Assembly: GCF_008642295.1 (NCBI RefSeq)
Contig: NZ_CP029190.1
Location: 2,204,001-2,268,000, forward strand
Reading direction: 5' to 3'
DNA length: 64,000 nt
Source of the DNA: Streptomyces venezuelae
GTDB lineage: Bacteria > Actinomycetota > Actinomycetes > Streptomycetales > Streptomycetaceae
The translations under genes and the position numbers were made by a program. The notes beneath the pieces are model-generated. The model searched no databases. It was not told the DNA's origin and worked only from the letters and a program-made list of their open reading frames with translations. This document shows positions 1-64,000 of this stretch, piece by piece (the first letter of the stretch is position 1; every line of letters starts with the position of its first letter).

Positions 1-441
1 GCGGGCGCGACCCTGGACGAGGCCACCGAAGCCTGGGCGGACTATCCCGGCGCCGCCGTGCTGCTGCCGACGGGCCGGAGCTTCGATCTGATCGAGGTCG
101 CGGCGGAGGCCGGCCGACGGGCGCTGGTCCGGCTGGAGCGGATGGGCCTCCCGCTCGGCCCGGTGACCGCCACCCCGGACGGCCGGGCCCAGTTCTTCGT
201 GGCTCCCGGCGCGGCGGCGGAACTGCCGCAACTGCTCTACCGGATGGGCTGGGACGACGCCGGCCTGGATCTCCGTGCGCTGGGCGAGGGGTCCTTCCTG
301 ACCGCCCCGCCCTCGGACCACGGGGGCCTGGGCCCGGTCACCTGGCTCCGCCCGCCGACCCTGGACACGGCAGGCCGGCCGCCGCAGGCCCGGCTGCTGC
401 TGGGCACCCTCGCCTACATCTGCCACCGCTTCCGGAACTGA
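1..441 (+). CDS. 3' end of a primase/polymerase-like protein (partial)
   Basis: The reading frame is open from the first base, so the gene begins before the window and only about the last 146 residues are present. A GTG at 58 lies inside the frame and is probably not the start. The visible part includes VLLPTGRSFDLIEV, GRAQFFVAPG and a C-terminal AYICHRFRN. This matches my recollection of the Streptomyces proteins annotated as bifunctional DNA primase/polymerase N-terminal-domain proteins that lie near ftsY. No catalytic motif falls in the part seen, so the family call is tentative. A strong inverted repeat follows the stop and separates it from convergent ftsY. Confidence 0.55.
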   Translation, partial: AGATLDEATEAWADYPGAAVLLPTGRSFDLIEVAAEAGRRALVRLERMGLPLGPVTATPDGRAQFFVAPGAAAELPQLLYRMGWDDAGLDLRALGEGSFLTAPPSDHGGLGPVTWLRPPTLDTAGRPPQARLLLGTLAYICHRFRN

Positions 442-474
442 CCCGGGCCCAGCCCCGGCGGGGCTCCGGGTACG

Positions 475-514
475 CCGGGGCCCCCGGGCTTCCTGTGAAG
501 CGCGGGGGCCCCGG
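475..514. terminator. Bidirectional terminator between primase-like gene and ftsY
   Basis: Two 18-base arms (475-492 and 497-514) pair with one mismatch around the loop CTGT. It sits between convergent stop codons at 441 and 574. There is no T-tract, which is usual for Streptomyces terminators. Confidence 0.75.
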
Positions 515-573
515 GCAACGTACGACCGTGCCCGTCCGGTCCGGCAGATCCGCAGATCCGGCGGATCCGGCGG

Positions 574-1800
574 TCAGTCTCCGATGAGGGCGTCGACGAA
601 GGCGGCCGGTTCGAACGGGGCCAGGTCGTCCGGTCCCTCGCCCAGGCCGATCAGCTTGACCGGGACGCCCAGCTCGCGCTGGACCGCGACCACGATGCCG
701 CCCTTGGCGGTGCCGTCGAGCTTGGTGAGCACGATGCCGGTGATGTCCACGACCTCGGCGAACACCCGGGCCTGGGTGAGGCCGTTCTGTCCGGTGGTGG
801 CGTCCAGGACGAGCAGGACCTCGTCCAGCGGGCCGTGCTTCTCCACCACCCGCTTGACCTTGCCGAGCTCGTCCATCAGGCCGGTCTTGGTGTGCAGCCG
901 GCCCGCGGTGTCGATCAGGACCACGTCCGCGCCCTCGGCGATGCCCTCCTTGACCGCGTCGAAGGCGATCGACGCCGGGTCGCCGCCCTCGGGGCCGCGC
1001 ACGGTGCGCGCACCGACCCGCTCGCCCCAGGTCTGCAGCTGTTCGGCGGCGGCGGCGCGGAAGGTGTCCGCCGCGCCCAGCACCACGCTGCGGCCGTCGG
1101 CGACGAGCACCCGGGCCAGCTTGCCGGTGGTGGTGGTCTTGCCGGTGCCGTTGACTCCGACGACCATCACCACGCCGGGGGTGTCGGCGCCGCTCTCGGT
1201 CTTGACCACACGGTCCATGTCCGGGCCGATGAGGGTGATGAGCTCCTCGCGCAGCAGGCCGCGCAGCTGGTCGGGGGTGCGGGTGCCGAGCACCTTGACC
1301 CGCTCGCGGAGCCGGTCGACCAGCTCCTGGGTGGGGGTCACGCCGACATCGGCGGTGAGGAGGATCTCCTCGATCTCCTCCCAGGTGTCTTCGTCGAGGT
1401 GCTCCCGGGAGAGCAGCGTGAGCAGGCCCTTCCCGAGGGTGTTCTGGGACCGCGCGAGCCGGGCGCGCAGCCGGACCAGCCGGCCCGCGGTGGGCTCCGG
1501 CACCTCGATCTCGGGCGCGGCGGGCGCGACCGGGGCCTCGGGCTCGGCCGCGACGGGGGCCTCGGGTGCCGCGGCCTCCGCCTCGGGGAGCACGACCTCC
1601 TCGATGGTCCGGCGCGGCTCTTCCACCGTCGGAGCGGCGTCCTCCCCCACCTGCGGTTCGGCGGGCGGGGCAGTGATGGTCGGCGTGCTCGGCGGTGCCG
1701 GGGGCGGCAGCTGCTTCTTCTTGCGGCTGCCGACCACGAGCCCGCTGATGACGCCGACCGCGACCAGGGCGATGACTACAGCAAGGATGAGGATGTCCAT
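574..1800 (-). CDS. ftsY: Signal recognition particle receptor FtsY
   Basis: FtsY is the membrane-associated SRP receptor GTPase; it docks with Ffh and hands ribosome-nascent-chain complexes to the Sec translocon. The 408-residue product starts with a hydrophobic segment (about residues 3-24, ILILAVVIALVAVGVISG) followed by RKKK. An acidic, alanine/proline-rich A domain (about 30-100) and the NG GTPase come next. G1 is GVNGTGKTTTTGK, with DTAGR, then TKLDGTAKGG near the end. The ATG at 1800 is chosen because the membrane segment follows at once; the frame stays open far upstream, but that part is antisense to the permease. It diverges from the permease at 1939. Confidence 0.96.
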   Translation of the reverse strand: MDILILAVVIALVAVGVISGLVVGSRKKKQLPPPAPPSTPTITAPPAEPQVGEDAAPTVEEPRRTIEEVVLPEAEAAAPEAPVAAEPEAPVAPAAPEIEVPEPTAGRLVRLRARLARSQNTLGKGLLTLLSREHLDEDTWEEIEEILLTADVGVTPTQELVDRLRERVKVLGTRTPDQLRGLLREELITLIGPDMDRVVKTESGADTPGVVMVVGVNGTGKTTTTGKLARVLVADGRSVVLGAADTFRAAAAEQLQTWGERVGARTVRGPEGGDPASIAFDAVKEGIAEGADVVLIDTAGRLHTKTGLMDELGKVKRVVEKHGPLDEVLLVLDATTGQNGLTQARVFAEVVDITGIVLTKLDGTAKGGIVVAVQRELGVPVKLIGLGEGPDDLAPFEPAAFVDALIGD

Positions 1801-1938
1801 AACGGGTCCAGTATCGGCCACCGCGGCCCTCCGCCCCGGCAGCCGGAGGGTCCGACCGGGACTTAAGCCGCTATTTGTGTTGTCCGCGCGCAACCTACGA
1901 TGATGGGGCATCCCCTCCCACACCCACACGGAGCACGC

Positions 1939-3465
1939 ATGCCTGCCGAGGCCACCGACGGCGCGATAGAGACCCGCGGCCTGGAGCCCGTACCCGACAG
2001 TGAGCGCACCGGCCGCGTCCGCGAACTCGTCCCGACCTGGGTCGCCGCGAACATCAGCGTGCTGCTGCTGACCATGGGGGCGGGCCTGGTCATCTTCAAC
2101 GGGCTGAACTTCTGGCAGGTGCTGGTCGTCGCCGTGGCCGCGCCCGTGGTCTCGTACGGGATCGTGGGCCTGATCTCGATCGCCGGGAAGCGCGGCGGCG
2201 CCCCCGGCATGGCCCTGTCCCGGGCCGTCTTCGGGCAGCGCGGCAACCTCTTCCCCGGCGCGCTGATCTGGATCGCCCGCTGGGGCTGGGAGACGATCAA
2301 CGCGGTGAGCGGCGCCTACGCCCTGATCACCGTGCTGGACCTGCTCTTCGGCATCGAGAGCAGCACCCCGCTGATCGTGGTCACCCTGCTGCTGTTCGTC
2401 GGCTGCACCTTCCTCGTCTCCGGGCTCGGCATCAACGCGCTGCGGGTCTGCTCGACCTGGTCCACGTACCTGTTCGGCGCGTTCAGCGTGCTGGTCCTCG
2501 GCTACCTGGTCTTCGACACCGACTGGTCCGCGGTCTTCGACAAGCCGGCCGGCTCCACCGCGATGATGATCGCGGGCATCGGCACCATCGCCGCGGGCGG
2601 CATCAGCTGGGTGCCGTCCGGCCCGGACTTCACCCGCTACCTGCCGCACACCGCCTCCTCGCGGGGCATGGTCGGCGCGACCGTCGGCGGTGCGGCCGTG
2701 GTCGTCATCCCGATGGTGCTGATGGGTGCGGTGATGGCGGTCGGTACGCCGGACCTGGCCAAGGCCCAGGACCCGGTGTCCTTCATCGGCGAGCTGCTGC
2801 CCACCTGGATCGCGGTGCCGTACCTGCTGATCGCGCTGGTCGGCATGCTGCTGATCAACTCGATGTCCATGTACTCGGCCGGGTTCACCGCGCAGACCCT
2901 GGGCATCAAGGTGCCGCGCGCCGCCGCGGTCAGCGTCAATGCGGTCATCAGCCTGGTCTTCGGCTTCCTGCTGATGGTGGTGGCGACCAGCTTCTTCGGG
3001 TCCTTCATCTCCTTCCTGACCCTGCTGGCGGTGGCCTTCTCCGCCTGGATCGGGGTGTTCGGCGTGGACATGCTGCGCCGCCGGACCTATGACGCCGGGG
3101 CCCTGATGGACACCACCCGCACCAGCGCGTACTGGTACCGGGGCGGGTTCGCCTGGCAGGCCATGACCGCCTGGGCGGTGGCACTGGCGGTGGGGCTGCT
3201 CTTCACCTCGGTGGACTGGTTCAGCGGGCCGCTGGCCGGCACCTGGATCGGCGAGAACGGGCTGGGCTGGGCGGTCGGCATCCTCACCTCGGGCGTGCTG
3301 TACGGCGTACTGCCGCGCTCGGGAGGGGCGGAGCCGGCGCCTGCCGGCACCGCGAACACCGCGAACACCGCCAACACCGCCGACGCCACGGGCACCTCGG
3401 ACGCCGCCGGGGCCGTCCCGGCGGGCCGGCGCGAGACCGCCGGATCCGGATCCCTGTCCAACTGA
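1939..3465 (+). CDS. NCS1-family cytosine/purine permease
   Basis: This is a membrane transporter of the nucleobase:cation symporter-1 family, related to CodB. The protein has about 508 residues and roughly twelve hydrophobic segments. A hydrophilic N-terminus ends in RVRELVPTWVAANISVLLLTMGAGLVIF, and the C-terminal tail is alanine/threonine/asparagine-rich with near-repeats of TANTA. The ATG at 1939 follows GGAG; another in-frame ATG lies at 1900. The substrate cannot be read from sequence; cytosine, purines or allantoin are typical. A second, more distant NCS1 permease lies at 60067-61476. Confidence 0.85.
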   Translation: MPAEATDGAIETRGLEPVPDSERTGRVRELVPTWVAANISVLLLTMGAGLVIFNGLNFWQVLVVAVAAPVVSYGIVGLISIAGKRGGAPGMALSRAVFGQRGNLFPGALIWIARWGWETINAVSGAYALITVLDLLFGIESSTPLIVVTLLLFVGCTFLVSGLGINALRVCSTWSTYLFGAFSVLVLGYLVFDTDWSAVFDKPAGSTAMMIAGIGTIAAGGISWVPSGPDFTRYLPHTASSRGMVGATVGGAAVVVIPMVLMGAVMAVGTPDLAKAQDPVSFIGELLPTWIAVPYLLIALVGMLLINSMSMYSAGFTAQTLGIKVPRAAAVSVNAVISLVFGFLLMVVATSFFGSFISFLTLLAVAFSAWIGVFGVDMLRRRTYDAGALMDTTRTSAYWYRGGFAWQAMTAWAVALAVGLLFTSVDWFSGPLAGTWIGENGLGWAVGILTSGVLYGVLPRSGGAEPAPAGTANTANTANTADATGTSDAAGAVPAGRRETAGSGSLSN

Positions 3466-3526
3466 CGCTACGTCAGCTAGCCTCCCCCTCCGCCGCCACA
3501 CCACATCCTCCGGAGGGGGAGCTTCC

Positions 3527-4513
3527 ATGCCCATCACCGTGGCCCGGTTCAACCTCGTCGACCCGAACGGCACCCCCGAGACCCTCTCCGCCCGCTACCG
3601 GGCGGCGCTGGAGATGGCGAAGTACGCCGACGACCGCGGGATCGACACCATCCAGACCGAGGAGCACCACGGCACCGACAACAACTGGCTGCCCTCCCCC
3701 TTCGCCTTCGCCGGCGCGGTGTTCGGCGCCACCCGCCGGATCGCGGTCACCGTCTCGGCGATCATCGGTCCGCTCTACGACCCGCTGCGGGCCGCCGAGG
3801 ACATCGCGGTACTGGACCTGCTGAGCGGCGGGCGCCTGGTGACGGTGGCCGGCATCGGCTACCGGCCGGAGGAGTACGAGCAGCACGGCGTGGAGTGGGG
3901 CCGGCGCGGCAAGCTCCAGGACGAGCTGCTGGAGACCCTGCTGAAGGCGTGGACCGGCGAGCCGTTCACCTTCCGCGGCCGGACGGTACGGGTCACCCCG
4001 CGGCCGTTCACCCGGCCGCACCCTCTGCTGCTGGTCGGCGGCAGCTCCCGGGCCGCGGCCCGGCGCGCGGCCCGGCTCGGGCTGCCGTTCTTCCCGAGCG
4101 CCCACCTGCCGGAGCTGGAGGCGTACTACCGGGCGAGGCTGGCGGAGTACGGGACGGAGGGCTTCTGCATGATGCCGGCCGCCGAGACCCCGCTGCTGCA
4201 CATCGCGGAGGACCCGGACCGGGCCTGGGCCGAGCACGGCGAGCGGTTCCTGCACGAGGCCGGCCGGTACGCCTCCTGGCAGTCCAAGGACATCCGCTCG
4301 GCGGTGCGGTCCGGCGCCCGGACGGTGGCGGAGCTGCGGGCCGAGGGGGTCTACCGGATCCTGTCGCCGGAGGAGGCCGTGGCCTATGCGCGCGGCGCGG
4401 GCGAGGCCGGGAACCTGGTGCTGCACCCGCTGTGCGGGGGCATGCCGGTCGACGAGGGGTGGCGCAGCCTTCAGCTGCTCTGCGAACAGGTACTGCCCCG
4501 GCTCAAGGACTGA
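3527..4513 (+). CDS. LLM-class flavin-dependent oxidoreductase
   Basis: This is a luciferase-like monooxygenase-fold protein of 328 residues that probably uses FMN or F420. The start ATG follows GGAGGGGGAG. The family pattern is visible: QTEEHHG near residue 43, an aldehyde-oxidase-like AEDIAVLDLLSGGRL near 90, GIGYRPEEYEQHGVEW near 110 and HPLLLVGGSSRAAARRAARLGL near 165. The substrate is unknown. The gene may be expressed on its own; its stop codon is inside a terminator stem. Confidence 0.83.
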   Translation: MPITVARFNLVDPNGTPETLSARYRAALEMAKYADDRGIDTIQTEEHHGTDNNWLPSPFAFAGAVFGATRRIAVTVSAIIGPLYDPLRAAEDIAVLDLLSGGRLVTVAGIGYRPEEYEQHGVEWGRRGKLQDELLETLLKAWTGEPFTFRGRTVRVTPRPFTRPHPLLLVGGSSRAAARRAARLGLPFFPSAHLPELEAYYRARLAEYGTEGFCMMPAAETPLLHIAEDPDRAWAEHGERFLHEAGRYASWQSKDIRSAVRSGARTVAELRAEGVYRILSPEEAVAYARGAGEAGNLVLHPLCGGMPVDEGWRSLQLLCEQVLPRLKD

Positions 4514-4524
4514 GCCGGGGCAGT
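4492..4524. terminator. Terminator overlapping the LLM oxidoreductase stop
   Basis: Perfect 14-base arms, ACTGCCCCGGCTCA (4492-4505) and its complement (4511-4524), flank AGGAC. The TGA stop codon at 4511 is the first triplet of the right arm. It can serve both the LLM gene and the convergent transporter. Confidence 0.82.
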
Positions 4525-4559
4525 GACCCGCACGAGGAGAGGGGTGGTGGCGGGGATGG

Positions 4560-5990
4560 TTACCCCATCTCCTCCAGCGCCTTGCCCTTGGTCTCCGGCA
4601 CCCATTTGAGGACGAAGGGGATCGAGAGCAGGGCGAAGAACGTGTAGATCACGTACGCGCCCGACAGGTTCCAGTCGGAGAGCGTCGGGAAGGTGACGGT
4701 GATCAGCCAGTTGGCGATCCACTGGGCCGCGGCGGCCACGCCGAGGGCCGCGGCCCGGATGCGGTTCGGGAACATCTCGCCGAGCAGCACCCAGACGACC
4801 ACGCCCCAGGAGAGGGCGAAGAAGAGCACGAAGGAGTGCGCGGCGATGAGCGCGATCGTGCCCTGGGTGTCGGGGATGGAGATGTTGCTGCCGGTGCCGG
4901 ACTTGTAGGAGAAGGCCCAGGCGCACACGCCGAGGGAGACCGCCATGCCGGCCGAGCCGATGAGGGCCAGCGGCCTGCGGCCGATCCGGTCGACGAAGAC
5001 CATCGCGATCACGGTGCCGATGATGTTGATGATCGAGGTGGTGAAGGAGTAGAAGAACGAGCTGGTCGGGTCGATGCCGACGGACTGCCACAGCGAGGAG
5101 CTGTAGTAGAAGATCACGTTGATGCCGACGAGCTGCTGGAACACCGACAGTCCGATGCCGACCCAGACGATGGGCAGCAGCCCGAAGCGGCCTCCGAGCA
5201 GGTCCTTGAAGGTGGACTTGTGCTCGGACTGCATGGCGAGCTCGATCTCGTGGACCCGTGCGTCCAGGTCGACCTTCGTGCCCTCGACCTCGCCCAGCAC
5301 CTTCTTGGCGTCCGCGGTGCGGCCCACGGAGACCAGGAAGCGCGGGGACTCGGGGATGACGAAGGAGAGCGCGCCGTAGAGGACGGCGGGGACCACCATC
5401 ACGCCCAGCATCCACTGCCAGGCCTCCAGGCCTGCGATCTCCCCGCGCTGGTCTCCGCCCGCGAGGTTGAGGATGCCCCAGTTGACGAGCTGGGAGACGG
5501 CGATGCCGATGACGATGGCGGCCTGCTGGAAGGAGGCGAGCCGGCCGCGGTAGGCGGGCGGGGAGACCTCGGCGATGTAGGCCGGGCCGATGACCGAGGC
5601 CATGCCGATGGCGAAGCCGCCGATGACCCGCCAGACGGCGAGGTCCCAGAGGGCGAAGGGGAGGGCCGAGCCGAGCGCACTGGCCGTGAAGAGCACGGCG
5701 GCGATCTGCATGCAGCGGATACGGCCGATCCGGTCGGCGATCCGGCCGGCCGTGGCGGCGCCGATGGCACAGCCGATGAGAGCGGCGGCGATCACCTGGG
5801 CGAGGGCCTCGGAACCGATGTCGAAGCGGCTGCGGATGGCCTCGACGGCGCCGTTGATCACGGAGCTGTCGTAGCCGAAGAGGAATCCGCCCATCGCGGC
5901 TGCCGCGGTGATGAAGATGACATGGCCGAGGTGTTCGGGGTGCGGGGAGGATCCGCCGCCCGAGGCCGACGCCTGGTTTGTGCTGGTCAA
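4560..5990 (-). CDS. Sugar-porter family MFS transporter
   Basis: This is a 12-helix major facilitator of the sugar porter family, about 476 residues. Visible signatures are FLFGYDSSVINGAVEAI near residue 35, DRIGRIRCMQ, RVIGGFAIGMASVIGPAYIAEVSPPAYRGRL, PESPRFLV, the helix-7 motif QQLVGINVIFYYSSS and a final VPETKGKALEEM. The start is taken as the TTG at 5990, which follows GGAG and is the usual family length; an upstream ATG at 6053 in the same frame would add 21 residues without transporter features. Monosaccharide uptake is likely but the sugar is not identifiable. A promoter with an inverted repeat lies upstream. Confidence 0.88.
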   Translation of the reverse strand: MTSTNQASASGGGSSPHPEHLGHVIFITAAAAMGGFLFGYDSSVINGAVEAIRSRFDIGSEALAQVIAAALIGCAIGAATAGRIADRIGRIRCMQIAAVLFTASALGSALPFALWDLAVWRVIGGFAIGMASVIGPAYIAEVSPPAYRGRLASFQQAAIVIGIAVSQLVNWGILNLAGGDQRGEIAGLEAWQWMLGVMVVPAVLYGALSFVIPESPRFLVSVGRTADAKKVLGEVEGTKVDLDARVHEIELAMQSEHKSTFKDLLGGRFGLLPIVWVGIGLSVFQQLVGINVIFYYSSSLWQSVGIDPTSSFFYSFTTSIINIIGTVIAMVFVDRIGRRPLALIGSAGMAVSLGVCAWAFSYKSGTGSNISIPDTQGTIALIAAHSFVLFFALSWGVVVWVLLGEMFPNRIRAAALGVAAAAQWIANWLITVTFPTLSDWNLSGAYVIYTFFALLSIPFVLKWVPETKGKALEEMG

Positions 5991-6077
5991 GGTGCGCTCC
6001 GTGGGGGTTTTGTCCGTCCTACCAGTGGCGCACAGCTCAAGATCTTGCACCACCCGAAGGCGGGAGACAGCGGAGCG

Positions 6078-6151
6078 AGCCTATTCGTTCAGTTTCTGAA
6101 GTCAATACCTCGGGGATTGCCGTCGGGAGGAGTTCACCCCGGATGACTTCA
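6078..6151 (-). promoter_or_regulatory. Promoter and possible operator of the sugar transporter
   Basis: On the minus strand TTGACT (6105-6100) and TAGGCT (6083-6078) are spaced by 16 bases, a good housekeeping-sigma match. An 8-base inverted pair, TGAAGTCA (6097-6104) and TGACTTCA (6144-6151), has one arm across the -35 box, suggesting repressor binding. No regulator gene is adjacent. Confidence 0.5.
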
Positions 6152-6184
6152 TTCACTTCTTGAAACGAGGTGGGGGAAGGCCCC

Positions 6185-9100
6185 TCAACGGAGGCGCTGG
6201 CTGATGACCTTGGAGACCCCGTCGCCCTGCATGGATACGCCGTACAGCGCGTCGGCGACCTCCATGGTCCGCTTCTGGTGCGTGATCACGATCAGCTGTG
6301 AGCTCTCCTGGAGCTCCTCCATGATCCGGATCAGCCGCTGGAGGTTGGTGTCGTCGAGTGCCGCCTCGACCTCGTCCATCACGTAGAACGGGCTGGGCCG
6401 TGCCTTGAAGATGGACACCAGCAGGGCCACGGCGGTCAGCGAGCGCTCCCCGCCGGAGAGCAGCGACAGCCGCTTGACCTTCTTGCCCGGCGGGCGGGCC
6501 TCGACGTCCACGCCGGTGGTGAGCATGTTGTCGGGATCGGTCAGGATCAGCCGGCCCTCGCCACCGGGGAACAACCGGGAGAAGACCCCCTCGAACTCCC
6601 GGGCGGTGTCCCGGTAGGCCTCCGTGAACACCTGCTCGACGCGCTCATCGACCTCCTTCACGACCTGAAGGAGGTCGGCCCGGGTCTTCCGGAGGTCGTC
6701 GAGCTGTTCGCTCAGGAATTTATGCCGCTCCTCCAACGCGGCGAACTCCTCCAGGGCCAGCGGATTCACCTTGCCGAGCTGCTGGTACGCCCGCTCGGCC
6801 GCCTTCAGCCGCTTCTCCTGCTGCGCCCGGACGAACGGGCCGGGCCGGTTGCGGGGGTGCTCCGGGTCCTCCGGGAGCTCCTCGCCCTCGGCGGGGAGGG
6901 AGGGCGGGACCAGCTGATCGGGGCCGTACTCGGCGACCAGGGCGGCGGGCTCCACGCCGAGCTCCTCGAGCGCACGGGTCTCCAGTTGCTCGATGCGCAG
7001 CCGCTTCTCGGCGCCGAGCACCTCGCCGCGGTGCACCGAGTCGGTCAGCTTGTCGAGCTCGCCCTTGAGCTCGCGGCCACGGGTGCGGGCCGCGGTGAGT
7101 TCCTGCTCGCGCAGGCCCTTGGCGTATTCGGCGTCCTGCCGCTCGGCGTCCGCGCGCCCGAGCGACACCTCGATGTGCGTGAGGAGCTGGCGGGCGCCGT
7201 CGGCGACGGCGGCGGCCACCTCGGCCTCGTGGCGCAGCCGGGCCCGGCGCCGTTCGGCGCGGGCGCGGGCCTCGCGCTCGGCGCGGGCGGCCCGGTCCAG
7301 GCCGTCGGCCCGGCCGGCCAGGCCCTTGACCCGCTCCTCGTGGGTCCTGAGCTGGAGCCGTGCCTCCATCTCGGTCTGCCGGGCGTTGGCGCCGTCGGCG
7401 GCGAGCCGGTCCCGGACGGCGGTGTCCGGCTCCTCCTCCACCGGGAGTTCCTCGGCGACGGCGAGCCGCTCGGCGCACTCCTCGACCTCCATCAGCGCCT
7501 GGTCCAGGGCGTCCTGGGCCTTGGCCGCGGCGGTGGCGCTGCGCTCGGCCTCACCGGCCGCGCCCTTCGCCTGGCCGGCGAGCCGGCCGAGCTGCTGGGC
7601 GACCCCGGCGCGGGCCCGCTCCGCTTCCCGGCGCCGCTCGGCAAGTTCCTCGACCAGGGCGGCTGCGGCGGTCCGCCGCTGCTCCGCCGCCACCCGTACG
7701 CCGGCCAGCTCGCCGCACCGCACCTCGAGCCCGGCCAGCTCCCGGGCCGCCTCGTCGACGGCGGCCTGCACCTCGATGAGGCTGGGCACGCCGGCGGACC
7801 CGCCGTGCGCGAGGTGGGCGCCGAGGACGTCGCCGTCGTGGGTCACGGCCATGAGCTCGGGGCGCTCGGCGACCAGGGCCTCGGCGTCCTCGAGCGTGGG
7901 CACGACGAGATAGTCCCGCAACACCCACCCGACGGCCCGGCACACGGCCGCATCCCCCCGCACCAGCCCCCCGGCCCACGGCCACCCGCCCACCACGGCC
8001 AGCCCGGCGACGAAGCCGCCGGCGCCCGGCGCCTCGGCGCCGGAAGCGGCGGCAGTTTCGGCGGCGCAGCCGCCAACCTCATCGGCACCGGAAGCGGGCC
8101 CGGGGGCACAGCCGCCCACCCGCTCGGGGGCGAAGCCGCCGGCCTCGTCGGCGCCCGGCGCGCCGGCACCGTCGCGGGGCCCGGGGGCAAAGCCCCCGAC
8201 CTGCCGCACCGCCGCATCCACGGCGGCGAAGCCGCCAGCGCCCGACGCCCCGGCGCCGCCCGCGGCGGCAGACTCGGCGGCACAGCCGCCAGCTCGCTCG
8301 GTGGCGAAGCCGCCCGCCCCTTCCGGGGCAACGCCCGGCGCCCCGGTGTCGCAAGCCGGCACGGGGGCGAAGCCCCCCGCCTGGCCCGCGGCCGTGCGGG
8401 CGGTCGGTTGGGGTGGGACCGCCGGGGGGTGGGTCGGTGCGGGGACGTGGGGTGGGGTGATCAGGAGGGTGGCTCGGCCTGCGTCGGTCGTGCGGAGGTG
8501 CCGCAAGGCCAGGGACGCCGCGGCGGGCGACCCGACCGCCAGCGCGTCCGCCGCCGCGCCCAGCGCCGCCGCGACCGGGACCTCGTACCCCGGGGCCACC
8601 GACAGCCGTTCCGCCGCCGGGCCGAGGAGGCCGGCCAATCGTTCCCGCGCTGCCAGCAGCGCGCCCGTGCCGTCCTTGCGGCGCAGCCCCAGCGCGAGCG
8701 CGTCGTGCCGGGCGGAGACCGCCGCCCGGGAGCGTTCCGCCGCCGCGACCGCGTCCCGCGCCGCGCCCAGCGCCGCCTCCGCATCCGCCAGGTCCGCCCG
8801 CGCCGCCCCGTGCGCGGTGGCCGCGTCCGTGTCCCCGTCCGCCGCGCCGACCTCCGCCGCCAGCGCCTCGTACTCCTCCTGCGCTGCCGCCGCCCGGGCC
8901 TCCGCCTCGTCCCGGGCCGCCACCAGCCGCTCGATCTCCGCCTGTGCGGCCCCGGCCCGCGACCGGGCCGCGCCCAGCCGGCCCGTCAGCCGGGCCAGCC
9001 CTTCCCGCCGGTCGGCGATGGCCCGGGCCGCATCGCGGAGCCGCCGTTCCTCGTCCGCGAGGGTCCGTTCCAGGTCGGCGCGGTGCGCGACCGTGTCCTC

Positions 9101-10165
9101 CAGTGCCCGGCTCGCGGCCTCCAGCGCGGCGGTCAGTTCGGCCTCCTGCTCGCGGATCCGGGCCGCCTCCCGCTCCAGGTCCTCCGGGTCGCGGCCCCGC
9201 CGCTCCTCCTCCGCCGGGGCGGTCGCGCTCTTGACCCGGGCGTCCGCGAGCGAGACCGTGCCGCGGACCCGCTCGGCCAGCTGCGACAGCTCGTACCAGG
9301 TCTCCTGCGCCTGCCGGAGCCGCGGGGCGAGCTCCCCGACCGAGGCTTCGAGGGCGGCCTCCCGCCGCAGCGCCAGGGCCAGTTCCGCCTCCGCCGCGTC
9401 CTTCCGTTCCTTCAGCGCCGTCTCGTCCGCGATTTCCGCGTCCAGCGCGGCCCGCAGGGTGACCAGGTCGTCGGCGAGCAGCCGCAGCCGGGCGTCCCGC
9501 AGATCGGCCTGGATGACGGCGGCCCGCCGGGCCACCGCCGCCTGCCGGCCCAGCGGCTTCAGCTGCCGCCGGAGTTCCTCGGTCAGGTCCTGGACCCGCG
9601 CCAGGTTCGCCTGCATCGCGTCCAGTTTCCGCAGCGCCTTCTCCTTGCGCTTGCGGTGCTTCAGGACGCCCGCCGCCTCCTCGATGAAGGCGCGGCGCCC
9701 CATCGGATCGGCGTGCAGGACGGAGTCCAGCTGGCCCTGGCCGACGATCACGTGCATCTCGCGGCCGATACCGGAATCCGACAGCAGTTCCTGGATGTCC
9801 AGCAGCCGGCAGGTGTCCCCGTTGATCTGGTACTCGCTGCTGCCCCCGCGGAACATGATCCGCGTGATGGTGACCTCGGCGTAGTCGATCGGCAGGGCGC
9901 CGTCGGAATTGTCGATGGTCAGGGACACCTCGGCGCGGCCCAGCGGCGGGCGGCCGGTGGTGCCGGCGAAGATGACGTCCTCCATCTTCCCGCCGCGCAG
10001 CGATTTGGCGCCCTGTTCTCCCATGACCCAGGACAGCGCATCCACCACATTGGACTTGCCGGAACCGTTCGGGCCCACCACACAGGTGATTCCGGGTTCG
10101 AAGCGCAGGGTGGTGGCGGAGGCGAAGGATTTGAAGCCACGCAGGGTCAGGGCCTTGAGGTGCAC
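6185..10165 (-). CDS. smc: Chromosome segregation protein SMC with hinge expansion
   Basis: SMC is the ATPase of the SMC-ScpAB condensin that organises and segregates the chromosome. The product has 1326 residues; SMC proteins are usually about 1150-1200. The N-terminal head carries Walker A GPNGSGKSN at residue 31. Long alanine/arginine/glutamate coiled coils flank the hinge. The C-terminal head has the signature LSGGERS (about 1236) and Walker B YVMDEVEAALDD (about 1261). The excess length is largely an insert at about residues 595-720 inside the hinge, built of repeated GGFA/GGCA units (DNA 8003-8383). The frame is intact and both ATPase halves look complete. The start codon is GTG at 10165 with only a weak ribosome-binding site. 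Confidence 0.95.
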   Translation of the reverse strand: MHLKALTLRGFKSFASATTLRFEPGITCVVGPNGSGKSNVVDALSWVMGEQGAKSLRGGKMEDVIFAGTTGRPPLGRAEVSLTIDNSDGALPIDYAEVTITRIMFRGGSSEYQINGDTCRLLDIQELLSDSGIGREMHVIVGQGQLDSVLHADPMGRRAFIEEAAGVLKHRKRKEKALRKLDAMQANLARVQDLTEELRRQLKPLGRQAAVARRAAVIQADLRDARLRLLADDLVTLRAALDAEIADETALKERKDAAEAELALALRREAALEASVGELAPRLRQAQETWYELSQLAERVRGTVSLADARVKSATAPAEEERRGRDPEDLEREAARIREQEAELTAALEAASRALEDTVAHRADLERTLADEERRLRDAARAIADRREGLARLTGRLGAARSRAGAAQAEIERLVAARDEAEARAAAAQEEYEALAAEVGAADGDTDAATAHGAARADLADAEAALGAARDAVAAAERSRAAVSARHDALALGLRRKDGTGALLAARERLAGLLGPAAERLSVAPGYEVPVAAALGAAADALAVGSPAAASLALRHLRTTDAGRATLLITPPHVPAPTHPPAVPPQPTARTAAGQAGGFAPVPACDTGAPGVAPEGAGGFATERAGGCAAESAAAGGAGASGAGGFAAVDAAVRQVGGFAPGPRDGAGAPGADEAGGFAPERVGGCAPGPASGADEVGGCAAETAAASGAEAPGAGGFVAGLAVVGGWPWAGGLVRGDAAVCRAVGWVLRDYLVVPTLEDAEALVAERPELMAVTHDGDVLGAHLAHGGSAGVPSLIEVQAAVDEAARELAGLEVRCGELAGVRVAAEQRRTAAAALVEELAERRREAERARAGVAQQLGRLAGQAKGAAGEAERSATAAAKAQDALDQALMEVEECAERLAVAEELPVEEEPDTAVRDRLAADGANARQTEMEARLQLRTHEERVKGLAGRADGLDRAARAEREARARAERRRARLRHEAEVAAAVADGARQLLTHIEVSLGRADAERQDAEYAKGLREQELTAARTRGRELKGELDKLTDSVHRGEVLGAEKRLRIEQLETRALEELGVEPAALVAEYGPDQLVPPSLPAEGEELPEDPEHPRNRPGPFVRAQQEKRLKAAERAYQQLGKVNPLALEEFAALEERHKFLSEQLDDLRKTRADLLQVVKEVDERVEQVFTEAYRDTAREFEGVFSRLFPGGEGRLILTDPDNMLTTGVDVEARPPGKKVKRLSLLSGGERSLTAVALLVSIFKARPSPFYVMDEVEAALDDTNLQRLIRIMEELQESSQLIVITHQKRTMEVADALYGVSMQGDGVSKVISQRLR
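8003..8383 (-). repeat. In-frame palindromic repeat array in the smc hinge
   Basis: Nine units encode GG(F/C)(A/V) within about 125 residues. On the coding strand the cores are short self-complementary sequences such as GGCGGCTTCGCCGCC and GGGGGCTTCGCCCCC, with TGC replacing TTC in the GGCA units. Spacers of about 5-30 residues are rich in alanine, glycine and proline. The array stays in frame with smc. Confidence 0.85.
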
Positions 10166-10317
10166 GCCGCCGGACTCTACCTTTCACGTTCGGTTTCACC
10201 CATGAAGGTGCAGGGCACAACAGACGTTAAAAGAAATCCGCCCCTCGCGTGGATCACCGCAGGGCCGAGTCCGAGGGCAGAGTCCGAGAGCCGAGTCCGA
10301 CGAGCGAAGGCACGAAG

Positions 10318-10342
10318 AAAAAAGGGACGCCGGAGCGTCCCT
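10318..10342 (-). terminator. Intrinsic terminator after the small coiled-coil gene
   Basis: Arms AGGGACGC (10323-10330) and GCGTCCCT (10335-10342) flank CGGA. On the minus strand they are followed by a run of six T (10323-10318). It lies 43 bases past the stop at 10386 and separates that gene from smc. Confidence 0.85.
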
Positions 10343-10385
10343 ATGCAGATCGAGCGGGGCTGGAGTCAAGCGACGAGAGCGCGGA

Positions 10386-10598
10386 TCAGGTGAGCGCAGG
10401 CTCCGCCTGGGGTACGTCGATGTCGATGCTGTCCAGCAGCGAGTCTCCGTGCTGAGCGGCGGCGGTCAGCGCGTCGTTCTCGGACTGAATCCGTACAAGC
10501 TCGGACTCGAGGTCCTGGACGCGCTGCTGAAGCCGTCGCATCTCGGCGAGGAGTCGCGGGTCGGAACCGCCGACGTAACCGAGAAGCGCCTTTGCCAT
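10386..10598 (-). CDS. Small coiled-coil protein of unknown function
   Basis: This 70-residue protein starts MAKALLGYVGGSDPRLLAEM. A heptad-like helix, RRLQQRVQDLESELVRIQ, spans about residues 21-40, and the C-terminus is acidic (SLLDSIDIDVPQAEPALT). The sequence is compact and has GC-rich codon use like neighbouring genes. I do not recognise a named family. It is upstream of smc on the same strand but is closed by its own terminator, so it is probably a separate transcript. Confidence 0.72.
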   Translation of the reverse strand: MAKALLGYVGGSDPRLLAEMRRLQQRVQDLESELVRIQSENDALTAAAQHGDSLLDSIDIDVPQAEPALT

Positions 10599-10636
10599 GA
10601 TGGATGGTCCTCCACACTGAGTGACCGACCGAAGCG

Positions 10637-10710
10637 GTGTGGGTCGTGAGGGAATCGCACCCGCGGTGTCCGGCAGCGCCTGTCAGCCACTGCGCTACTA
10701 CTGCCAACAC
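10637..10710 (-). other. Degenerate tRNA-like sequence
   Basis: Read on the minus strand, the 74 bases begin GTGTTGG and end CCCACAC, which pair with one mismatch. A D-arm-like TAGCGCAGTGG and a T-arm-like GGGTGCGATTCCC lie between them. The spacing between the two arms is about 8 bases shorter than in a real tRNA and there is no proper anticodon stem. It looks like a decayed or non-coding tRNA relative. It occupies part of the 303-base gap between the coiled-coil gene and acyP; I see nothing else in that gap. Confidence 0.3.
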
Positions 10711-10901
10711 TGCCAAACAGCCCAGATGCGCGGGGCTTCCAGCGTCTCACCAAAAAGTTTGACGGTCAACACGATCACGCCCCGTATCGGCGGGCAGCCC
10801 GGCCTTCTCACGGCCCAGCGCCCGGGTCCGGAGATCGTCCACGCCTCCGAGCCTTCCACGGTTCACCGCGCGCGGCAACGTAAACGCTGATCAGTGCATG
10901 A

Positions 10902-11183
10902 TCATCGAATCCCAAAACCGTCATAGCCGCCGCGGGGCGTTCCCCAGATCTCCGTCACCCCGTCCACCCGCCCGGGCGTGTCGGAAGATCGCAGCCAGTC
11001 CAGCAGCCGGTGGCAATTCTCACGTTGCCCTTCGGCCACAACCTGCACTCGGCCGTCGTCGAGGTTGAGGGCGAAGCCGGACAGGCCACCGATCTCCAGG
11101 GCATTGGCCCTGGTGAACCAGCGGAAGCCCACTCCCTGTACACGGCCGCGTACCCACGCGGTCAGCCGGACGTCTTCGTTCAT
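10902..11183 (-). CDS. acyP: Acylphosphatase
   Basis: Acylphosphatase hydrolyses acyl-phosphates. The 93-residue length is typical. The family signature is clear: [20 protein letters not shown], with the catalytic arginine in the VQGVGFR loop, followed by [20 protein letters not shown], which contains the second conserved Asn (N40). The gene is small and independent, on the same strand as smc and near it, an arrangement common in actinobacteria. Only the 303-base gap with the tRNA-like element lies downstream. Confidence 0.93.
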
Positions 11184-11262
11184 GCGTGAACGCTATCCGG
11201 GCCGTCCCGGTCCGCGCGCATCACCCCGGGGGCTCTTTGGCGTACAGTCGCCGACCAATGAA

Positions 11263-11280
11263 CTCACCCATTTGGGTGAG
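11263..11280. promoter_or_regulatory. Perfect palindrome upstream of the CAP-domain gene
   Basis: CTCACCCATTTGGGTGAG has 8-base arms and a 2-base centre. It ends 28 bases before the chosen ATG of the secreted CAP-domain gene. The short centre suggests a dimeric DNA-binding site rather than an RNA hairpin. Confidence 0.45.
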
Positions 11281-11308
11281 TAACGGACGATCTTGGAAGG
11301 CCCCGCGG

Positions 11309-12268
11309 ATGGGACGTCACCGACTGCCCGCGCCACCGCGCGCCAAGCGCGGCACCGCCGTACGCAACAGTCTCATCGGCGTGTCCGTTGCGGCTGCCCT
11401 GGGAACGGCGGCCGTGACCACCGGGCTGGTTCCGGTCGGCAGCGCCTTCCCGTACGTCGGCGTCGACAGCGGCACCGGCCGGAGCAGCGAGGCGAAGGCC
11501 ACGCCCGAGCCGGCTCCGGTGAGCGACCTCCAGCAGCAGGGCGGGCTGGCCAACCTTCCGGGGCGCGCTCCGGCCGCCCCCGCCGACGGCGGGTCCATCT
11601 CCGCCCCGGCCCGCTCCCCCGGCTCCGCCACCTCGTCGGCCAAGCCCACTCCGTCGTCCAAGCCCACTCCGTCGTCCAAGCCCGCCCCGCCGGCCAAGCC
11701 CACCCCGTCGGCCTCGGCTCCGGTCCAGGCGAAGCCCACGCCGGCTCCGAAGCCCACCCCCTTCACCAAGGCACCGGAGAAGCAGAAGGTCGCCCCGCCG
11801 GCGGCCCCCAAGCCGGTTCCCCAGCCTCCCAAGCCGACCAAGGCCCTGCCCAAGCCCGCCCCGGCGAACCCGCCGGCCGTGGCCACCGGCCACTCCGCGG
11901 AGGAGGCCGCCGTACTCAACATGGTCAACGTGGAGCGCGCGGCGGCCGGCTGCGGCCCGGTCCGGGCGAACCCGCCGCTGGCGGCCATGGCCGCCGCCTT
12001 CAGCAAGGACATGGCGGTACGGAACTTCTTCGACCACACGGACCCCGACGGCAAGAGCCCGTGGGACCGGGCCGCCGCAGCCGGCCTCTCGGGTCTGGGC
12101 GGCGAGAACATCGCCCGCGGCCAGGGCGATGCGACGGCCGTGATGAAGGCGTGGATGAGCAGCCCCGGCCACAAGGCCAACATCCTGAACTGCGAGTTCC
12201 GCACCCTGGGCGTCGGCATGTACGACGCCGCGGGCGGCCCCTGGTGGACCCAGAACTTCGGGTTCTGA
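11309..12268 (+). CDS. Secreted CAP/SCP-domain protein
   Basis: The 319-residue product has a basic N-terminus (MGRHRLPAPPRAKRGTAVRN), a membrane/signal segment at about 23-45 and a long proline/lysine/threonine-rich linker (about 75-190) with KPTPSS repeats. A C-terminal CAP domain (about 195-319) carries FFDHTDPDGKSPWDRA, GGENIARGQG and SSPGHKANIL, the usual cavity and signature motifs. It is probably exported and may be held in the cell wall by the linker; its activity is unknown. The ATG at 11309 follows GGAAGG; an earlier in-frame start at 11186 would run through the palindrome at 11263. Confidence 0.87.
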   Translation: MGRHRLPAPPRAKRGTAVRNSLIGVSVAAALGTAAVTTGLVPVGSAFPYVGVDSGTGRSSEAKATPEPAPVSDLQQQGGLANLPGRAPAAPADGGSISAPARSPGSATSSAKPTPSSKPTPSSKPAPPAKPTPSASAPVQAKPTPAPKPTPFTKAPEKQKVAPPAAPKPVPQPPKPTKALPKPAPANPPAVATGHSAEEAAVLNMVNVERAAAGCGPVRANPPLAAMAAAFSKDMAVRNFFDHTDPDGKSPWDRAAAAGLSGLGGENIARGQGDATAVMKAWMSSPGHKANILNCEFRTLGVGMYDAAGGPWWTQNFGF

Positions 12269-12322
12269 CCCCACCGGACCCCCGGACCCCCGGCCCGGAG
12301 CCCTCGTGCGGTTCCGGCCGGG

Positions 12323-12919
12323 TCAGGCCGAGACCGCTGCGCGGCCGGCCGTGAAGACGCGGGCCGTCTCGGCGACGCGGCGGCCGAGGTGTTCGGCCGT
12401 GGCGATGTCGGCCTTGTGGACCGCCTCGGCGCCCTGGTCCGAGTTGGACTGTGCAGCGGCGCCGGTGAAGAAGCCCAGCCGGTTCAGGTCGTTCTCGGAA
12501 CCCGTGGAGGAGTTCCAGCCCGGCTTCAGGCCCAGGTTGACCCAGTGCATGCCGTGCTGGGCGGCGAGGACCTGGAAGTACTGGAGGGTGTGCAGCTTGT
12601 CGCCGCTCTTGGCGGCGGAGTTGGTGAAGCCGGCGGCCAGCTTGTCCTGCCAGGCGTCGCCGAACCAGCGCTTCGAGGTGGCCTCGGCGAAGACGTGGAA
12701 GGCGCCGGAGGCGGTGCCCATGTAGGTCGGGGAGCCGAAGACGATCGCGTCGGACGCGTCCAGCAGCTCCCACTGCGCGTCGTCGATCTCGTCCACCTTG
12801 ATCAGGTGGACGGTGGCCCCGGCGTCGGCGGCGCCGTTGCGGACCGCCTCGGCGACGACCGCGGTGTGGCCGTAGCCGGAGTGGTAGGCGATGGCAACGA
12901 CAGGGGTGTGCGCGGTCAT
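12323..12919 (-). CDS. Flavodoxin-fold NAD(P)H:quinone oxidoreductase-like protein
   Basis: This 198-residue protein belongs to the WrbA-like/NADPH-dependent FMN reductase group. The FMN phosphate loop YHSGYGHTAVVAEAV is at about residues 12-26. SPTYMGTASGAFHVFAEAT near 65 and GFTNSAAKSGDK near 95 are flavodoxin-fold binding motifs. It is divergent from an HxlR-type regulator, a common arrangement in which the regulator senses electrophiles or oxidants and controls the reductase. A role in quinone detoxification is inferred from this context. Confidence 0.82.
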   Translation of the reverse strand: MTAHTPVVAIAYHSGYGHTAVVAEAVRNGAADAGATVHLIKVDEIDDAQWELLDASDAIVFGSPTYMGTASGAFHVFAEATSKRWFGDAWQDKLAAGFTNSAAKSGDKLHTLQYFQVLAAQHGMHWVNLGLKPGWNSSTGSENDLNRLGFFTGAAAQSNSDQGAEAVHKADIATAEHLGRRVAETARVFTAGRAAVSA

Positions 12920-12970
12920 GACGGGTCTCCCTCAGCGAGTGGTGCAGGTGGGGTGTGCTGAGAAAAGGAA

Positions 12971-13010
12971 AGCACTAACTTTTAGAAAGCGCAAGCTCTG
13001 GGTTAGCGCT
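12971..13010. promoter_or_regulatory. Inverted repeat between flavodoxin-like gene and hxlR gene
   Basis: AGCACTAAC (12971-12979) and GTTAGCGCT (13002-13010) are complementary except for one base. They occupy the 112-base divergent intergenic region and are a candidate operator for the HxlR-type regulator. Confidence 0.5.
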
Positions 13011-13031
13011 GCCTGGGAGTACGCTGGCTGT

Positions 13032-13451
13032 ATGGAGACCCCTGTCCGCACCGAAGCCACCTGTGCCGAGACCGACTGCGCCGACCTCGCGTACGACGTG
13101 TTTGCGCGCGCCTGCCCGTCCCGGGAGACCCTGGAGCACGTCACCGGGCGCTGGGGCAGCCTGACCGTGACCGCGCTCCACGACGGGGCGCGCCGGTTCA
13201 ACGAACTGCGCCGGCGGGTGGACGGCGTGAGCGAGAAGATGCTGTCGCAGACGCTGCACGCGCTGGAGCGGGACGGCATCGTGCACCGCGAGGCGCAGCC
13301 GACCAACCCCCCGCGGGTGGACTACGAACTCACCCCGATGGGCCGCGAGGTCGCCGAGCGCCTGCTGGGCCTGATCCGCTTCCTGGAGGGCAGCACCCCG
13401 CAGGTGCTGGACGCCCGCGAGCGTTACGACGAGGCGCGCGGCGGCCTCTGA
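13032..13451 (+). CDS. HxlR-family winged-helix transcriptional regulator
   Basis: The 139-residue protein carries the HxlR core: [57 protein letters not shown], followed by the wing [15 protein letters not shown]. Cysteines occur near the N-terminus (TCAETDC and ARACPS), placed like the redox-sensing cysteines of HxlR proteins. The ATG at 13032 is close to the probable promoter. The last 28 bases overlap the end of mutM on the other strand. Confidence 0.87.
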
Positions 13452-14293
13452 CAGCGCGGGCAGAAGTAGCTGGACCGGTTCATCCAGGGCCGCCGCCGCA
13501 TGGCGGTGCCGCAGCGGCGGCAGGGCTCGTCCTCCCGGCCGTACGCATCGAGCGAGCGGTCGAAGTAGCCGGATTCCCCGTTGACGTTCACATAGAGGCT
13601 GTCGAAGCTGGTCCCGCCCACGGCGAGAGCCGCGTTCATCACGTCCCGGACATGGCCGAGGAGTTCCACGCTCCGGGGGCGCGTGAGCTGCGCGGTGGGG
13701 CGCTCGTAGTGCAGCCGGGCCCGCCACAGCGCCTCGTCGGCGTAGATGTTGCCGACCCCGCTGATCAGCGACTGGTCCAGCAGGGCCCGCTTGACGGTGC
13801 TCCGCTTGGCGCGCAGGGCCAGGTGGTACGCCGTCTCGTCGAAGAGCGGGTCGAGCGGGTCCCGGGCGATGTGGGCGATGACGTCCGGCAGGCCGTCGGC
13901 GCTGCCGGGAACGCTGTCGTGCAGGGAGAGCCCGCCGAAGGTGCGCTGGTCCACGAAGCGCAGTTCGGTCCCGGCGGCGTCGGCGAACCGGATCCGGATG
14001 CGCAGGTGCTTCTCGTCGGGTGCGTCCTGCGGCTGCACCAGCAGCTGGCCGCTCATGCCGAGGTGGCCGAGTACGGACATCTCCCCGCCGGCGAGCGGCA
14101 GCCACAGGTACTTGCCGCGGCGCATCGGCGCGCCGATGGTCTGCCCGGTCAGCCGGGCCGCGAAGTCGGCACCGCCGGCCAGGTGCCGGCGCACCGCGCG
14201 CGGGTGCAGCACCTCGACCGCCGCGACGGTCCGCCCGGCCACCCACCGCTCCAGGCCGCGCCGTACGACTTCGACCTCGGGCAGCTCCGGCAC
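13424..14293 (-). CDS. mutM: Formamidopyrimidine-DNA glycosylase
   Basis: MutM (Fpg) removes 8-oxoguanine and ring-opened purines during base-excision repair. The 289-residue protein starts with a GTG-encoded Met followed by [14 protein letters not shown]; Pro2 is the catalytic nucleophile and the glutamates are conserved. The beta-hairpin lysine (GKYLWL) lies near residue 60. The C-terminal zinc finger has the pattern CRRCGT...YFCPRCQR. The GTG at 14293 is preceded by GAGGAG. The 3' end overlaps the convergent HxlR gene by 28 bases. Upstream is the rnc terminator. Confidence 0.95.
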
Positions 14294-14383
14294 GGCGCGT
14301 CTCCTCGGGATCCTCGGAAGGGGTTCAGGGTGCAAGGGGTTCAGGGGTTCACCGCCGAGCCTACTGGCACCCCGGAAACGACT

Positions 14384-14414
14384 CCGCCCGCCCCGGCAGT
14401 GCCGGGGCGGGCGG
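14384..14414. terminator. Terminator after rnc
   Basis: Perfect 14-base arms, CCGCCCGCCCCGGC (14384-14397) and its complement (14401-14414), enclose a 3-base loop. It lies 28 bases beyond the rnc stop and marks the end of the minus-strand series running from the DAK2 gene to rnc. Confidence 0.8.
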
Positions 14415-14442
14415 TGAGGACAGCCGAAGGAAGCCGGTCAGC

Positions 14443-15297
14443 TCATGCGTCGGGCGTCGGATCGGCGGGCGTCGGCACCCCGCCGTCCTCGGCTGCGTCC
14501 GCGACCGCTTCCGCGGCCAGGGCCGAAGCCGCGGCCAGGGCCGCCGCTTCCGCCGCGATCCGCTCGTCCGCAGCCGCGCGGATCGCGCGCCATGCGGACT
14601 CCGCCGCCTGCTGTTCCGCTTCCTTCTTGCTGCGGCCGGTGCCGGTGCCGTACGAGACACCACCGACGCGGGCGGCAGCAGTGAAGGTCTTCTCGTGGTC
14701 CGGGCCGGTCTCGGAGACCAGGTATTCCGGCACGCCAAGGCCTTCCGCCGCGGTGAGTTCCTGGAGGCTGGTCTTCCAGTCCAGTCCGGCACCGAGGTTG
14801 GAGGATTTCTCGATCAGCGGGTCGAAGAGCCGGTGAACCAGCTCCGAGGCCGCGTCGAGACCCTGGTCGAGGTAGACCGCGCCGATCACCGCTTCAAGGG
14901 TGTCGGCCAGAATGGAGGCCTTGTCCCGGCCGCCCGTGCCCTCTTCGCCCCGGCCGAGCCGGATGAAGGAGCCGAGTTCGAGGCCGCGCCCGACCTCCGC
15001 CAGCGCACGCGAATTGACCACCGCGGCCCGCAGTTTGGCCAGCTGGCCTTCCGGCAGGTCGGGGTGGGTCCGGTACAGCGTGTCCGTCACCACCAGGCCG
15101 AGCACGGAGTCCCCGAGGAACTCCAGCCGCTCGTTGGTGGGCAGACCGCCGTTCTCGTACGCGTACGAGCGGTGGGTGAGCGCACGCACCAGAAGGGCGG
15201 TCTCGAGCTGATACCCGAGCCGCCCTTCCAGAAGGGTGTGGGACGAGGCCGCGTTGCTGTTGTCTGCCTGCTTCTTATCGCCGGCAAGCTCAGACAT
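14443..15297 (-). CDS. rnc: Ribonuclease III
   Basis: RNase III cleaves double-stranded RNA in rRNA and mRNA processing; in S. coelicolor it is also known as AbsB, a global regulator of antibiotic synthesis. The 284-residue protein has the nuclease signature [15 protein letters not shown] (about 60-75) and the second acidic site [16 protein letters not shown] dsRNA-binding domain follows (about 180-250, with [15 protein letters not shown]). An alanine/glutamate-rich tail and a proline/threonine end extend it. The ATG at 15297 gives MSELAGDKK. rpmF ends 19 bases upstream. Confidence 0.95.
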
Positions 15298-15316
15298 TGC
15301 GCCTCTCACCAGCCGC

Positions 15317-15490
15317 TCAGACCTCGAGGACCTGGCGCTTGTTGTAGGTGCCACAGCTGGGGCACGCGATGTGCTGCAGCTTCGGCTCCTGGCAACGCTC
15401 GCACGAAACCAGGGTGGGGACCGCAGCCTTCCACTGCGACCGGCGGTGGCGCGTGTTGCTGCGCGACATCTTCCGCTTCGGAACAGCCAC
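15317..15490 (-). CDS. rpmF: 50S ribosomal protein L32
   Basis: The 57-residue product begins [20 protein letters not shown], which is diagnostic of L32. It keeps a zinc-ribbon cysteine set (CERC and CPTC), so this is the zinc-binding form. The start is GTG at 15490, two bases after the DUF177 stop, so the two genes are translationally close. The pairing DUF177-rpmF-rnc is widely conserved. Confidence 0.95.
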
Positions 15491-15492
15491 GG

Positions 15493-16194
15493 CTACTTCT
15501 CCTGCTTCTCGGCGGCGCCCCGGACGTCTGCGTCAGAAGCCGCGCCGCTCATGTTGTCCTTCTCGTCGGCCTGATCGGTCGCGACGAGTCCCTGCAGTGC
15601 CGCCCAACGGATGTCGACGGCATCGTGGTGGTGGTCCGGGTCGTCGTTCAGGCTGACCCCGCAGTCGGGGCACAGACCGAGACAATCCTCCCGGCACACC
15701 GGCTGCAGCGGCAGTGCGAGCACCACCGCATCCCGCAGCACGGGCTCGAGGTCGAACAGGCCGTCCTCGAGGTAGAGCCTGTCCTCGTCGTCCTCGGCGT
15801 CGTCGGCCGGTTCCGCTTTTACCCGGCCCCGGTCGTCGGCGTCAGGGTACGAGAACATCTCCTGGAAGTCCGTGTCGAGCTCACGCTCCACGGACTCCAG
15901 ACACCTTACGCACTCCCCCACGGCCGATGCACGGGCGGTGCCTGTGACAAGCACCCCTTCCATGACCGACTCGAGGCGGAGGTCGAGCTCGATCGGCGCG
16001 CCTTCCGGCACCCCGATGACCCCGTCCAGACCGAAGTCCGCCGGAGCCGCGATCTCGCGGGACAGCCGCTGCATGGCACCAGGACGCCGACCCAGCTCGT
16101 GCGTGTCGAACACGAGGGGGTTGCGGTGGTCGAGGCGGGTATTCAGGGCCGTTCCTGCTTTCGAAAGATCATTGTTTCGCGTGCATCCGGGCAC
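15493..16194 (-). CDS. DUF177 (YceD) family protein
   Basis: This conserved bacterial protein, almost always upstream of rpmF, is linked to ribosome or 23S rRNA maturation. Up to 233 residues are encoded from a GTG at 16194; a CTG at 16146, placed after AGGAAC and giving [20 protein letters not shown], is an equally plausible start. The core includes [21 protein letters not shown], an acidic stretch and a [13 protein letters not shown] cluster near residue 185, typical of the family. An aspartate/histidine-rich patch follows. Confidence 0.85.
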
Positions 16195-16276
16195 GCAAGA
16201 CGGCGGCGCATACGCGCGACCGAAGAGCCAGGATACCCGGCGCTTCGCTCTGAGCCCAATCCGGGCCGTCCCGGCG

Positions 16277-17302
16277 CTATCGCCCCTGCTCGTACTGGCG
16301 CAGCTGGTCCAGATTGATCATGCTCGTGTCGAAGAAGCTGGTCTCGTCCAGGGCCGGCTGCGGGGCCTGCTGCTGGGCCTGCTGCGGGATCTGCTGCTGA
16401 TAGGCCGCGTACGGGTCGGGCTGCTGCTGGTGCTGCTGCGGCTGGTAGCCGTACGGGTCGTAGCCGGGATCGGCTGCCTGCTGGTGCTGGTGCTGCTGCG
16501 GATAGCCCGCGTACGGGTCCTGGTACGCGTACGCATCCGGCTGCGGGTGCTGCTGCTGGTAGCCGTACGTGTCGTAGACCGGCTCCGGCTGCGCCGGGAT
16601 CTGCGGTGCGGCCACCGGCTCCGGGTCCGGCGCCGCCAGGGCGGCCAGGAAGTCCGCGTCCCCCGCCGACCGGGACTGCGGGACCCCGGCCGCGTCCTGG
16701 GCCGCCATGTGCGCCCCCAGGTCGTCCGTGGCCACCCGGCCCAGCAGCTTCTGCCGGCCGCGGCCCACCGCCTCCAGGGTCTTGGCCAGCACCGCCTCGA
16801 AGGTGGCCAGCTTGGCGGCGATGTACGCGTCCGCCGACGCATGGCCCTCGTCCGTCGCCTCGCCGGCCAGCAGCTTCTCCCGGCCCCGGTCCACCGAGCC
16901 GATGGTCTTGGTCAGCACGACCTCGAAGTTCGCGAGCTTGCTGTCCACGTAGTCGTCCGCCTCGCCGCGGATCTCCTCGGCCTCCCGGCGGGCCTCCGCG
17001 AGGATCCGGTCCGCCTCGCTCTGCGAGCGGCGGGCCACCTCGGTGTCGGAGATCAGCGAACCGCGCTGGGCGTGCGCCGACTCGATGATCCGCTCGGCCT
17101 CCCGCCGGGCCTCCTCGACCATCTGCTCCCGGCCGCCGATCAGCTCCTGGGCCTGGGCGAGGGATCCGGGCAGGGCCTGGCGGACCTCGTCGAGCATGTC
17201 GAGCAGCTCCGCGCGGTTGATCACGCAGGAGGACGACATCGGCATGGACCGGGCGCCGCCGACCGCCGCGACGATGTCGTCGAGCTTCTTCTGCACGTCC
17301 AT
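16277..17302 (-). CDS. DivIVA/AtpF-like coiled-coil protein
   Basis: This 341-residue protein begins MDVQKKLDDIVAAVGGARSMPM. A central coiled coil runs at about residues 35-190 and contains MVEEARREAERIIESAHAQ and ILAEARREAEEIRGEADDYVDSKLANFEVVL, a stretch resembling ATP-synthase b subunits or DivIVA proteins. A near-repeat of the motif K-A-F-E-V/A-V-L-x-K-T follows. The last 120 residues are glutamine/tyrosine/proline-rich (YGYQQQ, PQQHQHQQ). Homologues are often labelled cell-division initiation protein; the function is not established here. The ATG at 17302 is chosen because it begins the folded part. Confidence 0.75.
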   Translation of the reverse strand: MDVQKKLDDIVAAVGGARSMPMSSSCVINRAELLDMLDEVRQALPGSLAQAQELIGGREQMVEEARREAERIIESAHAQRGSLISDTEVARRSQSEADRILAEARREAEEIRGEADDYVDSKLANFEVVLTKTIGSVDRGREKLLAGEATDEGHASADAYIAAKLATFEAVLAKTLEAVGRGRQKLLGRVATDDLGAHMAAQDAAGVPQSRSAGDADFLAALAAPDPEPVAAPQIPAQPEPVYDTYGYQQQHPQPDAYAYQDPYAGYPQQHQHQQAADPGYDPYGYQPQQHQQQPDPYAAYQQQIPQQAQQQAPQPALDETSFFDTSMINLDQLRQYEQGR

Positions 17303-17408
17303 ACGGGCTCGCACTCTCTCGGCCTCGGGTGGTTCCTGAGACGGACGGGACGACTGTACGGCCACGCCGCCGTCGCCGGGGACGGTCCGGGAACGGTCCG
17401 GGGCCGGG

Positions 17409-18481
<1,073 letters not shown>

Positions 18482-18542
18482 CTGGGTTCCTTCAGGTCTG
18501 CGGGGTGGCACAGCCGCCCTGGCAGAGCGGCCACCCCCATTG

Positions 18543-20735
18543 TCAGCCCTTCTCCAGATACTGCTCCCGTTCGGTGTCGAGGAGGGCTTCCAGGGCGGTC
18601 CGCAGGCCGGGCAGCCGCTCGAGTTCCGGATCGTCGGCGACCACCCGGGTGGCCTCCTCCCGGGCCTGGGCGATGACCTCCTCGTCCTCGATGACGGCGA
18701 GCATCCGCAGCGAGGAGCGGACTCCGGACTGGGCCTGGCCGAGCACATCGCCTTCGCGGCGCTGTTCGAGGTCGATGCGGGAGAGCTCGAATCCGTCGAG
18801 GGTGGCGGCCACGGCGGCGAGCCGGGCCCGGGCGGGGCTCGCCTCGGGCATTTCGCTGACTAGCAGGCACAGGCCGGGGGCGGAGCCGCGGCCGACCCGG
18901 CCGCGCAGCTGGTGCAGCTGGGAGACGCCGAACCGGTCCGCGTCCATGATCACCATCACGGTGGAGTTGGGCACGTTCACACCGACCTCGATGACGGTGG
19001 TGGCGACCAGCACCTTCACCTCGCCCGCGGTGAAGCGGCGCATGACCTCGTCCTTGTCGGCGGGGTCCATCCGGCCGTGCAGGATCTCGACGGCCAGCCC
19101 GGACAGCGGGCCGGAGCGCAGCTGTTCGGCGATCTCCAGGACGGCCAGCGGGGGCCGCTTCTCGCTGTCGTCCTCGGCGGTCTTCTTCTTCGGCTCCTCC
19201 TCGCCGTCCCCGATCCGCGGGCAGACCACGTACGCCTGGTGGCCGTTCTCCACTTCCTCGCGGACCCGTTCCCAGGTGCGGGTCAGGAAGTGCGGCTTGT
19301 CCTTGGCGGGCACGACGTGGGTGGCGATCGGGGAACGGCCGGCGGGCAGCTGGTCCAGGACGGAGGTCTCGAGGTCGCCGAAGACGGTCATGGCCACGGT
19401 GCGCGGGATGGGGGTGGCGGTCATGACCAGCAGGTGCGGGGGCTGCTTCCCCTTGGAGCGCAGGGCGTCGCGCTGTTCCACGCCGAACCGGTGCTGTTCG
19501 TCGACCACGACCAGGCCCAGGTCGTGGAACTGCACCTTGTCCTCGATCAGGGCATGGGTGCCGATGACGATCCCGGCCTCGCCGGTGACCAGGTCGAGCA
19601 GGGCCTGGCGGCGGGCGGGCATGCCCATGGACCCGGTGAGCAGCACCACCTTGGTGCCCTGTTCGGCACCGCCGAGCATTCCTCCCTCGGCGAGCTCGCC
19701 CATCATCTCGGTGACCGACCGGTGGTGCTGCTGGGCGAGCACCTCGGTGGGGGCGAGCATGGCGGCCTGTCCGCCGGAGTCGACGACGGCGAGCATGGCG
19801 CGCAGCGCGACCATGGTCTTCCCGCTTCCGACCTCGCCCTGGAGGAGGCGGTGCATGGGGTGTTCGGTGGCGAGGTCCTCGAAGATCTCGCGGGAGACCT
19901 GTTGCTGGCCCTCGGTCAGGGTGAAGGGGAGTTTCGCGTCGAAGGCGTCGAGCAGGCCGCCGGGGGCGGGGCGGCGGGCGACGGCCGGGAGCTGGGTGTC
20001 GGCGTGCCGGCGGCGGGCCAGGGCGACCTGGAGGACAAAGGCCTCGTCCCACTTCAGGCGGTCGCGGGCCTGGGCGATGTCGGCCTTGTCGCGGGGGCGG
20101 TGGATCTTCTGGAGGGCCTCGGGGAGGGTGACCATGCCGCGGCCCTCGCGGAGGGCGGGCGGCAGCGGGTCGACGGCCTCGGCGGCGCTGGGCAGGACGG
20201 CGTCCACGGCCTTGGAGATCTTCCAGGTCTCCAGCTTGGCGCAGGCCGGGTAGATGGGGATGAGCCGGCCCGCGAAGGCGTCGACCGCCGCGCGGTCGGA
20301 GTCCTCGCCGCCGAGCAGTTCGTACGCGGGGTGGGAAAGCTGGAGCTTGCGGTTGAACATGCCCACTTTGCCGGCGAACATCGCGCGGGTGCCGGGCAGC
20401 AGGTCCTTGTGGGGTTTGTGCACTCCGGAGCCGAAGAAGACCAGCTGGAGCCGGCCGGCGCCGTCGGTGATGGTGACTTCGAGGCGCCTGCCGCGGCCTC
20501 CGTTGAAGGTCAGGATCCGGGCGTCGGCGACCTGGGCGACCACGGTGACGTGCTCGTCGAGCTGGTCGGCGAGTTCGGCGAGGGAGGTCAGCTCGCCGCG
20601 TTCCGCGTACCGCCTGGGGTAGTGGTGGAGCAGGTCGCCGACCGTGTGCAGGCCGAGCTGTTCGGCCAGCACCTTGGCGGTGGCGGGGCCGAGTGTCTTC
20701 GTCAGTGGTTCTTCGAGCGCGGGCACGGGTTCCAT
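18543..20735 (-). CDS. recG: ATP-dependent DNA helicase RecG
   Basis: RecG remodels stalled replication forks and recombination intermediates. The 730-residue protein has the N-terminal wedge/OB region (about 60-190), then the helicase core with Walker A GEVGSGKTMVALRA (about 310), DEQHRFGVEQR (motif II DEQH), TATPIPRT and, later, VATTVIEVGVNVPN and QLHQLRGRVGRG. All core motifs are present. It lies in the minus-strand series between the DAK2 gene and rsmD. Confidence 0.96.
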   Translation of the reverse strand: MEPVPALEEPLTKTLGPATAKVLAEQLGLHTVGDLLHHYPRRYAERGELTSLAELADQLDEHVTVVAQVADARILTFNGGRGRRLEVTITDGAGRLQLVFFGSGVHKPHKDLLPGTRAMFAGKVGMFNRKLQLSHPAYELLGGEDSDRAAVDAFAGRLIPIYPACAKLETWKISKAVDAVLPSAAEAVDPLPPALREGRGMVTLPEALQKIHRPRDKADIAQARDRLKWDEAFVLQVALARRRHADTQLPAVARRPAPGGLLDAFDAKLPFTLTEGQQQVSREIFEDLATEHPMHRLLQGEVGSGKTMVALRAMLAVVDSGGQAAMLAPTEVLAQQHHRSVTEMMGELAEGGMLGGAEQGTKVVLLTGSMGMPARRQALLDLVTGEAGIVIGTHALIEDKVQFHDLGLVVVDEQHRFGVEQRDALRSKGKQPPHLLVMTATPIPRTVAMTVFGDLETSVLDQLPAGRSPIATHVVPAKDKPHFLTRTWERVREEVENGHQAYVVCPRIGDGEEEPKKKTAEDDSEKRPPLAVLEIAEQLRSGPLSGLAVEILHGRMDPADKDEVMRRFTAGEVKVLVATTVIEVGVNVPNSTVMVIMDADRFGVSQLHQLRGRVGRGSAPGLCLLVSEMPEASPARARLAAVAATLDGFELSRIDLEQRREGDVLGQAQSGVRSSLRMLAVIEDEEVIAQAREEATRVVADDPELERLPGLRTALEALLDTEREQYLEKG

Positions 20736-20774
20736 TGCACACCATGCCGCCGACAGCGCGGCGCGCGCCGCGGG

Positions 20775-22475
20775 CTACTCGATGCCGATCAGCAGCGGTG
20801 GGCAGTGCCGGCCGCCGCGGTAGGTGACGGTGTCCACGGCGAGGTGGCCGTTGCGGACGTAGGCCTCCAGCCGGTCGGCGAGGGTGTCGGGCAGTTCCGG
20901 TCCGAGGACCAGGGTGACCAGTTCGCCGCCGGAGCCGAGCATCCGTTGCAGGACCGCCTCGGCGGTCTCCGGCAGGTCCGCGCCGATCACGGCGACGTCC
21001 CCGTCGATCAGGCCGAGGACGTCCCCGGCCTGGCAGATGCCGGCGGAGGTGAAGGACTGGCGTTCGGCGACGGCGAGTTCGCCGTAGCGGGTGGCGCCGG
21101 CCGCCGCGGTCATGGCGACCACGTCCTCGTCGAAGCTGCCGTCCGGCTCGTGTACGGCGAGGGCGGCGAGGCCCTGGACCGCGGACCGGGTCGGGATCAC
21201 GGCCACCCGGACGCCGTCGGCCCGGGCCTGTTCGGCGGCGGCCGTGGCGGCGGCCCGCAGGTCGGCGTCGTTGGGCAGCAGGACGATCTCGTGGGCGTGT
21301 GCCCGCCGGATGGCGTCGGCCAGTTCGGCGGCGGCCGGGGGCTGTCCGGGCCGGGCGAGCACGGTGGTCGCGCCCGCCTCCCCGCAGAGGCCGGCGAGTC
21401 CCTCGCCGGCGACCACGGCCACCACCGCGCGCTGGACCCGTTCGTCCTGGGCCCGGCGCCGCTGGTCGCCGAAGTGGGTGATGCGGATGCGGTACGGCCG
21501 GCCGGCGTCCACTCCCGCCTCCACGGCGGCGCCGGGGTCGTCGACATGGACGTGTACGTTCCACAGGCCGTCCCCGCCGACCACGACCAGGGAGTCGCCG
21601 AGCCCGTCGAGCCGCTCGCGCAGCCCGTCGACGGCCGGTTCCGCGGCCTCCAGCAGGTAGACCACCTCGTACGCCGGTCCGCCGTGCTCCGCCGCGCAGG
21701 CGTCGGCCGGCTGCGGCATGGGCCGGCCGGGCACCGGCTCGGGGGCGAGGTCCTGGCCGGACAGCGCCTGCCAGAGCGCGCCGAGCACGGCCACCAGCCC
21801 GAACCCGCCGGCGTCGACCACCCCGGCCCGGCCGAGGACGGCCAGCTGGCCGGGGGTCTTCTCCAGGGCCGCGCGGGCCCCGTCGTAGGCGGCCCGGGCG
21901 ACGGCGGCCACCGGGGTGCCGGCCGCGGCCTCGGCGGCGCGGGCCGCCGCGGCGGCGACGGTCAGCATGGTGCCTTCGACCGGGTGTGCGACCGCCTGGT
22001 AGGCGGAGGCGGCGGCCCGGGTCAGCGCGTGCGCGAGCTGCTCGCCCGGCCCGGTGCCGGCGTCCGCGCCGGGGGCACCGGTACCGGTACCGGCGGCGGT
22101 ACCGGTGCCTGAGGCGTCGCCGCCGAGGACGTCCGCGTCGAGCACGTCCGCCATGCCGCGGAGCAGCTGGGCGAGGATGGTCCCGGAGTTCCCGCGGGCG
22201 CCCATCAGGGCCCCGTGCGCGTAGGCGCGTACGGCCGTGCCGAGGGAGACCGGGGGTGTTCCCTCGGTCACAGCGGCGCAGGCCTCCTCGACCTCGCGGG
22301 CGGCGGATTCGACGGTGAGGTAGAGGTTGGTGCCGGTGTCGGCGTCCGCGACCGGGTAGACGTTGATCGCGTCGATGTCCTCGCGGGCCCGGCCCAGTGA
22401 GGCCAAGGCCAGCGAGCTCCAGGTGCGCACCGCTTCGGCGTCGAGCTCGTTGAGGGGCTGCGGCTCGTGCGGCAC
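20775..22475 (-). CDS. DAK2-domain protein (FakA/DhaL-like)
   Basis: This 566-residue protein has an N-terminal dihydroxyacetone-kinase L-type domain (about 1-215) with INVYPVADADTGTNLYLT, the Mg-ATP-binding aspartates, and HGALMGARGNSGTILAQLLRG. A C-terminal region of about 300 residues resembles the DegV-linked FakA kinases and contains EHGGPAYEVVYLLEA and HVHVDDPGAA. Related FakA proteins phosphorylate fatty acids bound by a FakB partner; whether that applies here is inference. The GTG at 22475 follows AAGGAGG. recG lies 39 bases downstream; rpmB is divergent. Confidence 0.82.
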   Translation of the reverse strand: MPHEPQPLNELDAEAVRTWSSLALASLGRAREDIDAINVYPVADADTGTNLYLTVESAAREVEEACAAVTEGTPPVSLGTAVRAYAHGALMGARGNSGTILAQLLRGMADVLDADVLGGDASGTGTAAGTGTGAPGADAGTGPGEQLAHALTRAAASAYQAVAHPVEGTMLTVAAAAARAAEAAAGTPVAAVARAAYDGARAALEKTPGQLAVLGRAGVVDAGGFGLVAVLGALWQALSGQDLAPEPVPGRPMPQPADACAAEHGGPAYEVVYLLEAAEPAVDGLRERLDGLGDSLVVVGGDGLWNVHVHVDDPGAAVEAGVDAGRPYRIRITHFGDQRRRAQDERVQRAVVAVVAGEGLAGLCGEAGATTVLARPGQPPAAAELADAIRRAHAHEIVLLPNDADLRAAATAAAEQARADGVRVAVIPTRSAVQGLAALAVHEPDGSFDEDVVAMTAAAGATRYGELAVAERQSFTSAGICQAGDVLGLIDGDVAVIGADLPETAEAVLQRMLGSGGELVTLVLGPELPDTLADRLEAYVRNGHLAVDTVTYRGGRHCPPLLIGIE

Positions 22476-22601
22476 CGGGCGTTCCTCCTTCTGCGGGCTG
22501 GGGTTCACCGCAGAGTAACGAAGGGCGGGAGCGGGAGGACCAGTCTGCCGGGTCATGGTAGTTTTCTCGGACGGGAGCAGTCGTTGTATGCTGCTCCGGT
22601 T

Positions 22602-22690
22602 GCCCGATGAGAATCGGGCCATCCCCCCGGCAAACCACTTCAGATCTCTGATTCCGGTGCGCCGGAATTCACTGTAAGTGCATCTGAAGT
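22602..22690 (+). promoter_or_regulatory. Structured 5' leader of rpmB
   Basis: Three perfect inverted repeats sit upstream of rpmB. GCCCGAT/ATCGGGC is at 22602-22619. ACTTCAGAT (22637-22645) pairs with ATCTGAAGT (22682-22690) and encloses ATTCCGG/CCGGAAT (22651-22668). The outer helix ends just before the GGAG ribosome-binding site, so folding could affect translation. The role is inferred. Confidence 0.5.
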
Positions 22691-22704
22691 CTTTGGAGTG
22701 ACCT

Positions 22705-22890
22705 GTGGCTGCCAACTGCGACGTTTGCGGCAAGGGGCCGGGCTTCGGCAACAACATCTCGCACTCGCACCGCCGTACGTCCCGTCGCTGGAACCCGAAC
22801 ATCCAGCGCGTGCGTGCCGTGGTCAGTGGGACGCCGAAGCGCCTCAACGCCTGCACCTCGTGCATCAAGGCCGGCAAGGTCTCGCGCTGA
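22705..22890 (+). CDS. rpmB: 50S ribosomal protein L28
   Basis: The 61-residue product starts (GTG) MAANCDVCGKGPGFGNNISHSHRRTSRRWNPNIQ, typical of L28. It has two CxxC pairs (CDVC and CTSC), marking it as the zinc-binding form. The start is preceded by GGAG. It is a single-gene unit ending in a very strong terminator; the long structured leader is described separately. Confidence 0.96.
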   Translation: MAANCDVCGKGPGFGNNISHSHRRTSRRWNPNIQRVRAVVSGTPKRLNACTSCIKAGKVSR

Positions 22891-22927
22891 CGCTCCCGTC
22901 GTAGCGCAGCCCTTCCCGGTTGCCAAG

Positions 22928-22959
22928 AAGGCCGGTCCACCTCGGTGGACCGGCCTTTT
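22928..22959. terminator. Strong terminator between rpmB and thiD
   Basis: Arms AAGGCCGGTCCACC (22928-22941) and GGTGGACCGGCCTT (22944-22957) are perfect, with a run of T to 22959. It lies between convergent genes and can act both ways. Confidence 0.93.
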
Positions 22960-22990
22960 GCCTTGCCGTGCCGCGTACTGCCGCGTACGG

Positions 22991-23794
22991 CTAGTAGCGC
23001 CGGCGCGACTGCCAGGAGTGGTCCACCGGGCCGATGCCGCCGCCGAGCGGGAAGCCCGCCTTGATCGCCCCGGTGACGTACTCCTTGGCCTCCATGACGG
23101 CCTGCGGCACGTCCTGGCCCTGGGCCAGCCCGGAGGCGATGGCGCTGGCGAGGGTGCAGCCGGTGCCGTGGGTGTGGCGGCTGTCGTGCCGGGGAGCCCG
23201 CAGCCACAGCTCCTGGACCCCGTCGGTGAGCAGGTCCACCGCCTCGGTTCCGGCAGCCAGGTGGCCGCCCTTGATCAGCGCCCACTCGGGTCCGTAGCCG
23301 AGGATCGCCTCGGCGGCCCGCCGCATGCCGTCCTCGGTCTCCACCACCAGCCCGGTGAGCTGGGCGACCTCGTCCAGGTTGGGCGTGGCGACGGTGGCCT
23401 CGGGCAGCAGGAGCTTGCGTACGGCGTCCAGGGCGGAGGCGGCGAGGAGCTCGTCCCCGTGCTTGGAGACCCCCACCGGGTCGACCACCGCGGGGGCGTC
23501 CGTCCCTGCCAGCAGCCCGGCCACGGTCTCCACCACGGCGGCGGAACCCAGCATGCCGGTCTTCACCGCGTGGACGCCTATGTCGTCCACCACGGCCCGG
23601 TACTGGGCCGTGACGGCCTCGGCGGGCAGCTCCCAGACCCCGTGGACCCCCAGCGAGTTCTGGGCGGTCACAGCGGTCAGCACGCTCATCCCGTGCACGC
23701 CCAGGGCCTGCATGGTCTTGAGGTCGGCCTGGACGCCCGCCCCGCCGCCGGAATCCGATCCGGCGACGGTCAGGCACAGCGGCCTACTTGTCAT
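22991..23794 (-). CDS. thiD: Hydroxymethylpyrimidine/phosphomethylpyrimidine kinase
   Basis: ThiD phosphorylates HMP and HMP-phosphate for thiamine synthesis. The 267 residues follow the ribokinase fold: [26 protein letters not shown] at the N-terminus, [34 protein letters not shown] and the anion-hole motif [13 protein letters not shown] near 215. The substrate-binding loop reads DPVGVSKHG where DPVMVAKSG is commoner. The ATG at 23794 overlaps the thiL stop by four bases. Confidence 0.92.
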
Positions 23795-24771
23795 CGCACT
23801 TGCTCCTCTGCAGGTTCGCCACCGAAGTGGTCCCAGCCTCCGGTGCTGGTCCAGGGCGCGCCGTCCACAGTGACCTGCGGCTGCGCGGAGGGGTTGAGCA
23901 CCTCGCCGATGACCTTCCAGCGGGCGGGCAGCTTCACGTCCGGCGGGAAGGTGGCCACGATCGCGTGGTCCTCTCCCCCGGTGAGCACCCACTGGAGCGG
24001 GTCCACACCGACGGCCTGGCCGATGTCGAACATCTGGGTGGGGATGTCGATGGCGGCCGAGCGCAGGTCGATGCGGACCTTGCTGGCTTCGGCGATGTGC
24101 CCGAGGTCGGCGACCAGTCCGTCGCTGACGTCGGTCATGGCGGTGGCGCCGAGCCCGGCCGCCGCGGGGCCGGCGTGGTACGGCGGTTCGGGGCGCCGGT
24201 GGGCCTCGACGAAGGCGCGCGGGGACCGGAAGCCGCGGGAGAGCACCGCGAACCCGGCCGCGGACCAGCCGAGCCAGCCGGTGACGGCGACCACGTCGCC
24301 GGGCTGGGCGCCGGAGCGGGTCACCGGTTCGTGGTTGCGCAGGTCGCCGAGGGCGGTGATGGCGACGGTGATGGTGTCGCCGCGGACGATGTCCCCGCCG
24401 ACCACGGCGGCTCCGGCGACCTGACATTCGTCGCGGATGCCGTCCATGAGTTCGGTGGGCCAGGTGACCGGCAGTTCGGCGGGCACCACGAGGCCGAGCA
24501 GCAGCGCGGTGGGAACGGCGCCCATGGCCGCGATGTCGGCGAGGTTCTGGGCGGCGGCCTTGCGGCCGACGTCGTACGCGGTGGACCAGTCGCGGCGGAA
24601 GTGCCTGCCTTCCAGCAGGATGTCCGTGCTGGCCACGACCCGGCGGTCGGGCGCGGACACCACGGCGGCGTCGTCGCCGGGCCCGAGCCGTACCGCCGGG
24701 GTGGTGGTGAGCCGGGAGGTGAGCTCCCTGATGAGCCCGAACTCTCCCAGCTCGCCCACTGTGCCCTTCAT
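23791..24771 (-). CDS. thiL: Thiamine-monophosphate kinase
   Basis: ThiL makes thiamine pyrophosphate from thiamine phosphate. The 326-residue protein carries the PurM-like motif [11 protein letters not shown] near residue 30, [38 protein letters not shown] and [14 protein letters not shown]. It is coupled to thiD by a 4-base overlap, so the last step and the HMP kinase step are co-expressed. Confidence 0.94.
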
Positions 24772-25016
24772 CGCTGTGCTCCTTCTGGCCCAGTACGCCT
24801 GCGGTCGCGAGCCGTCACAGCTCTGGGTACCGTCAACAGATACGTCAACTTCTGCTCTTTGTACGCCCCGCTGCGCGCGGCGCCGGGTCCCCGGGTCTCC
24901 CCGTGGCGCTCCGCAACGCGGTACCGTGGCGTCTCTTCTCCCCCGGGCCCGCCCGTATGGTCAGGGCCCACCCGAAGGGTAGGGGAAATGATCCTCGTGG
25001 CCGCCCTGGAGGTTCC

Positions 25017-25250
25017 GTGGTACAGGCGTACATCCTCATCCAGACCGAGGTGGGCAAGGCGTCTTCGGTCGCCGAAGCCATCGGCCAGATCTCGGGGGTG
25101 ATCCAGGCCGAGGACGTGACCGGGCCGTACGACGTGATCGTGCGCGCCCAGGCGGACACCGTGGACGAGCTCGGCCGCATGGTGGTGGCCAAGGTCCAGC
25201 AGGTGGAGGGGATCACCCGCACCCTGACCTGCCCGGTGGTCCATCTGTAG
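25017..25250 (+). CDS. Lrp/AsnC ligand-binding-domain protein
   Basis: This 77-residue protein consists only of the RAM/AsnC effector domain: MVQAYILIQTEVGKASSVAEAIGQISGVIQAEDVTGPYDVIVRAQADTVDELG, with no helix-turn-helix. Stand-alone domains of this kind may sense amino acids or modulate full-length Lrp proteins. The GTG at 25017 has GGAGG just upstream. The ORF is open further back to 24903 without recognisable content. Confidence 0.82.
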   Translation: MVQAYILIQTEVGKASSVAEAIGQISGVIQAEDVTGPYDVIVRAQADTVDELGRMVVAKVQQVEGITRTLTCPVVHL

Positions 25251-25273
25251 CCCCCGTCTAGTCTGGGCCGGTG

Positions 25274-25789
25274 ATGTCCCACCACCGACCGGTCCGTCTG
25301 CCGGTCCTGTCCGCTCTGGTCGCGCTGGCCGCCCTGGTCGCCGTGCCGGCCCTGGCGGGCTGCACGCCGGGCGGTTCCGTCGTCCGGCTGGAGCCGCCGC
25401 CCACGCCGCCCGCCGAGGTCGCGGAGCTCTGTGCGGCACTGCACGAGGAGCTCCCCGACACGGTGGCCGGCCTGGAGCGGACCGAGACGGATCCGCGGTC
25501 CGAGCTGACCGCCGCTTGGGGTGGCTCGGCGATCGTACTGCGGTGCGGTATCGCCAAGCCCCCGAAGATGGCGGATCCGCGGCAGGAAGGCATCCAGGTG
25601 AACGAGGTGGCCTGGCTGATGGAGCCGCTCGCCGAGACGGCGGGCGGCGGATTCCGGTTCACCACCGGCCTGCGGCGTGCCTATACGGAGGTCACCGTGG
25701 ACAAGGAGCACGCCAAGGACGCGGGGATGCTGGTCGGTCTCTCCGACGCCATCGCCAAGACCGTCCCCGCGGGCATCTCGTCCTACTGA
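25274..25789 (+). CDS. DUF3515 lipoprotein
   Basis: This 171-residue protein has a lipoprotein signal: a hydrophobic stretch (LPVLSALVALAALVAVP) ending in the lipobox PALAGC, with the cysteine near residue 28. The mature part contains VVRLEPPPTPPAEVAELCAALHEELPDTVAGL, AAWGGSAIVLRCGI and EVAWLMEP, characteristic of the actinobacterial DUF3515 family. The function is unknown; it is probably anchored to the outer face of the membrane. Start at ATG 25274 or the GTG immediately before it. Confidence 0.8.
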   Translation: MSHHRPVRLPVLSALVALAALVAVPALAGCTPGGSVVRLEPPPTPPAEVAELCAALHEELPDTVAGLERTETDPRSELTAAWGGSAIVLRCGIAKPPKMADPRQEGIQVNEVAWLMEPLAETAGGGFRFTTGLRRAYTEVTVDKEHAKDAGMLVGLSDAIAKTVPAGISSY

Positions 25790-25824
25790 CGTCCTGGCTG
25801 ATGTCCCAGCTGATGTCCCACCGA

Positions 25825-25856
25825 TGCGGCCCTCCGGCGAAAGCCGGAGGGCCGCA
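25825..25856. terminator. Bidirectional terminator between DUF3515 gene and ddl
   Basis: Perfect 14-base arms TGCGGCCCTCCGGC (25825-25838) and complement (25843-25856) carry a GAAA tetraloop. It lies between convergent stops. Confidence 0.88.
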
Positions 25857-25868
25857 CAGGTAAGAGGA

Positions 25869-27029
25869 CTAGCGCAGGCCGGTGGAGCGGCGGAGGGCTG
25901 CCTGGATCAGGCGGTCGACCAGCTCCGGGTAGGCGATGCCGGACTCCTGCCACATCCGCGGGTACATGGAGATCGGCGTGAACCCGGGCATGGTGTTGAT
26001 CTCGTTGATGACGAACGTGCCGTCCTCGGTGAGGAAGAAGTCGGCCCGTACCAGGCCCTCGCAGGAGGCCGCGTCGAAGGCCTCGATGGCGAGCCGCTGG
26101 ACCTCGGCGGTCTGCTCGGGGGTCAGCGGGGCGGGCACGATCCCGGAGGCGGAGTCGATGTACTTGGCGTCGAAGTCGTAGAAGTCGTGGCTGGAGACCG
26201 GCGGGATCTCGGCCGGGGCGCTGGCGCGCGGCCCGTCCTCGAACTCCAGCACGCCGACCTCGATCTCGCGGCCCCGCAGCAGCGCCTCCACGATGATCTT
26301 CGGGTCGTGGCGCTGGGCCTCCTTGACCGCGGCGGCCAGGCCCGAGATGTCGTCGACCTTGGTGATGCCGATGGAGGATCCGGCCCGGGCGGGCTTGATG
26401 AACAGCGGCCAGCCGTGCTCGCCGGCGAACTCCAGGATGCGCTCCTGGGCCGCGGCGCCCCCGTCCACGGCCCACTCGCGGGGCCGGATGGTCAGGTACG
26501 GCCCGACCGGCAGCCCGAACGCCGTGAAGACCAGCTTCATGTACTCCTTGTCCTGGCCGACGGCCGAGGACAGGACGCCGGAACCGACGTACGGGATACC
26601 GGAGAGCTCCAGGAGACCCTGGAGGGTGCCGTCCTCGCCGTACGGGCCGTGCAGGACGGGGAAGACGACGTCGACCTCACCGAGGGCCTTGGGAACGGCC
26701 CCCGGCTCGGTGTAGAGCACCTCGCGGCTGGCCGGATCGACCGGCAGGACGACCGCGCCGTCCTCGGACTCGGCGAGCTCCGCCACGCTGGGGAGCTTCC
26801 GGTCGGCGATCGCCATCCGGCTCGGTGCGTCGGCGGTCAGCGCCCAGCGGCCCTCGGGGGTGATGCCGATCGGCAGGACCTCGTACTTGGACCGGTCGAT
26901 GGACCTCAGCACGGCGCCCGCCGTGACGACCGAGATGGCGTGTTCCGAGCTGCGACCGCCGAAGACGACGGCCACCCGGGGCCTGCGGCCCTGCTGCTCA
27001 GTGTTCTGGGGGAGGTTCTCGCTGCTCAT
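25869..27029 (-). CDS. ddl: D-alanine--D-alanine ligase
   Basis: Ddl joins two D-alanines for peptidoglycan. The 386-residue ATP-grasp protein shows VAVVFGGRSSEHAISVVTAG at the N-terminus, VFPVLHGPYGEDGTLQGLLELSGIPYVGSGVLSS, the ATP-binding FIKPARAGSSIGITKV, and the metal-binding RADFFLTEDGTFVINEINTMPGFTPISMYP near the C-terminus. Length and motifs are standard. It is separated from gpsA by about 39 bases on the same strand. Confidence 0.96.
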   Translation of the reverse strand: MSSENLPQNTEQQGRRPRVAVVFGGRSSEHAISVVTAGAVLRSIDRSKYEVLPIGITPEGRWALTADAPSRMAIADRKLPSVAELAESEDGAVVLPVDPASREVLYTEPGAVPKALGEVDVVFPVLHGPYGEDGTLQGLLELSGIPYVGSGVLSSAVGQDKEYMKLVFTAFGLPVGPYLTIRPREWAVDGGAAAQERILEFAGEHGWPLFIKPARAGSSIGITKVDDISGLAAAVKEAQRHDPKIIVEALLRGREIEVGVLEFEDGPRASAPAEIPPVSSHDFYDFDAKYIDSASGIVPAPLTPEQTAEVQRLAIEAFDAASCEGLVRADFFLTEDGTFVINEINTMPGFTPISMYPRMWQESGIAYPELVDRLIQAALRRSTGLR

Positions 27030-27068
27030 ATCGCCACGAGAGTACCCGCTCGTGCGTCCGGAGAGGTG

Positions 27069-28085
27069 TCAGGAGCGTTCCGGTTTGGCGGTGCGTCCCA
27101 TCAGGTCCTTCAGCGCGACCAGCGGCGGCTTGCCGTGGTGGACGATGTCCACGACCGTGTCGGTGATCGGCATGTCGACCCCGTGGCGGCGGGCCAGATC
27201 GGCCACCGACTGGCAGGACTTGACGCCCTCCGCGGTCTGCTTGGTGACCGCGATGGTCTCCTCCAGGGTCATCCCGCGGCCCAGGTTGGTGCCGAAGGTG
27301 TGGTTACGGGAGAGCGGCGAGGAGCAGGTGGCGACCAGGTCTCCGAGGCCGGCGAGGCCGGAGAAGGTGAGCGGTTCGGCGCCCATCGCCAGGCCCAGCC
27401 GGGTCGTTTCGGCCAGGCCGCGGGTGATGAGGGAGCCCTTGGTGTTGTCGCCGAGTCCCATGCCGTCGGCGATGCCGACGGCGAGGCCGATGACGTTCTT
27501 GACGGCGCCGCCCAGCTCGCAGCCGACCACGTCGGTGTTGGTGTACGGGCGGAAGTACGGCGTGTGGCAGGCGGCCTGGAGGCGCCGGGCCACGGTTTCG
27601 TCCACGCTGGCGACGACCGAGGCGGCGGGCTGCCGGGCGGCGATCTCGCGGGCCAGGTTGGGGCCGGTGACCACGGCGACCCGCTCGGCCGGCACCTTGG
27701 CGACCTCCTCGATGACCTCGCTCATCCGCTTGGCGGTGCCGAGTTCGATGCCCTTCATCAGGGAGACCAGGACGGTGTCGGGGGCCAGCAGCGGAGCCCA
27801 TTCGGCGAGGTTGCCGCGCAGGGTCTGGGAGGGGATCGACAGCACGGTGAAGTCGGCGCCGCGCGCGGCCTCGGCCGGGTCGGTGGTGGCGCGCAGGTTG
27901 GGCGGGAGTTCGATGCCGGGGAGGTAGTCCGGGTTGGTGCGGCCGGTGTTGATGGCCTCGGCCAGTTCCGGGCGCCGGGCCCAGAGGGTCACCTCGCAGC
28001 CGGCGTCGGCGAGCACCATGCCGAAGGCGGTGCCCCAGGATCCCGCCGAGAAGACTGCCGCCCTGACGGGCTTGCCGGGTGTCAC
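27069..28085 (-). CDS. gpsA: Glycerol-3-phosphate dehydrogenase [NAD(P)+]
   Basis: GpsA makes sn-glycerol-3-phosphate for phospholipids. The 338-residue protein starts at GTG 28085 after GGGAGGG and overlaps the acyltransferase stop by four bases. The dinucleotide loop [18 protein letters not shown] has Ala where the family normally has a glycine. Other signatures are [27 protein letters not shown], the catalytic-lysine region [27 protein letters not shown], and the final [18 protein letters not shown]. Coupling to an acyltransferase makes phospholipid precursor supply the shared theme. Confidence 0.95.
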
Positions 28086-28834
28086 TTCGTACCCTCCCCC
28101 GCGGCCTTGCGCCGCTGTTCCGCCCGCGCCTTGCGGTGGTCGTACGGCTGCGCGGGGGCCTTCTCGCCGCGCAGTTCCTCCAGCAGGGCCGTGATGGCGG
28201 CCATGATGACCTCGGTGGCCTCCCGGAGGACCTCCGGGGTGGGCTCGCGGTCGTAGAACTCGGAGAGGTCCACGGGCGGTCCGGCGAGGACCCGGAGGGT
28301 CTTGCGCGGGAACAGCCGGAACTTCTTCTCCTTGGCGTACGGGGGCATCGCGAGGTTGGCGCCCCACTGGGCCACCGGGATGACGGGGGCCTTGGTGAGC
28401 AGGGCGACCCGGGCGGCGCCGGTCTTGCCCTGCATGGGCCACTGGTCGGGGTCCCGGGTGAGAGTGCCCTCGGGGTAGAAGGCCACGCACTCCCCGTGCT
28501 CGATGGCGTCCACGGCGGCCCGGAACGCGTCCAGGGCGTTGGTGGTCTCGCGGTAGACGGGGATCTGGCCGGTGCCGTGGAGGATGGATCCGACGATGGG
28601 GGCCTTGAAGAGGGCGGCCTTGGCCAGCAGGCGGGGAACCCGGCCGCTGTTGTACTGGAAGTGCGCGTAGGACAGCGGGTCCAGATACGAGTTGTGATTG
28701 ACCGCGGTGATGAATCCGCCGTGGGCCGGAATGTGCTCCATTCCCCGCCAGTCCCGCTTGAACAGCACTACCAGCGGCGGTTTTGCGATGACCGCCGCCA
28801 GGCGGTACCAGAAGCCGATTCTGCGGCGGGACAC
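28082..28834 (-). CDS. 1-acyl-sn-glycerol-3-phosphate acyltransferase
   Basis: This PlsC-type acyltransferase attaches the second acyl chain in phosphatidic acid synthesis. The 250-residue protein has the catalytic NHNSYLD (HX4D) motif near residue 50, the [10 protein letters not shown] motif and [12 protein letters not shown] near 120. A membrane-proximal N-terminal helix ([18 protein letters not shown]) is present. The GTG at 28834 follows AGGAAGG; a longer frame to 28978 has no family features. It is coupled to gpsA. Confidence 0.9.
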
Positions 28835-29039
28835 TCGGACACCTTCCTCTAGGACCGGTGCGGTGGTGGGGCACCTGGTCGGCCGGACAAGTGTCGCCCC
28901 AGGTCCGGTCTCTGTCGAGAACACCGTACGCCCCGCTCGCGGCGGCGGGGCCCCGGGCTGCCGGGGCGGAGGTGACAATGGCGGGGGAATGCCGGGGGAA
29001 CGGCGGGCGGGTCATGGCGAGTGAGGGGCGGGTGGCGGG

Positions 29040-29873
29040 GTGGCGGCCGGCGACGGCGTCTGGAGTCTGGTGGTGCCGCTGAAGCCGCTCGCCGCGGCCA
29101 AGAGCCGTCTTGCGGCGGCGGCCGGACCGGACCGGGCCGGGCTCGCGCTGGCGTTCGCCCAGGACACCGTGGCAGCGGCGCTGGCCTGCGCGTCCGTACG
29201 GGATGTGGTGGTCGTCACGGACGATCCGCGGGCCGGTGCGGAACTGGCGCGGCTGGGCGCGCGGATCGTGCCGGACGTTCCGGGGGCGGGGCTCAACGCG
29301 GCCCTGGCCCACGGGGCGCGGATGGTCCGGACGGCCCGGCCGGCGGCTGCGGTGGCGGCGATGAACGCCGATCTGCCGTCCTTGCGGCCGGTGGAATTGC
29401 TACGGGTGCTCGAAAGGGCGGAGGTATTTCCCCGGGCATTTCTGCCGGATGCGGCAGGAATCGGAACGACCTTGCTTTCCGCTGCTCCGGGTGTGGAATT
29501 GGCCCCTGCGTTCGGCGGGCCCTCCCGGGCCCGGCATTCCGCTTCGGGGGCGGTGGAAATCGCACTCACGGACGTCGACAGCGTGCGCCGGGACGTGGAC
29601 ACGGGGGTGGATCTGCGGGCTGCCGCCGTCCTCGGGCTGGGCCGTCACACCGCCCGATACAGTGCGGGTATGCAGGCAACCGCGTACACGTACGACGAAC
29701 AGACCCACAGCGGCAGTGTGCTGCTCGACGACGGCACCCCGGTGCCCTTCGAGGCGCCGGCCTTCGAGGCGGGCGGGCTGCGTCTGCTGCGTCCGGGGCA
29801 GCGGGTGCGGATCGAGACGGACGGGGAGGGCAGCGCCCTGCGCATCACCCTGATCACCCTGCAGACGCTCTGA
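29040..29873 (+). CDS. cofC: CofC-type guanylyltransferase with C-terminal cold-shock-like domain
   Basis: CofC/FbiD activates 2-phospholactate or phosphoenolpyruvate with GTP in coenzyme F420 synthesis. Residues about 5-210 carry [52 protein letters not shown] and [11 protein letters not shown], matching CofC. Residues about 210-277 form an extra domain ([37 protein letters not shown]) that resembles a cold-shock/OB fold. No stop separates the two parts, but an internal ATG at 29670 could start the second part alone. The start codon is GTG at 29040; the ribosome-binding site is not clear. Confidence 0.8.
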
Positions 29874-29910
29874 CCGCACTGCGAGCGCCCTGATCACGCC
29901 GGACGCACCG

Positions 29911-29945
29911 CGGGCGGGTCTCCCCGATGAGGGGAGACCCGCCCG
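29911..29945. terminator. Bidirectional terminator between cofC and hupS
   Basis: Perfect 15-base arms CGGGCGGGTCTCCCC (29911-29925) and complement (29931-29945) enclose GATGA. The two flanking genes converge here. Confidence 0.88.
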
Positions 29946-29963
29946 ACGTGTGTGACTGCTGCC

Positions 29964-30626
29964 CTACTTCTTGCGGGCGGTGGTCTTCTTCGCGGTGGTG
30001 GTCTTGCGCGCCGTCGTCTTCTTGGCGGGCGCCTTCTTCGCCACGGCCTTCTTGGCCGGGGCGGTCTTCTTGGCGGTGGTCTTCTTGGCCGCCGCCTTGG
30101 CCGGGGCCGCCTTCTTCGCAGCCGCGGTGGTCTTCTTGACCGCGGCCTTCTTGACGGCGGTGGTGGTCTTCTTGGCCGGTGCGGCCTTCTTGGCGACGAC
30201 CTTCTTGGCCGGTGCGGCCTTCTTCGCCGCGGCCTTCTTGGCGGTGGTGGCCTTCTTGGCCGCCGCCTTCTTGACCGTGGCGGAAGCACCGCCGGTCAGG
30301 CTGCCCTTGGGCGCCTTCTTGACCGCCACCTCGTCGCCCTTGGGGAGCTTCTTGGTGCCGCTGACCAGGTCTTTGAAGCCCTGACCTGCGCGGAAGCGCG
30401 GAACCGAGGTCTTCTTGACCCGGACGCGCTCACCCGTCTGCGGGTTGCGGGCGTAGCGGGCCGGACGGTCGACCTTCTCGAACGAGCCGAAGCCCGTGAC
30501 CGAGACCCGGTCGCCCGCGACGACCGCGCGGACCATCGCGTCGAGTACCGCGTCGACGGCGTCCGCGGCCTGCTGGCGTCCGCCGAGCTTGTCGGCAATC
30601 GCTTCTACGAGCTGCGCCTTGTTCAC
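29964..30626 (-). CDS. hupS: Nucleoid protein HupS (HU with lysine-rich tail)
   Basis: HupS is the second HU-type protein of Streptomyces and compacts spore DNA. Residues 1-92 form the HU fold ([62 protein letters not shown]). Residues about 110-220 form a histone-H1-like tail with repeated KKA, AKK and KKTT motifs, which are a feature of HupS. The tail is low in complexity but the frame is intact. A good promoter lies upstream. Confidence 0.94.
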
Positions 30627-30677
30627 GTCTTCCCCTTCGGAGACATCGCCAGAACGAATGTGTTCAAGCTATTTCGC

Positions 30678-30706
30678 ACGTTAGGCGGATATATACCGCA
30701 AATCAA
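30678..30706 (-). promoter_or_regulatory. hupS promoter
   Basis: On the minus strand TTGATT (30706-30701) and TAACGT (30683-30678) have a 17-base spacer, a reasonable housekeeping-type promoter. The spacer contains GCGG and CCGC around an A/T-rich core (30685-30699), which could bind a regulator. It begins 52 bases upstream of the hupS start. Confidence 0.5.
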
Positions 30707-30769
30707 ACACGAAACGGGCTAATCACCCTCCTGCCGCAACGATGAAGGTCGTTGCGGAGTTCCTTCGCA

Positions 30770-30997
30770 TCAGTCGCCTTCAGGGAATCGACCCTCGTCG
30801 AGGTCCTTCATCAACCTGTCCAGGCGCCTTGCCGCATCGGCGAGATCGTGCTTCGCCGCAGCCGTGACGACCAACAGCTTCCGGGTCAGCGTCATCCTTA
30901 CGCCCTCCGGGACTTGCAGTGCGCGCACCTTTGCGTGTGCTTCTTTCAGCCGGTCCGCGACGAGTTCGTAGAGCTCGAGTTGACTGTCGCGTTCCAT
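30770..30997 (-). CDS. Small conserved protein of unknown function
   Basis: This 75-residue protein starts MERDSQLELYELVADRLKEAHAKVRALQVPEGVRM and ends DLADAARRLDRLMKDLDEGRFPEGD. It is predicted to be mostly helical, with two amphipathic helices around a basic turn (TLTRKLLVVTAAAKH). I do not recognise the family. The ATG at 30997 has no strong ribosome-binding site visible; a longer frame to 31102 would run through the leuCD terminator. It lies between hupS and leuD. Confidence 0.7.
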   Translation of the reverse strand: MERDSQLELYELVADRLKEAHAKVRALQVPEGVRMTLTRKLLVVTAAAKHDLADAARRLDRLMKDLDEGRFPEGD

Positions 30998-31054
30998 GCA
31001 CAGATTGTGCCATCTGGGGCGAGTTGTCGCCTCACGGGGCCTCAACATACGGCT

Positions 31055-31082
31055 GTGCCCCCCGCCGGAGGGCGGGGGGCAC
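31055..31082 (-). terminator. Terminator of the leuCD operon
   Basis: Arms GTGCCCCCCGCC (31055-31066) and GGCGGGGGGCAC (31071-31082) are perfectly complementary around GGAG. It lies 52 bases past the leuD stop. Confidence 0.83.
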
Positions 31083-31134
31083 AGTGCCGGGAGAGCGATC
31101 ACCCGGGAGCGAATAAGCCCTGATCAGGCCGGAA

Positions 31135-31728
31135 TCAGGCCTGGAGGGTACGGGGCTTGTAGGAGGGCCGGGCGCTTTCGTACGTGGCGATGTCCGCTTC
31201 GTTCTGAAGGGTGAGCGAGATGTCGTCCAGACCCTCCAGCAGACGCCAGCGGGCGTTGTCGTCGAGCTCGAACTCGGCCTCGATGCCTGCCGCGCGGACC
31301 TGCCGGGCGACCAGGTCGACGGTGATCTCGGCGGTCGGGTCGGCCTCGGTCAGCTCCCACAGCCGGTCCACCGTCTCCTGCGGCAGCACCACGGTCAGCA
31401 GACCGTTCTTCAGCGAGTTGCCGCGGAAGATGTCCGCGAAGCGGGAGGAGATGACCGTCTTGAAGCCGAAGTTCTGCAGGGCCCAGACGGCGTGCTCGCG
31501 GGAGGAGCCGGTGCCGAAGTCGGGGCCGGCGACCAGCACGGTCGCACCCTGGCGCTCGGGGCGGTTCGTGACGAACTCGGGGTCCTTGCGCCAGGCCTCG
31601 AAGAGCCCGTCCTCGAACCCGTCACGGGTGATCTTCTTCAGCCAGTGGGCCGGGATGATCTGGTCGGTGTCGACGTTGCTGCGGCGCAGCGGGACGGCCC
31701 GGCCGGTGTGGGTGGTGAAGGCTTCCAT
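31135..31728 (-). CDS. leuD: 3-isopropylmalate dehydratase small subunit
   Basis: LeuD completes the isomerase active site of isopropylmalate isomerase in leucine synthesis. The 197 residues show [54 protein letters not shown] and [16 protein letters not shown]. It follows leuC by 4 bases, so leuCD form one operon ending at the terminator at 31055-31082. Confidence 0.96.
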
Positions 31729-31732
31729 GGTT

Positions 31733-33163
31733 TCAGACTCCGGCGGTCGCGGGGGCGGGGGCGTCGGTCAGATCTGCGGGCGAGGCCAGGTGGCCCAGCA
31801 CCGCGGTGGCCGCGGCCACCTGCGGGGAGACCAGGTGGGTGCGTCCGCCCTTGCCCTGCCGGCCCTCGAAGTTGCGGTTGGAGGTGGACGCGGAGCGCTC
31901 ACCGGGGGCCAGTTGGTCGGGGTTCATCCCCAGACACATCGAGCAGCCCGCGTGCCGCCATTCGGCGCCGGCCTCGGTGAAGACCTTGTCCAGGCCCTCC
32001 TCGACGGCCTGCAGGGCGACCCGGACCGAGCCGGGAACGACCAGCATCCGTACGCCGTCGGCGACTTTGCGGCCCCTGATGATGCCGGCCACGGCCCGCA
32101 GGTCCTCGATCCGCCCGTTGGTGCAGGAACCTACGAAGACGGTGTCGACCCTGATGTCGCGCAGCGGCTGCCCGGCGGTCAACCCCATGTATTCCAGGGC
32201 CTTTTCGGCGGCCAGGCGCTCCGAAGCGTCCTCGTACGAAGCCGGGTCGGGGACGTTGGCGGACAGCGGCGCGCCCTGGCCCGGGTTGGTGCCCCAGGTG
32301 ACGAACGGGGACAGCGCGGAGCCGTCGATGACGACCTCGGCGTCGAAGACCGCGTCCTCGTCGGTGCGCAGGGTCTTCCAGTAGGCGACCGCCGCGTCCC
32401 AGTCGGCGCCCCGGGGGGCGTGGTCTCGCCCTTCCAGGTAGTCGAAGGTGGTCTGGTCGGGGGCGATCATGCCCGCCCGGGCGCCGGCCTCGATCGACAT
32501 GTTGCAGATGGTCATCCGGGCTTCCATCGAGAGCTTCTCGATGGCCGCGCCGCGGTATTCCAGGACATAGCCCTGGCCGCCGCCGGTGCCGATCTTGGCG
32601 ATGATCGCCAGGATCAGGTCCTTGGCGGTGACGCCCTCGGCCAGCTCCCCGGTGACCGTGATGGCCATGGTCTTGGGGCGGGCCAGCGGGAGCGTCTGGG
32701 TGGCCAGTACGTGCTCGACCTGGCTGGTGCCGATGCCGAAGGCCAGCGCGCCGAAGGCGCCGTGGGTGGAGGTGTGGGAGTCACCGCAGACCACGGTGGT
32801 GCCGGGCTGGGTCAGTCCCAGCTGCGGTCCCACCACGTGGACCACACCCTGCTCGACGTCACCCAGCGAATGCAGCCGGACACCGAATTCCGCGCAGTTG
32901 CGGCGCAGCGTCTCCAGCTGGGCCCGGGAGACCGGGTCCGCGATCGGCTTGTCGATGTCGAGGGTCGGGGTGTTGTGGTCCTCGGTGGCGATGGTCAGGT
33001 CCAGGCGCCGGACCTTGCGGCCGGCCTGCCGCAGCCCGTCGAAGGCCTGCGGGCTGGTCACCTCGTGCAGCAGGTGCAGATCGATGAAGAGGAGGTCGGG
33101 CTCGCCCTCTGCGCGCCGGACGACGTGATCGTCCCAGACCTTCTCCGCGAGTGTCCTACCCAT
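31733..33163 (-). CDS. leuC: 3-isopropylmalate dehydratase large subunit
   Basis: LeuC is the iron-sulfur subunit of isopropylmalate isomerase. The 476-residue aconitase-family protein has [59 protein letters not shown], the cluster cysteine in [15 protein letters not shown], and [12 protein letters not shown] with two more cysteines. The start follows GGAGGGAAAGCG. It is divergent from ndgR, the known regulator of this operon in Streptomyces. Confidence 0.96.
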
Positions 33164-33272
33164 CGCTTTCCCTCCGGCCGGCTGGTTGTGCCGGCACTCC
33201 TAGAGATCCCGGACCCAGTGGTTCGTGTGCCCGCACATACAGACTGGCGGGTTCTTGGAAAAATTGAACTTG

Positions 33273-33291
33273 CGTTTCACAGTGTGAGACG
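33273..33291. promoter_or_regulatory. Palindrome between leuC and ndgR
   Basis: CGTTTCACAGTGTGAGACG has 9-base arms with one mismatch around a single central base. It lies in the divergent region, 14 bases before the ndgR ATG. It is a candidate NdgR (IclR-type) site controlling both genes; this is inferred from position. Confidence 0.5.
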
Positions 33292-33304
33292 TGAATATCG
33301 TTGC

Positions 33305-34021
33305 ATGGACAACTCTAGCGGCGTCGGCGTTCTCGACAAGGCAGCTCTGGTATTGAGCGCACTGGAGTCCGGTCCGGCCACCCTCGCCGGGCTGGTCGCG
33401 GCGACAGGGCTCGCACGACCCACGGCACATCGCCTGGCCGTGGCACTGGAACACCACCGGATGGTGGCGAGGGACATGCAGGGCCGGTTCATCCTCGGCC
33501 CGCGGCTGGCGGAGCTCGCCGCCGCGGCCGGCGAGGACCGCCTGCTGGCCACGGCGGGACCGGTACTCACCCACCTCCGTGATGTGACCGGGGAGAGCGC
33601 ACAGCTCTACCGCCGGCAGGGGGACATGCGGATCTGCGTGGCGGCGGCCGAACGGCTGTCGGGCCTGCGGGACACCGTCCCGGTGGGCTCCACGCTCCCG
33701 ATGAAGGCCGGCTCGGCCGCCCAGATCCTGATGGCCTGGGAGGAGCCGGAGCGGCTCCACCGCGGCCTCCAGGGCGCGCGCTTCACGGCGACGGCCCTGT
33801 CGGGCGTACGGCGCCGGGGCTGGGCCCAGTCGATCGGCGAGCGGGAGCCCGGTGTGGCCTCCGTCTCGGCGCCGGTCCGCGGCCCCTCGAACCGCGTGGT
33901 GGCCGCCGTGTCGGTCTCCGGACCGATCGAGCGGCTGACCCGCCACCCGGGCCGGATGCACGCCCAGGCGGTCATCGACGCCGCTGCCCGGCTGACCGAG
34001 GCGTTGCGCCGCTCCGGCTGA
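33305..34021 (+). CDS. ndgR: IclR-family regulator NdgR
   Basis: NdgR is an IclR-type regulator of amino-acid metabolism in Streptomyces, including the leucine genes. The 238-residue protein has an N-terminal winged helix (SGVGVLDKAALVLSALESGPATLAGLVAATGLARPTAHRLAVALEHHRMV) and a C-terminal effector domain beginning VLTHLRDVTGESAQLYRRQGDMRICVA. The ATG at 33305 is divergent from leuC across 141 bases. Assignment rests on both the sequence pattern and the leuC-ndgR arrangement. Confidence 0.9.
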   Translation: MDNSSGVGVLDKAALVLSALESGPATLAGLVAATGLARPTAHRLAVALEHHRMVARDMQGRFILGPRLAELAAAAGEDRLLATAGPVLTHLRDVTGESAQLYRRQGDMRICVAAAERLSGLRDTVPVGSTLPMKAGSAAQILMAWEEPERLHRGLQGARFTATALSGVRRRGWAQSIGEREPGVASVSAPVRGPSNRVVAAVSVSGPIERLTRHPGRMHAQAVIDAAARLTEALRRSG

Positions 34022-34178
34022 TCCCGTCCCGTTCCACTCACTCCCCCGGGTCCGGGGGCGCGTACGACGCCGCACACGTCCGAACTCGCGCCTCCGGGCC
34101 CGTACTTCTGGTGCGCACACCGGCCGGACATGCGGAGAAGCCCCCCGCGACCATGTCGCGAGGGGCTTCTCCTGTGCG

Positions 34179-34251
34179 TACCCCCGACCGGATTCGAACC
34201 GGCGCTACCGCCTTGAGAGGGCGGCGTGCTAGGCCGCTACACAACGGGGGC
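34179..34251 (-). tRNA. tRNA-Glu (CTC), copy 1
   Basis: On the minus strand the 73-base gene starts GCCCCCG and has anticodon CTC in the loop CTCTCAA, T-loop TTCGAAT and a 3' end CGGGGGT plus discriminator A. No CCA is encoded. It is the last gene of the cluster in transcription order. Confidence 0.96.
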
Positions 34252-34266
34252 TTGCTTGTTACTGCG

Positions 34267-34338
34267 CTGGGCTACCAGGACTCGAACCTAGAACAAAGGA
34301 ACCAGAAACCTTCGTGTTGCCAATTACACCATAGCCCA
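34267..34338 (-). tRNA. tRNA-Gln (CTG), variant A
   Basis: 72 bases; acceptor TGGGCTA pairs with TAGCCCA, discriminator G. The anticodon CTG is within TTCTGGT. It differs from variant B (34599-34670) by paired changes in the acceptor and anticodon stems. No CCA is encoded. Confidence 0.96.
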
Positions 34339-34361
34339 ATGAGGTCTAGACCAGACCACAG

Positions 34362-34434
34362 TACCCCCGACCGGATTCGAACCGGCGCTACCGCCTTGAG
34401 AGGGCGGCGTGCTAGGCCGCTACACAACGGGGGC
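34362..34434 (-). tRNA. tRNA-Glu (CTC), copy 2
   Basis: 73 bases, identical to the copy at 34179-34251. Anticodon CTC, no encoded CCA. Confidence 0.96.
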
Positions 34435-34496
34435 CCTAGCGATCCTGCATCAAGACGTCCGGGAGCTACCCAAGGAGATCTTGCGGGAAGGATCTG

Positions 34497-34569
34497 TACC
34501 CCCGACCGGATTCGAACCGGCGCTACCGCCTTGAGAGGGCGGCGTGCTAGGCCGCTACACAACGGGGGC
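34497..34569 (-). tRNA. tRNA-Glu (CTC), copy 3
   Basis: 73 bases, identical to the other two tRNA-Glu copies. Anticodon CTC, no encoded CCA. Confidence 0.96.
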
Positions 34570-34598
34570 AAAGCACTGCGTCAATCATTTGCACTGCG

Positions 34599-34670
34599 CT
34601 GGGGTACCAGGACTCGAACCTAGAATAAGGGAACCAGAAACCCTCGTGTTGCCAATTACACTATACCCCA
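34599..34670 (-). tRNA. tRNA-Gln (CTG), variant B
   Basis: 72 bases and first in the cluster. Acceptor TGGGGTA pairs with TACCCCA. Anticodon CTG lies in TTCTGGT, no encoded CCA. It keeps the same pairing as variant A through compensatory substitutions. Confidence 0.96.
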
Positions 34671-34756
34671 CCAAAAGTCAAGCCCTTGTCGGAACTTTCT
34701 TTTGAGTGGCGCCTCCGTCCGGCCTTTCGGCCCGCTCCGGCGGCGCAGAAAGAACA

Positions 34757-35485
34757 TTACCGGATGCCTGACCGTGCTCCAAAACGGGTATCCCCGGCCA
34801 GCACCCCGGGGAGCTGGGCAAGCCCGCCGATCCGGTGCACTCCCTCCGGCCCCGCACCGCGCCCGCCGTCCCGGTCCAGCCATACGGCGAGCAGCCCGGC
34901 ATCGCGGGCCCCGCGGGCGTCGATCTCCGGCTGGTCCCCCACGTAGGCCACCTCCCCGGCCTCCAGCCCCATGGCCGCACAAGCGGCCCTGAAGGCCCCG
35001 GCCTGAGGCTTGCTGATCCCCAGCTCGGCGGCGCACACCAGCACCTCGAAGCGGTCGCGCAGGCCCAGCCGGCGCAGTTTGGGGTCCTGGTTGGCGCTGC
35101 TGGAGTTGGTGAGCACCCCGTGCCGGTAGCCGGCCGCCAGGGCGTCCAGGGCGGGCAGCACGTCCGGGAACACCTTCCAGGCGGCCTGGTAGTGCGCCAC
35201 GTACCGGTCGAACCAGGCGTCGGCCTCCGCCTCGGTCAGATCCGGCTGCCGGAGGAAGTCACGCACCCGGTCCCGCCGCTGCTCCTGGAAGCCGGTCTCG
35301 CCGGCGGCGAAACGCGCCCAGTTCCGCTCGGTGAGCTCGCGCCACAGCGCCAGTGCCTCGGCCGGGGTGCCGTACCGGTCCCCCAGGCCCTCCTCGGCCA
35401 GGTGCTGCGCGAGTCCGGCGGTGTCGGCCCCCGTGTAGTCGAACAGGGTGTCGTCGATGTCCCACAGCACGGCGCGGATCGGCAT
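34757..35485 (-). CDS. HAD-superfamily hydrolase
   Basis: This 242-residue phosphatase-like protein has the HAD motif I LWDIDDTLFDYTG at residues 7-19 (nucleophile Asp9, acid Asp11), motif II VLTNSSSANQ near 123, the conserved lysine in GISKPQAGAF and motif III YVGDQPEIDARGARDAG near 190. A helical cap lies between motifs I and II, the arrangement of subfamily I. The substrate is unknown. It sits between gltX and the tRNA cluster. Confidence 0.87.
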   Translation of the reverse strand: MPIRAVLWDIDDTLFDYTGADTAGLAQHLAEEGLGDRYGTPAEALALWRELTERNWARFAAGETGFQEQRRDRVRDFLRQPDLTEAEADAWFDRYVAHYQAAWKVFPDVLPALDALAAGYRHGVLTNSSSANQDPKLRRLGLRDRFEVLVCAAELGISKPQAGAFRAACAAMGLEAGEVAYVGDQPEIDARGARDAGLLAVWLDRDGGRGAGPEGVHRIGGLAQLPGVLAGDTRFGARSGIR

Positions 35486-35500
35486 GTGACCGACCTTACG

Positions 35501-35539
35501 CCGTGGGGGCGGCAGCCGGTACGGCTGCCGCCCCCACGG
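35501..35539 (-). terminator. Terminator of gltX
   Basis: Perfect 18-base arms CCGTGGGGGCGGCAGCCG (35501-35518) and complement (35522-35539) enclose GTA. It separates gltX from the HAD gene. Confidence 0.88.
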
Positions 35540-35555
35540 GAGGTGCGGACGGGGC

Positions 35556-37031
35556 TCAGGCGGCGAGCTTCGCCAGGGCCGCGTCGATCCGGGCCAGGGA
35601 ACGCTCCCGGCCCAGGATCTCCAGGGACTCGAACAGCGGCAGGCCGACCGTACGGCCGGTGACGGCCACCCGGACCGGCGCCTGGGCCTTGCCGAGCTTG
35701 AGGCCGTGGGTCTCGCCCGCGGTGAGAACGGCCTGCTTGAGGGACTCGGGGTCGCTCCAGTCGGCGGCGGCGAGGTTCTCGCGGGCCGTGGTCAGCAGGG
35801 CCGCCGGCTCGCCCTTCATCGCCTTGTCCCACGAGGCCTGGTCCGCCACCGGCTCCTTCAGGAACAGGAAGTCGACGTTGGCGGTGATGTCCGACAGGAC
35901 GGTCACCCGGGTCTGGGCGTACGGCGCGATGCGCTCCCAGGCCGCGGCGTCGAAGTCCTCGGGGGCCCAGTTCGCGTGCGGGGCCTGCAGCCACGGGGTG
36001 CAGGCGTCCGCGAAGGCCTTCGGGTCCAGCATCCGGATGTGGTCGGCGTTGATGGACTCGCACTTCTTCAGGTCGAAGCGGGCCGGGTTGGCGTTCACGT
36101 CCGGGATGTCGAACTTCGCGACCATCTCGTCCATCGTGAAGATGTCCTGGTCCTTGGAGAAGGACCAGCCCAGGAGCGAGAGGTAGTTCAGCAGGCCCTC
36201 GGGCAGGAAGCCGCGCTCGCGGTAGAGGTTGAGCGAGGACTCCGGGTCGCGCTTGGAGAGCTTCTTGTTGCCCTCGCCCATCACGTACGGCAGGTGGCCG
36301 AAGGAGGGGATGCCGGTGGCGATGCCCAGCTCCATCAGCGCCTTGTACAGGGCGATCTGGCGGGGGGTGGAGGACAGCAGGTCCTCGCCGCGCAGTACGT
36401 GGGTGATCTGCATGAGCGCGTCGTCGACCGGGTTGACCAGGGTGTACAGCGGGGCGCCGTTGGCCCGGACGATGCCGTAGTCCGGCACGTTGTCCGGGGT
36501 GAAGGTCATCTCGCCGCGGACCAGGTCGGTGAAGGTGATCGGCTCGTCGGGCATCCGGAAGCGCACGATCGAGGTCCGGCCCTCGGCCTCGTACGCGGCC
36601 TTCTGCTCCTCGGTCACCACCCGGCACATGCCGTCGTAGCCGGAGGGCCGGCCCTCGCGGCGGGCGAGCTCGCGGCGCTCGTCCAGCTCTTCCGCGGTGC
36701 AGTAGCAGCGGTAGGCGTAGCCGCCGTCGAGCAGCCGCTGGGCGACGTCCTTGTAGAGGTCCATCCGCTGGGACTGGCGGTACGGGGCGTGCGGTCCGCC
36801 GACCTCGGGGCCCTCGTCCCAGGTGAAGCCGAGCCACTTCAGGGAGTCGAGCAGCTGCTCGTACGACTCCTCGGAGTCGCGGGCCGCGTCGGTGTCCTCG
36901 ATGCGGAAGACGAACGTACCGCCGTGGTGGCGGGCGAAGGCCCAGTTGAAGAGGGCCGTGCGGACCAGACCCACGTGGGGGTTGCCGGTCGGCGAGGGAC
37001 AGAAACGTACGCGGACGTTCGCGTTAGCCAC
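35556..37031 (-). CDS. gltX: Glutamyl-tRNA synthetase
   Basis: GltX charges tRNA-Glu. The 491-residue class I synthetase carries a HIGH-like motif in CPSPTGNPHVGLVRTALFNWAFA, FRIEDTDAARDSEESYEQLLDSLKWLG, and KKLSKRDPESS (the KMSKS loop) near 245. In actinobacteria a non-discriminating enzyme may also charge tRNA-Gln; no glutaminyl-tRNA synthetase is seen here. Three tRNA-Glu and two tRNA-Gln genes lie just downstream. The frame overlaps the FAH-family gene by 8 bases. Confidence 0.96.
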   Translation of the reverse strand: MANANVRVRFCPSPTGNPHVGLVRTALFNWAFARHHGGTFVFRIEDTDAARDSEESYEQLLDSLKWLGFTWDEGPEVGGPHAPYRQSQRMDLYKDVAQRLLDGGYAYRCYCTAEELDERRELARREGRPSGYDGMCRVVTEEQKAAYEAEGRTSIVRFRMPDEPITFTDLVRGEMTFTPDNVPDYGIVRANGAPLYTLVNPVDDALMQITHVLRGEDLLSSTPRQIALYKALMELGIATGIPSFGHLPYVMGEGNKKLSKRDPESSLNLYRERGFLPEGLLNYLSLLGWSFSKDQDIFTMDEMVAKFDIPDVNANPARFDLKKCESINADHIRMLDPKAFADACTPWLQAPHANWAPEDFDAAAWERIAPYAQTRVTVLSDITANVDFLFLKEPVADQASWDKAMKGEPAALLTTARENLAAADWSDPESLKQAVLTAGETHGLKLGKAQAPVRVAVTGRTVGLPLFESLEILGRERSLARIDAALAKLAA

Positions 37032-37812
37032 GCTTGATCACCTTGTTGGCGAGAGTGCCGATACCTTCGATGGTGACGGCGACCTCGTCGCCGACGTTGA
37101 GGGGGCCGACTCCGGCCGGGGTCCCCGTGAGGACGACGTCGCCGGGCAGCAGCGTCATGGCCTCGGTGATGTGGACGATCAGGTCCTCGATGGAGCGGAC
37201 CATCTGGCTGGTGCGGCCGGACTGGCGCAGTTCGCCGTTGACGGTGCACTCGATCGCGAGGTCGGCCGGGTCGAGGTCGGTCTCGATCCAGGGGCCGAGC
37301 GGGCAGGCGCTGTCGAAGCCCTTGGCCCGGGCCCACTGCTTCTCGCGCTGCTGGACGTCGCGCGCGGTGACGTCGTTGGCACAGGTGTAGCCGAGGATGA
37401 CGTCCTTGACGCGGTCCCGCGGGACCTCCCGGCACATCCGGCCGATCACCACGGCGAGCTCCGCCTCGTGGTGGACCTCCTGGGAGAAGGAGGGGTAGGC
37501 GATCGGGTCGCCGGGGCCGACCACCGACGTGGAGGGCTTGAAGAAGGTGATGGGCACGTCCGGGACCTCGTTGCCGAGCTCCGCCGCGTGCTCCGCGTAG
37601 TTGCGGCCGATGGCCACGACCTTGTTGGGGAGCACGGGCGGCAGCAGGCGCACCTTGCCTACCGGGACCTTCGTACCGGAGAGCTCGAAGTCCGCGAACG
37701 GGATGCCCTTGATGATGTCGAGGACGAGGTCGCTCTGGTCGCCGGAGGCGGTGCTGCCCTCCACGGCGCCGAAGGCGACATTTCCGTCGATCGAGAATCT
37801 GGCGATGCGCAA
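37024..37812 (-). CDS. Fumarylacetoacetate-hydrolase family protein
   Basis: This 262-residue protein has the FAH fold. KVVAIGRNYAEHAAELG, PITFFKPSTSVVGPGDPIAYP, HHEAELAVVIGR (metal-binding Glu), GYTCANDVTARDVQ, KGFDSACPLGPWIETDLDPADLAIEC and LLPGDVVLTGTPAGVGPL are all present. Family members are hydrolases, decarboxylases or isomerases of oxo acids; the substrate is not evident. It overlaps gltX by 8 bases and precedes it, so the two are likely co-transcribed. Confidence 0.86.
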   Translation of the reverse strand: MRIARFSIDGNVAFGAVEGSTASGDQSDLVLDIIKGIPFADFELSGTKVPVGKVRLLPPVLPNKVVAIGRNYAEHAAELGNEVPDVPITFFKPSTSVVGPGDPIAYPSFSQEVHHEAELAVVIGRMCREVPRDRVKDVILGYTCANDVTARDVQQREKQWARAKGFDSACPLGPWIETDLDPADLAIECTVNGELRQSGRTSQMVRSIEDLIVHITEAMTLLPGDVVLTGTPAGVGPLNVGDEVAVTIEGIGTLANKVIKRG

Positions 37813-37918
37813 AGGTCGCGCCTGCCCCTCTGTTTCCGCTGGCTGGAGTCTGCGTGTCCAGGCTAACGCGGTTGCGGGGCCCGTCCTGCGAGGTTGTGCT
37901 GTGTGGTCTGCCGCGCGG

Positions 37919-38098
37919 CTACTGCGCGGCGGCGGGGGCGACCATCAGCACGGTGCGGCGGGGGTTGGCGGTCTGGGTCGGCAGCTCGACCGCGTGTTCC
38001 GGGGCCTCGACCGCCTGCAGCTCCTCCGCGTCCTTGAGGTGCGCGAGGGTGGTGCGGCGGGGGTTGGCTATGTTGCGGAACATCATGGTCGTCTTCAT
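37919..38098 (-). CDS. 59-residue peptide with duplicated ANPRRT motif
   Basis: A short open frame from ATG 38098 (further ATGs at 38086 and 38083) to TAG 37919 encodes MKTTMMFRNIANPRRTTLAH at its start. A second near-copy of the motif, TANPRRTVLM, lies at residues 43-52, and the product ends APAAAQ. A central acidic helix (LKDAEELQAVEAPEHAVEL) joins the two. There is no cysteine and no signal sequence. I do not recognise the family. The ribosome-binding site is weak. Codon use is GC-rich and the internal repeat supports a real gene. It is divergent from the first conservon, with a CRP-like site upstream. Confidence 0.55.
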   Translation of the reverse strand: MKTTMMFRNIANPRRTTLAHLKDAEELQAVEAPEHAVELPTQTANPRRTVLMVAPAAAQ

Positions 38099-38228
38099 CG
38101 GAGTCGTGAACCCTCGTCGGTGAGTGGGGCGCCCCTCGGACGCCGGTTGTCGGATGAGCGATAGCTGTAAAGGGCAAGGCTAAACATTTGAATCCCCGCG
38201 AGAACCGGTAAGTAATGGCCATGGGTAT

Positions 38229-38242
38229 GTGAGTTTGCTCAC
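38229..38242. promoter_or_regulatory. CRP-like site upstream of the 59-residue peptide gene
   Basis: GTGAGTTTGCTCAC has the GTG-N8-CAC pattern of Streptomyces Crp sites. It lies 131 bases upstream of the peptide start and about 400 bases before the chosen cvnA start. The rest of the 38099-38638 region holds no gene I can support; the in-frame upstream extension of cvnA covers its right half. Confidence 0.35.
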
Positions 38243-38638
38243 GAACGACCGGGCATTATGGACATAACGGCAACTCACATGCCACTGCGGAAACGGACAT
38301 TGCGCCACTGAATGCTCCATTCCGCTCCTGATCATCTCGACTGGGACACCCGGCAGGCCTCTGCGTTTCCATAGACAAAGTCCGGTTCGCCCCGGTAATG
38401 CCTCCACTGCGAGTAGCCCGCCTGTCACCACCCGTCACCGACTCTCCGGGCCGACCCTCGCACCTTGTTGGAGATCCGCCACTGTGCTGGAATTCGCGGG
38501 ACCGCCGCGGGAATCGACGGAAATCAACGAGAACGCGCGGTCACCGACGACCACCACGGGGCCGAACCGATGCCCCACGACTCGACACCGCTCCACCGCT
38601 CGCCCGGTGGGGCGCCTGGTCCAGAGGTTGCGACGCTA

Positions 38639-41600
38639 GTGCAGGGACGTTTCAAGAGGGATGGCAGCGCTGCGGCGGAGCAGGAGCCGCGCGGCGGGAC
38701 CGACCGCGGCTCCTCGCCCCAGCACGCCCAGAACCGCGGGCCGGGCTCCGATGGTGTCCGCACCACCCCTGCCACCGCCGACAAGGCGAAGGGCAAGGGC
38801 AGGAAGGCCAAGGCCGACAAGCCGGGCAAGACCGGGAAGACCGGGAAGGCCGGCCAGTCAGGCCAGGCCGGTGCGGTCACCCCCGAGCCGGCCGGCCAGG
38901 ACCAGGCGATACCGAAGGCCCCCAGTGGGCCCGGTTCCCGTCTCGCCCTGCAGAACTGGCGCATCAGCACGCGACTGCTGTCGCTGCTGACCCTGCCCGT
39001 TGTCGCCGCGACCACGCTCGGCGCCGTCCGAATCGGCGACTCGCTCAGCGAGATCGACCAGCTGGAGCACATGCAGCTGCTGACGACCATGACCCGGCAG
39101 GCCACCAACCTGGCCTCCGCGCTCCAGGAGGAGCGCGACCTGTCGGCCGGTCCGATCAGCAACAAGTCGGTCGCCAGTGAGGTCGAGACGGTCCGCGAGC
39201 AGACCGACTCCGCCGCCACCGCCTTCACCTCCGCCACGGAGAGCATCGACGCGCAAGGGGACAAGGACGAGACCCTCCAGTCGATCCGTCGCAACGTCAC
39301 GCAGATCACCCGGCAGATCGACGCGCTCAAGGAAATCCGCACCAGCGCCTACAAGAGCGGCTCCCAGCAGACCGTCTCCCAGTACAACTCGCTGATCGTC
39401 TCGCTGCTCTCGCTCTCCCAGGACATGGCCCAGGCCACCTCCAGCCCGGAGATGATCAAGCGGACCCGCGCGCTGGCCGCCTTCTCCTCGGCCAAGGAGT
39501 ACGCCTCCATCCAGCGCGCGATGATCGCCGCCGCGCTCCCGCAGAGCAACACCCAGGTCGGCGACCTGAAAGAGAACGACCGGCTCTACGCCCTGTCGGC
39601 GTACCGGAACTACGACCAGGCCATGGGCACCTTCATTCTGGTCTACCAGGGCAAGGCCGAGGAACTGCTGCAGCCGCTCGGCGAGGGCAACGCCGAGATC
39701 TCCTCGGCGAACAGCTACGCCGGCCGCGTCCTGAGGAACCCGGGACAGTTCGCCAAGGAGAAGCCCCGCTCCTGGCGAGACTGGTACGACTCGGACGACA
39801 ACAAGATCCAGACCATGAAGAGGATCGAGCTCTCGCTCCTCGAGGACATGGAGCAGAAGGCCCGCGAGCTCAAGAACGAGTCCCAGCGCGACGCCATCAT
39901 CAACGGTGCGCTGATCCTCCTCGTCCTCGGCGTCTCGCTGATCGGCGCGTTCATCATGGCCCGGTCCATGATCCGTTCGCTGCGCCGTCTGCAGGACACC
40001 GCGACCCGGGTCGCCCAGGAACGGCTGCCCGAGCTCGTCAAGCAGCTCTCCGAGTCCGACCCGCAGGACGTGGACACCTCCGTGGAATCGGTCGGTGTGC
40101 ACTCCCGCGACGAGATCGGCCAGGTGGCCGCGGCCTTCGACGACGTGCACCGCGAGGCCGTCCGCCTCGCCGCCGAGCAGGCCCTCCTCCGGGGCAACGT
40201 CAACGCGATGTTCACCAACCTCTCGCGCCGCTCGCAGGGTCTCATCCAGCGTCAGCTCTCGTTGATCTCCGAGCTGGAGTCCCGCGAGGCCGACCCGGAC
40301 CAGCTGTCCTCGCTCTTCAAGCTCGACCACCTCGCGACCCGTATGCGCCGGAACGGCGAAAACCTCCTCGTCCTCGCGGGCGAGGAGCCGGGCCGCCGGT
40401 GGACCCGCCCGGTCCCGCTGGTCGACGTCCTGCGTGCCGCGGCGTCCGAGGTGGAGCAGTACGAGCGCATCGAACTGGCCTCGGTCCCCTCGACCGATGT
40501 GGCCGGCCGCGTCGTCAACGACCTCGTGCACCTCCTCGCCGAGCTGCTGGAGAACGCCACCTCGTTCTCCTCCCCGCAGACCAAGGTCAAGGTGACCGGT
40601 CACGCGCTGCCCGACGGCCGCGTGCTGGTCGAGATCCACGACACCGGTATCGGCCTGTCCCCCGAGGACCTGGCGGCGATCAACGAGCGGCTCGCGGCGC
40701 CGCCGACCGTGGACGTCTCGGTCTCCCGCCGCATGGGTCTGTTCGTGGTCGGCCGCCTGTCCCTGCGACACGGCATCCGCATCCAGCTGCGCCCCTCCGA
40801 CTCCGGCGGTACGACGGCCCTCGTCATGCTGCCCGTGGACGTCGCCCAGGGCGGGCGCAAGCCCGGCCCCGGCGGCCAGGGCGGTCCCGGCGGCCCCGGT
40901 GGCCAGCCGGGCAACCCGGCCGGTCAGGGTTCGGTGCCCGGTGGGCCCGCACGCCAGCCGGTGGGTGCCGGCTCGCAGCGCGGTCAGGTTCCCGGCGGTG
41001 CGCAGCGCGCCGCGCTGCCCGGCCGCGACGGCCAGCCGCAGGGCGTGCGTCCGCAGAACTCCGGTCCGCAGGGCGGCCCGAACGCCTTCGGTGCCGGCGG
41101 TCCGCTGCCGGGCCGCGGCCCGGCCGGCGGCCCCGGTGGACCCGGCAACCACCCGAACCAGGGCAACCAGGGCAACCAGGGACGCGGCGGCTTCGGCGGC
41201 AACGCCCCGGCCGGCGGCCCGCAGGCCCGCCCGGTACCGGCCCCGAACGCGGGCGGCCCGGCCGCCGGGTTCGGGCAGGGCAATGCCTTCGAGCGCCCGC
41301 AGGCTCCGGCTCCGGCCCCCGCGCCGGCCGCGCCCCGGCAGCAGACCCCCGCTCCGCAGGCTCCGGCCCAGGGCCGCGGCCCCCGGCCGCAGCTGCCGCC
41401 GCGCGGTGGCGCTCCGCGCCCGGAGCTCCCCGGCGCCGCGGGCGGTCCCGCCGGACTGCCGCCCACCACCAGCTGGGGGGCCGGCCAGGGCCGTCCCGGT
41501 GGCCCGGACGTGCCCCGCGGGCACGACGAGCTGACCGGCCCGGGTTCCACGGCCGAGTTCCCCCGTCCCGACTTCAACGCCCCGCTCCCGCAGGGCAACA

Positions 41601-42367
41601 GCACCACGGGCCAGTTCGAGCGCCCGGACGTGCGCGGACCGCTGGACCCGGCGTCCACCGGCCAGTTCGCCCGGCCGGAGTTCCCGGCTCAGCGGGCCGG
41701 CGGCCCCGGCGTCGGCTCGTACGAGGCACCGGCCCAGCCGGCACCGCAGGCGCCCCACACGCCCGCACCGGTGCCGCGTGCCGAGATGCCGCGGCTGCCG
41801 CAGGCCCACCAGCCCGAGGCGCTGCCCCCGGCTCCGAGCCACGGCGGCGGCGATGCCCGCAGCCCGATCTTCGACACGCTGGAGTCGAACTGGTTCCGCC
41901 AGGAGGGCGGCGGCGAGCCGCAGCCCTCGGCGCAGGCGCCGGCCGTACCCCAGCAGCCGCAGCAGAGCGCCCCGGCCCCGCAGCAGCCGCAGCAGTCCCT
42001 GCCGCAGCGCGGCCAGCAGCGGGCGGCGGCCGATCCGGCCGCCACCGCCGCCATGCCGCAGGTGAGCTGGCGGTCCTCGCCGAACGACGAGCTGATGCGG
42101 CAGGCCGAGCGCGTGCGCCAGCCCGCGGCCGGCGGAGTGACCACCTCGGGTCTGCCCCGCCGGGTGCCCCGTGCCAACCTGGTGGCCGGTACCGCGCAGG
42201 AGCAGGCCGACGCCCAGACGGGACCGCAGGTCTCGCGTGCGCCGGACGACGTGCGCGGCCGGCTCACCAACCTCCGGCGAGGTATCCAGCAGGGCCGCCA
42301 GGCCGGCAACAACGGCCCGTCGACCGGCAATTACCACGTCGACCCCACTTACCAGCAGGAGCGATAG
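38639..42367 (+). CDS. cvnA: Conservon sensor kinase-like protein CvnA (first conservon)
   Basis: CvnA is the membrane component of conservons and interacts with the small proteins CvnB, CvnC and CvnD. From GTG 38639 (MQGRFKRDGSAAAEQ) it has 1242 residues; the frame is open back to 38465, so the start is uncertain. Order: basic cytoplasmic N-terminus, TM1 (about 114-133), an extracytoplasmic nitrate/nitrite-sensor-like helical domain, TM2 (about 419-445), HAMP, and a kinase core with DHLATRMRRNGENLLVLAGEEPGRRW. The ATP-binding part has the N-box LLAELLENATSFSSPQTKV and G-box DTGIGLSPEDL. A glycine/proline/glutamine-rich disordered region (about 740-1165) precedes a conserved tail with LPRRVPRANLV. 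cvnB follows immediately. Confidence 0.85.
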   Translation: MQGRFKRDGSAAAEQEPRGGTDRGSSPQHAQNRGPGSDGVRTTPATADKAKGKGRKAKADKPGKTGKTGKAGQSGQAGAVTPEPAGQDQAIPKAPSGPGSRLALQNWRISTRLLSLLTLPVVAATTLGAVRIGDSLSEIDQLEHMQLLTTMTRQATNLASALQEERDLSAGPISNKSVASEVETVREQTDSAATAFTSATESIDAQGDKDETLQSIRRNVTQITRQIDALKEIRTSAYKSGSQQTVSQYNSLIVSLLSLSQDMAQATSSPEMIKRTRALAAFSSAKEYASIQRAMIAAALPQSNTQVGDLKENDRLYALSAYRNYDQAMGTFILVYQGKAEELLQPLGEGNAEISSANSYAGRVLRNPGQFAKEKPRSWRDWYDSDDNKIQTMKRIELSLLEDMEQKARELKNESQRDAIINGALILLVLGVSLIGAFIMARSMIRSLRRLQDTATRVAQERLPELVKQLSESDPQDVDTSVESVGVHSRDEIGQVAAAFDDVHREAVRLAAEQALLRGNVNAMFTNLSRRSQGLIQRQLSLISELESREADPDQLSSLFKLDHLATRMRRNGENLLVLAGEEPGRRWTRPVPLVDVLRAAASEVEQYERIELASVPSTDVAGRVVNDLVHLLAELLENATSFSSPQTKVKVTGHALPDGRVLVEIHDTGIGLSPEDLAAINERLAAPPTVDVSVSRRMGLFVVGRLSLRHGIRIQLRPSDSGGTTALVMLPVDVAQGGRKPGPGGQGGPGGPGGQPGNPAGQGSVPGGPARQPVGAGSQRGQVPGGAQRAALPGRDGQPQGVRPQNSGPQGGPNAFGAGGPLPGRGPAGGPGGPGNHPNQGNQGNQGRGGFGGNAPAGGPQARPVPAPNAGGPAAGFGQGNAFERPQAPAPAPAPAAPRQQTPAPQAPAQGRGPRPQLPPRGGAPRPELPGAAGGPAGLPPTTSWGAGQGRPGGPDVPRGHDELTGPGSTAEFPRPDFNAPLPQGNSTTGQFERPDVRGPLDPASTGQFARPEFPAQRAGGPGVGSYEAPAQPAPQAPHTPAPVPRAEMPRLPQAHQPEALPPAPSHGGGDARSPIFDTLESNWFRQEGGGEPQPSAQAPAVPQQPQQSAPAPQQPQQSLPQRGQQRAAADPAATAAMPQVSWRSSPNDELMRQAERVRQPAAGGVTTSGLPRRVPRANLVAGTAQEQADAQTGPQVSRAPDDVRGRLTNLRRGIQQGRQAGNNGPSTGNYHVDPTYQQER

Positions 42368-42790
42368 TTGAGTTCGATGAGCCAGGCGGCACAGAACCTG
42401 AACTGGTTGATCACCAACTTCGTGGACAACACCCCCGGGGTGTCCCACACGGTGGTGGTCTCCGCCGACGGCCTCCTTCTGGCGATGTCCGAGGGCTTTC
42501 CGCGCGACCGCGCCGACCAGCTGGCGGCCGTGGCCTCCGGACTGACCTCGCTGACCGCCGGTGCCTCCCGGATCTTCGAGGGTGGGCCCGTCAACCAGAC
42601 CGTGGTCGAGATGGACCGGGGATTCCTCTTCCTGATGTCCGTCTCCGATGGATCCTCGCTGGCCGTACTGGCGCACCCCGAGTGCGACATCGGCCTCGTG
42701 GGCTACGAGATGGCCCTCCTCGTGGACCGTGCGGGCAGTGTCCTCACTCCGGACCTGCGCGCCGAGCTCCAGGGAAGCCTGCTCATCTGA
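42368..42790 (+). CDS. cvnB: Roadblock/LC7-domain protein CvnB (first conservon)
   Basis: CvnB has the roadblock/LC7 fold of MglB-type GTPase-activating proteins. The 140 residues read MSSMSQAAQNLNWLITNFVD, then TPGVSHTVVVSADGLLLAMSEGFPRDRADQL and LFLMSVSDGSSLAVLAHPECDIGLVGYEMALLV. Start TTG 42368 has GGAG at ideal distance; ATG 42377 is the alternative. It begins directly after the cvnA stop and is nearly identical to the cvnB of the second conservon. Confidence 0.87.
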   Translation: MSSMSQAAQNLNWLITNFVDNTPGVSHTVVVSADGLLLAMSEGFPRDRADQLAAVASGLTSLTAGASRIFEGGPVNQTVVEMDRGFLFLMSVSDGSSLAVLAHPECDIGLVGYEMALLVDRAGSVLTPDLRAELQGSLLI

Positions 42791-42944
42791 CTGCCACTCT
42801 CCCGGCCGGACGGTACTGCCGGCCGGGAGACCGGGTGCCATCCCTGGCCCCGGGACCCAGTACCACCGTCCGGCCGTCATCCACTCCCCCCACCGGCCAC
42901 CGTCAGACGGCACGCTGACCACTGCTGTCGAGCCCGGAGGATCC

Positions 42945-43343
42945 ATGACCCCGCCCCCCGCCTATCCCGATTCGTACGGTGATTCCTCGTACGGCTCGGA
43001 AGGCGACCAGCCGCTGGTACGCCCCTATGCCATGACCGGCGGCCGGACCCGGCCGCGCTACCAGCTCGCCATCGAGGCACTGGTCAGCACCACGGCCGAT
43101 CCGATGCACCTGTCGACCCTGCTGCCCGAACACCAGCGGATCTGCCAGCTGTGCCGCGAGGTCAAGTCGGTTGCCGAAGTATCCGCCCTGCTGTCGATGC
43201 CGCTCGGCGTGGCCCGCATCCTCGTCGCCGACCTGGCCGAGGCGGGCATGGTGGCCATTCACCAGCCGGGCAATGGAGAGGCCGGCGGCACGCCGGACGT
43301 AACGCTGCTCGAAAGGGTGCTCAGTGGACTTCGCAAGCTCTAA
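42945..43343 (+). CDS. cvnC: DUF742 protein CvnC (first conservon)
   Basis: The 132-residue protein begins MTPPPAYPDSYGDSSYGSEG, followed by the DUF742 signature LVRPYAMTGGRTRPRYQLAIEALVSTTAD and a winged-helix-like region, EVSALLSMPLGVARILVADLAEAGMVAIHQPG. The end is TLLERVLSGLRKL. GGAGG at 42936-42940 supports the ATG. Its last 20 bases overlap cvnD, so translation is coupled. Confidence 0.88.
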   Translation: MTPPPAYPDSYGDSSYGSEGDQPLVRPYAMTGGRTRPRYQLAIEALVSTTADPMHLSTLLPEHQRICQLCREVKSVAEVSALLSMPLGVARILVADLAEAGMVAIHQPGNGEAGGTPDVTLLERVLSGLRKL

Positions 43344-43917
43344 CGGGGGTTCTCACGGCGGAGCGGCTCGCTCCACCACCTCCGCGAAGATCGTGGTGGC
43401 GGGCGGCTTCGGCGTGGGCAAGACCACGTTCGTCGGCGCGGTCTCCGAGATCAACCCGCTGCGCACCGAAGCCGTCATGACATCCGCCTCCGCCGGCATC
43501 GACGACCTCACCCACACCGGAGACAAGACGACCACCACGGTCGCCATGGACTTCGGCCGCATCACCCTCGACCAGGACCTCATCCTCTACCTGTTCGGCA
43601 CCCCCGGACAGGACCGCTTCTGGTTCATGTGGGACGACCTCGTCCGCGGCGCCATCGGCGCCGTCGTCCTCGTCGACACCCGCCGACTCGCCGACTGCTT
43701 CCCCGCCGTCGACTACTTCGAAAACAGCGGCCTCCCCTTCGTCATCGCCCTCAACGGCTTCGACGGACACCAGCCCTACACCCCCGAAGAAGTCCGCGAA
43801 GCACTCCAGATCGGCCCCGACGCACCCATCATCACCACCGACGCACGCCACCGCGCCGACGCCAAGAGCGCCCTCATCACGCTCGTCGAACACGCACTCA
43901 TGGCACGACTGAAGTAA
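43324..43917 (+). CDS. cvnD: Conservon GTPase CvnD (first conservon)
   Basis: CvnD is the small Ras-like GTPase of the conservon. The 197-residue protein has P-loop AGGFGVGKTTFVGAV (about 26-40), a switch region TTTTVAMDFGRI, LFGTPGQDRFWFMWDDL (G3-like) and LNGFDGHQ at the G4 position, where NKxD is usual. The GTG start lies inside cvnC. It differs from the second cvnD at the N-terminus by a 4-residue insertion, while a 557-base core is identical. Confidence 0.9.
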   Translation: MDFASSNGGSHGGAARSTTSAKIVVAGGFGVGKTTFVGAVSEINPLRTEAVMTSASAGIDDLTHTGDKTTTTVAMDFGRITLDQDLILYLFGTPGQDRFWFMWDDLVRGAIGAVVLVDTRRLADCFPAVDYFENSGLPFVIALNGFDGHQPYTPEEVREALQIGPDAPIITTDARHRADAKSALITLVEHALMARLK

Positions 43918-43934
43918 GCAAGTCCATACCTCTG

Positions 43935-43968
43935 CGGGCGGACTGTGTCCTGGGACACGGTCCGCCCG
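43935..43968 (+). terminator. Terminator after the first conservon
   Basis: 16-base arms 43935-43950 and 43953-43968 pair with one mismatch around a 2-base centre. It closes the cvnA-B-C-D unit 18 bases beyond cvnD. The 43969-44203 gap before the next cvnA holds nothing else I can support. Confidence 0.7.
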
Positions 43969-44203
43969 TGGCGTTCATAACGTTTCGACAGAGAATTGTC
44001 GGTAGTCGGACACACGGTGCATGCGGCCGGTGTCACTGCGCGCACAACAGCCTTGATTTTTGCTGCTGCTCGCTCTTTATGTCCGATTTATGTGAGGGAT
44101 AAGTCTCTGGGAATGGCCAGATTCAACTGTTTGGAACACGGCCGTTACCCATGCTGGAATTCAACGAACTAGCTAGTAGCACCGCCGAGAGGTTGTTGGT
44201 CGA

Positions 44204-47200
44204 GTGAGGCGAAGCAACACGAGCCCCGCGAATGAACCCGCGCGCGGCAACTTCACCCCGCCGCCGCGCGTGGCCGCGTCGCCCGTCGACGCACCCGTGG
44301 AGGCGTCCGCGAGCGGCAGCACCAGCAGGTTCTCGCCCCGCAACTGGCGCGTGCCGACCCGTCTGAACGCCATTCTGCTCGTCCCCGTCCTCGTCGGACT
44401 GGTCATGGGCGGCTTCCAGGTGAAGGGCGCCATCGACACCTGGGACGAGGCCAAGGACGCCGAGAAGACGGCGCGCATCGTCCAGGCCGCAGCGGAATAC
44501 GGCCAGGCCCTGCTCAACGAGCGCGACCTGACCGCCGCCCCGATCCTGAGCGGCAAGCGCGACGACGAGATCGTCACCAAGGCGTACGCCGAAACGGACG
44601 CGGCCAAGGCCAAGTTCGCCGAGGCCGTCAAGGACCTGCCGGAGAAGCAGGGCCTGGAGCGCCGCCTCCAGCTCTTCCAGCAGGAGGAGCCCAAGCTGCA
44701 GAAGGTCCGCGAGACGGCGTACGCCGCGGACCTTGAGGCCGCCAAGAAGGACCTCAACAACGGCGTGCTCGGTCCCATCCCGACCGAAGAGGGGTATGTG
44801 CAGGTCCAGCACTACCTCATGCAGTTCGCCAACGAGCTGGGCCTGGGCACCGGAAACGTGACCAGCTACGGCCGCATGGTGTACGCGGTCCAGCTCGCCA
44901 AGGCCGCCAACTCCCTCCAGCGCTCGGTCGGCACCCACCTGCTGATCCGCCCGAACTCCAAGGAAGAGATCCACAAGGCCCAGCTGGTCGCCTTCTCCTC
45001 CTACGCCTACCTCGAGGAAATCGCCATCGGCGAGTACGTCGCGGGCGGCACCGAAGCCGAGACCGACCGGCTGAAGGAGGTCATGGGCAAGAAGAGCTCC
45101 GAGGGCTCGGCCAAGCTGGACGAGGCCAAGAACCAGGCCATCCAGACCGGCAAGCCCTTCAAGGCCCCGCCGAACGTGGGCGGCTCGTACCTCACCGGTA
45201 TGACCGAGGCGATAGCCACCGGCCAGTCCAAGGACAAGCTGGCCGCGGCCGGCACCAACCCGCTGTTCTGGCAGGCCGCCGCGACCGCCAAGTTCGAGGG
45301 CTACTCGGAGATCGAGAAGGAACTCCTCGACAAGGCCGTCAACGACGCCGTGGCCGTCTCCGACGACGCCCGGAACGACGCCATCATCATCGGCGCCATC
45401 GTGGTCGTCGCGCTGCTCGCCGCCTTCATCCTGGCCGCCATGATGGCCCGCCAGATGAGCCGCTCCATGAGCCGGCTGCGCACCGCCGCCTTCGACATCG
45501 CCGAGCAGCGCCTGCCCTCGCTCGTCGACCAGCTCTCGCGCACCGACCCGGGCAAGGTCGACACCCGCGTGCTGCCCATCCCGATCAACTCCCAGGACGA
45601 GATCGGCGAGGTCGCCCGCGCCTTCGACCAGGTGCACCGCGAGGCCGTCCGGCTCGCCGCCGAGCAGGCGCTCCTGCGAGGGAACGTCAACGCGATCTTC
45701 ACCAACCTCTCCATGCGCAACCAGTCGCTGATCGAGGGCCAGCTGACCCTCATCACCGACCTGGAGAACAACGAGGCGGACCCGGACCAGCTGGAGAACC
45801 TCTTCCGGCTGGACCACCTCGCCACCCGTATGCGTCGCAACGGCGAAAACCTCCTCATCCTCGCGGGTGAGGAGCCGGGCCGCCGCTGGGACCAGCCGGT
45901 GCCCCTCGTCGACGTCCTGCGGGCCTCCTCCTCCGAGGTGGAGCAGTACGAGCGCATCGAGCTCTCCGGCGTCTCCGACGCCGAGATCCACGGCCAGGCC
46001 GTGACCGACCTCGTGCACCTGCTGGCCGAGCTGCTGGAGAACGCCACCACGTTCTCCTCCCCGCAGACCAAGGTCCGGGTCAACGCCACCCGTCTGCCCG
46101 ACGGCCGCGTGATGGTCGAGATCCACGACAAGGGCATCGGCCTCACCGCCGAGGACTTCGCGGACATCAACCACAAGCTGGCCAACCCGCCGACCGTGGA
46201 CGCCGCGATCTCGCAGCGCATGGGCCTCTTCGTGGTCGGCCGGCTGGCCGACCGGCACGGCATCCGAGTCCAGCTGCGCCCCTCGGGCGAGCAGGCCGGC
46301 ACCACCTCGCTGGTCATGCTCCCGGACGCGATCACCCACGGTGGTGGTGGCGAGGGCATCCCGGACGACGACTTCACGGTCTCCTCGATGATCCCGCAGC
46401 AGCACTCGCAGCAGCAGGGCTACGAGGCCGCCCCGATGCGTACGGCCGCCGAGCTCGGCTTCGACGACTCCCGGTACGACAACCCGGGCCAGGGCGGCGC
46501 CGAGGCGCGCGATCTGGACCCCGTGGGACGCTCTCTGGTCCGCGAGGAGCGCCGGGCCGCTCTGGAGGCCCAGATGGGCCACCAGAGCGACCAGGAGCAG
46601 CCGGGCCGCCCGCAGGACGGGGAGTACGCGCAGGACTATCCGGAACCTCAGCCGGAACACGGGTACCAGGCGTACCAGGGGTATGAGCAGCAGTCCGAAC
46701 AGGGCTACGAGCCCGGTTACGGTGCTCAGCAGAACCAGCCCGGCTATGAGTCATACCCGCAGGACGGGTATACCTATCCGGAAGGCTCGTACCAGGACCC
46801 GCAGCAGGCCGAGCAGAGCTACGACGCCGGCTACGAGGACCAGTCCCAGCAGGCAGGGTGGCCGGAGCAGAGCTCCTACCCCGCTGCCTACCAGCAGGAC
46901 TACGGAACCGAATCGGAACCCCAGTCCGCTCCCGAACCGGCCCCGGACCGCGTAGGCTTCGACCGTCCGGATGCCGCTGCCGACACCGGCCACCAGCTGA
47001 CCGGCGCGGGTCTGCCGCGTCGCGGCAGCCAGCAGCAGTGGCAGCCGGCACAGCAGGAAGCGGAGCCCAGCAAGTCCCTCTTCGAGCAGCGGTCCCCCGC
47101 GGCACCGGAGCAGGATCAGAACGGTACGGGCTGGCGCTCGGCCAACGACGAGCGCTGGCAGCAGGCCGGCAAGCTCCGTGAGCCGAAGGCGGGCGGGGTC

Positions 47201-47401
47201 ACCCCGTCCGGTCTCCCTCGGCGCGTGCCCAAGGCCAACCTGGTCGAGGGTGCAGCGGAGTCGACCCCGCAGGGCGGCCCACAGGTCTCCCGCGCCCCGG
47301 AGGACGTCCGTGGCAGGCTGAGCAACCTGCGACGCGGTGTCCAGCAGGGACGCAGTGCGGGCTCGGAGCAGTCAAGTAACAGCTATGACCAGGAGCGTTA
47401 G
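44204..47401 (+). CDS. cvnA: Conservon sensor kinase-like protein CvnA (second conservon)
   Basis: This 1065-residue CvnA paralogue starts GTG 44204 (MRRSNTSPANEPARGNFTPP). TM1 is at about 54-76, followed by a long helical extracytoplasmic sensor domain of the nitrate/nitrite type. TM2 is at about 394-418, then HAMP and the kinase core with LDHLATRMRRNGENLLILAGEEPGRRW, N-box LLAELLENATTFSSPQTKV and G-box DKGIGLTAEDFADINHKL. The region after about 720 is glutamine/tyrosine/glycine-rich (GYEQQ, GYQAY) and ends with the conserved tail LPRRVPKANLVEG. Sensor and tail regions are diverged from the first CvnA; the kinase core is similar. Confidence 0.9.
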   Translation: MRRSNTSPANEPARGNFTPPPRVAASPVDAPVEASASGSTSRFSPRNWRVPTRLNAILLVPVLVGLVMGGFQVKGAIDTWDEAKDAEKTARIVQAAAEYGQALLNERDLTAAPILSGKRDDEIVTKAYAETDAAKAKFAEAVKDLPEKQGLERRLQLFQQEEPKLQKVRETAYAADLEAAKKDLNNGVLGPIPTEEGYVQVQHYLMQFANELGLGTGNVTSYGRMVYAVQLAKAANSLQRSVGTHLLIRPNSKEEIHKAQLVAFSSYAYLEEIAIGEYVAGGTEAETDRLKEVMGKKSSEGSAKLDEAKNQAIQTGKPFKAPPNVGGSYLTGMTEAIATGQSKDKLAAAGTNPLFWQAAATAKFEGYSEIEKELLDKAVNDAVAVSDDARNDAIIIGAIVVVALLAAFILAAMMARQMSRSMSRLRTAAFDIAEQRLPSLVDQLSRTDPGKVDTRVLPIPINSQDEIGEVARAFDQVHREAVRLAAEQALLRGNVNAIFTNLSMRNQSLIEGQLTLITDLENNEADPDQLENLFRLDHLATRMRRNGENLLILAGEEPGRRWDQPVPLVDVLRASSSEVEQYERIELSGVSDAEIHGQAVTDLVHLLAELLENATTFSSPQTKVRVNATRLPDGRVMVEIHDKGIGLTAEDFADINHKLANPPTVDAAISQRMGLFVVGRLADRHGIRVQLRPSGEQAGTTSLVMLPDAITHGGGGEGIPDDDFTVSSMIPQQHSQQQGYEAAPMRTAAELGFDDSRYDNPGQGGAEARDLDPVGRSLVREERRAALEAQMGHQSDQEQPGRPQDGEYAQDYPEPQPEHGYQAYQGYEQQSEQGYEPGYGAQQNQPGYESYPQDGYTYPEGSYQDPQQAEQSYDAGYEDQSQQAGWPEQSSYPAAYQQDYGTESEPQSAPEPAPDRVGFDRPDAAADTGHQLTGAGLPRRGSQQQWQPAQQEAEPSKSLFEQRSPAAPEQDQNGTGWRSANDERWQQAGKLREPKAGGVTPSGLPRRVPKANLVEGAAESTPQGGPQVSRAPEDVRGRLSNLRRGVQQGRSAGSEQSSNSYDQER

Positions 47402-47402
47402 T

Positions 47403-47825
47403 GTGAGCGCGATGAGCCAGGCGGCGCAGAACCTGAACTGGTTGATCACCAACTTTGTGGACAACACCCCTGGGGTGTCCCACACAGTGGTGGTCTCCGC
47501 CGACGGCCTTCTTCTGGCGATGTCCGAAGGGTTTCCGCGCGACCGCGCCGACCAGCTGGCGGCCGTGGCCTCCGGACTGACCTCGCTGACCGCGGGTGCC
47601 TCCCGGATCTTCGAGGGTGGGGCCGTCAACCAGACCGTGGTCGAGATGGACCGGGGATTCCTTTTCCTCATGTCCGTCTCGGATGGATCCTCGCTGGCCG
47701 TACTGGCGCACCCCGAGTGCGACATCGGCCTCGTGGGGTACGAGATGGCTCTTCTGGTGGATCGTGCGGGCAGTGTCCTCACCCCGGACCTGCGCGCCGA
47801 GCTCCAGGGAAGTCTTCTCAGCTAG
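47403..47825 (+). CDS. cvnB: Roadblock/LC7-domain protein CvnB (second conservon)
   Basis: The 140-residue roadblock protein begins at GTG 47403 (MSAMSQAAQNLNWLITNFVD). By eye it differs from the first CvnB at only three positions, S-to-A in the N-terminus, GGP to GGA, and the last residue. The DNA carries more synonymous changes than cvnD. GGAG precedes the start. It follows cvnA immediately. Confidence 0.88.
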   Translation: MSAMSQAAQNLNWLITNFVDNTPGVSHTVVVSADGLLLAMSEGFPRDRADQLAAVASGLTSLTAGASRIFEGGAVNQTVVEMDRGFLFLMSVSDGSSLAVLAHPECDIGLVGYEMALLVDRAGSVLTPDLRAELQGSLLS

Positions 47826-47851
47826 CAGACAGGCAGTGCGTTTCGCGTCAT

Positions 47852-47867
47852 CGCACCTTAAGGTGCG
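47852..47867. promoter_or_regulatory. Perfect palindrome between cvnB and cvnC (second conservon)
   Basis: CGCACCTTAAGGTGCG is fully self-complementary over 16 bases with no loop. It lies in the 92-base gap and could be a DNA-binding site; too tight for a good RNA hairpin. Confidence 0.35.
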
Positions 47868-47917
47868 GTGGCGCGGTTCCAACGGGAGTACTGCGTTTTG
47901 GAGTCGGAGGAGGAAAC

Positions 47918-48475
47918 GTGACAACACCCCCAGGAGGACATCCTTATGGCGGCGCGCAACAGCCGCAGGGTGGGCACGACCAGAACCGCTTCAACTTTCC
48001 CTCCGCTCCCAGCCGTCCCGTGCCGGAGCAGAACCCGTACCAGAACCAGCCGTACGGCCAGCAGCCCCAGCAGCAGCCCTACGCGCCGGCCCAGCGAGCC
48101 CCTCGGGCCTCGCAGCCGCAGGCGCCGAAGGCTCACAACCCGCTGGTGCGCCCGTACGCAATGACCGGCGGCCGGACCCGGCCGCGCTACCAGCTCGCCA
48201 TCGAGGCACTGGTCAGCACCACGGCCGATCCCGCCCGGCTGCAAGGGCAGTTGCCCGAGCACCAGCGCATCTGCCGCCTGTGCCAGGAGATCAAATCCGT
48301 CGCGGAGATCTCGGCACTTCTCTCCATTCCTCTCGGCGTTGCCCGGATCCTCGTCGCCGACCTGGCGGAGGCCGGCCTTGTCGCCATTCACCAGCCCGGC
48401 GGCGACGAGTCCGCCGGCGGCCAGCCAGATGTGACACTGCTCGAAAGGGTGCTCAGTGGACTTCGCAAGCTCTAA
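47918..48475 (+). CDS. cvnC: DUF742 protein CvnC (second conservon)
   Basis: 185 residues from GTG 47918, with GGAGGAGG just upstream. A glutamine/proline-rich N-terminus (NQPYGQQPQQQPYAPAQ) replaces the short N-terminus of the first CvnC. The DUF742 core LVRPYAMTGGRTRPRYQLAIEALVSTTADPARL and winged-helix part EISALLSIPLGVARILVADLAEAGLVAIHQPG are closely similar to it. The last bases overlap cvnD by 20. Confidence 0.88.
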   Translation: MTTPPGGHPYGGAQQPQGGHDQNRFNFPSAPSRPVPEQNPYQNQPYGQQPQQQPYAPAQRAPRASQPQAPKAHNPLVRPYAMTGGRTRPRYQLAIEALVSTTADPARLQGQLPEHQRICRLCQEIKSVAEISALLSIPLGVARILVADLAEAGLVAIHQPGGDESAGGQPDVTLLERVLSGLRKL

Positions 48476-49037
48476 CGGCGGAGCGGCTCGCTCCACCACC
48501 TCCGCGAAGATCGTGGTGGCGGGCGGCTTCGGCGTGGGCAAGACCACGTTCGTCGGCGCGGTCTCCGAGATCAACCCGCTGCGCACCGAAGCCGTCATGA
48601 CATCCGCCTCCGCCGGCATCGACGACCTCACCCACACCGGAGACAAGACGACCACCACGGTCGCCATGGACTTCGGCCGCATCACCCTCGACCAGGACCT
48701 CATCCTCTACCTGTTCGGCACCCCCGGACAGGACCGCTTCTGGTTCATGTGGGACGACCTCGTCCGCGGCGCCATCGGCGCCGTCGTCCTCGTCGACACC
48801 CGCCGACTCGCCGACTGCTTCCCCGCCGTCGACTACTTCGAAAACAGCGGCCTCCCCTTCGTCATCGCCCTCAACGGCTTCGACGGACACCAGCCCTACA
48901 CCCCCGAAGAAGTCCGCGAAGCACTCCAGATCGGCCCCGACGCACCCATCATCACCACCGACGCACGCCACCGCGCCGACGCCAAGAGCGCCCTCATCAC
49001 GCTCGTCGAACACGCACTCATGGCACGACTGCGGTAG
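48456..49037 (+). CDS. cvnD: Conservon GTPase CvnD (second conservon)
   Basis: 193-residue Ras-like GTPase with P-loop GGFGVGKTTFVGAV, LFGTPGQDRFWFMWDDL and LNGFDGHQ. Bases 48475-49031 are identical to 43355-43911 of the first cvnD. Only the N-terminus (four residues shorter) and the last residue before the stop differ. The start GTG lies within cvnC. Confidence 0.9.
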   Translation: MDFASSNGGAARSTTSAKIVVAGGFGVGKTTFVGAVSEINPLRTEAVMTSASAGIDDLTHTGDKTTTTVAMDFGRITLDQDLILYLFGTPGQDRFWFMWDDLVRGAIGAVVLVDTRRLADCFPAVDYFENSGLPFVIALNGFDGHQPYTPEEVREALQIGPDAPIITTDARHRADAKSALITLVEHALMARLR

Positions 49038-49058
49038 TAAGTCGGAGCGCATCTTCCG

Positions 49059-49101
49059 GAACGCCGGGAACCCGTCCACGGGTCCCCGGCGTTCTGTCTT
49101 T
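49059..49101 (+). terminator. Terminator after second conservon, before the NACHT gene
   Basis: 16-base arms (49059-49074 and 49079-49094) pair with one mismatch around TCCA, followed by TGTCTTT. It lies 17 bases before the NACHT gene's ATG, so that gene has little room for a promoter of its own. Confidence 0.82.
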
Positions 49102-49117
49102 CCGACGAGGGGGTGCG

Positions 49118-52100
49118 ATGAGCGCTGAGGTTGCGGCGATCAATCTGGGGCGGGTGCTGGCGACCCGGGCGGCCGGACTGTGGCTGGCGCCGAAACGCCG
49201 CGCCCAGGAGGGCCGGTCCGAGCTGTCGGAGCTGATCCGGGTGCGGGTGGCCGGACTGCGTCCGCAGCGGAGCCTGGAGCGGCAGTTCGAGCAGATCGCG
49301 GACGCGGTGGCGGCCCGGCTGGAACCGCTGCTCGCCCACGAGTTCCGCGGCCTTTCGGAAGCCGGCCGCCGGTCCGCCCTCGACGCGGTGACGGACACCT
49401 TCACCCGGGCCGACCTCTCGGACGCGGCGATCATCGGCTCGGACGCGGACGCGGCGGAGCTGGCCCGCCGCATCCGCCGCGCGGTCCCGGCCCCGGCCGG
49501 CCTGGACGAGCCGGCCGAGGCGCTGTACGAGCTGCTGTTCTCGGAGTGCTGCGACTGCTACGTACGCGTCCTGCGCCGGCTGCCGGTGTTCACCGAACGC
49601 GCGGTGACGGAACTGCTGGGCCGGACCACCTCCCTGGCGGCGGAGCTCTCCCAGGTCCTGGAACGGCTCCCGGCCCGGTCCCTGTACGCGCCCGAGGGCG
49701 AAGGCCGGGACGAGGCCTTCCGCCGGGAGTACCTGGAGCTCGTCTCCCGCTCGCTGGACGAGATCGAACTGTTCAGCTTCGCCTCGGAGCGCGCCGCGCG
49801 GACAAAGCTGTCGGTGGCGTACGTGAGCCTGCGGACCACCCAGGAGGCCGTGCCCCATGCGCCCGAGGACGACGGGCACGGCCGGCGGGTGGAGAGCGCG
49901 CTGAAGGACGCGGACCGGGTGCTGCTGCGGGGCGAGGCCGGCTCCGGCAAGACGACCCTGCTCCAGTGGCTGGCGGTGACCGCCGCCCGCGGTGCCTTCG
50001 AGGGGGAGCTGGCCGCCTGGAACGGCCTGGTGCCGGTCCCGGTCACCCTGCGCCGGTACGCGGGCCGGGAACTCCCCTCTCCCGAGGCCCTGTTGGACGA
50101 GGTGGCGGGTCCGCTGACCGGGCACATGCCGACGGCCTGGGTGGACCGGCAGCTCGCCGCCGGGCGCGCGCTGTTACTGGTGGACGGGGTGGACGAGCTG
50201 CCCGCCGCCGAACGGCGGGCGGTCCGGGACTGGCTGCGCCGCCTGCTGCTCGCCTATCCGGCCAACCGCGCGGTGGTCACCTCCCGCCCGGCGGCGGCCC
50301 GCAGCGACTGGCTGCGGGCGGAAGGCTTCCGGCCGGTCCTGCTGGACCGGATGCGGCCGGCCGACCTGGCCGAGTTCGTCCGCCAGTGGCACGAGGCGGT
50401 GCTGGACCGGGACGAGGAACTGCCCGACTACGAGCGGGCCTTGCTGACCAGCCTCCAGAACCGGCCGCACCTCCAGTCCCTGGCGGCCACGCCCTTGCTG
50501 GCGGCTCTGCTCTGCGCCCTGCACCTGGACCGGCGCGGGCAGCTGCCGCGCAACCGGATGGAGCTGTACCGGATCGCCCTGGAGATCCTGGTGCAGCGCC
50601 GGGACGCCGAGCGGTGCGTGCCGAGCGGCCTGGACGTCCAGCTGACGCTGACCGACAAGCTGCGGCTGCTCCAGGACCTCGCCTGGCGGCTGTCGGACAA
50701 CGGTCGCAACGAGATCGCGCGGCAGCGGGCCGAGGTCCATGTGCACTATGCGCTCGGCGCGATGCGGCATCTGGAGGGCTTCGAGGCGTCCGCGGTGCTG
50801 GACCACCTGGTGGCCCGCTCGGGGGTGCTCCGCTCCCCGGCCGACGGCCGGATCGACTTCCTGCACCGCAGCTTCCAGGAGTACCTGGCGGCGGCGGACG
50901 CGGCCGTGCAGGACAACATCGGCAACCTGGTGGGGCGGGCGCACCTGGACTTCTGGTACGAGACGATCGTGATGGCGGCGGGCCACGCGAACCGCACCCA
51001 GCGGACGGAGCTGATCGAGGGGGTGCTGGGGCGGGCGGCTGCGGAGCCACGGCACCGGAGGCGGCTGAAGCGGCTGGCGGCGTCCTGCCTGGAGACGATG
51101 GAAGCGGTGCCGGAGGAGGTCGTGTCCGGCCTGGACGAGGCGCTGGACTCGCTGATCCCGCCGAGCGGGGACGAGGAGGCCGCGGCGCTGGCGGCGGTGG
51201 GCCCGGCGGTGCTGAGCCGGCTTCCCGGGTCCTTGAGCGGGCTGTCGACGGAGCCCGCAGAGGCCACCGTGCGCACGGCCGCACTCATCGGCGGCTCCCG
51301 GGCCCTGGACCGGCTGGCCCATTGGGTGCCCGGCGCTGAGGGCAGGTCGGCATCGTCCCTCGCGGGCGCATGGGGGTACTTCGACCCGGATGAGTACGCG
51401 GAGCGGGTCTTGCGCCGACTGCCGCTGACGCGGGTGCATCTGACGCTGACGCACCCAACGCAGTGGCCTGCTCTACTGCGGCTCCCCGACGTCCGTCGCG
51501 TGGGGGTGGTGTACCCGTTCTTCGACGGCCTCGCCCAGACGACCCAGCTGGCCGGCTTGCACAGTCTCACGATGTACGACCTCCGCAATGAGGCAGATCT
51601 CGCTCCGTTGCGGCATCACGATGAGCTCACGTCGCTCACCCTGCGGGGGAACGTGCCGCTGACCGATGCCACGCCGCTGCGCGACCTGCCCAGACTGGAC
51701 AACCTGGCACTGGAGGGCTGGGTATCGCTGCCCCCGCTCCGGGACATCCCGGTGCCCGCCGAGACATGGAATCTGAGCCTGGGCCGCCTTGCCCCCGAAA
51801 CGGACCTCGCGTCCCTCACCGACCGGCCCGCGCTGGGCCTCCTCGACCTGCGGGGCCGCGGTGAACCGCGTGGATTCGACGAGCTGAGCGGCCTGAGCCA
51901 TCTCTTCTTCCTGGCCATGGATGGCTACGACCTGCGCACCTGGCTCCCGGCCATCCGCAGCGCGCCACGCCGGCTGGGCACCGTCGCGTTCCGGGACTGT
52001 CTGCTGCCGGCGGACTTGGGTTCGCTGGCCTCGCTCGGCACCCTGGAGACTCTGTACCTCTACGGCTGCCGAACGGCCGACGGCCGCCCCCCGAACCTGG

Positions 52101-52138
52101 ACTCGGTGCCCGAGGGCATCAACGTCCGGCTCGGCTGA
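49118..52138 (+). CDS. NACHT NTPase with LRR-like C-terminus (NLR-related)
   Basis: This 1006-residue STAND-type protein starts MSAEVAAINLGRVLATRAAG at ATG 49118 after GAGGGGG. An NNH-like helical N-terminus (about 1-230) leads to Walker A GEAGSGKTTLLQWLA at residue 272 and Walker B LLLVDGVDELP (Asp356, Asp359, Glu360), with VVTSRP following. The winged-helix part contains LATPLLAALLC and FLHRSFQEYLAAADA. From about residue 740 leucine-rich-repeat-like units appear (LHSLTMYDLRNEADL, LTSLTLRGNVPLTD, LDNLALEGW). Similar bacterial NACHT proteins are known antiphage defences. A TTA codon at 50174 is in the Walker B segment, so translation may need the bldA tRNA. Accessory gene between the conservon and accE. 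Confidence 0.88.
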   Translation: MSAEVAAINLGRVLATRAAGLWLAPKRRAQEGRSELSELIRVRVAGLRPQRSLERQFEQIADAVAARLEPLLAHEFRGLSEAGRRSALDAVTDTFTRADLSDAAIIGSDADAAELARRIRRAVPAPAGLDEPAEALYELLFSECCDCYVRVLRRLPVFTERAVTELLGRTTSLAAELSQVLERLPARSLYAPEGEGRDEAFRREYLELVSRSLDEIELFSFASERAARTKLSVAYVSLRTTQEAVPHAPEDDGHGRRVESALKDADRVLLRGEAGSGKTTLLQWLAVTAARGAFEGELAAWNGLVPVPVTLRRYAGRELPSPEALLDEVAGPLTGHMPTAWVDRQLAAGRALLLVDGVDELPAAERRAVRDWLRRLLLAYPANRAVVTSRPAAARSDWLRAEGFRPVLLDRMRPADLAEFVRQWHEAVLDRDEELPDYERALLTSLQNRPHLQSLAATPLLAALLCALHLDRRGQLPRNRMELYRIALEILVQRRDAERCVPSGLDVQLTLTDKLRLLQDLAWRLSDNGRNEIARQRAEVHVHYALGAMRHLEGFEASAVLDHLVARSGVLRSPADGRIDFLHRSFQEYLAAADAAVQDNIGNLVGRAHLDFWYETIVMAAGHANRTQRTELIEGVLGRAAAEPRHRRRLKRLAASCLETMEAVPEEVVSGLDEALDSLIPPSGDEEAAALAAVGPAVLSRLPGSLSGLSTEPAEATVRTAALIGGSRALDRLAHWVPGAEGRSASSLAGAWGYFDPDEYAERVLRRLPLTRVHLTLTHPTQWPALLRLPDVRRVGVVYPFFDGLAQTTQLAGLHSLTMYDLRNEADLAPLRHHDELTSLTLRGNVPLTDATPLRDLPRLDNLALEGWVSLPPLRDIPVPAETWNLSLGRLAPETDLASLTDRPALGLLDLRGRGEPRGFDELSGLSHLFFLAMDGYDLRTWLPAIRSAPRRLGTVAFRDCLLPADLGSLASLGTLETLYLYGCRTADGRPPNLDSVPEGINVRLG

Positions 52139-52163
52139 GCGGCCGTACGGAGGGGTCTGGGGG

Positions 52164-52358
52164 TCAGCCCTGCCAGGAGTGCGGGGCGCGGAAGCCCGGG
52201 GTGCGCTCCAGGCGGCGCCAGCCGGCCGTGGTGCGGGCGCGGGGGGCCGGGATGTCCGGGGTGGACGCGGCGCGGGCCAGCAGGATCGCGGTGATCGCGG
52301 CCAGCTCCTCGGGCTTGGCGTTGCCCTTTTCGACGCGCAGCAGCATGTCGGTGCTCAT
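52164..52358 (-). CDS. accE: Acyl-CoA carboxylase epsilon subunit
   Basis: This 64-residue protein (MSTDMLLRVEKGNAKPEELA) matches the small epsilon subunits that bind and activate the carboxyltransferase of actinobacterial acyl-CoA carboxylase. It contains AAITAILLARAAS and ends RRLERTPGFRAPHSWQG, the usual pattern. Its start is 17 bases after the accB stop on the same strand, as in known accB-accE pairs. It converges with the NACHT gene. Confidence 0.88.
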   Translation of the reverse strand: MSTDMLLRVEKGNAKPEELAAITAILLARAASTPDIPAPRARTTAGWRRLERTPGFRAPHSWQG

Positions 52359-52375
52359 CGGTGGCGTGTCTCCTC

Positions 52376-53959
52376 TTACTGCGGCGGGTTGCCGTGCTTG
52401 CGGGACGGCAGGTCGGCGTGCTTGTTGCGGAGCATCGCGAGGGCGCTGATCAGCGTCTCGCGGGTTTCGGCGGGGTCGATGACGTCGTCGACGAGGCCGC
52501 GTTCGGCCGCGTAGTACGGGTGCATCAGCTCGGCCTTGTACTCCTTGACCATCCGGGCGCGCATGGCCTCGGGGTCTTCGGCGTCGGCGATCTGGCGGCG
52601 GAAGATGACGTTGGCCGCGCCCTCCGCGCCCATGACCGCGATCTCGTTGGTGGGCCAGGCGTAGGTGAGGTCGGCGCCGATGGACTGGGAGTCCATCACG
52701 ATGTACGCACCGCCGTAGGCCTTGCGCAGGATCAGGCTGATCCGCGGGACGGTGGCGTTGCAGTACGCGTACAGCAGCTTCGCACCGTGCCGGATGATCC
52801 CGCCGTGCTCCTGGTCCACACCCGGCAGGAAGCCCGGCACATCCAGCAGGGTCACGATCGGAATGTTGAACGCGTCGCACATCTGGACGAAGCGCGCGGA
52901 CTTCTCCGAGGCCTCGATGTCCAGGACACCTGCGAGGTGGGCCGGCTGGTTGGCGACGATGCCGACGACCTGGCCGTCCAGGCGGGCGAGCGCGCAGATG
53001 ATGTTGCGGGCCCAGCGCTCGTGGATCTCCAGGAAGTCGCCGTCGTCGACGAGTTCCTCGATCACCTTGTGCATGTCGTACGGGCGGTTGCCATCGGCCG
53101 GGACCAGGTCGAGCAGTACGTCCGAGCGCCGGTCGGCCGGGTCGTCGGTGGCGTGCACCGGCGGGTTCTCGCGGTTGTTCGAGGGCAGCATCGAGATGAG
53201 GTAGCGGACCTCGGCGATGCAGTTCTCTTCGTCGTCGTAGGCGAAGTGCGCGACGCCGGAGGTCTCGGCGTGCACGTCGGCGCCGCCCAGGCCGTTCTGG
53301 CTGATCTCCTCGCCGGTCACCGCACGGACCACGTCCGGGCCGGTGATGAACATCTGCGAGGTGTCCCGGACCATGAACACGAAGTCCGTCAGCGCCGGCG
53401 AGTACGCCGCACCGCCGGCGCAGGGGCCGAGCATGACCGAGATCTGCGGGATGACGCCCGAGGCCTTGGTGTTGCGCTGGAAGATACCGCCGTACCCGGC
53501 CAGGGCACTGACGCCCTCCTGGATACGGGCGCCGGCCCCGTCGTTGAGCGAGACCAGCGGCGCACCGGCCGCAATGGCCATGTCCATGATCTTGTGGATC
53601 TTCGCCGCGTGCGCCTCACCGAGCGCGCCGCCGAAGATCCGGAAGTCGTGGGCGTAGACGAAGACCGTCCGGCCCTCCACCGTGCCCCAGCCGGTGATCA
53701 CACCGTCCGTGTACGGCTTGCGGGCTTCCAGACCGAACCCGCTGGCGCGGTGCCGGCGCAGCTGCTCGACCTCCTTGAAGGAACCCTCGTCCAGCAGGAG
53801 CGCGATGCGCTCGCGGGCGGTGAGCTTGCCCTTGGCGTGCTGGGCTTCGGTGGCGCGGTCGCTGGGGCCGCGCCGCGCCTGCTCGCGCAGGTCGTGCAGC
53901 TCGGCCACTCGGCCGCGAGCATCCGTCGGCTCGCCCGGGATCTGGTCCACAACGGTCAT
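52376..53959 (-). CDS. accB: Acyl-CoA carboxylase carboxyltransferase beta subunit
   Basis: The 527-residue carboxyltransferase transfers CO2 to acyl-CoA, making malonyl- or methylmalonyl-CoA for fatty acids and polyketides. It shows GKLTARERIALLLDEGSF, VFVYAHDFRIFGGALGEAHA, SLNDGAGARIQEGVSALAGYG, VMLGPCAGGAAYSPALTDF, DVPGFLPGVDQEHGGIIRHG and AYGGAYIVMDSQSIGADLTYAWP. Ile420 (in GGAYIVMD) is the residue found in S. coelicolor AccB, whereas PccB has Asp there; this suggests broad acceptance of acetyl-, propionyl- and butyryl-CoA. It pairs with accE. The alpha subunit is not in this window. Confidence 0.94.
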   Translation of the reverse strand: MTVVDQIPGEPTDARGRVAELHDLREQARRGPSDRATEAQHAKGKLTARERIALLLDEGSFKEVEQLRRHRASGFGLEARKPYTDGVITGWGTVEGRTVFVYAHDFRIFGGALGEAHAAKIHKIMDMAIAAGAPLVSLNDGAGARIQEGVSALAGYGGIFQRNTKASGVIPQISVMLGPCAGGAAYSPALTDFVFMVRDTSQMFITGPDVVRAVTGEEISQNGLGGADVHAETSGVAHFAYDDEENCIAEVRYLISMLPSNNRENPPVHATDDPADRRSDVLLDLVPADGNRPYDMHKVIEELVDDGDFLEIHERWARNIICALARLDGQVVGIVANQPAHLAGVLDIEASEKSARFVQMCDAFNIPIVTLLDVPGFLPGVDQEHGGIIRHGAKLLYAYCNATVPRISLILRKAYGGAYIVMDSQSIGADLTYAWPTNEIAVMGAEGAANVIFRRQIADAEDPEAMRARMVKEYKAELMHPYYAAERGLVDDVIDPAETRETLISALAMLRNKHADLPSRKHGNPPQ

Positions 53960-54158
53960 GTATCGACCTTACGAAGAGGACCAAGCGAAACCCTCCGTAG
54001 ATACCGCACAGTCTCGGGCGCGATCCGCTGTGAGGACGGGACAGAACCGGGGAGCGGCGCAAGGACATCACCAGGAGGGACCTTCATCCTTTGTGGGGTG
54101 TCCACAAACTCAACCTAGATGTTGAAATTTGAACGGAATGGGTCTACCGTCATTTTCA

Positions 54159-54170
54159 TTGAAGTTTCAA
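54159..54170. promoter_or_regulatory. Inverted repeat upstream of the YceI gene
   Basis: TTGAAGTTTCAA has 5-base arms around GT and overlaps the 5' end of the leader of the YceI gene. A related half-site, TTGAAATTTGAAC, lies at 54122-54134. Both are A/T-rich in a GC-rich region and may be MarR-type operator sequences. Confidence 0.35.
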
Positions 54171-54190
54171 CAACAACCGAGGAGTGCATC

Positions 54191-54808
54191 ATGGGCCTGT
54201 TCACCCGTCGCAGCCAGCAGAACACCACCACCGCCGCCGCCGGCACCGTCTCCACCCTTGACCCGGCCCTCGCCGCCCTCACCGGCGACTACGTGATCGA
54301 CGCCGCGCACAGCAGCATCGGCTTCACCGTCCGGCACGCGATGGTGACCAACGTCCGGGGCACCTTCGCCGAACACCAGGGCACCCTGCACCTGGACGGC
54401 GCCGACCCGGCCCGGTCGACCGCCGCCATCGAGGTCCGGATCGCCTCGGTGGACACCGGTATCGCGGACCGCGACACGCACCTGCGCAGCGGTGACTTCT
54501 TCGACGCCGAGGCGTACCCGGTGATGACCTTCCGGTCCACCGCAGCGCAGCAGCTGGGCGGCGACCGCTACCGGATCAGCGGCGACCTGACCATCAAGGA
54601 CGTCACCCGGCCGCTCGCCATCGACCTGGAGTTCAACGGCTCCGCCACCGATGTGTACGGCAACGAGCGGGTGGGGTTCGAGGGCAGCACCGAGATCCTG
54701 CGTTCCGACTGGGGCCTGACCTGGAACGCGGCCTTGGAGGCCGGCGGTGTGATGGTCAGCGACAGGGTGAAGCTGACCTTCGACATCTCGGCGATCAAGC
54801 AGGCCTGA
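54191..54808 (+). CDS. YceI-family periplasmic/lipid-binding-like protein
   Basis: The 205-residue protein contains the YceI (lipocalin-like) domain: YVIDAAHSSIGFTVRHAMVTNVRGTFAEHQGTLHLD, then DTGIADRDTHLRSGDFFDAEAYPVMTFRST, DLTIKDVTRPLAIDLEFNGSATDVYGNERVGFEGS and LTWNAALEAGGVMVSDRVKL. Family members bind polyisoprenoids or similar ligands. No signal peptide is visible. The ATG at 54191 has GAGGAG 6 bases upstream. Confidence 0.85.
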   Translation: MGLFTRRSQQNTTTAAAGTVSTLDPALAALTGDYVIDAAHSSIGFTVRHAMVTNVRGTFAEHQGTLHLDGADPARSTAAIEVRIASVDTGIADRDTHLRSGDFFDAEAYPVMTFRSTAAQQLGGDRYRISGDLTIKDVTRPLAIDLEFNGSATDVYGNERVGFEGSTEILRSDWGLTWNAALEAGGVMVSDRVKLTFDISAIKQA

Positions 54809-54839
54809 GCACCGGCGACAGGGACCCCCGGGGGGCGGC

Positions 54840-56168
54840 CTAGAAGCCGCCCCCGTCGAAGCCGCCGCCACCGCCCCAGTCCCCGCCGCCGAAGTCGGAG
54901 GCGCTGAAGTCGGAGCCGGAGAAGTCCCCGCCCTCGAAGCCGTTGCCGACGTCGCCGCTGCCGAAGTCGGCGGCATAGGCCGGGGTGGACATCATCGAGC
55001 CGAGCATCGTGCCCATCAGCAGGCCGGGCAGGATGCCGCCGCCGAAGTAGCCGCCGGCCCAGGGACCGTACGCCGGGCCGGCGTCGTAGTACGGCCGCGG
55101 CCCGTGCTCGGTGTCCACCGTACGGAGCATCGGGTCCCGGCCCTCGCGCAGCCGGACCGCGTCCGCCGTGCACACCGGGACCGTCCGGGCGGTCCCGCCG
55201 GCCGGCGCCCAGCCCGCGTCCTCGGTGCTGGGTCCGTGCCGCGGGTCGAAGAAGCAGGGCAGCCGGCGCTCGGGAAGCGCCCGGCCCTCGCGGCGGGCGG
55301 CGAGCACGGCCAGCGAGAACCGGCCGTCCTCCAGCGCCTGGGTCACGCCCTTGACCTCGTCGGGGTGCTGGACGTTGCCCATGATCTGCTTGGCCTTGTC
55401 GTACGAGTCCAGGGCCTTCTCGTAGTCCGTGCGCATGGAGTCGTCGGCGCCGGGCTCGGACGGGTGGAAGTCGAGGCGTTCCAGCTCCTCGCCGAAGGCG
55501 GTGATGTCCTCGTCGACCACCACCCGCAGCTTCTCGATGGCCTCGCGCCGGGCCTCTTCCTTCTGCTTCCGGTTGCGGCGGACCAGGGCGTACGCGCCAC
55601 CGCCGCCGACCGCCACCACGGCGCCGAGACCGATCAGGCCGGCGACCGGGGCCCCGCCGTCCGTGCCGGTGGTGCCCCAGGAGGCCGGGGCGCTGCCCTT
55701 GGCCTGGGCCAGTGCCTGGTCCACGAAGGTGTTCAGCTGGGTGGCGGCGTCCACCGTCCCGCCGCTCTTCACCGCGCTGGTGAGGTTGCGTACCGCGTTG
55801 GTGGGCATGACGGCCTTGTCCGCGCCGGCGTTGAAGCCGTCGCCGAGCCGGATCGCATAGAGGCCGGTGATGCCGGTGTTGTTGCGGACGGTGGAGAGCA
55901 CGCTCTCGGGCGGGAACTCGGCGGAGTTCGGCAGCACCGCGACGAACACGGGCTTGTCGGCGTCCTTGATCTTCTTCGCCAGCGCGTCCGCCTGGTCCTT
56001 CGGCAACTGCGCCGCGGCGCGCGGATCGACATAGACCGGGCTCTCCTTGAGCGCCTCGGCCACAGCGGCGGGCCCGGTTGCTGCGGCGGCCGGCGACGCG
56101 AGGGCGACGGCGCCCACCGGCAGGGCCAACAGCACACCGGAAAGTACGGATATCAGCCTGGTCCTCAT
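54840..56168 (-). CDS. TPM-domain-like membrane protein with Gly/Asp/Phe-rich tail
   Basis: A 442-residue protein begins with a signal sequence (MRTRLISVLSGVLLALPVGA...AAAA). Residues about 35-160 resemble a TPM/YgcG domain (VYVDPRAAAQLPKDQADALAKKI, VFVAVLPNSAEFP). One membrane helix (about 172-193) is followed by a cytoplasmic coiled region (KQKEEARREAIEKL). The C-terminus is a low-complexity run of glycine, aspartate, serine and phenylalanine (GGDFSGSDFS, GGGGGFDGGGF). I do not know its function. Homologues are common in Streptomyces. Confidence 0.75.
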   Translation of the reverse strand: MRTRLISVLSGVLLALPVGAVALASPAAAATGPAAVAEALKESPVYVDPRAAAQLPKDQADALAKKIKDADKPVFVAVLPNSAEFPPESVLSTVRNNTGITGLYAIRLGDGFNAGADKAVMPTNAVRNLTSAVKSGGTVDAATQLNTFVDQALAQAKGSAPASWGTTGTDGGAPVAGLIGLGAVVAVGGGGAYALVRRNRKQKEEARREAIEKLRVVVDEDITAFGEELERLDFHPSEPGADDSMRTDYEKALDSYDKAKQIMGNVQHPDEVKGVTQALEDGRFSLAVLAARREGRALPERRLPCFFDPRHGPSTEDAGWAPAGGTARTVPVCTADAVRLREGRDPMLRTVDTEHGPRPYYDAGPAYGPWAGGYFGGGILPGLLMGTMLGSMMSTPAYAADFGSGDVGNGFEGGDFSGSDFSASDFGGGDWGGGGGFDGGGF

Positions 56169-56219
56169 GCCTACGACGCTACCTGAACAGGCACTTTCCT
56201 GTGTTAATAGGACATAAGT

Positions 56220-56245
56220 CCCCGCCGGGCCGGAGCCCGGCGGGG
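56220..56245 (-). terminator. Terminator after cimA
   Basis: Perfect 11-base arms CCCCGCCGGGC (56220-56230) and complement (56235-56245) with loop CGGA. It lies between the cimA stop and the TPM-like gene's start. Confidence 0.78.
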
Positions 56246-56279
56246 CGGGAGCGCCGGAGGCGGGAGCACCGGAGCCGGG

Positions 56280-57902
56280 CTACTCCGCCGGTTCGATGCC
56301 CGCGTGCAGGAGGCCGTAGGTGAAGGCGTCCTCCAGCGCCTGCCAGGACGCGGCGATCACATTCGGCGCCACCCCGACCGTGTTCCACTCGCGGTGGCCG
56401 TCCGTGGTGGTGACCAGCACCCGGGTGGTGGACTCGGTGCCGTGGGTGCCCTCCAGGATGCGGACCTTGTAGTCGACCAGCTCGAACTTGGCCAGCTGCG
56501 GGAAGAAGCGCTCCAGGGCCACCCGGAGCGCCCGGTCCAGGGCGTTGACGGGGCCGTTGCCCTCCGCCGTGGCCACGATCCGCTCCCCCTTGGCCCAGAG
56601 CTTCACGGTGGCCTCGTTGGCGTGCGTACCGTCCGGGCGGTCCTCGACGATGGCCCGCCAGGACTCGATCCGGAAGAACCGGCGGGCGCGGCCCTCCGCC
56701 TCCTCCCTGAGCAGGAGCTCGAAGGAGGCGTCGGCGGCCTCGTAGGTGTAGCCGGCCAGCTCCCGTTCCTTGACCCGCTCCACGACCCGGGAGACCAGGG
56801 CGCGGTCCCCGCCGAGGTCCACGCCGAGCTCCCGGCCCTTGAGCTCGATGGAGGCCCGGCCGGCCATGTCGGAGACCAGCATCCGCATGGTGTTGCCGAC
56901 CCGCTCGGGGTCGATGTGCTGGTAGAGGTCCGGGTCGACCTTGATGGCCGAGGCGTGCAGTCCGGCCTTGTGGGCGAAGGCGGAGACTCCGACGTACGGC
57001 TGGTGCGTGGAGGGGGTGAGGTTGACGACCTCGGCGATGGCGTGGGAGATCCGGGTCATCTCGGCCAGGGCGCCGGGCGGCAGGACCTCGCGGCCGTACT
57101 TGATCTCCAGGGCGGCGACCACCGGGAAGAGGTTGGCGTTGCCGACCCGCTCGCCGTAGCCGTTGGCGGTGCACTGCACATGGGTGGCGCCGCCGTCCAC
57201 GGCGGCGAGGGTGTTGGCCACGGCGCAGCCGGTGTCGTCCTGGGCGTGGATGCCGAGCCGGGCGCCGGTGTCGGCGAGGACGGTGGAGACCACGGCGGTG
57301 ACCTGGGCGGGGAGCATGCCGCCGTTGGTGTCGCAGAGGACGACCACGTCGGCGCCGGCCTCGTACGCGGTGCGGACCACGGACTTGGCGTACTCCGGGT
57401 TGGCCCGGTAGCCGTCGAAGAAGTGCTCGCAGTCGACGAACACCCGGCGGCCCTGCTCGCGCAGGTAGGAGACGGTGTCCCGGACCATCTCCAGGTTCTC
57501 GTCCAGGGTGGTGCGCAGGGCCAGCTCGACATGCCGGTCGTGGGATTTGGCGACCAGGGTGATCACGGGTGCGCCGGACTCCAGCAGGGCCCGAACCTGG
57601 GGGTCCTCGGCCGCGGAGCCGCCGGCCCGGCGGGTGGCGCCGAAGGCCACCAGCTGGGCGTGCTTGAAGTCGATCTCGGCGCGGGCGCGGGCGAAGAACT
57701 CGGTGTCGCGCGGGTTGGCGCCGGGCCAGCCGCCCTCGATGAAGCCGACACCGAACTCGTCCAGGTACCGGGCGATCGTCAGCTTGTCCGCGACCGTGAG
57801 GTTGATGCCCTCGCGCTGCGCGCCGTCCCGCAGCGTGGTGTCGAAGACGTGGAAGCTGTCGTCGAGGACGGCCTTCGGCGCTGTCGTCTCTGTTGGCGTC
57901 AC
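56280..57902 (-). CDS. cimA: (R)-citramalate synthase
   Basis: CimA condenses pyruvate and acetyl-CoA to citramalate, feeding 2-oxobutyrate and isoleucine synthesis by a threonine-independent route. The 540-residue protein has the DRE-TIM catalytic start FHVFDTTLRDGAQREGINLTVADKL, FIEGGWPGANPRDTEFFARA, the metal-binding HAQDDTGCAVANTLAAVDGG and HVQCTANGYGERVGNANL. A C-terminal LeuA-type dimer/regulatory domain (KVRILEGTHGTESTTRVLVTTTD) is present. The GTG start at 57902 follows AGGAG. The gene lies downstream of an apparent leader peptide and terminator (58019-58139). Confidence 0.9.
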   Translation of the reverse strand: MTPTETTAPKAVLDDSFHVFDTTLRDGAQREGINLTVADKLTIARYLDEFGVGFIEGGWPGANPRDTEFFARARAEIDFKHAQLVAFGATRRAGGSAAEDPQVRALLESGAPVITLVAKSHDRHVELALRTTLDENLEMVRDTVSYLREQGRRVFVDCEHFFDGYRANPEYAKSVVRTAYEAGADVVVLCDTNGGMLPAQVTAVVSTVLADTGARLGIHAQDDTGCAVANTLAAVDGGATHVQCTANGYGERVGNANLFPVVAALEIKYGREVLPPGALAEMTRISHAIAEVVNLTPSTHQPYVGVSAFAHKAGLHASAIKVDPDLYQHIDPERVGNTMRMLVSDMAGRASIELKGRELGVDLGGDRALVSRVVERVKERELAGYTYEAADASFELLLREEAEGRARRFFRIESWRAIVEDRPDGTHANEATVKLWAKGERIVATAEGNGPVNALDRALRVALERFFPQLAKFELVDYKVRILEGTHGTESTTRVLVTTTDGHREWNTVGVAPNVIAASWQALEDAFTYGLLHAGIEPAE

Positions 57903-58018
57903 GGTGTTCTGGCTCCTGTCGGATGAGTGGCTCCGGATGCCCGCCCAGGGATGGTCGCCGCCACTTGCCCCCATCATCGCGCGCTCACGGTCTCCGGCCG
58001 GAATGGAGCCGGTAAACG

Positions 58019-58046
58019 AAAAGACCCCTCGCGGGTGCGAGAGGTC
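58019..58046 (-). terminator. Terminator-like attenuator hairpin upstream of cimA
   Basis: Read on the minus strand, GACCTCTCGC (58046-58037) pairs with GCGAGGGGTC (58032-58023), one G-T pair, loop ACCC, then TTTT (58022-58019). It lies between the candidate leader peptide and cimA, the place expected for an attenuator. Confidence 0.6.
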
Positions 58047-58097
58047 TGCGCGCGGGTCTGGGGCACGGTGGCCGCCTCCGCGGAGGTTGTCCACGGT

Positions 58098-58139
58098 TCA
58101 GCGGCCACTGCGGACCGGCGCGCTGCTGCCGATAATCAT
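58098..58139 (-). CDS. Candidate isoleucine leader peptide of cimA
   Basis: ATG 58139 to TGA 58098 encodes MIIGSSAPVRSGR. Two adjacent Ile codons (ATT, ATC) directly follow the start; ATT is rare in GC-rich Streptomyces genes. In-frame starts further up (GTG 58154 or ATG 58172) would add 5 or 11 residues. The sequence GTGGCCGC in the end of the peptide pairs with GCGGCCAC downstream, so alternative structures are possible. It lies in the 295-base gap between a TetR gene and cimA. Confidence 0.5.
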   Translation of the reverse strand: MIIGSSAPVRSGR

Positions 58140-58197
58140 GGGCTGAGCAAGCACGCCCGCAGTTTGCCACATCGCCTCCGGCAGCTGGACGCCGGTC

Positions 58198-58815
58198 TCA
58201 CGATACGGTCACCGGGGTGAGGGCCTCGGCGAAGAACTCCTGTACGTGGTCGAGGATCTGCCGGCGGTCCAGGCCGGGCAGGCCGACCGCCAGCTGGATG
58301 CTGAACCCGTCCAGCAGGGCCCGGGTGCGGGCGGCGAAGCGGTCGGCGTCCACCGGCCGGAATTCGCCGCGCGAGATGCCCTCGGCGAGCAGCGCCACCA
58401 GGTCGCGGTGCCAGGCGCCCTCGATGGCGGCCTGGCGGTCGCGCTCCTCCGGGCCGGCGTTCTGGGAGCGGTTCCAGACCTCCAGCCAGAGCGTCCAGTG
58501 CGGGTCCCGGGCGTACTGGGGCACGTACAGGTCGACATAGGCGGTCAGCCGGTCGCGGACCGGGCCGCGCCGGGAGAGCAGGGCCCGCCGTTCGCCGCCG
58601 AGGGCCGCCTCGCTCCACTCCAGGGTCTGCAGCAGCAGCTCGTCCTTGCTGCGGAAGTAGTAGAGGAGGTGGCCGCTGCTCATGCCGACCTGGCGGCCCA
58701 GTCCGGCCATGGTGAGCCCGTCCAGGCCGCGCTCGGCGATCGTGGCCATGGCGGCGACGAGTACGTCCTCGCGCGGCGGCGCGTTCTTCCGCGCGCGTAC
58801 CCCACCCGCCACCAT
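58198..58815 (-). CDS. TetR-family regulator
   Basis: The 205-residue protein has an N-terminal TetR helix-turn-helix (APPREDVLVAAMATIAERGLDGLTMAGLGRQVGMSSGHLLYYFRSKDELLLQTLEWSE) and a ligand domain rich in arginine and leucine. The ATG at 58815 follows GAGGAG; a GTG at 58830 overlaps the agmatine deiminase stop. It is the next gene downstream of the deiminase on the same strand and may regulate it. Confidence 0.87.
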   Translation of the reverse strand: MVAGGVRARKNAPPREDVLVAAMATIAERGLDGLTMAGLGRQVGMSSGHLLYYFRSKDELLLQTLEWSEAALGGERRALLSRRGPVRDRLTAYVDLYVPQYARDPHWTLWLEVWNRSQNAGPEERDRQAAIEGAWHRDLVALLAEGISRGEFRPVDADRFAARTRALLDGFSIQLAVGLPGLDRRQILDHVQEFFAEALTPVTVS

Positions 58816-58826
58816 GGCCACTCTCC

Positions 58827-59879
58827 TCACACCTTCGGCTGTTGCTGGGTGATGCAGTGGATGCCGCCACCCCCGGCGAAAATCGTACGTGCGTCAACCA
58901 GTGTCACGGTCCGCTCCGGGAACAGTCCGCGGAAGATCTCGGCGGCCTCGTCGTCGCGCGGGTCGTCGAAGGAGCACAGCACGACGCCGTCGTTGCACAG
59001 GTAGTGGTTGATATACGAGTAGTCCACCCACTCGTCGTCCTCTTCCAGCACGGTCGGGGCGGGGATCTCCACGACCTCCAGCGGCCGGCCCTGGGCGTCG
59101 GTGGCGGCGCGCAGGATGGCGGCGATGGTCTTGCCGCGCTCGTGGTCCGGGTGGGCCGGGTCGGGCTGGCTGTGGACCATGACCACGCCGGGGCGGGCGA
59201 AGGCCGCGACGATGTCCACATGGCCCTGGGTGCCATAGGTGCCGTAGTCGCCGGCCAGGCCGTACGGCAGCCAGATGGCCTTGGTGGTGCCCAGGTGGGC
59301 GTGGATCTCCTGCTCGACCTGCTCGCGGGTCCAGTCGGGGTTGCGGCCCGCGCCCAGCTGCACGGTGTCGGTCAGCAGGACGGTGCCCTCGCCGTCGACG
59401 TGGATGGCGCCGCCCTCGTTGACCAGCGGGGTGGAGTACGTACGGGTGCCGACCAGGTCGGAGACGTGGCGGGCGACCTTGGAGTCGTTGTCCCAGCGGG
59501 CCCATTCCTGGGCGCCCCAGCCGTTGAAGGTCCAGTCCACGGCGGCGAGCTCGCCCTGGCGGTTGGTGACAAAGGTGGGGCCGATGTCCCGCATCCAGGC
59601 GTCGTCCAGCTCCCGCTCGACCAGGTCGATGGGGTGCTTGTCGCCGGGGCCGACCACGGCGCGGGCGCCTTCGGCGTCGCCGGGCGAGACCACCAGGGTG
59701 ACCGGCTCGTACGCGCTGACGGCGCGGGCCACGGCGCCCCAGGCGCGGCGGGCCTCGGCGAGCTCCTCCGTGTTGGTGAAGGTCGGATTGAGGCTGGGCC
59801 AGGCCATCCAGGTGCGCTCGTGCGGCGCCCACTCGGGGGGCATGCGGAATCCGGCGTCCACGGGCTTGTTCATGATCAC
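58827..59879 (-). CDS. aguA: Agmatine deiminase
   Basis: AguA converts agmatine to N-carbamoylputrescine, in polyamine and arginine catabolism. The 350-residue protein has RMPPEWAPHERTWMAWPSLNPTF, DDAWMRDIGPTFV, NGWGAQEWARWDND, NEGGAIHVDGEGTVLLTD, GHVDIVAAFARPG and the C-terminal catalytic GGGGIHCITQQQP with the nucleophilic cysteine. The GTG at 59879 follows AGGA; ATG 59873 is two codons further in. Confidence 0.93.
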   Translation of the reverse strand: MIMNKPVDAGFRMPPEWAPHERTWMAWPSLNPTFTNTEELAEARRAWGAVARAVSAYEPVTLVVSPGDAEGARAVVGPGDKHPIDLVERELDDAWMRDIGPTFVTNRQGELAAVDWTFNGWGAQEWARWDNDSKVARHVSDLVGTRTYSTPLVNEGGAIHVDGEGTVLLTDTVQLGAGRNPDWTREQVEQEIHAHLGTTKAIWLPYGLAGDYGTYGTQGHVDIVAAFARPGVVMVHSQPDPAHPDHERGKTIAAILRAATDAQGRPLEVVEIPAPTVLEEDDEWVDYSYINHYLCNDGVVLCSFDDPRDDEAAEIFRGLFPERTVTLVDARTIFAGGGGIHCITQQQPKV

Positions 59880-60066
59880 GTCAGTGGTCCTCGCTGGTCT
59901 ACAGGCAGTACAGGCGGTTGAGGGCAACGGATTCGGTTAGAGCATCACTCTAACTCTTCACTTTCCCGCAAGGAACCATTGACCTGAGACCGGGCCTTGA
60001 GTCACATTGAGTGCCGCTCAAACAAACCCACCCCCCAGTCACCGCCCTCTGCCCGGGAGTCCCCCC

Positions 60067-61476
60067 ATGCCCATAGAACAGCGCGGAGTCGACACCATCC
60101 CGGAGGAGGAGCGCACCAGCACCCCGCGCGACCTCGTGGCGATCCTGCTCGGATCGAATCTCTGCCTCGGCGTGATCGTCTTCGGCTGGTTGCCGCCCTC
60201 CTTCGGCCTGGGCCTGTGGCCCTCGGTGACCGCCATCGTGACCGGCACCCTCATCGGGATCGCGTTCACCGCGCCGCTCGCCCTCGTCTCGCTCCGGACG
60301 GGCACCAACCTGTCCACCTCCAGCGGGGCCCAGTTCGGGGTCCGGGGCCGGCTCGTCGGCTCGGTGGTGGGACTGCTGCTCTCGCTCGGCTACACCGCGC
60401 TCACCCTGTGGATCGGCGGCGACGTGATGGTCGGGGTGCTCTCCCGGCTCACCGGGCTGCCGGACGGCGGGGCCTCCCGGGCCCTGATGTACGGGGTCCT
60501 GGCCGCCTGCACCGTCGTCGGGGCCGTCTTCGGCTACCGGCTGCTGCTGCGGATGAGCAAGCTGCTGGCCGTGGCCATGGTGGTACTGCTGGCGGTGGGC
60601 GTGTTCGCGTACTCCGGCGATTTCACCACCGCCGCCCCGCCGGACACCCCGTACCTGCTGGGCTCCTTCTGGCCGACCTGGGTGCTCGCCGCCGTCGCCG
60701 CCGGGCTCAGTGGCCCGGTCGCCTTCATCACCCTGCTCGGCGACTACACCCGCTACATCTCCCCCGCCCGGCACGGCTCCCGCAAGGTCTTCTGGGCCAC
60801 CTGCGCCGGCCTGCTCTTCGGCCTGCTGGTCCCGCAGCTCTTCGGCACCTACACCGCGCTGGCCGCCCGGGCCGGCCTGGACTACGCCGGACCGCTGGTC
60901 GAGGCCTCGCCCGGCTGGTACCTGATCCCGCTGCTGCTGGCCGCCGCGGGCGGCTCCATCGGCAACGCCGGGCTGATGCTGTACTCGATGGGCCTCGACC
61001 TCGACGCCATCCTGCCCCGCGCCACCCGGACCCGGGCCACCCTGATCGCCGCGGGCGTCGCCACCGGCTTCGTCTTCCTCGGCTCCTTCGCCTGGAGCGC
61101 GCAGGCCGCGATGACCTCCTTCGTGCTGCTGCTCACCGCGCTGGGCACGCCCTGGGCCGTGATCACCCTGATCGGCCATCTGCGCTGCCGCGGGAAGTAC
61201 GACCAGGAAGCGCTCCAGGTGTTCAACCGCCGGGCCCGTGGCGGCGTCTACTGGTACAGCGCCGGGTGGAACCTCCGCGCCACCGCCTCCTGGGCGGCGG
61301 GTGCGGCGGTGGGCCTGGCCGCCGTGTCGACCCCGCTGTACGAAGGGCCGCTGCTGGCCCTGACCGGCGGGGTGGACTGCAGCTTCATCCTGTCGGGGCT
61401 GGTCGGCGGCCTGGTGTACACGGCGCTGACCTTCCGGACCGCACCGGTCCGGGAGGTCGTGCTGGCGATCGACTAG
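60067..61476 (+). CDS. NCS1-family cytosine/purine permease (second)
   Basis: This 469-residue NCS1 transporter has TPRDLVAILLGSNLCLGVIVFGWLPPSFGLGLWPSVTAIVTG, LVSLRTGTNLSTSSGAQFGVRGR, a central GDYTRYISPARHGSRKVF and YWYSAGWNLRATASW. About twelve hydrophobic segments are visible. It is only distantly similar to the permease at 1939. The ATG at 60067 has GGGAG upstream; a GTG-class start at 60007 is also in frame. It is divergent from agmatine deiminase, suggesting a nitrogen-compound uptake role. Confidence 0.85.
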   Translation: MPIEQRGVDTIPEEERTSTPRDLVAILLGSNLCLGVIVFGWLPPSFGLGLWPSVTAIVTGTLIGIAFTAPLALVSLRTGTNLSTSSGAQFGVRGRLVGSVVGLLLSLGYTALTLWIGGDVMVGVLSRLTGLPDGGASRALMYGVLAACTVVGAVFGYRLLLRMSKLLAVAMVVLLAVGVFAYSGDFTTAAPPDTPYLLGSFWPTWVLAAVAAGLSGPVAFITLLGDYTRYISPARHGSRKVFWATCAGLLFGLLVPQLFGTYTALAARAGLDYAGPLVEASPGWYLIPLLLAAAGGSIGNAGLMLYSMGLDLDAILPRATRTRATLIAAGVATGFVFLGSFAWSAQAAMTSFVLLLTALGTPWAVITLIGHLRCRGKYDQEALQVFNRRARGGVYWYSAGWNLRATASWAAGAAVGLAAVSTPLYEGPLLALTGGVDCSFILSGLVGGLVYTALTFRTAPVREVVLAID

Positions 61477-61500
61477 CGGTACGACAAACGGGGAGGCGCT

Positions 61501-61653
61501 GTGGAAGAGCTCGCATACGTGGCCGGCAAGGTGGTCAAGGGGATCGCGGGCCTCGCGTACGCCTTCGGCGACGCCCTGACCGGGCTCGGCCCGGAGGGCC
61601 GGGCCAAGCGCGGGGACGAGGACAAGAAGGACGAGAAGAAGAACGAGGGCTGA
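61501..61653 (+). CDS. Small lysine/glutamate-tailed protein (50 residues)
   Basis: GTG 61501 to TGA 61653 with GGGGAGG 5 bases upstream. The product MEELAYVAGKVVKGIAGLAY has an amphipathic first half and a highly charged tail (RGDEDKKDEKKNEG). It follows the permease by 24 bases and probably shares its transcript. No family recognised. Confidence 0.6.
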   Translation: MEELAYVAGKVVKGIAGLAYAFGDALTGLGPEGRAKRGDEDKKDEKKNEG

Positions 61654-61672
61654 CCACTGCGGCCCCACGCAC

Positions 61673-61704
61673 AAGGGCCCCCGCGCCACTGCGCGGGGGC
61701 CCTT
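61673..61704. terminator. Bidirectional terminator between the small gene and ilvE
   Basis: Perfect 14-base arms AAGGGCCCCCGCGC (61673-61686) and GCGCGGGGGCCCTT (61691-61704) around CACT, between convergent genes. Confidence 0.88.
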
Positions 61705-61729
61705 CGCCGTACGACAGGGGTGCGCGGCA

Positions 61730-62815
61730 TCAGCCGAGCTGGTGCATCCAGCCATGGGTGTCGGCGGAGTGGCCGGTCTGGAGCTCCAGCAGGGCCTTGC
61801 GCAGGCGCATGGTGACCTGGCCGGGCTCGCCGTCGCCCTGGGTCCAGTTGGCGCGCTCGGACTTGACCGAGCCGACCGGGGTGATCACGGCGGCGGTACC
61901 GCAGGCGAACACCTCGGTGAGCGTGCCGTTCTCGTTGTCCCGCTTCCAGTCCTCGGTGGTGATCCGGCCCTCCTCGGCGGTGTAGCCGAGGTCGCGGGCG
62001 ATGGTGAGGAGGGAGTCGCGGGTGATGCCGGGGAGGAGCGAGCCGGTGAGCTCGGGGGTCACGATGCGGTCGCCGTACACGAAGTACAGGTTCATGCCGC
62101 CCATTTCCTCGATCCAGCGGTGCTCGACGGCATCCAGCCAGACCACCTGGTCGCAGCCGTGCGAGGCCGCCTGGGCCTGCGCGACCAGCGAGGCCGCGTA
62201 GTTGCCGCCGGTCTTGGCCGCGCCGGTGCCGCCCTTGACCGCGCGGACGTACTCCTCGGAGAGCCAGACGGAGACCGGCTTGACGCCACCGGGGAAGTAG
62301 GCGCCGGCGGGCGAGGCGATGACCATGAAGAGGAACTCGTTGGCCGGGCGGACGCCCAGGCCGACCTCGGTCGCGAACATGAACGGCCGCAGGTAGAGGG
62401 AGGCTTCACCGGAGTCCGGCACCCAGGCGCGGTCCTGCTTGATGAGCGCGTCGCAGGCCTCGATGAACAGCTCGGTGGGCAGCTCGGGCATCGCCATGCG
62501 GCGGGCGGAGGCCTGGAACCGCTCGGCGTTGGCCTCGGGGCGGAAGGTGGCGACGGTGCCGTCGGGCTGGCGGTACGCCTTGAGGCCCTCGAAGATCGTC
62601 TGCGCGTAGTGCAGCGTCATGTTCGCCGGGTCCATGGACAGCGGCGCGTACGGGACCAGCTCGGCGTCGTGCCAGCCGCGGCCCTCGGTCCACTTGACGG
62701 TCACCATGTGGTCGGTGAAGTGGCGGCCGAATCCGGGGCTGGCCAGGATCGCCTCGCGCTCCGCGTCGGACAGCGGGTTCGAGGAGGGCTTGAGCTCGAT
62801 GGTGGGCGTCGTCAT
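61730..62815 (-). CDS. ilvE: Branched-chain amino-acid aminotransferase
   Basis: IlvE performs the last step of leucine, isoleucine and valine synthesis with PLP. The 361-residue fold-type IV protein shows [51 protein letters not shown], the PLP-lysine in [19 protein letters not shown] (Lys201), and [15 protein letters not shown]. It is convergent with the small gene at 61501 and lies downstream of leuB on the same strand, separated by a terminator. Confidence 0.95.
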
Positions 62816-62984
62816 GAGTGCTTGTCCTTCACCGGTTGTGTATGGCGGACCGCGCTCACGGCGTACTAGGACGTCCGAGCTTCCCCGTATTCCGCGGCCT
62901 CGCGTTCGATTATCGCGCGCGGGGTGGCTTCGGAGAAACGGGGCGTTGCGGCCCAGGGAGATGGTGGCACCCGGGGCCGCACAG

Positions 62985-63024
62985 GAAAAGCCGCCGGGTC
63001 CAGGGAACGCGACCCGGCGGCTTT
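62985..63024 (-). terminator. Terminator after leuB
   Basis: Arms AAAGCCGCCGGGTC (62987-63000) and GACCCGGCGGCTTT (63011-63024) enclose 10 bases; on the minus strand TTTTCC follows. It separates leuB from ilvE. Confidence 0.85.
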
Positions 63025-63055
63025 CCTTGTGCTGGTGGAGCCGAGGTGTGCCGGG

Positions 63056-64000
63056 TCAGCCGGCTACGCGTGCGGCGAGGGCATCGCCGATGCGGTCGGT
63101 GGACCGGAAGGTGCCGTCGCGCTCGGCCAGGTCGGCCGAGACGGCCTCCTCGATGCGGACGGCCTGGGCCTCGTAGCCGAGGTGGCGCAGCAGGAGGGCG
63201 ACGGAGAGGATCGTGGCGGTCGGGTCGGCCTTGCCGGTGCCCGCGATGTCCGGGGCGGAGCCGTGGACCGGCTCGAACATGGACGGGAAGGCGCCGGTCG
63301 GGTTGATGTTCCCGGAGGCGGCCAGGCCGATTCCGCCGGTCACGGCGGCGGCCAGGTCGGTGAGGATGTCACCGAAGAGGTTGTCCGTGACGATGACGTC
63401 GAAGCGCTCGGGCTGCGTGACGAAGAAGATCGTCGCGGCGTCGACGTGCAGGTAGTCGGTGGTGACCTCGGGGTATTCCCGGCCGACCGTGTCGAAGATG
63501 TTCTTCCACAGGTGGCCGGCGTACACGAGAACGTTGTTCTTATGCACCAGGGTCAGCTTCTTGCGGGGGCGGGCGTTGGCCCGCTCGTACGCGTCGCGGA
63601 CGACCCGCTCGACACCGTAGGCGGTGTTGATGCTGACCTCGGTGGCCACCTCGGCGGGGGTACCGGTGCGCAGCGAGCCGCCGTTGCCGGTGTACGGGCC
63701 CTCGGTGCCCTCGCGGACGACGATGAAGTCGATCTCCGGGCGGCCGGCCAGCGGGGTGGCGGTGTTCGGGAACAGCTTGGACGGGCGCAGGTTGATGAAG
63801 TGGTCGAAGGCGAAGCGGAGCTTCAGCAGCAGACCGCGCTCCAGGACACCGGACGGGACCGAGGGGTCGCCGATGGCGCCCAGCAGGATCGCGTCGTGGT
63901 GCTTGAGGGCCTCCAGCTCCGCGTCCGGCAGGGTCTCGCCGGTGCGGTGCCAGCGCTGGGCGCCGAGGTCGTATTCCTTGGTCTCCAGCTTCACATCCTG
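63056..64000 (-). CDS. leuB: 3-isopropylmalate dehydrogenase (partial, 5' end outside)
   Basis: LeuB oxidises 3-isopropylmalate in leucine synthesis. About 315 C-terminal residues are present; the frame continues unbroken to the window edge, so the GTG at 63994 is internal. [107 protein letters not shown] and [23 protein letters not shown] are all typical. Confidence 0.95.

Follow-up and report, generated by a model that had tools for sequence, protein, structure and literature searches.

The SMC protein encoded in the 64,000-nucleotide stretch of the Streptomyces venezuelae chromosome analyzed here (the window) has approximately 145 extra amino acids, largely in-frame repeats, within the loop of its hinge. 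With a probability of roughly 80%, we attribute them to in-frame local duplication in a weakly constrained, low-complexity hinge linker, that is, to a lineage-specific expansion. The array alone is ordinary for such a linker; it is the hypervariable linker that is the object of interest.

A repeat array in the linker of the SMC hinge

The smc gene has no internal stop across its 1,326 codons, and its product scores 898.5 bits against the TIGR02168 profile, above the curated cutoff of 567.35, which places it among bacterial SMC proteins. Both halves of the hinge are present (Table 1). The first is matched by the Pfam SMC_hinge model, and this match ends just before the array, whereas the second half was located by alignment only. 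When the SMC of a short-linker relative (L040) was aligned to the solved hinges 5h69, 1gxl, and 1gxj, the linker fell between the end strand of the first half (RATFLPLD in 5h69) and FVGIASELV in the second half. It is this linker, flanked by both hinge halves, that carries the array, and the oversized SMC with nine in-frame GG(F/C)(A/V) units inside the hinge, as given in the preliminary description, is confirmed from the sequence. The region has a GC content of 82%, with repeats. Alanine, glycine, and proline make up 61% of the linker, and lysine is absent; from this composition and from the tolerance for different sequences described below, we infer that the linker is probably disordered and lies outside the dimer interface.

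Table 1. Features of smc and its hinge linker in the window
Feature	Window positions	Strand	Description
smc, bacterial chromosome segregation protein SMC	6185..10165	minus	1,326 aa; TIGR02168, Pfam SMC_N and SMC_hinge
Hinge domain, first part	8456..8635	minus	residues 511-570; Pfam SMC_hinge profile positions 2-61 of 116
Hinge domain, second part	7766..7936	minus	from residue 744, AVGWVLRDYLVV...; far end approximate; from alignment of L040 to 5h69, 1gxl, 1gxj
Hypervariable inter-subdomain hinge linker	7937..8473	minus	residues 565-743, 179 aa, as measured here
Array of nine GG(F/C)(A/V) units	8006..8377	minus	residues 597-720
Unit 1	8363..8377	minus	GGGGGCTTCGCCCCC, GGFAP
Unit 2	8300..8314	minus	GGCGGCTTCGCCACC, GGFAT, outer pair broken
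Unit 3	8276..8290	minus	GGCGGCTGTGCCGCC, GGCAA
Unit 4	8222..8236	minus	GGCGGCTTCGCCGCC, GGFAA
Unit 5	8183..8197	minus	GGGGGCTTTGCCCCC, GGFAP
Unit 6	8126..8140	minus	GGCGGCTTCGCCCCC, GGFAP, outer pair broken
Unit 7	8102..8116	minus	GGCGGCTGTGCCCCC, GGCAP, outer pair broken
Unit 8	8060..8074	minus	GGCGGCTGCGCCGCC, GGCAA
Unit 9	8006..8020	minus	GGCGGCTTCGTCGCC, GGFVA, inner pair broken
Duplicated block, copy A	8222..8290	minus	residues 626-648; a 60-base stretch is 85% identical to copy B, which lies 216 bases away
Duplicated block, copy B	8006..8074	minus	residues 698-720

The stretch 8003-8383 corresponds to SMC residues 595-721. The units start at residues 597, 618, 626, 644, 657, 676, 684, 698, and 716, so that their spacing is uneven but always in whole codons (21, 8, 18, 13, 19, 8, 14, and 18). 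Seven of the nine fit the 15-base pattern GGSGGCTKYGCCSCC. The loop codon is TTY or TGY (F or C) in all nine; in other words, every unit has the same orientation. Pairing of the outermost bases (GGG with CCC, GGC with GCC) looked suggestive, but it holds in only six of the nine units.

Near smc, at positions 11186-12268 on the plus strand, the window also encodes a secreted-looking protein that includes an extended proline/lysine repeat (KPTPSSKPTPSSKP); we take it to be a CAP-domain-like protein.

Duplicated blocks and palindromes within the array

The best pair of 60-base segments within the linker, encoding residues 626-645 and 698-717, is 85% identical, while the maximum in 300 codon permutations was 68%. 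There is also a four-copy block family with spacings of 24, 150, and 24 bases and identities of 62-79%, and duplicated in-frame blocks recur at distances of 72 and 58 codons. The copies differ from one another by substitutions. The array is therefore an in-frame local repeat array, with copies related through duplication in whole codons.

Palindromes are in excess as well. The linker contains six in-phase 15-base palindromes, whereas permuting the codons gives an expectation of 0.78 (none of 200 permutations reached six); one of the six, GCCGCCGCGGGCGGC, is not a GGFA unit. Hairpins with stems of at least 6 bases gave a weaker signal: 12 were found, against a permutation mean of 4.9 (standard deviation, 2.6; maximum, 16; 1,000 permutations), and in a second run 22 of 1,000 permutations reached 12. 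Exceptional overall folding was not found, either as RNA (z = -0.81) or as DNA (z = -1.59). Palindromes as a general driver of linker growth were rejected, with 10 found versus approximately 10.5 expected in the other 64 long linkers.

GGC (Gly) and GCC (Ala) are reverse complements of each other, and hence Gly-Gly-X-Ala-Ala in a GC-rich genome is palindromic almost for free. Judging by the codons, the palindrome of the unit is largely a consequence of GGC and GCC placed around one codon. Still, the palindrome excess, together with the F or C at all nine central codons, is compatible with constraint acting on the peptide or the DNA.

Little sign of the unit elsewhere in the genome

The genome is a single contig of 7,525,322 bases, in which GGSGGCTKYGCCSCC fits 21 places: 7 in the array and 14 elsewhere, compared with 6 for the reversed control. 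One third of all fits in the genome are thus found within approximately 370 bases of smc. The 13-base core SGCGGCTTCGCCS occurs 54 times versus 32 for its control, a mild excess. A 411-base query found, beyond itself, short matches only, the best being 82% identical over approximately 48 bases (E = 3.3e-5). On these counts and short, weak matches, we rejected a dispersed palindromic element in this genome. Like Rickettsia palindromic elements, the array lies in frame in a protein gene and is absent from the orthologues compared, but the many dispersed copies of such elements are missing here.

Had a palindrome inserted several times independently, both orientations should be represented, unlike in the nine one-way units. 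The lack of dispersal, the single orientation, and a palindrome that comes from codons are why we take the copied entity to have been the peptide-coding unit rather than a palindromic element. The preliminary description had proposed multiplied palindromic elements; the local multiplication stands, but the palindromic element as the multiplying entity is not supported.

The linker is hypervariable among Streptomyces

We collected 175 smc loci (the window, 80 named contigs, and 94 regions), of which 148 had intact frames with both ends, yielding 144 distinct proteins, 137 of them Streptomyces-type. Six of 100 other genomes of the genus (G002, G008, G017, G028, G032, and G050) were left out of this collection. 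The seven non-Streptomyces proteins have linkers of 34, 34, 37, 38, 38, 40, and, in Actinacidiphila (L082), 98 residues. The remaining 27 loci were omitted from the linker table because they had no intact frame, met a contig end, gave too short a stretch, or had a missed motif. Three of these 27 were read separately, and five entered a comparison with other actinobacteria, from which L097, L100, L105, and L112 were dropped because the motif was missed.

Across the 137 Streptomyces-type proteins, including that of the window, the linker ranges from 34 to 222 residues (median, 58; standard deviation, 45.5), whereas the part before it has 561-572 residues (standard deviation, 1.2) and the part after it 578-611 (standard deviation, 4.0). 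It exceeds 60 residues in 64 proteins and 100 residues in 40, and six linkers other than that of the window are as long as or longer than its 179 residues. An expanded loop at the hinge, previously described as unexpected, is thus shared by these 64 proteins, although with other sequences. Some Streptomyces species keep linkers of 34-41 residues. The longest linkers, in L161, L190, and L162 (368, 353, and 297 residues), are the three that were read separately, outside the 137.

Length changes rapidly. In 69 pairs of proteins at least 95% identical outside the linker, linker length differs in 86%; outside the linker, the median is 0 indel columns. On a FastTree tree of the remaining SMC sequence, the linker-length state (>60 residues) changes at least 26 times. 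The protein nearest to that of the window outside the linker (L117, 89% identity) has a linker of 119 residues with a different sequence. Other actinobacteria differ: 22 of 25 SMCs have linkers of 33-49 residues, in a set where 10 of 20 genome loci were picked for long open frames. The non-Streptomyces actinobacterial loci L270, L265, and L266 have moderately long linkers of 91, 65, and 66 residues.

Several smc loci are broken. The Streptomyces genome G012, a single contig, has smc in two pieces divided at the linker, C1:6084103-6085887 (minus strand) and C1:8644009-8646240 (plus strand), 2.56 Mb apart and in opposite orientation (the first half-locus is in L180/L282, the second in L285). One inversion with an endpoint inside the linker would produce this arrangement, but misassembly may also account for it; a strong shared repeat was not found at the junctions. 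The smc frame is broken in or near the linker in L062, between residue 404 and the linker in L195, and in the first hinge half (residues 529-553) in L137, each by sequencing error or true breakage.

Other species fill the linker with other sequences

The GGFA array is absent from the 143 other distinct linkers, a single unit being present in one (L172). A DNA search of 294 other genomes of the genus, with two candidates scored in each, returned 14 weak matches, none of which contained the 15-base unit and none of which reads as SMC by eye; with two candidates per genome, relatives carrying the array may be missed. Therefore, on the question of whether the insert is unique or recurrent, the place recurs, but neither the same sequence nor a series of GGFA copy numbers does, and Streptomyces SMCs do not all carry one and the same insert.

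In-frame internal repeats (p ≤ 0.005) were found in 26 of the 65 linkers of at least 60 residues, including that of the window, with differing sequences, and are absent from the other 39. xPGQ units, 53 in total, occur in 28 of 144 linkers; a consistent palindrome was not found in them by eye.

The linkers of 22 of the 144 distinct proteins contain, in frame and always in one orientation, a dispersed Streptomyces repeat that reads roughly RGAGNCATSH..PAD (core AGGGGCGCGGGGAACTGCGCGAC, of which a 22-base core was counted; for example, in L254-L261). The threshold for this assignment was chosen by us: three loci (L061, L151, and L169) lie close to it, and a fourth, L125 (33/45 bases, 19 genome copies), is just below. 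The core GGGGCGCGGGGAACNGCGCGAC is present in 48 of 101 genus genomes, with up to 316 exact copies, versus 0 for the reversed control. All 12 counted genomes with the repeat in the SMC linker have 24-108 exact copies. Among the 87 genomes with both kinds of data, 12 others have at least 20 copies but no repeat in the linker, and none of the 63 with fewer copies has one. Presence of the repeat in the linker changes at least seven times on the SMC tree. With copies across the genome and one in frame in a protein gene, this repeat resembles a Rickettsia palindromic element. The mechanism initially proposed for the window, with translated palindromic elements, does therefore occur, although the species are different ones and so is the repeat, of which the genome of the window has no exact copy. 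A 19-base stretch of this repeat had no match in the open-licence papers searched, and none of the titles and beginnings of abstracts listed there describes such SMC hinge inserts or Streptomyces repeats.

Selection on the linker and dispensability of smc

Six close pairs whose linkers are equally long gave a pN/pS of 0.76 in the linker versus 0.094 elsewhere; these linkers have 36-59 residues, and the pairs include neither the window species nor the array. By pair, the linker value scatters from 0.44 to 1.47, and without the pair L126/L133, whose linkers are 38% identical and hardly alignable, it is 0.70. In the smc gene of the window, GC3 is 0.87 in the linker and 0.93 and 0.95 on its two sides. 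Together, pN/pS and GC3 point to weak selection on the linker.

The gene itself, which had been called essential, is not so in S. venezuelae, where smc deletion strains are alive according to excerpts of two reports (PMC13121528, PMC8410768). The same excerpts describe defects in compaction and arm alignment upon smc deletion, and in them neither smc nor hupS mutants form anucleate spores.

Origin of the array

Under local duplication, a short GC-rich coding unit, GGC GGC TTC/TGC GCC (Gly-Gly-Phe/Cys-Ala), and its surrounding blocks would have been copied several times in place, presumably through slippage during replication or through unequal recombination. Those copies that stayed in frame would have survived because the linker tolerates widely different A/G/P-rich sequences, a tolerance seen in the comparison of relatives. 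Growth and shrinkage at this site have recurred many times in Streptomyces and involve unrelated sequences, among them, in some species, the in-frame dispersed repeat. SMC would presumably remain functional, its insert forming a disordered loop at the hinge.

Three other explanations have to be weighed against local duplication. In the first, a palindromic element, mobile or dispersed, would have inserted repeatedly in frame, as in Rickettsia, and the units would be its copies. On the one hand, other Streptomyces have captured a repeat at exactly this site, always, where counted, in genomes rich in that repeat; moreover, the units of the window are palindromic beyond chance, and the genome has somewhat more occurrences of their 13-base core than of the control. 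On the other hand, the 15-base unit is not dispersed, the 411-base search found short matches only, the repeat of the other species is lacking in this genome, and the nine units run one way, with neighboring blocks duplicated along with them. We consider such insertion quite unlikely. An artefact of assembly or sequencing is the least probable of the three, to the point of being very improbable: GC-rich repeats invite it, and both the frame change in L062 and the split smc of G012 fall in or near the linker, but the frame of the window gene is intact, its spacings are in whole codons, its copies are not identical, and many independent genomes have long linkers as well.

Selection might instead adjust the length and sequence of the linker, making it a species-specific disordered spacer that tunes hinge dimerization, DNA entry, or partner binding. 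The size of the expansion and its concentration in Streptomyces speak for this, as does the F/C codon kept throughout the array. However, related species carry unrelated linkers, pN/pS indicates weak constraint, and a long linker is not required, since some species keep short ones; we regard such tuning as unlikely. A broader idea is hardly less speculative, namely that the Streptomyces hinge linker is an evolvable spacer, in which duplication and translated dispersed repeats rebuild a large disordered loop whose size would alter hinge opening, dimerization, or the passage of obstacles on a linear, spore-compacted chromosome. Local duplication in a tolerant linker remains our preferred explanation.

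Comparison with known systems

Our results indicate that the hinge of a conserved chromosome-organizing machine can carry linkers of 34-368 residues with widely different sequences. The set of linkers is a natural length series for the sensitivity of DNA passage and dimerization at the hinge to bulk, in a genus with viable smc deletions. Dispersed repeats open in frame in a housekeeping gene also provide a case outside Rickettsia.

The Rickettsia palindromic elements (Ogata 2000 and 2002, as cited in an excerpt of PMC10969869) are repeat DNA in frame inside protein genes, and the likeness lies in palindromic or repeat DNA being read in this way. The window has one local array of a 15-base unit, whereas the Rickettsia elements, approximately 150 bp long, are a dispersed family found in unrelated genes; a closer match is the dispersed repeat that other Streptomyces have in their SMC linkers. 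In-frame intragenic tandem repeats and low-complexity regions of bacteria, as presented in excerpts of PMC2996958 and PMC6821194, share with the array repeats in codon phase that vary between species, but the array is irregularly spaced and sits in the hinge of a conserved chromosome-organizing protein. Finally, in the solved bacterial SMC hinges (5h69, 1gxl, 1gxj, 3nwc, and 4rsj), both halves can be aligned on either side of the window linker; where the window has 179 residues, the aligned solved hinges have a few tens.
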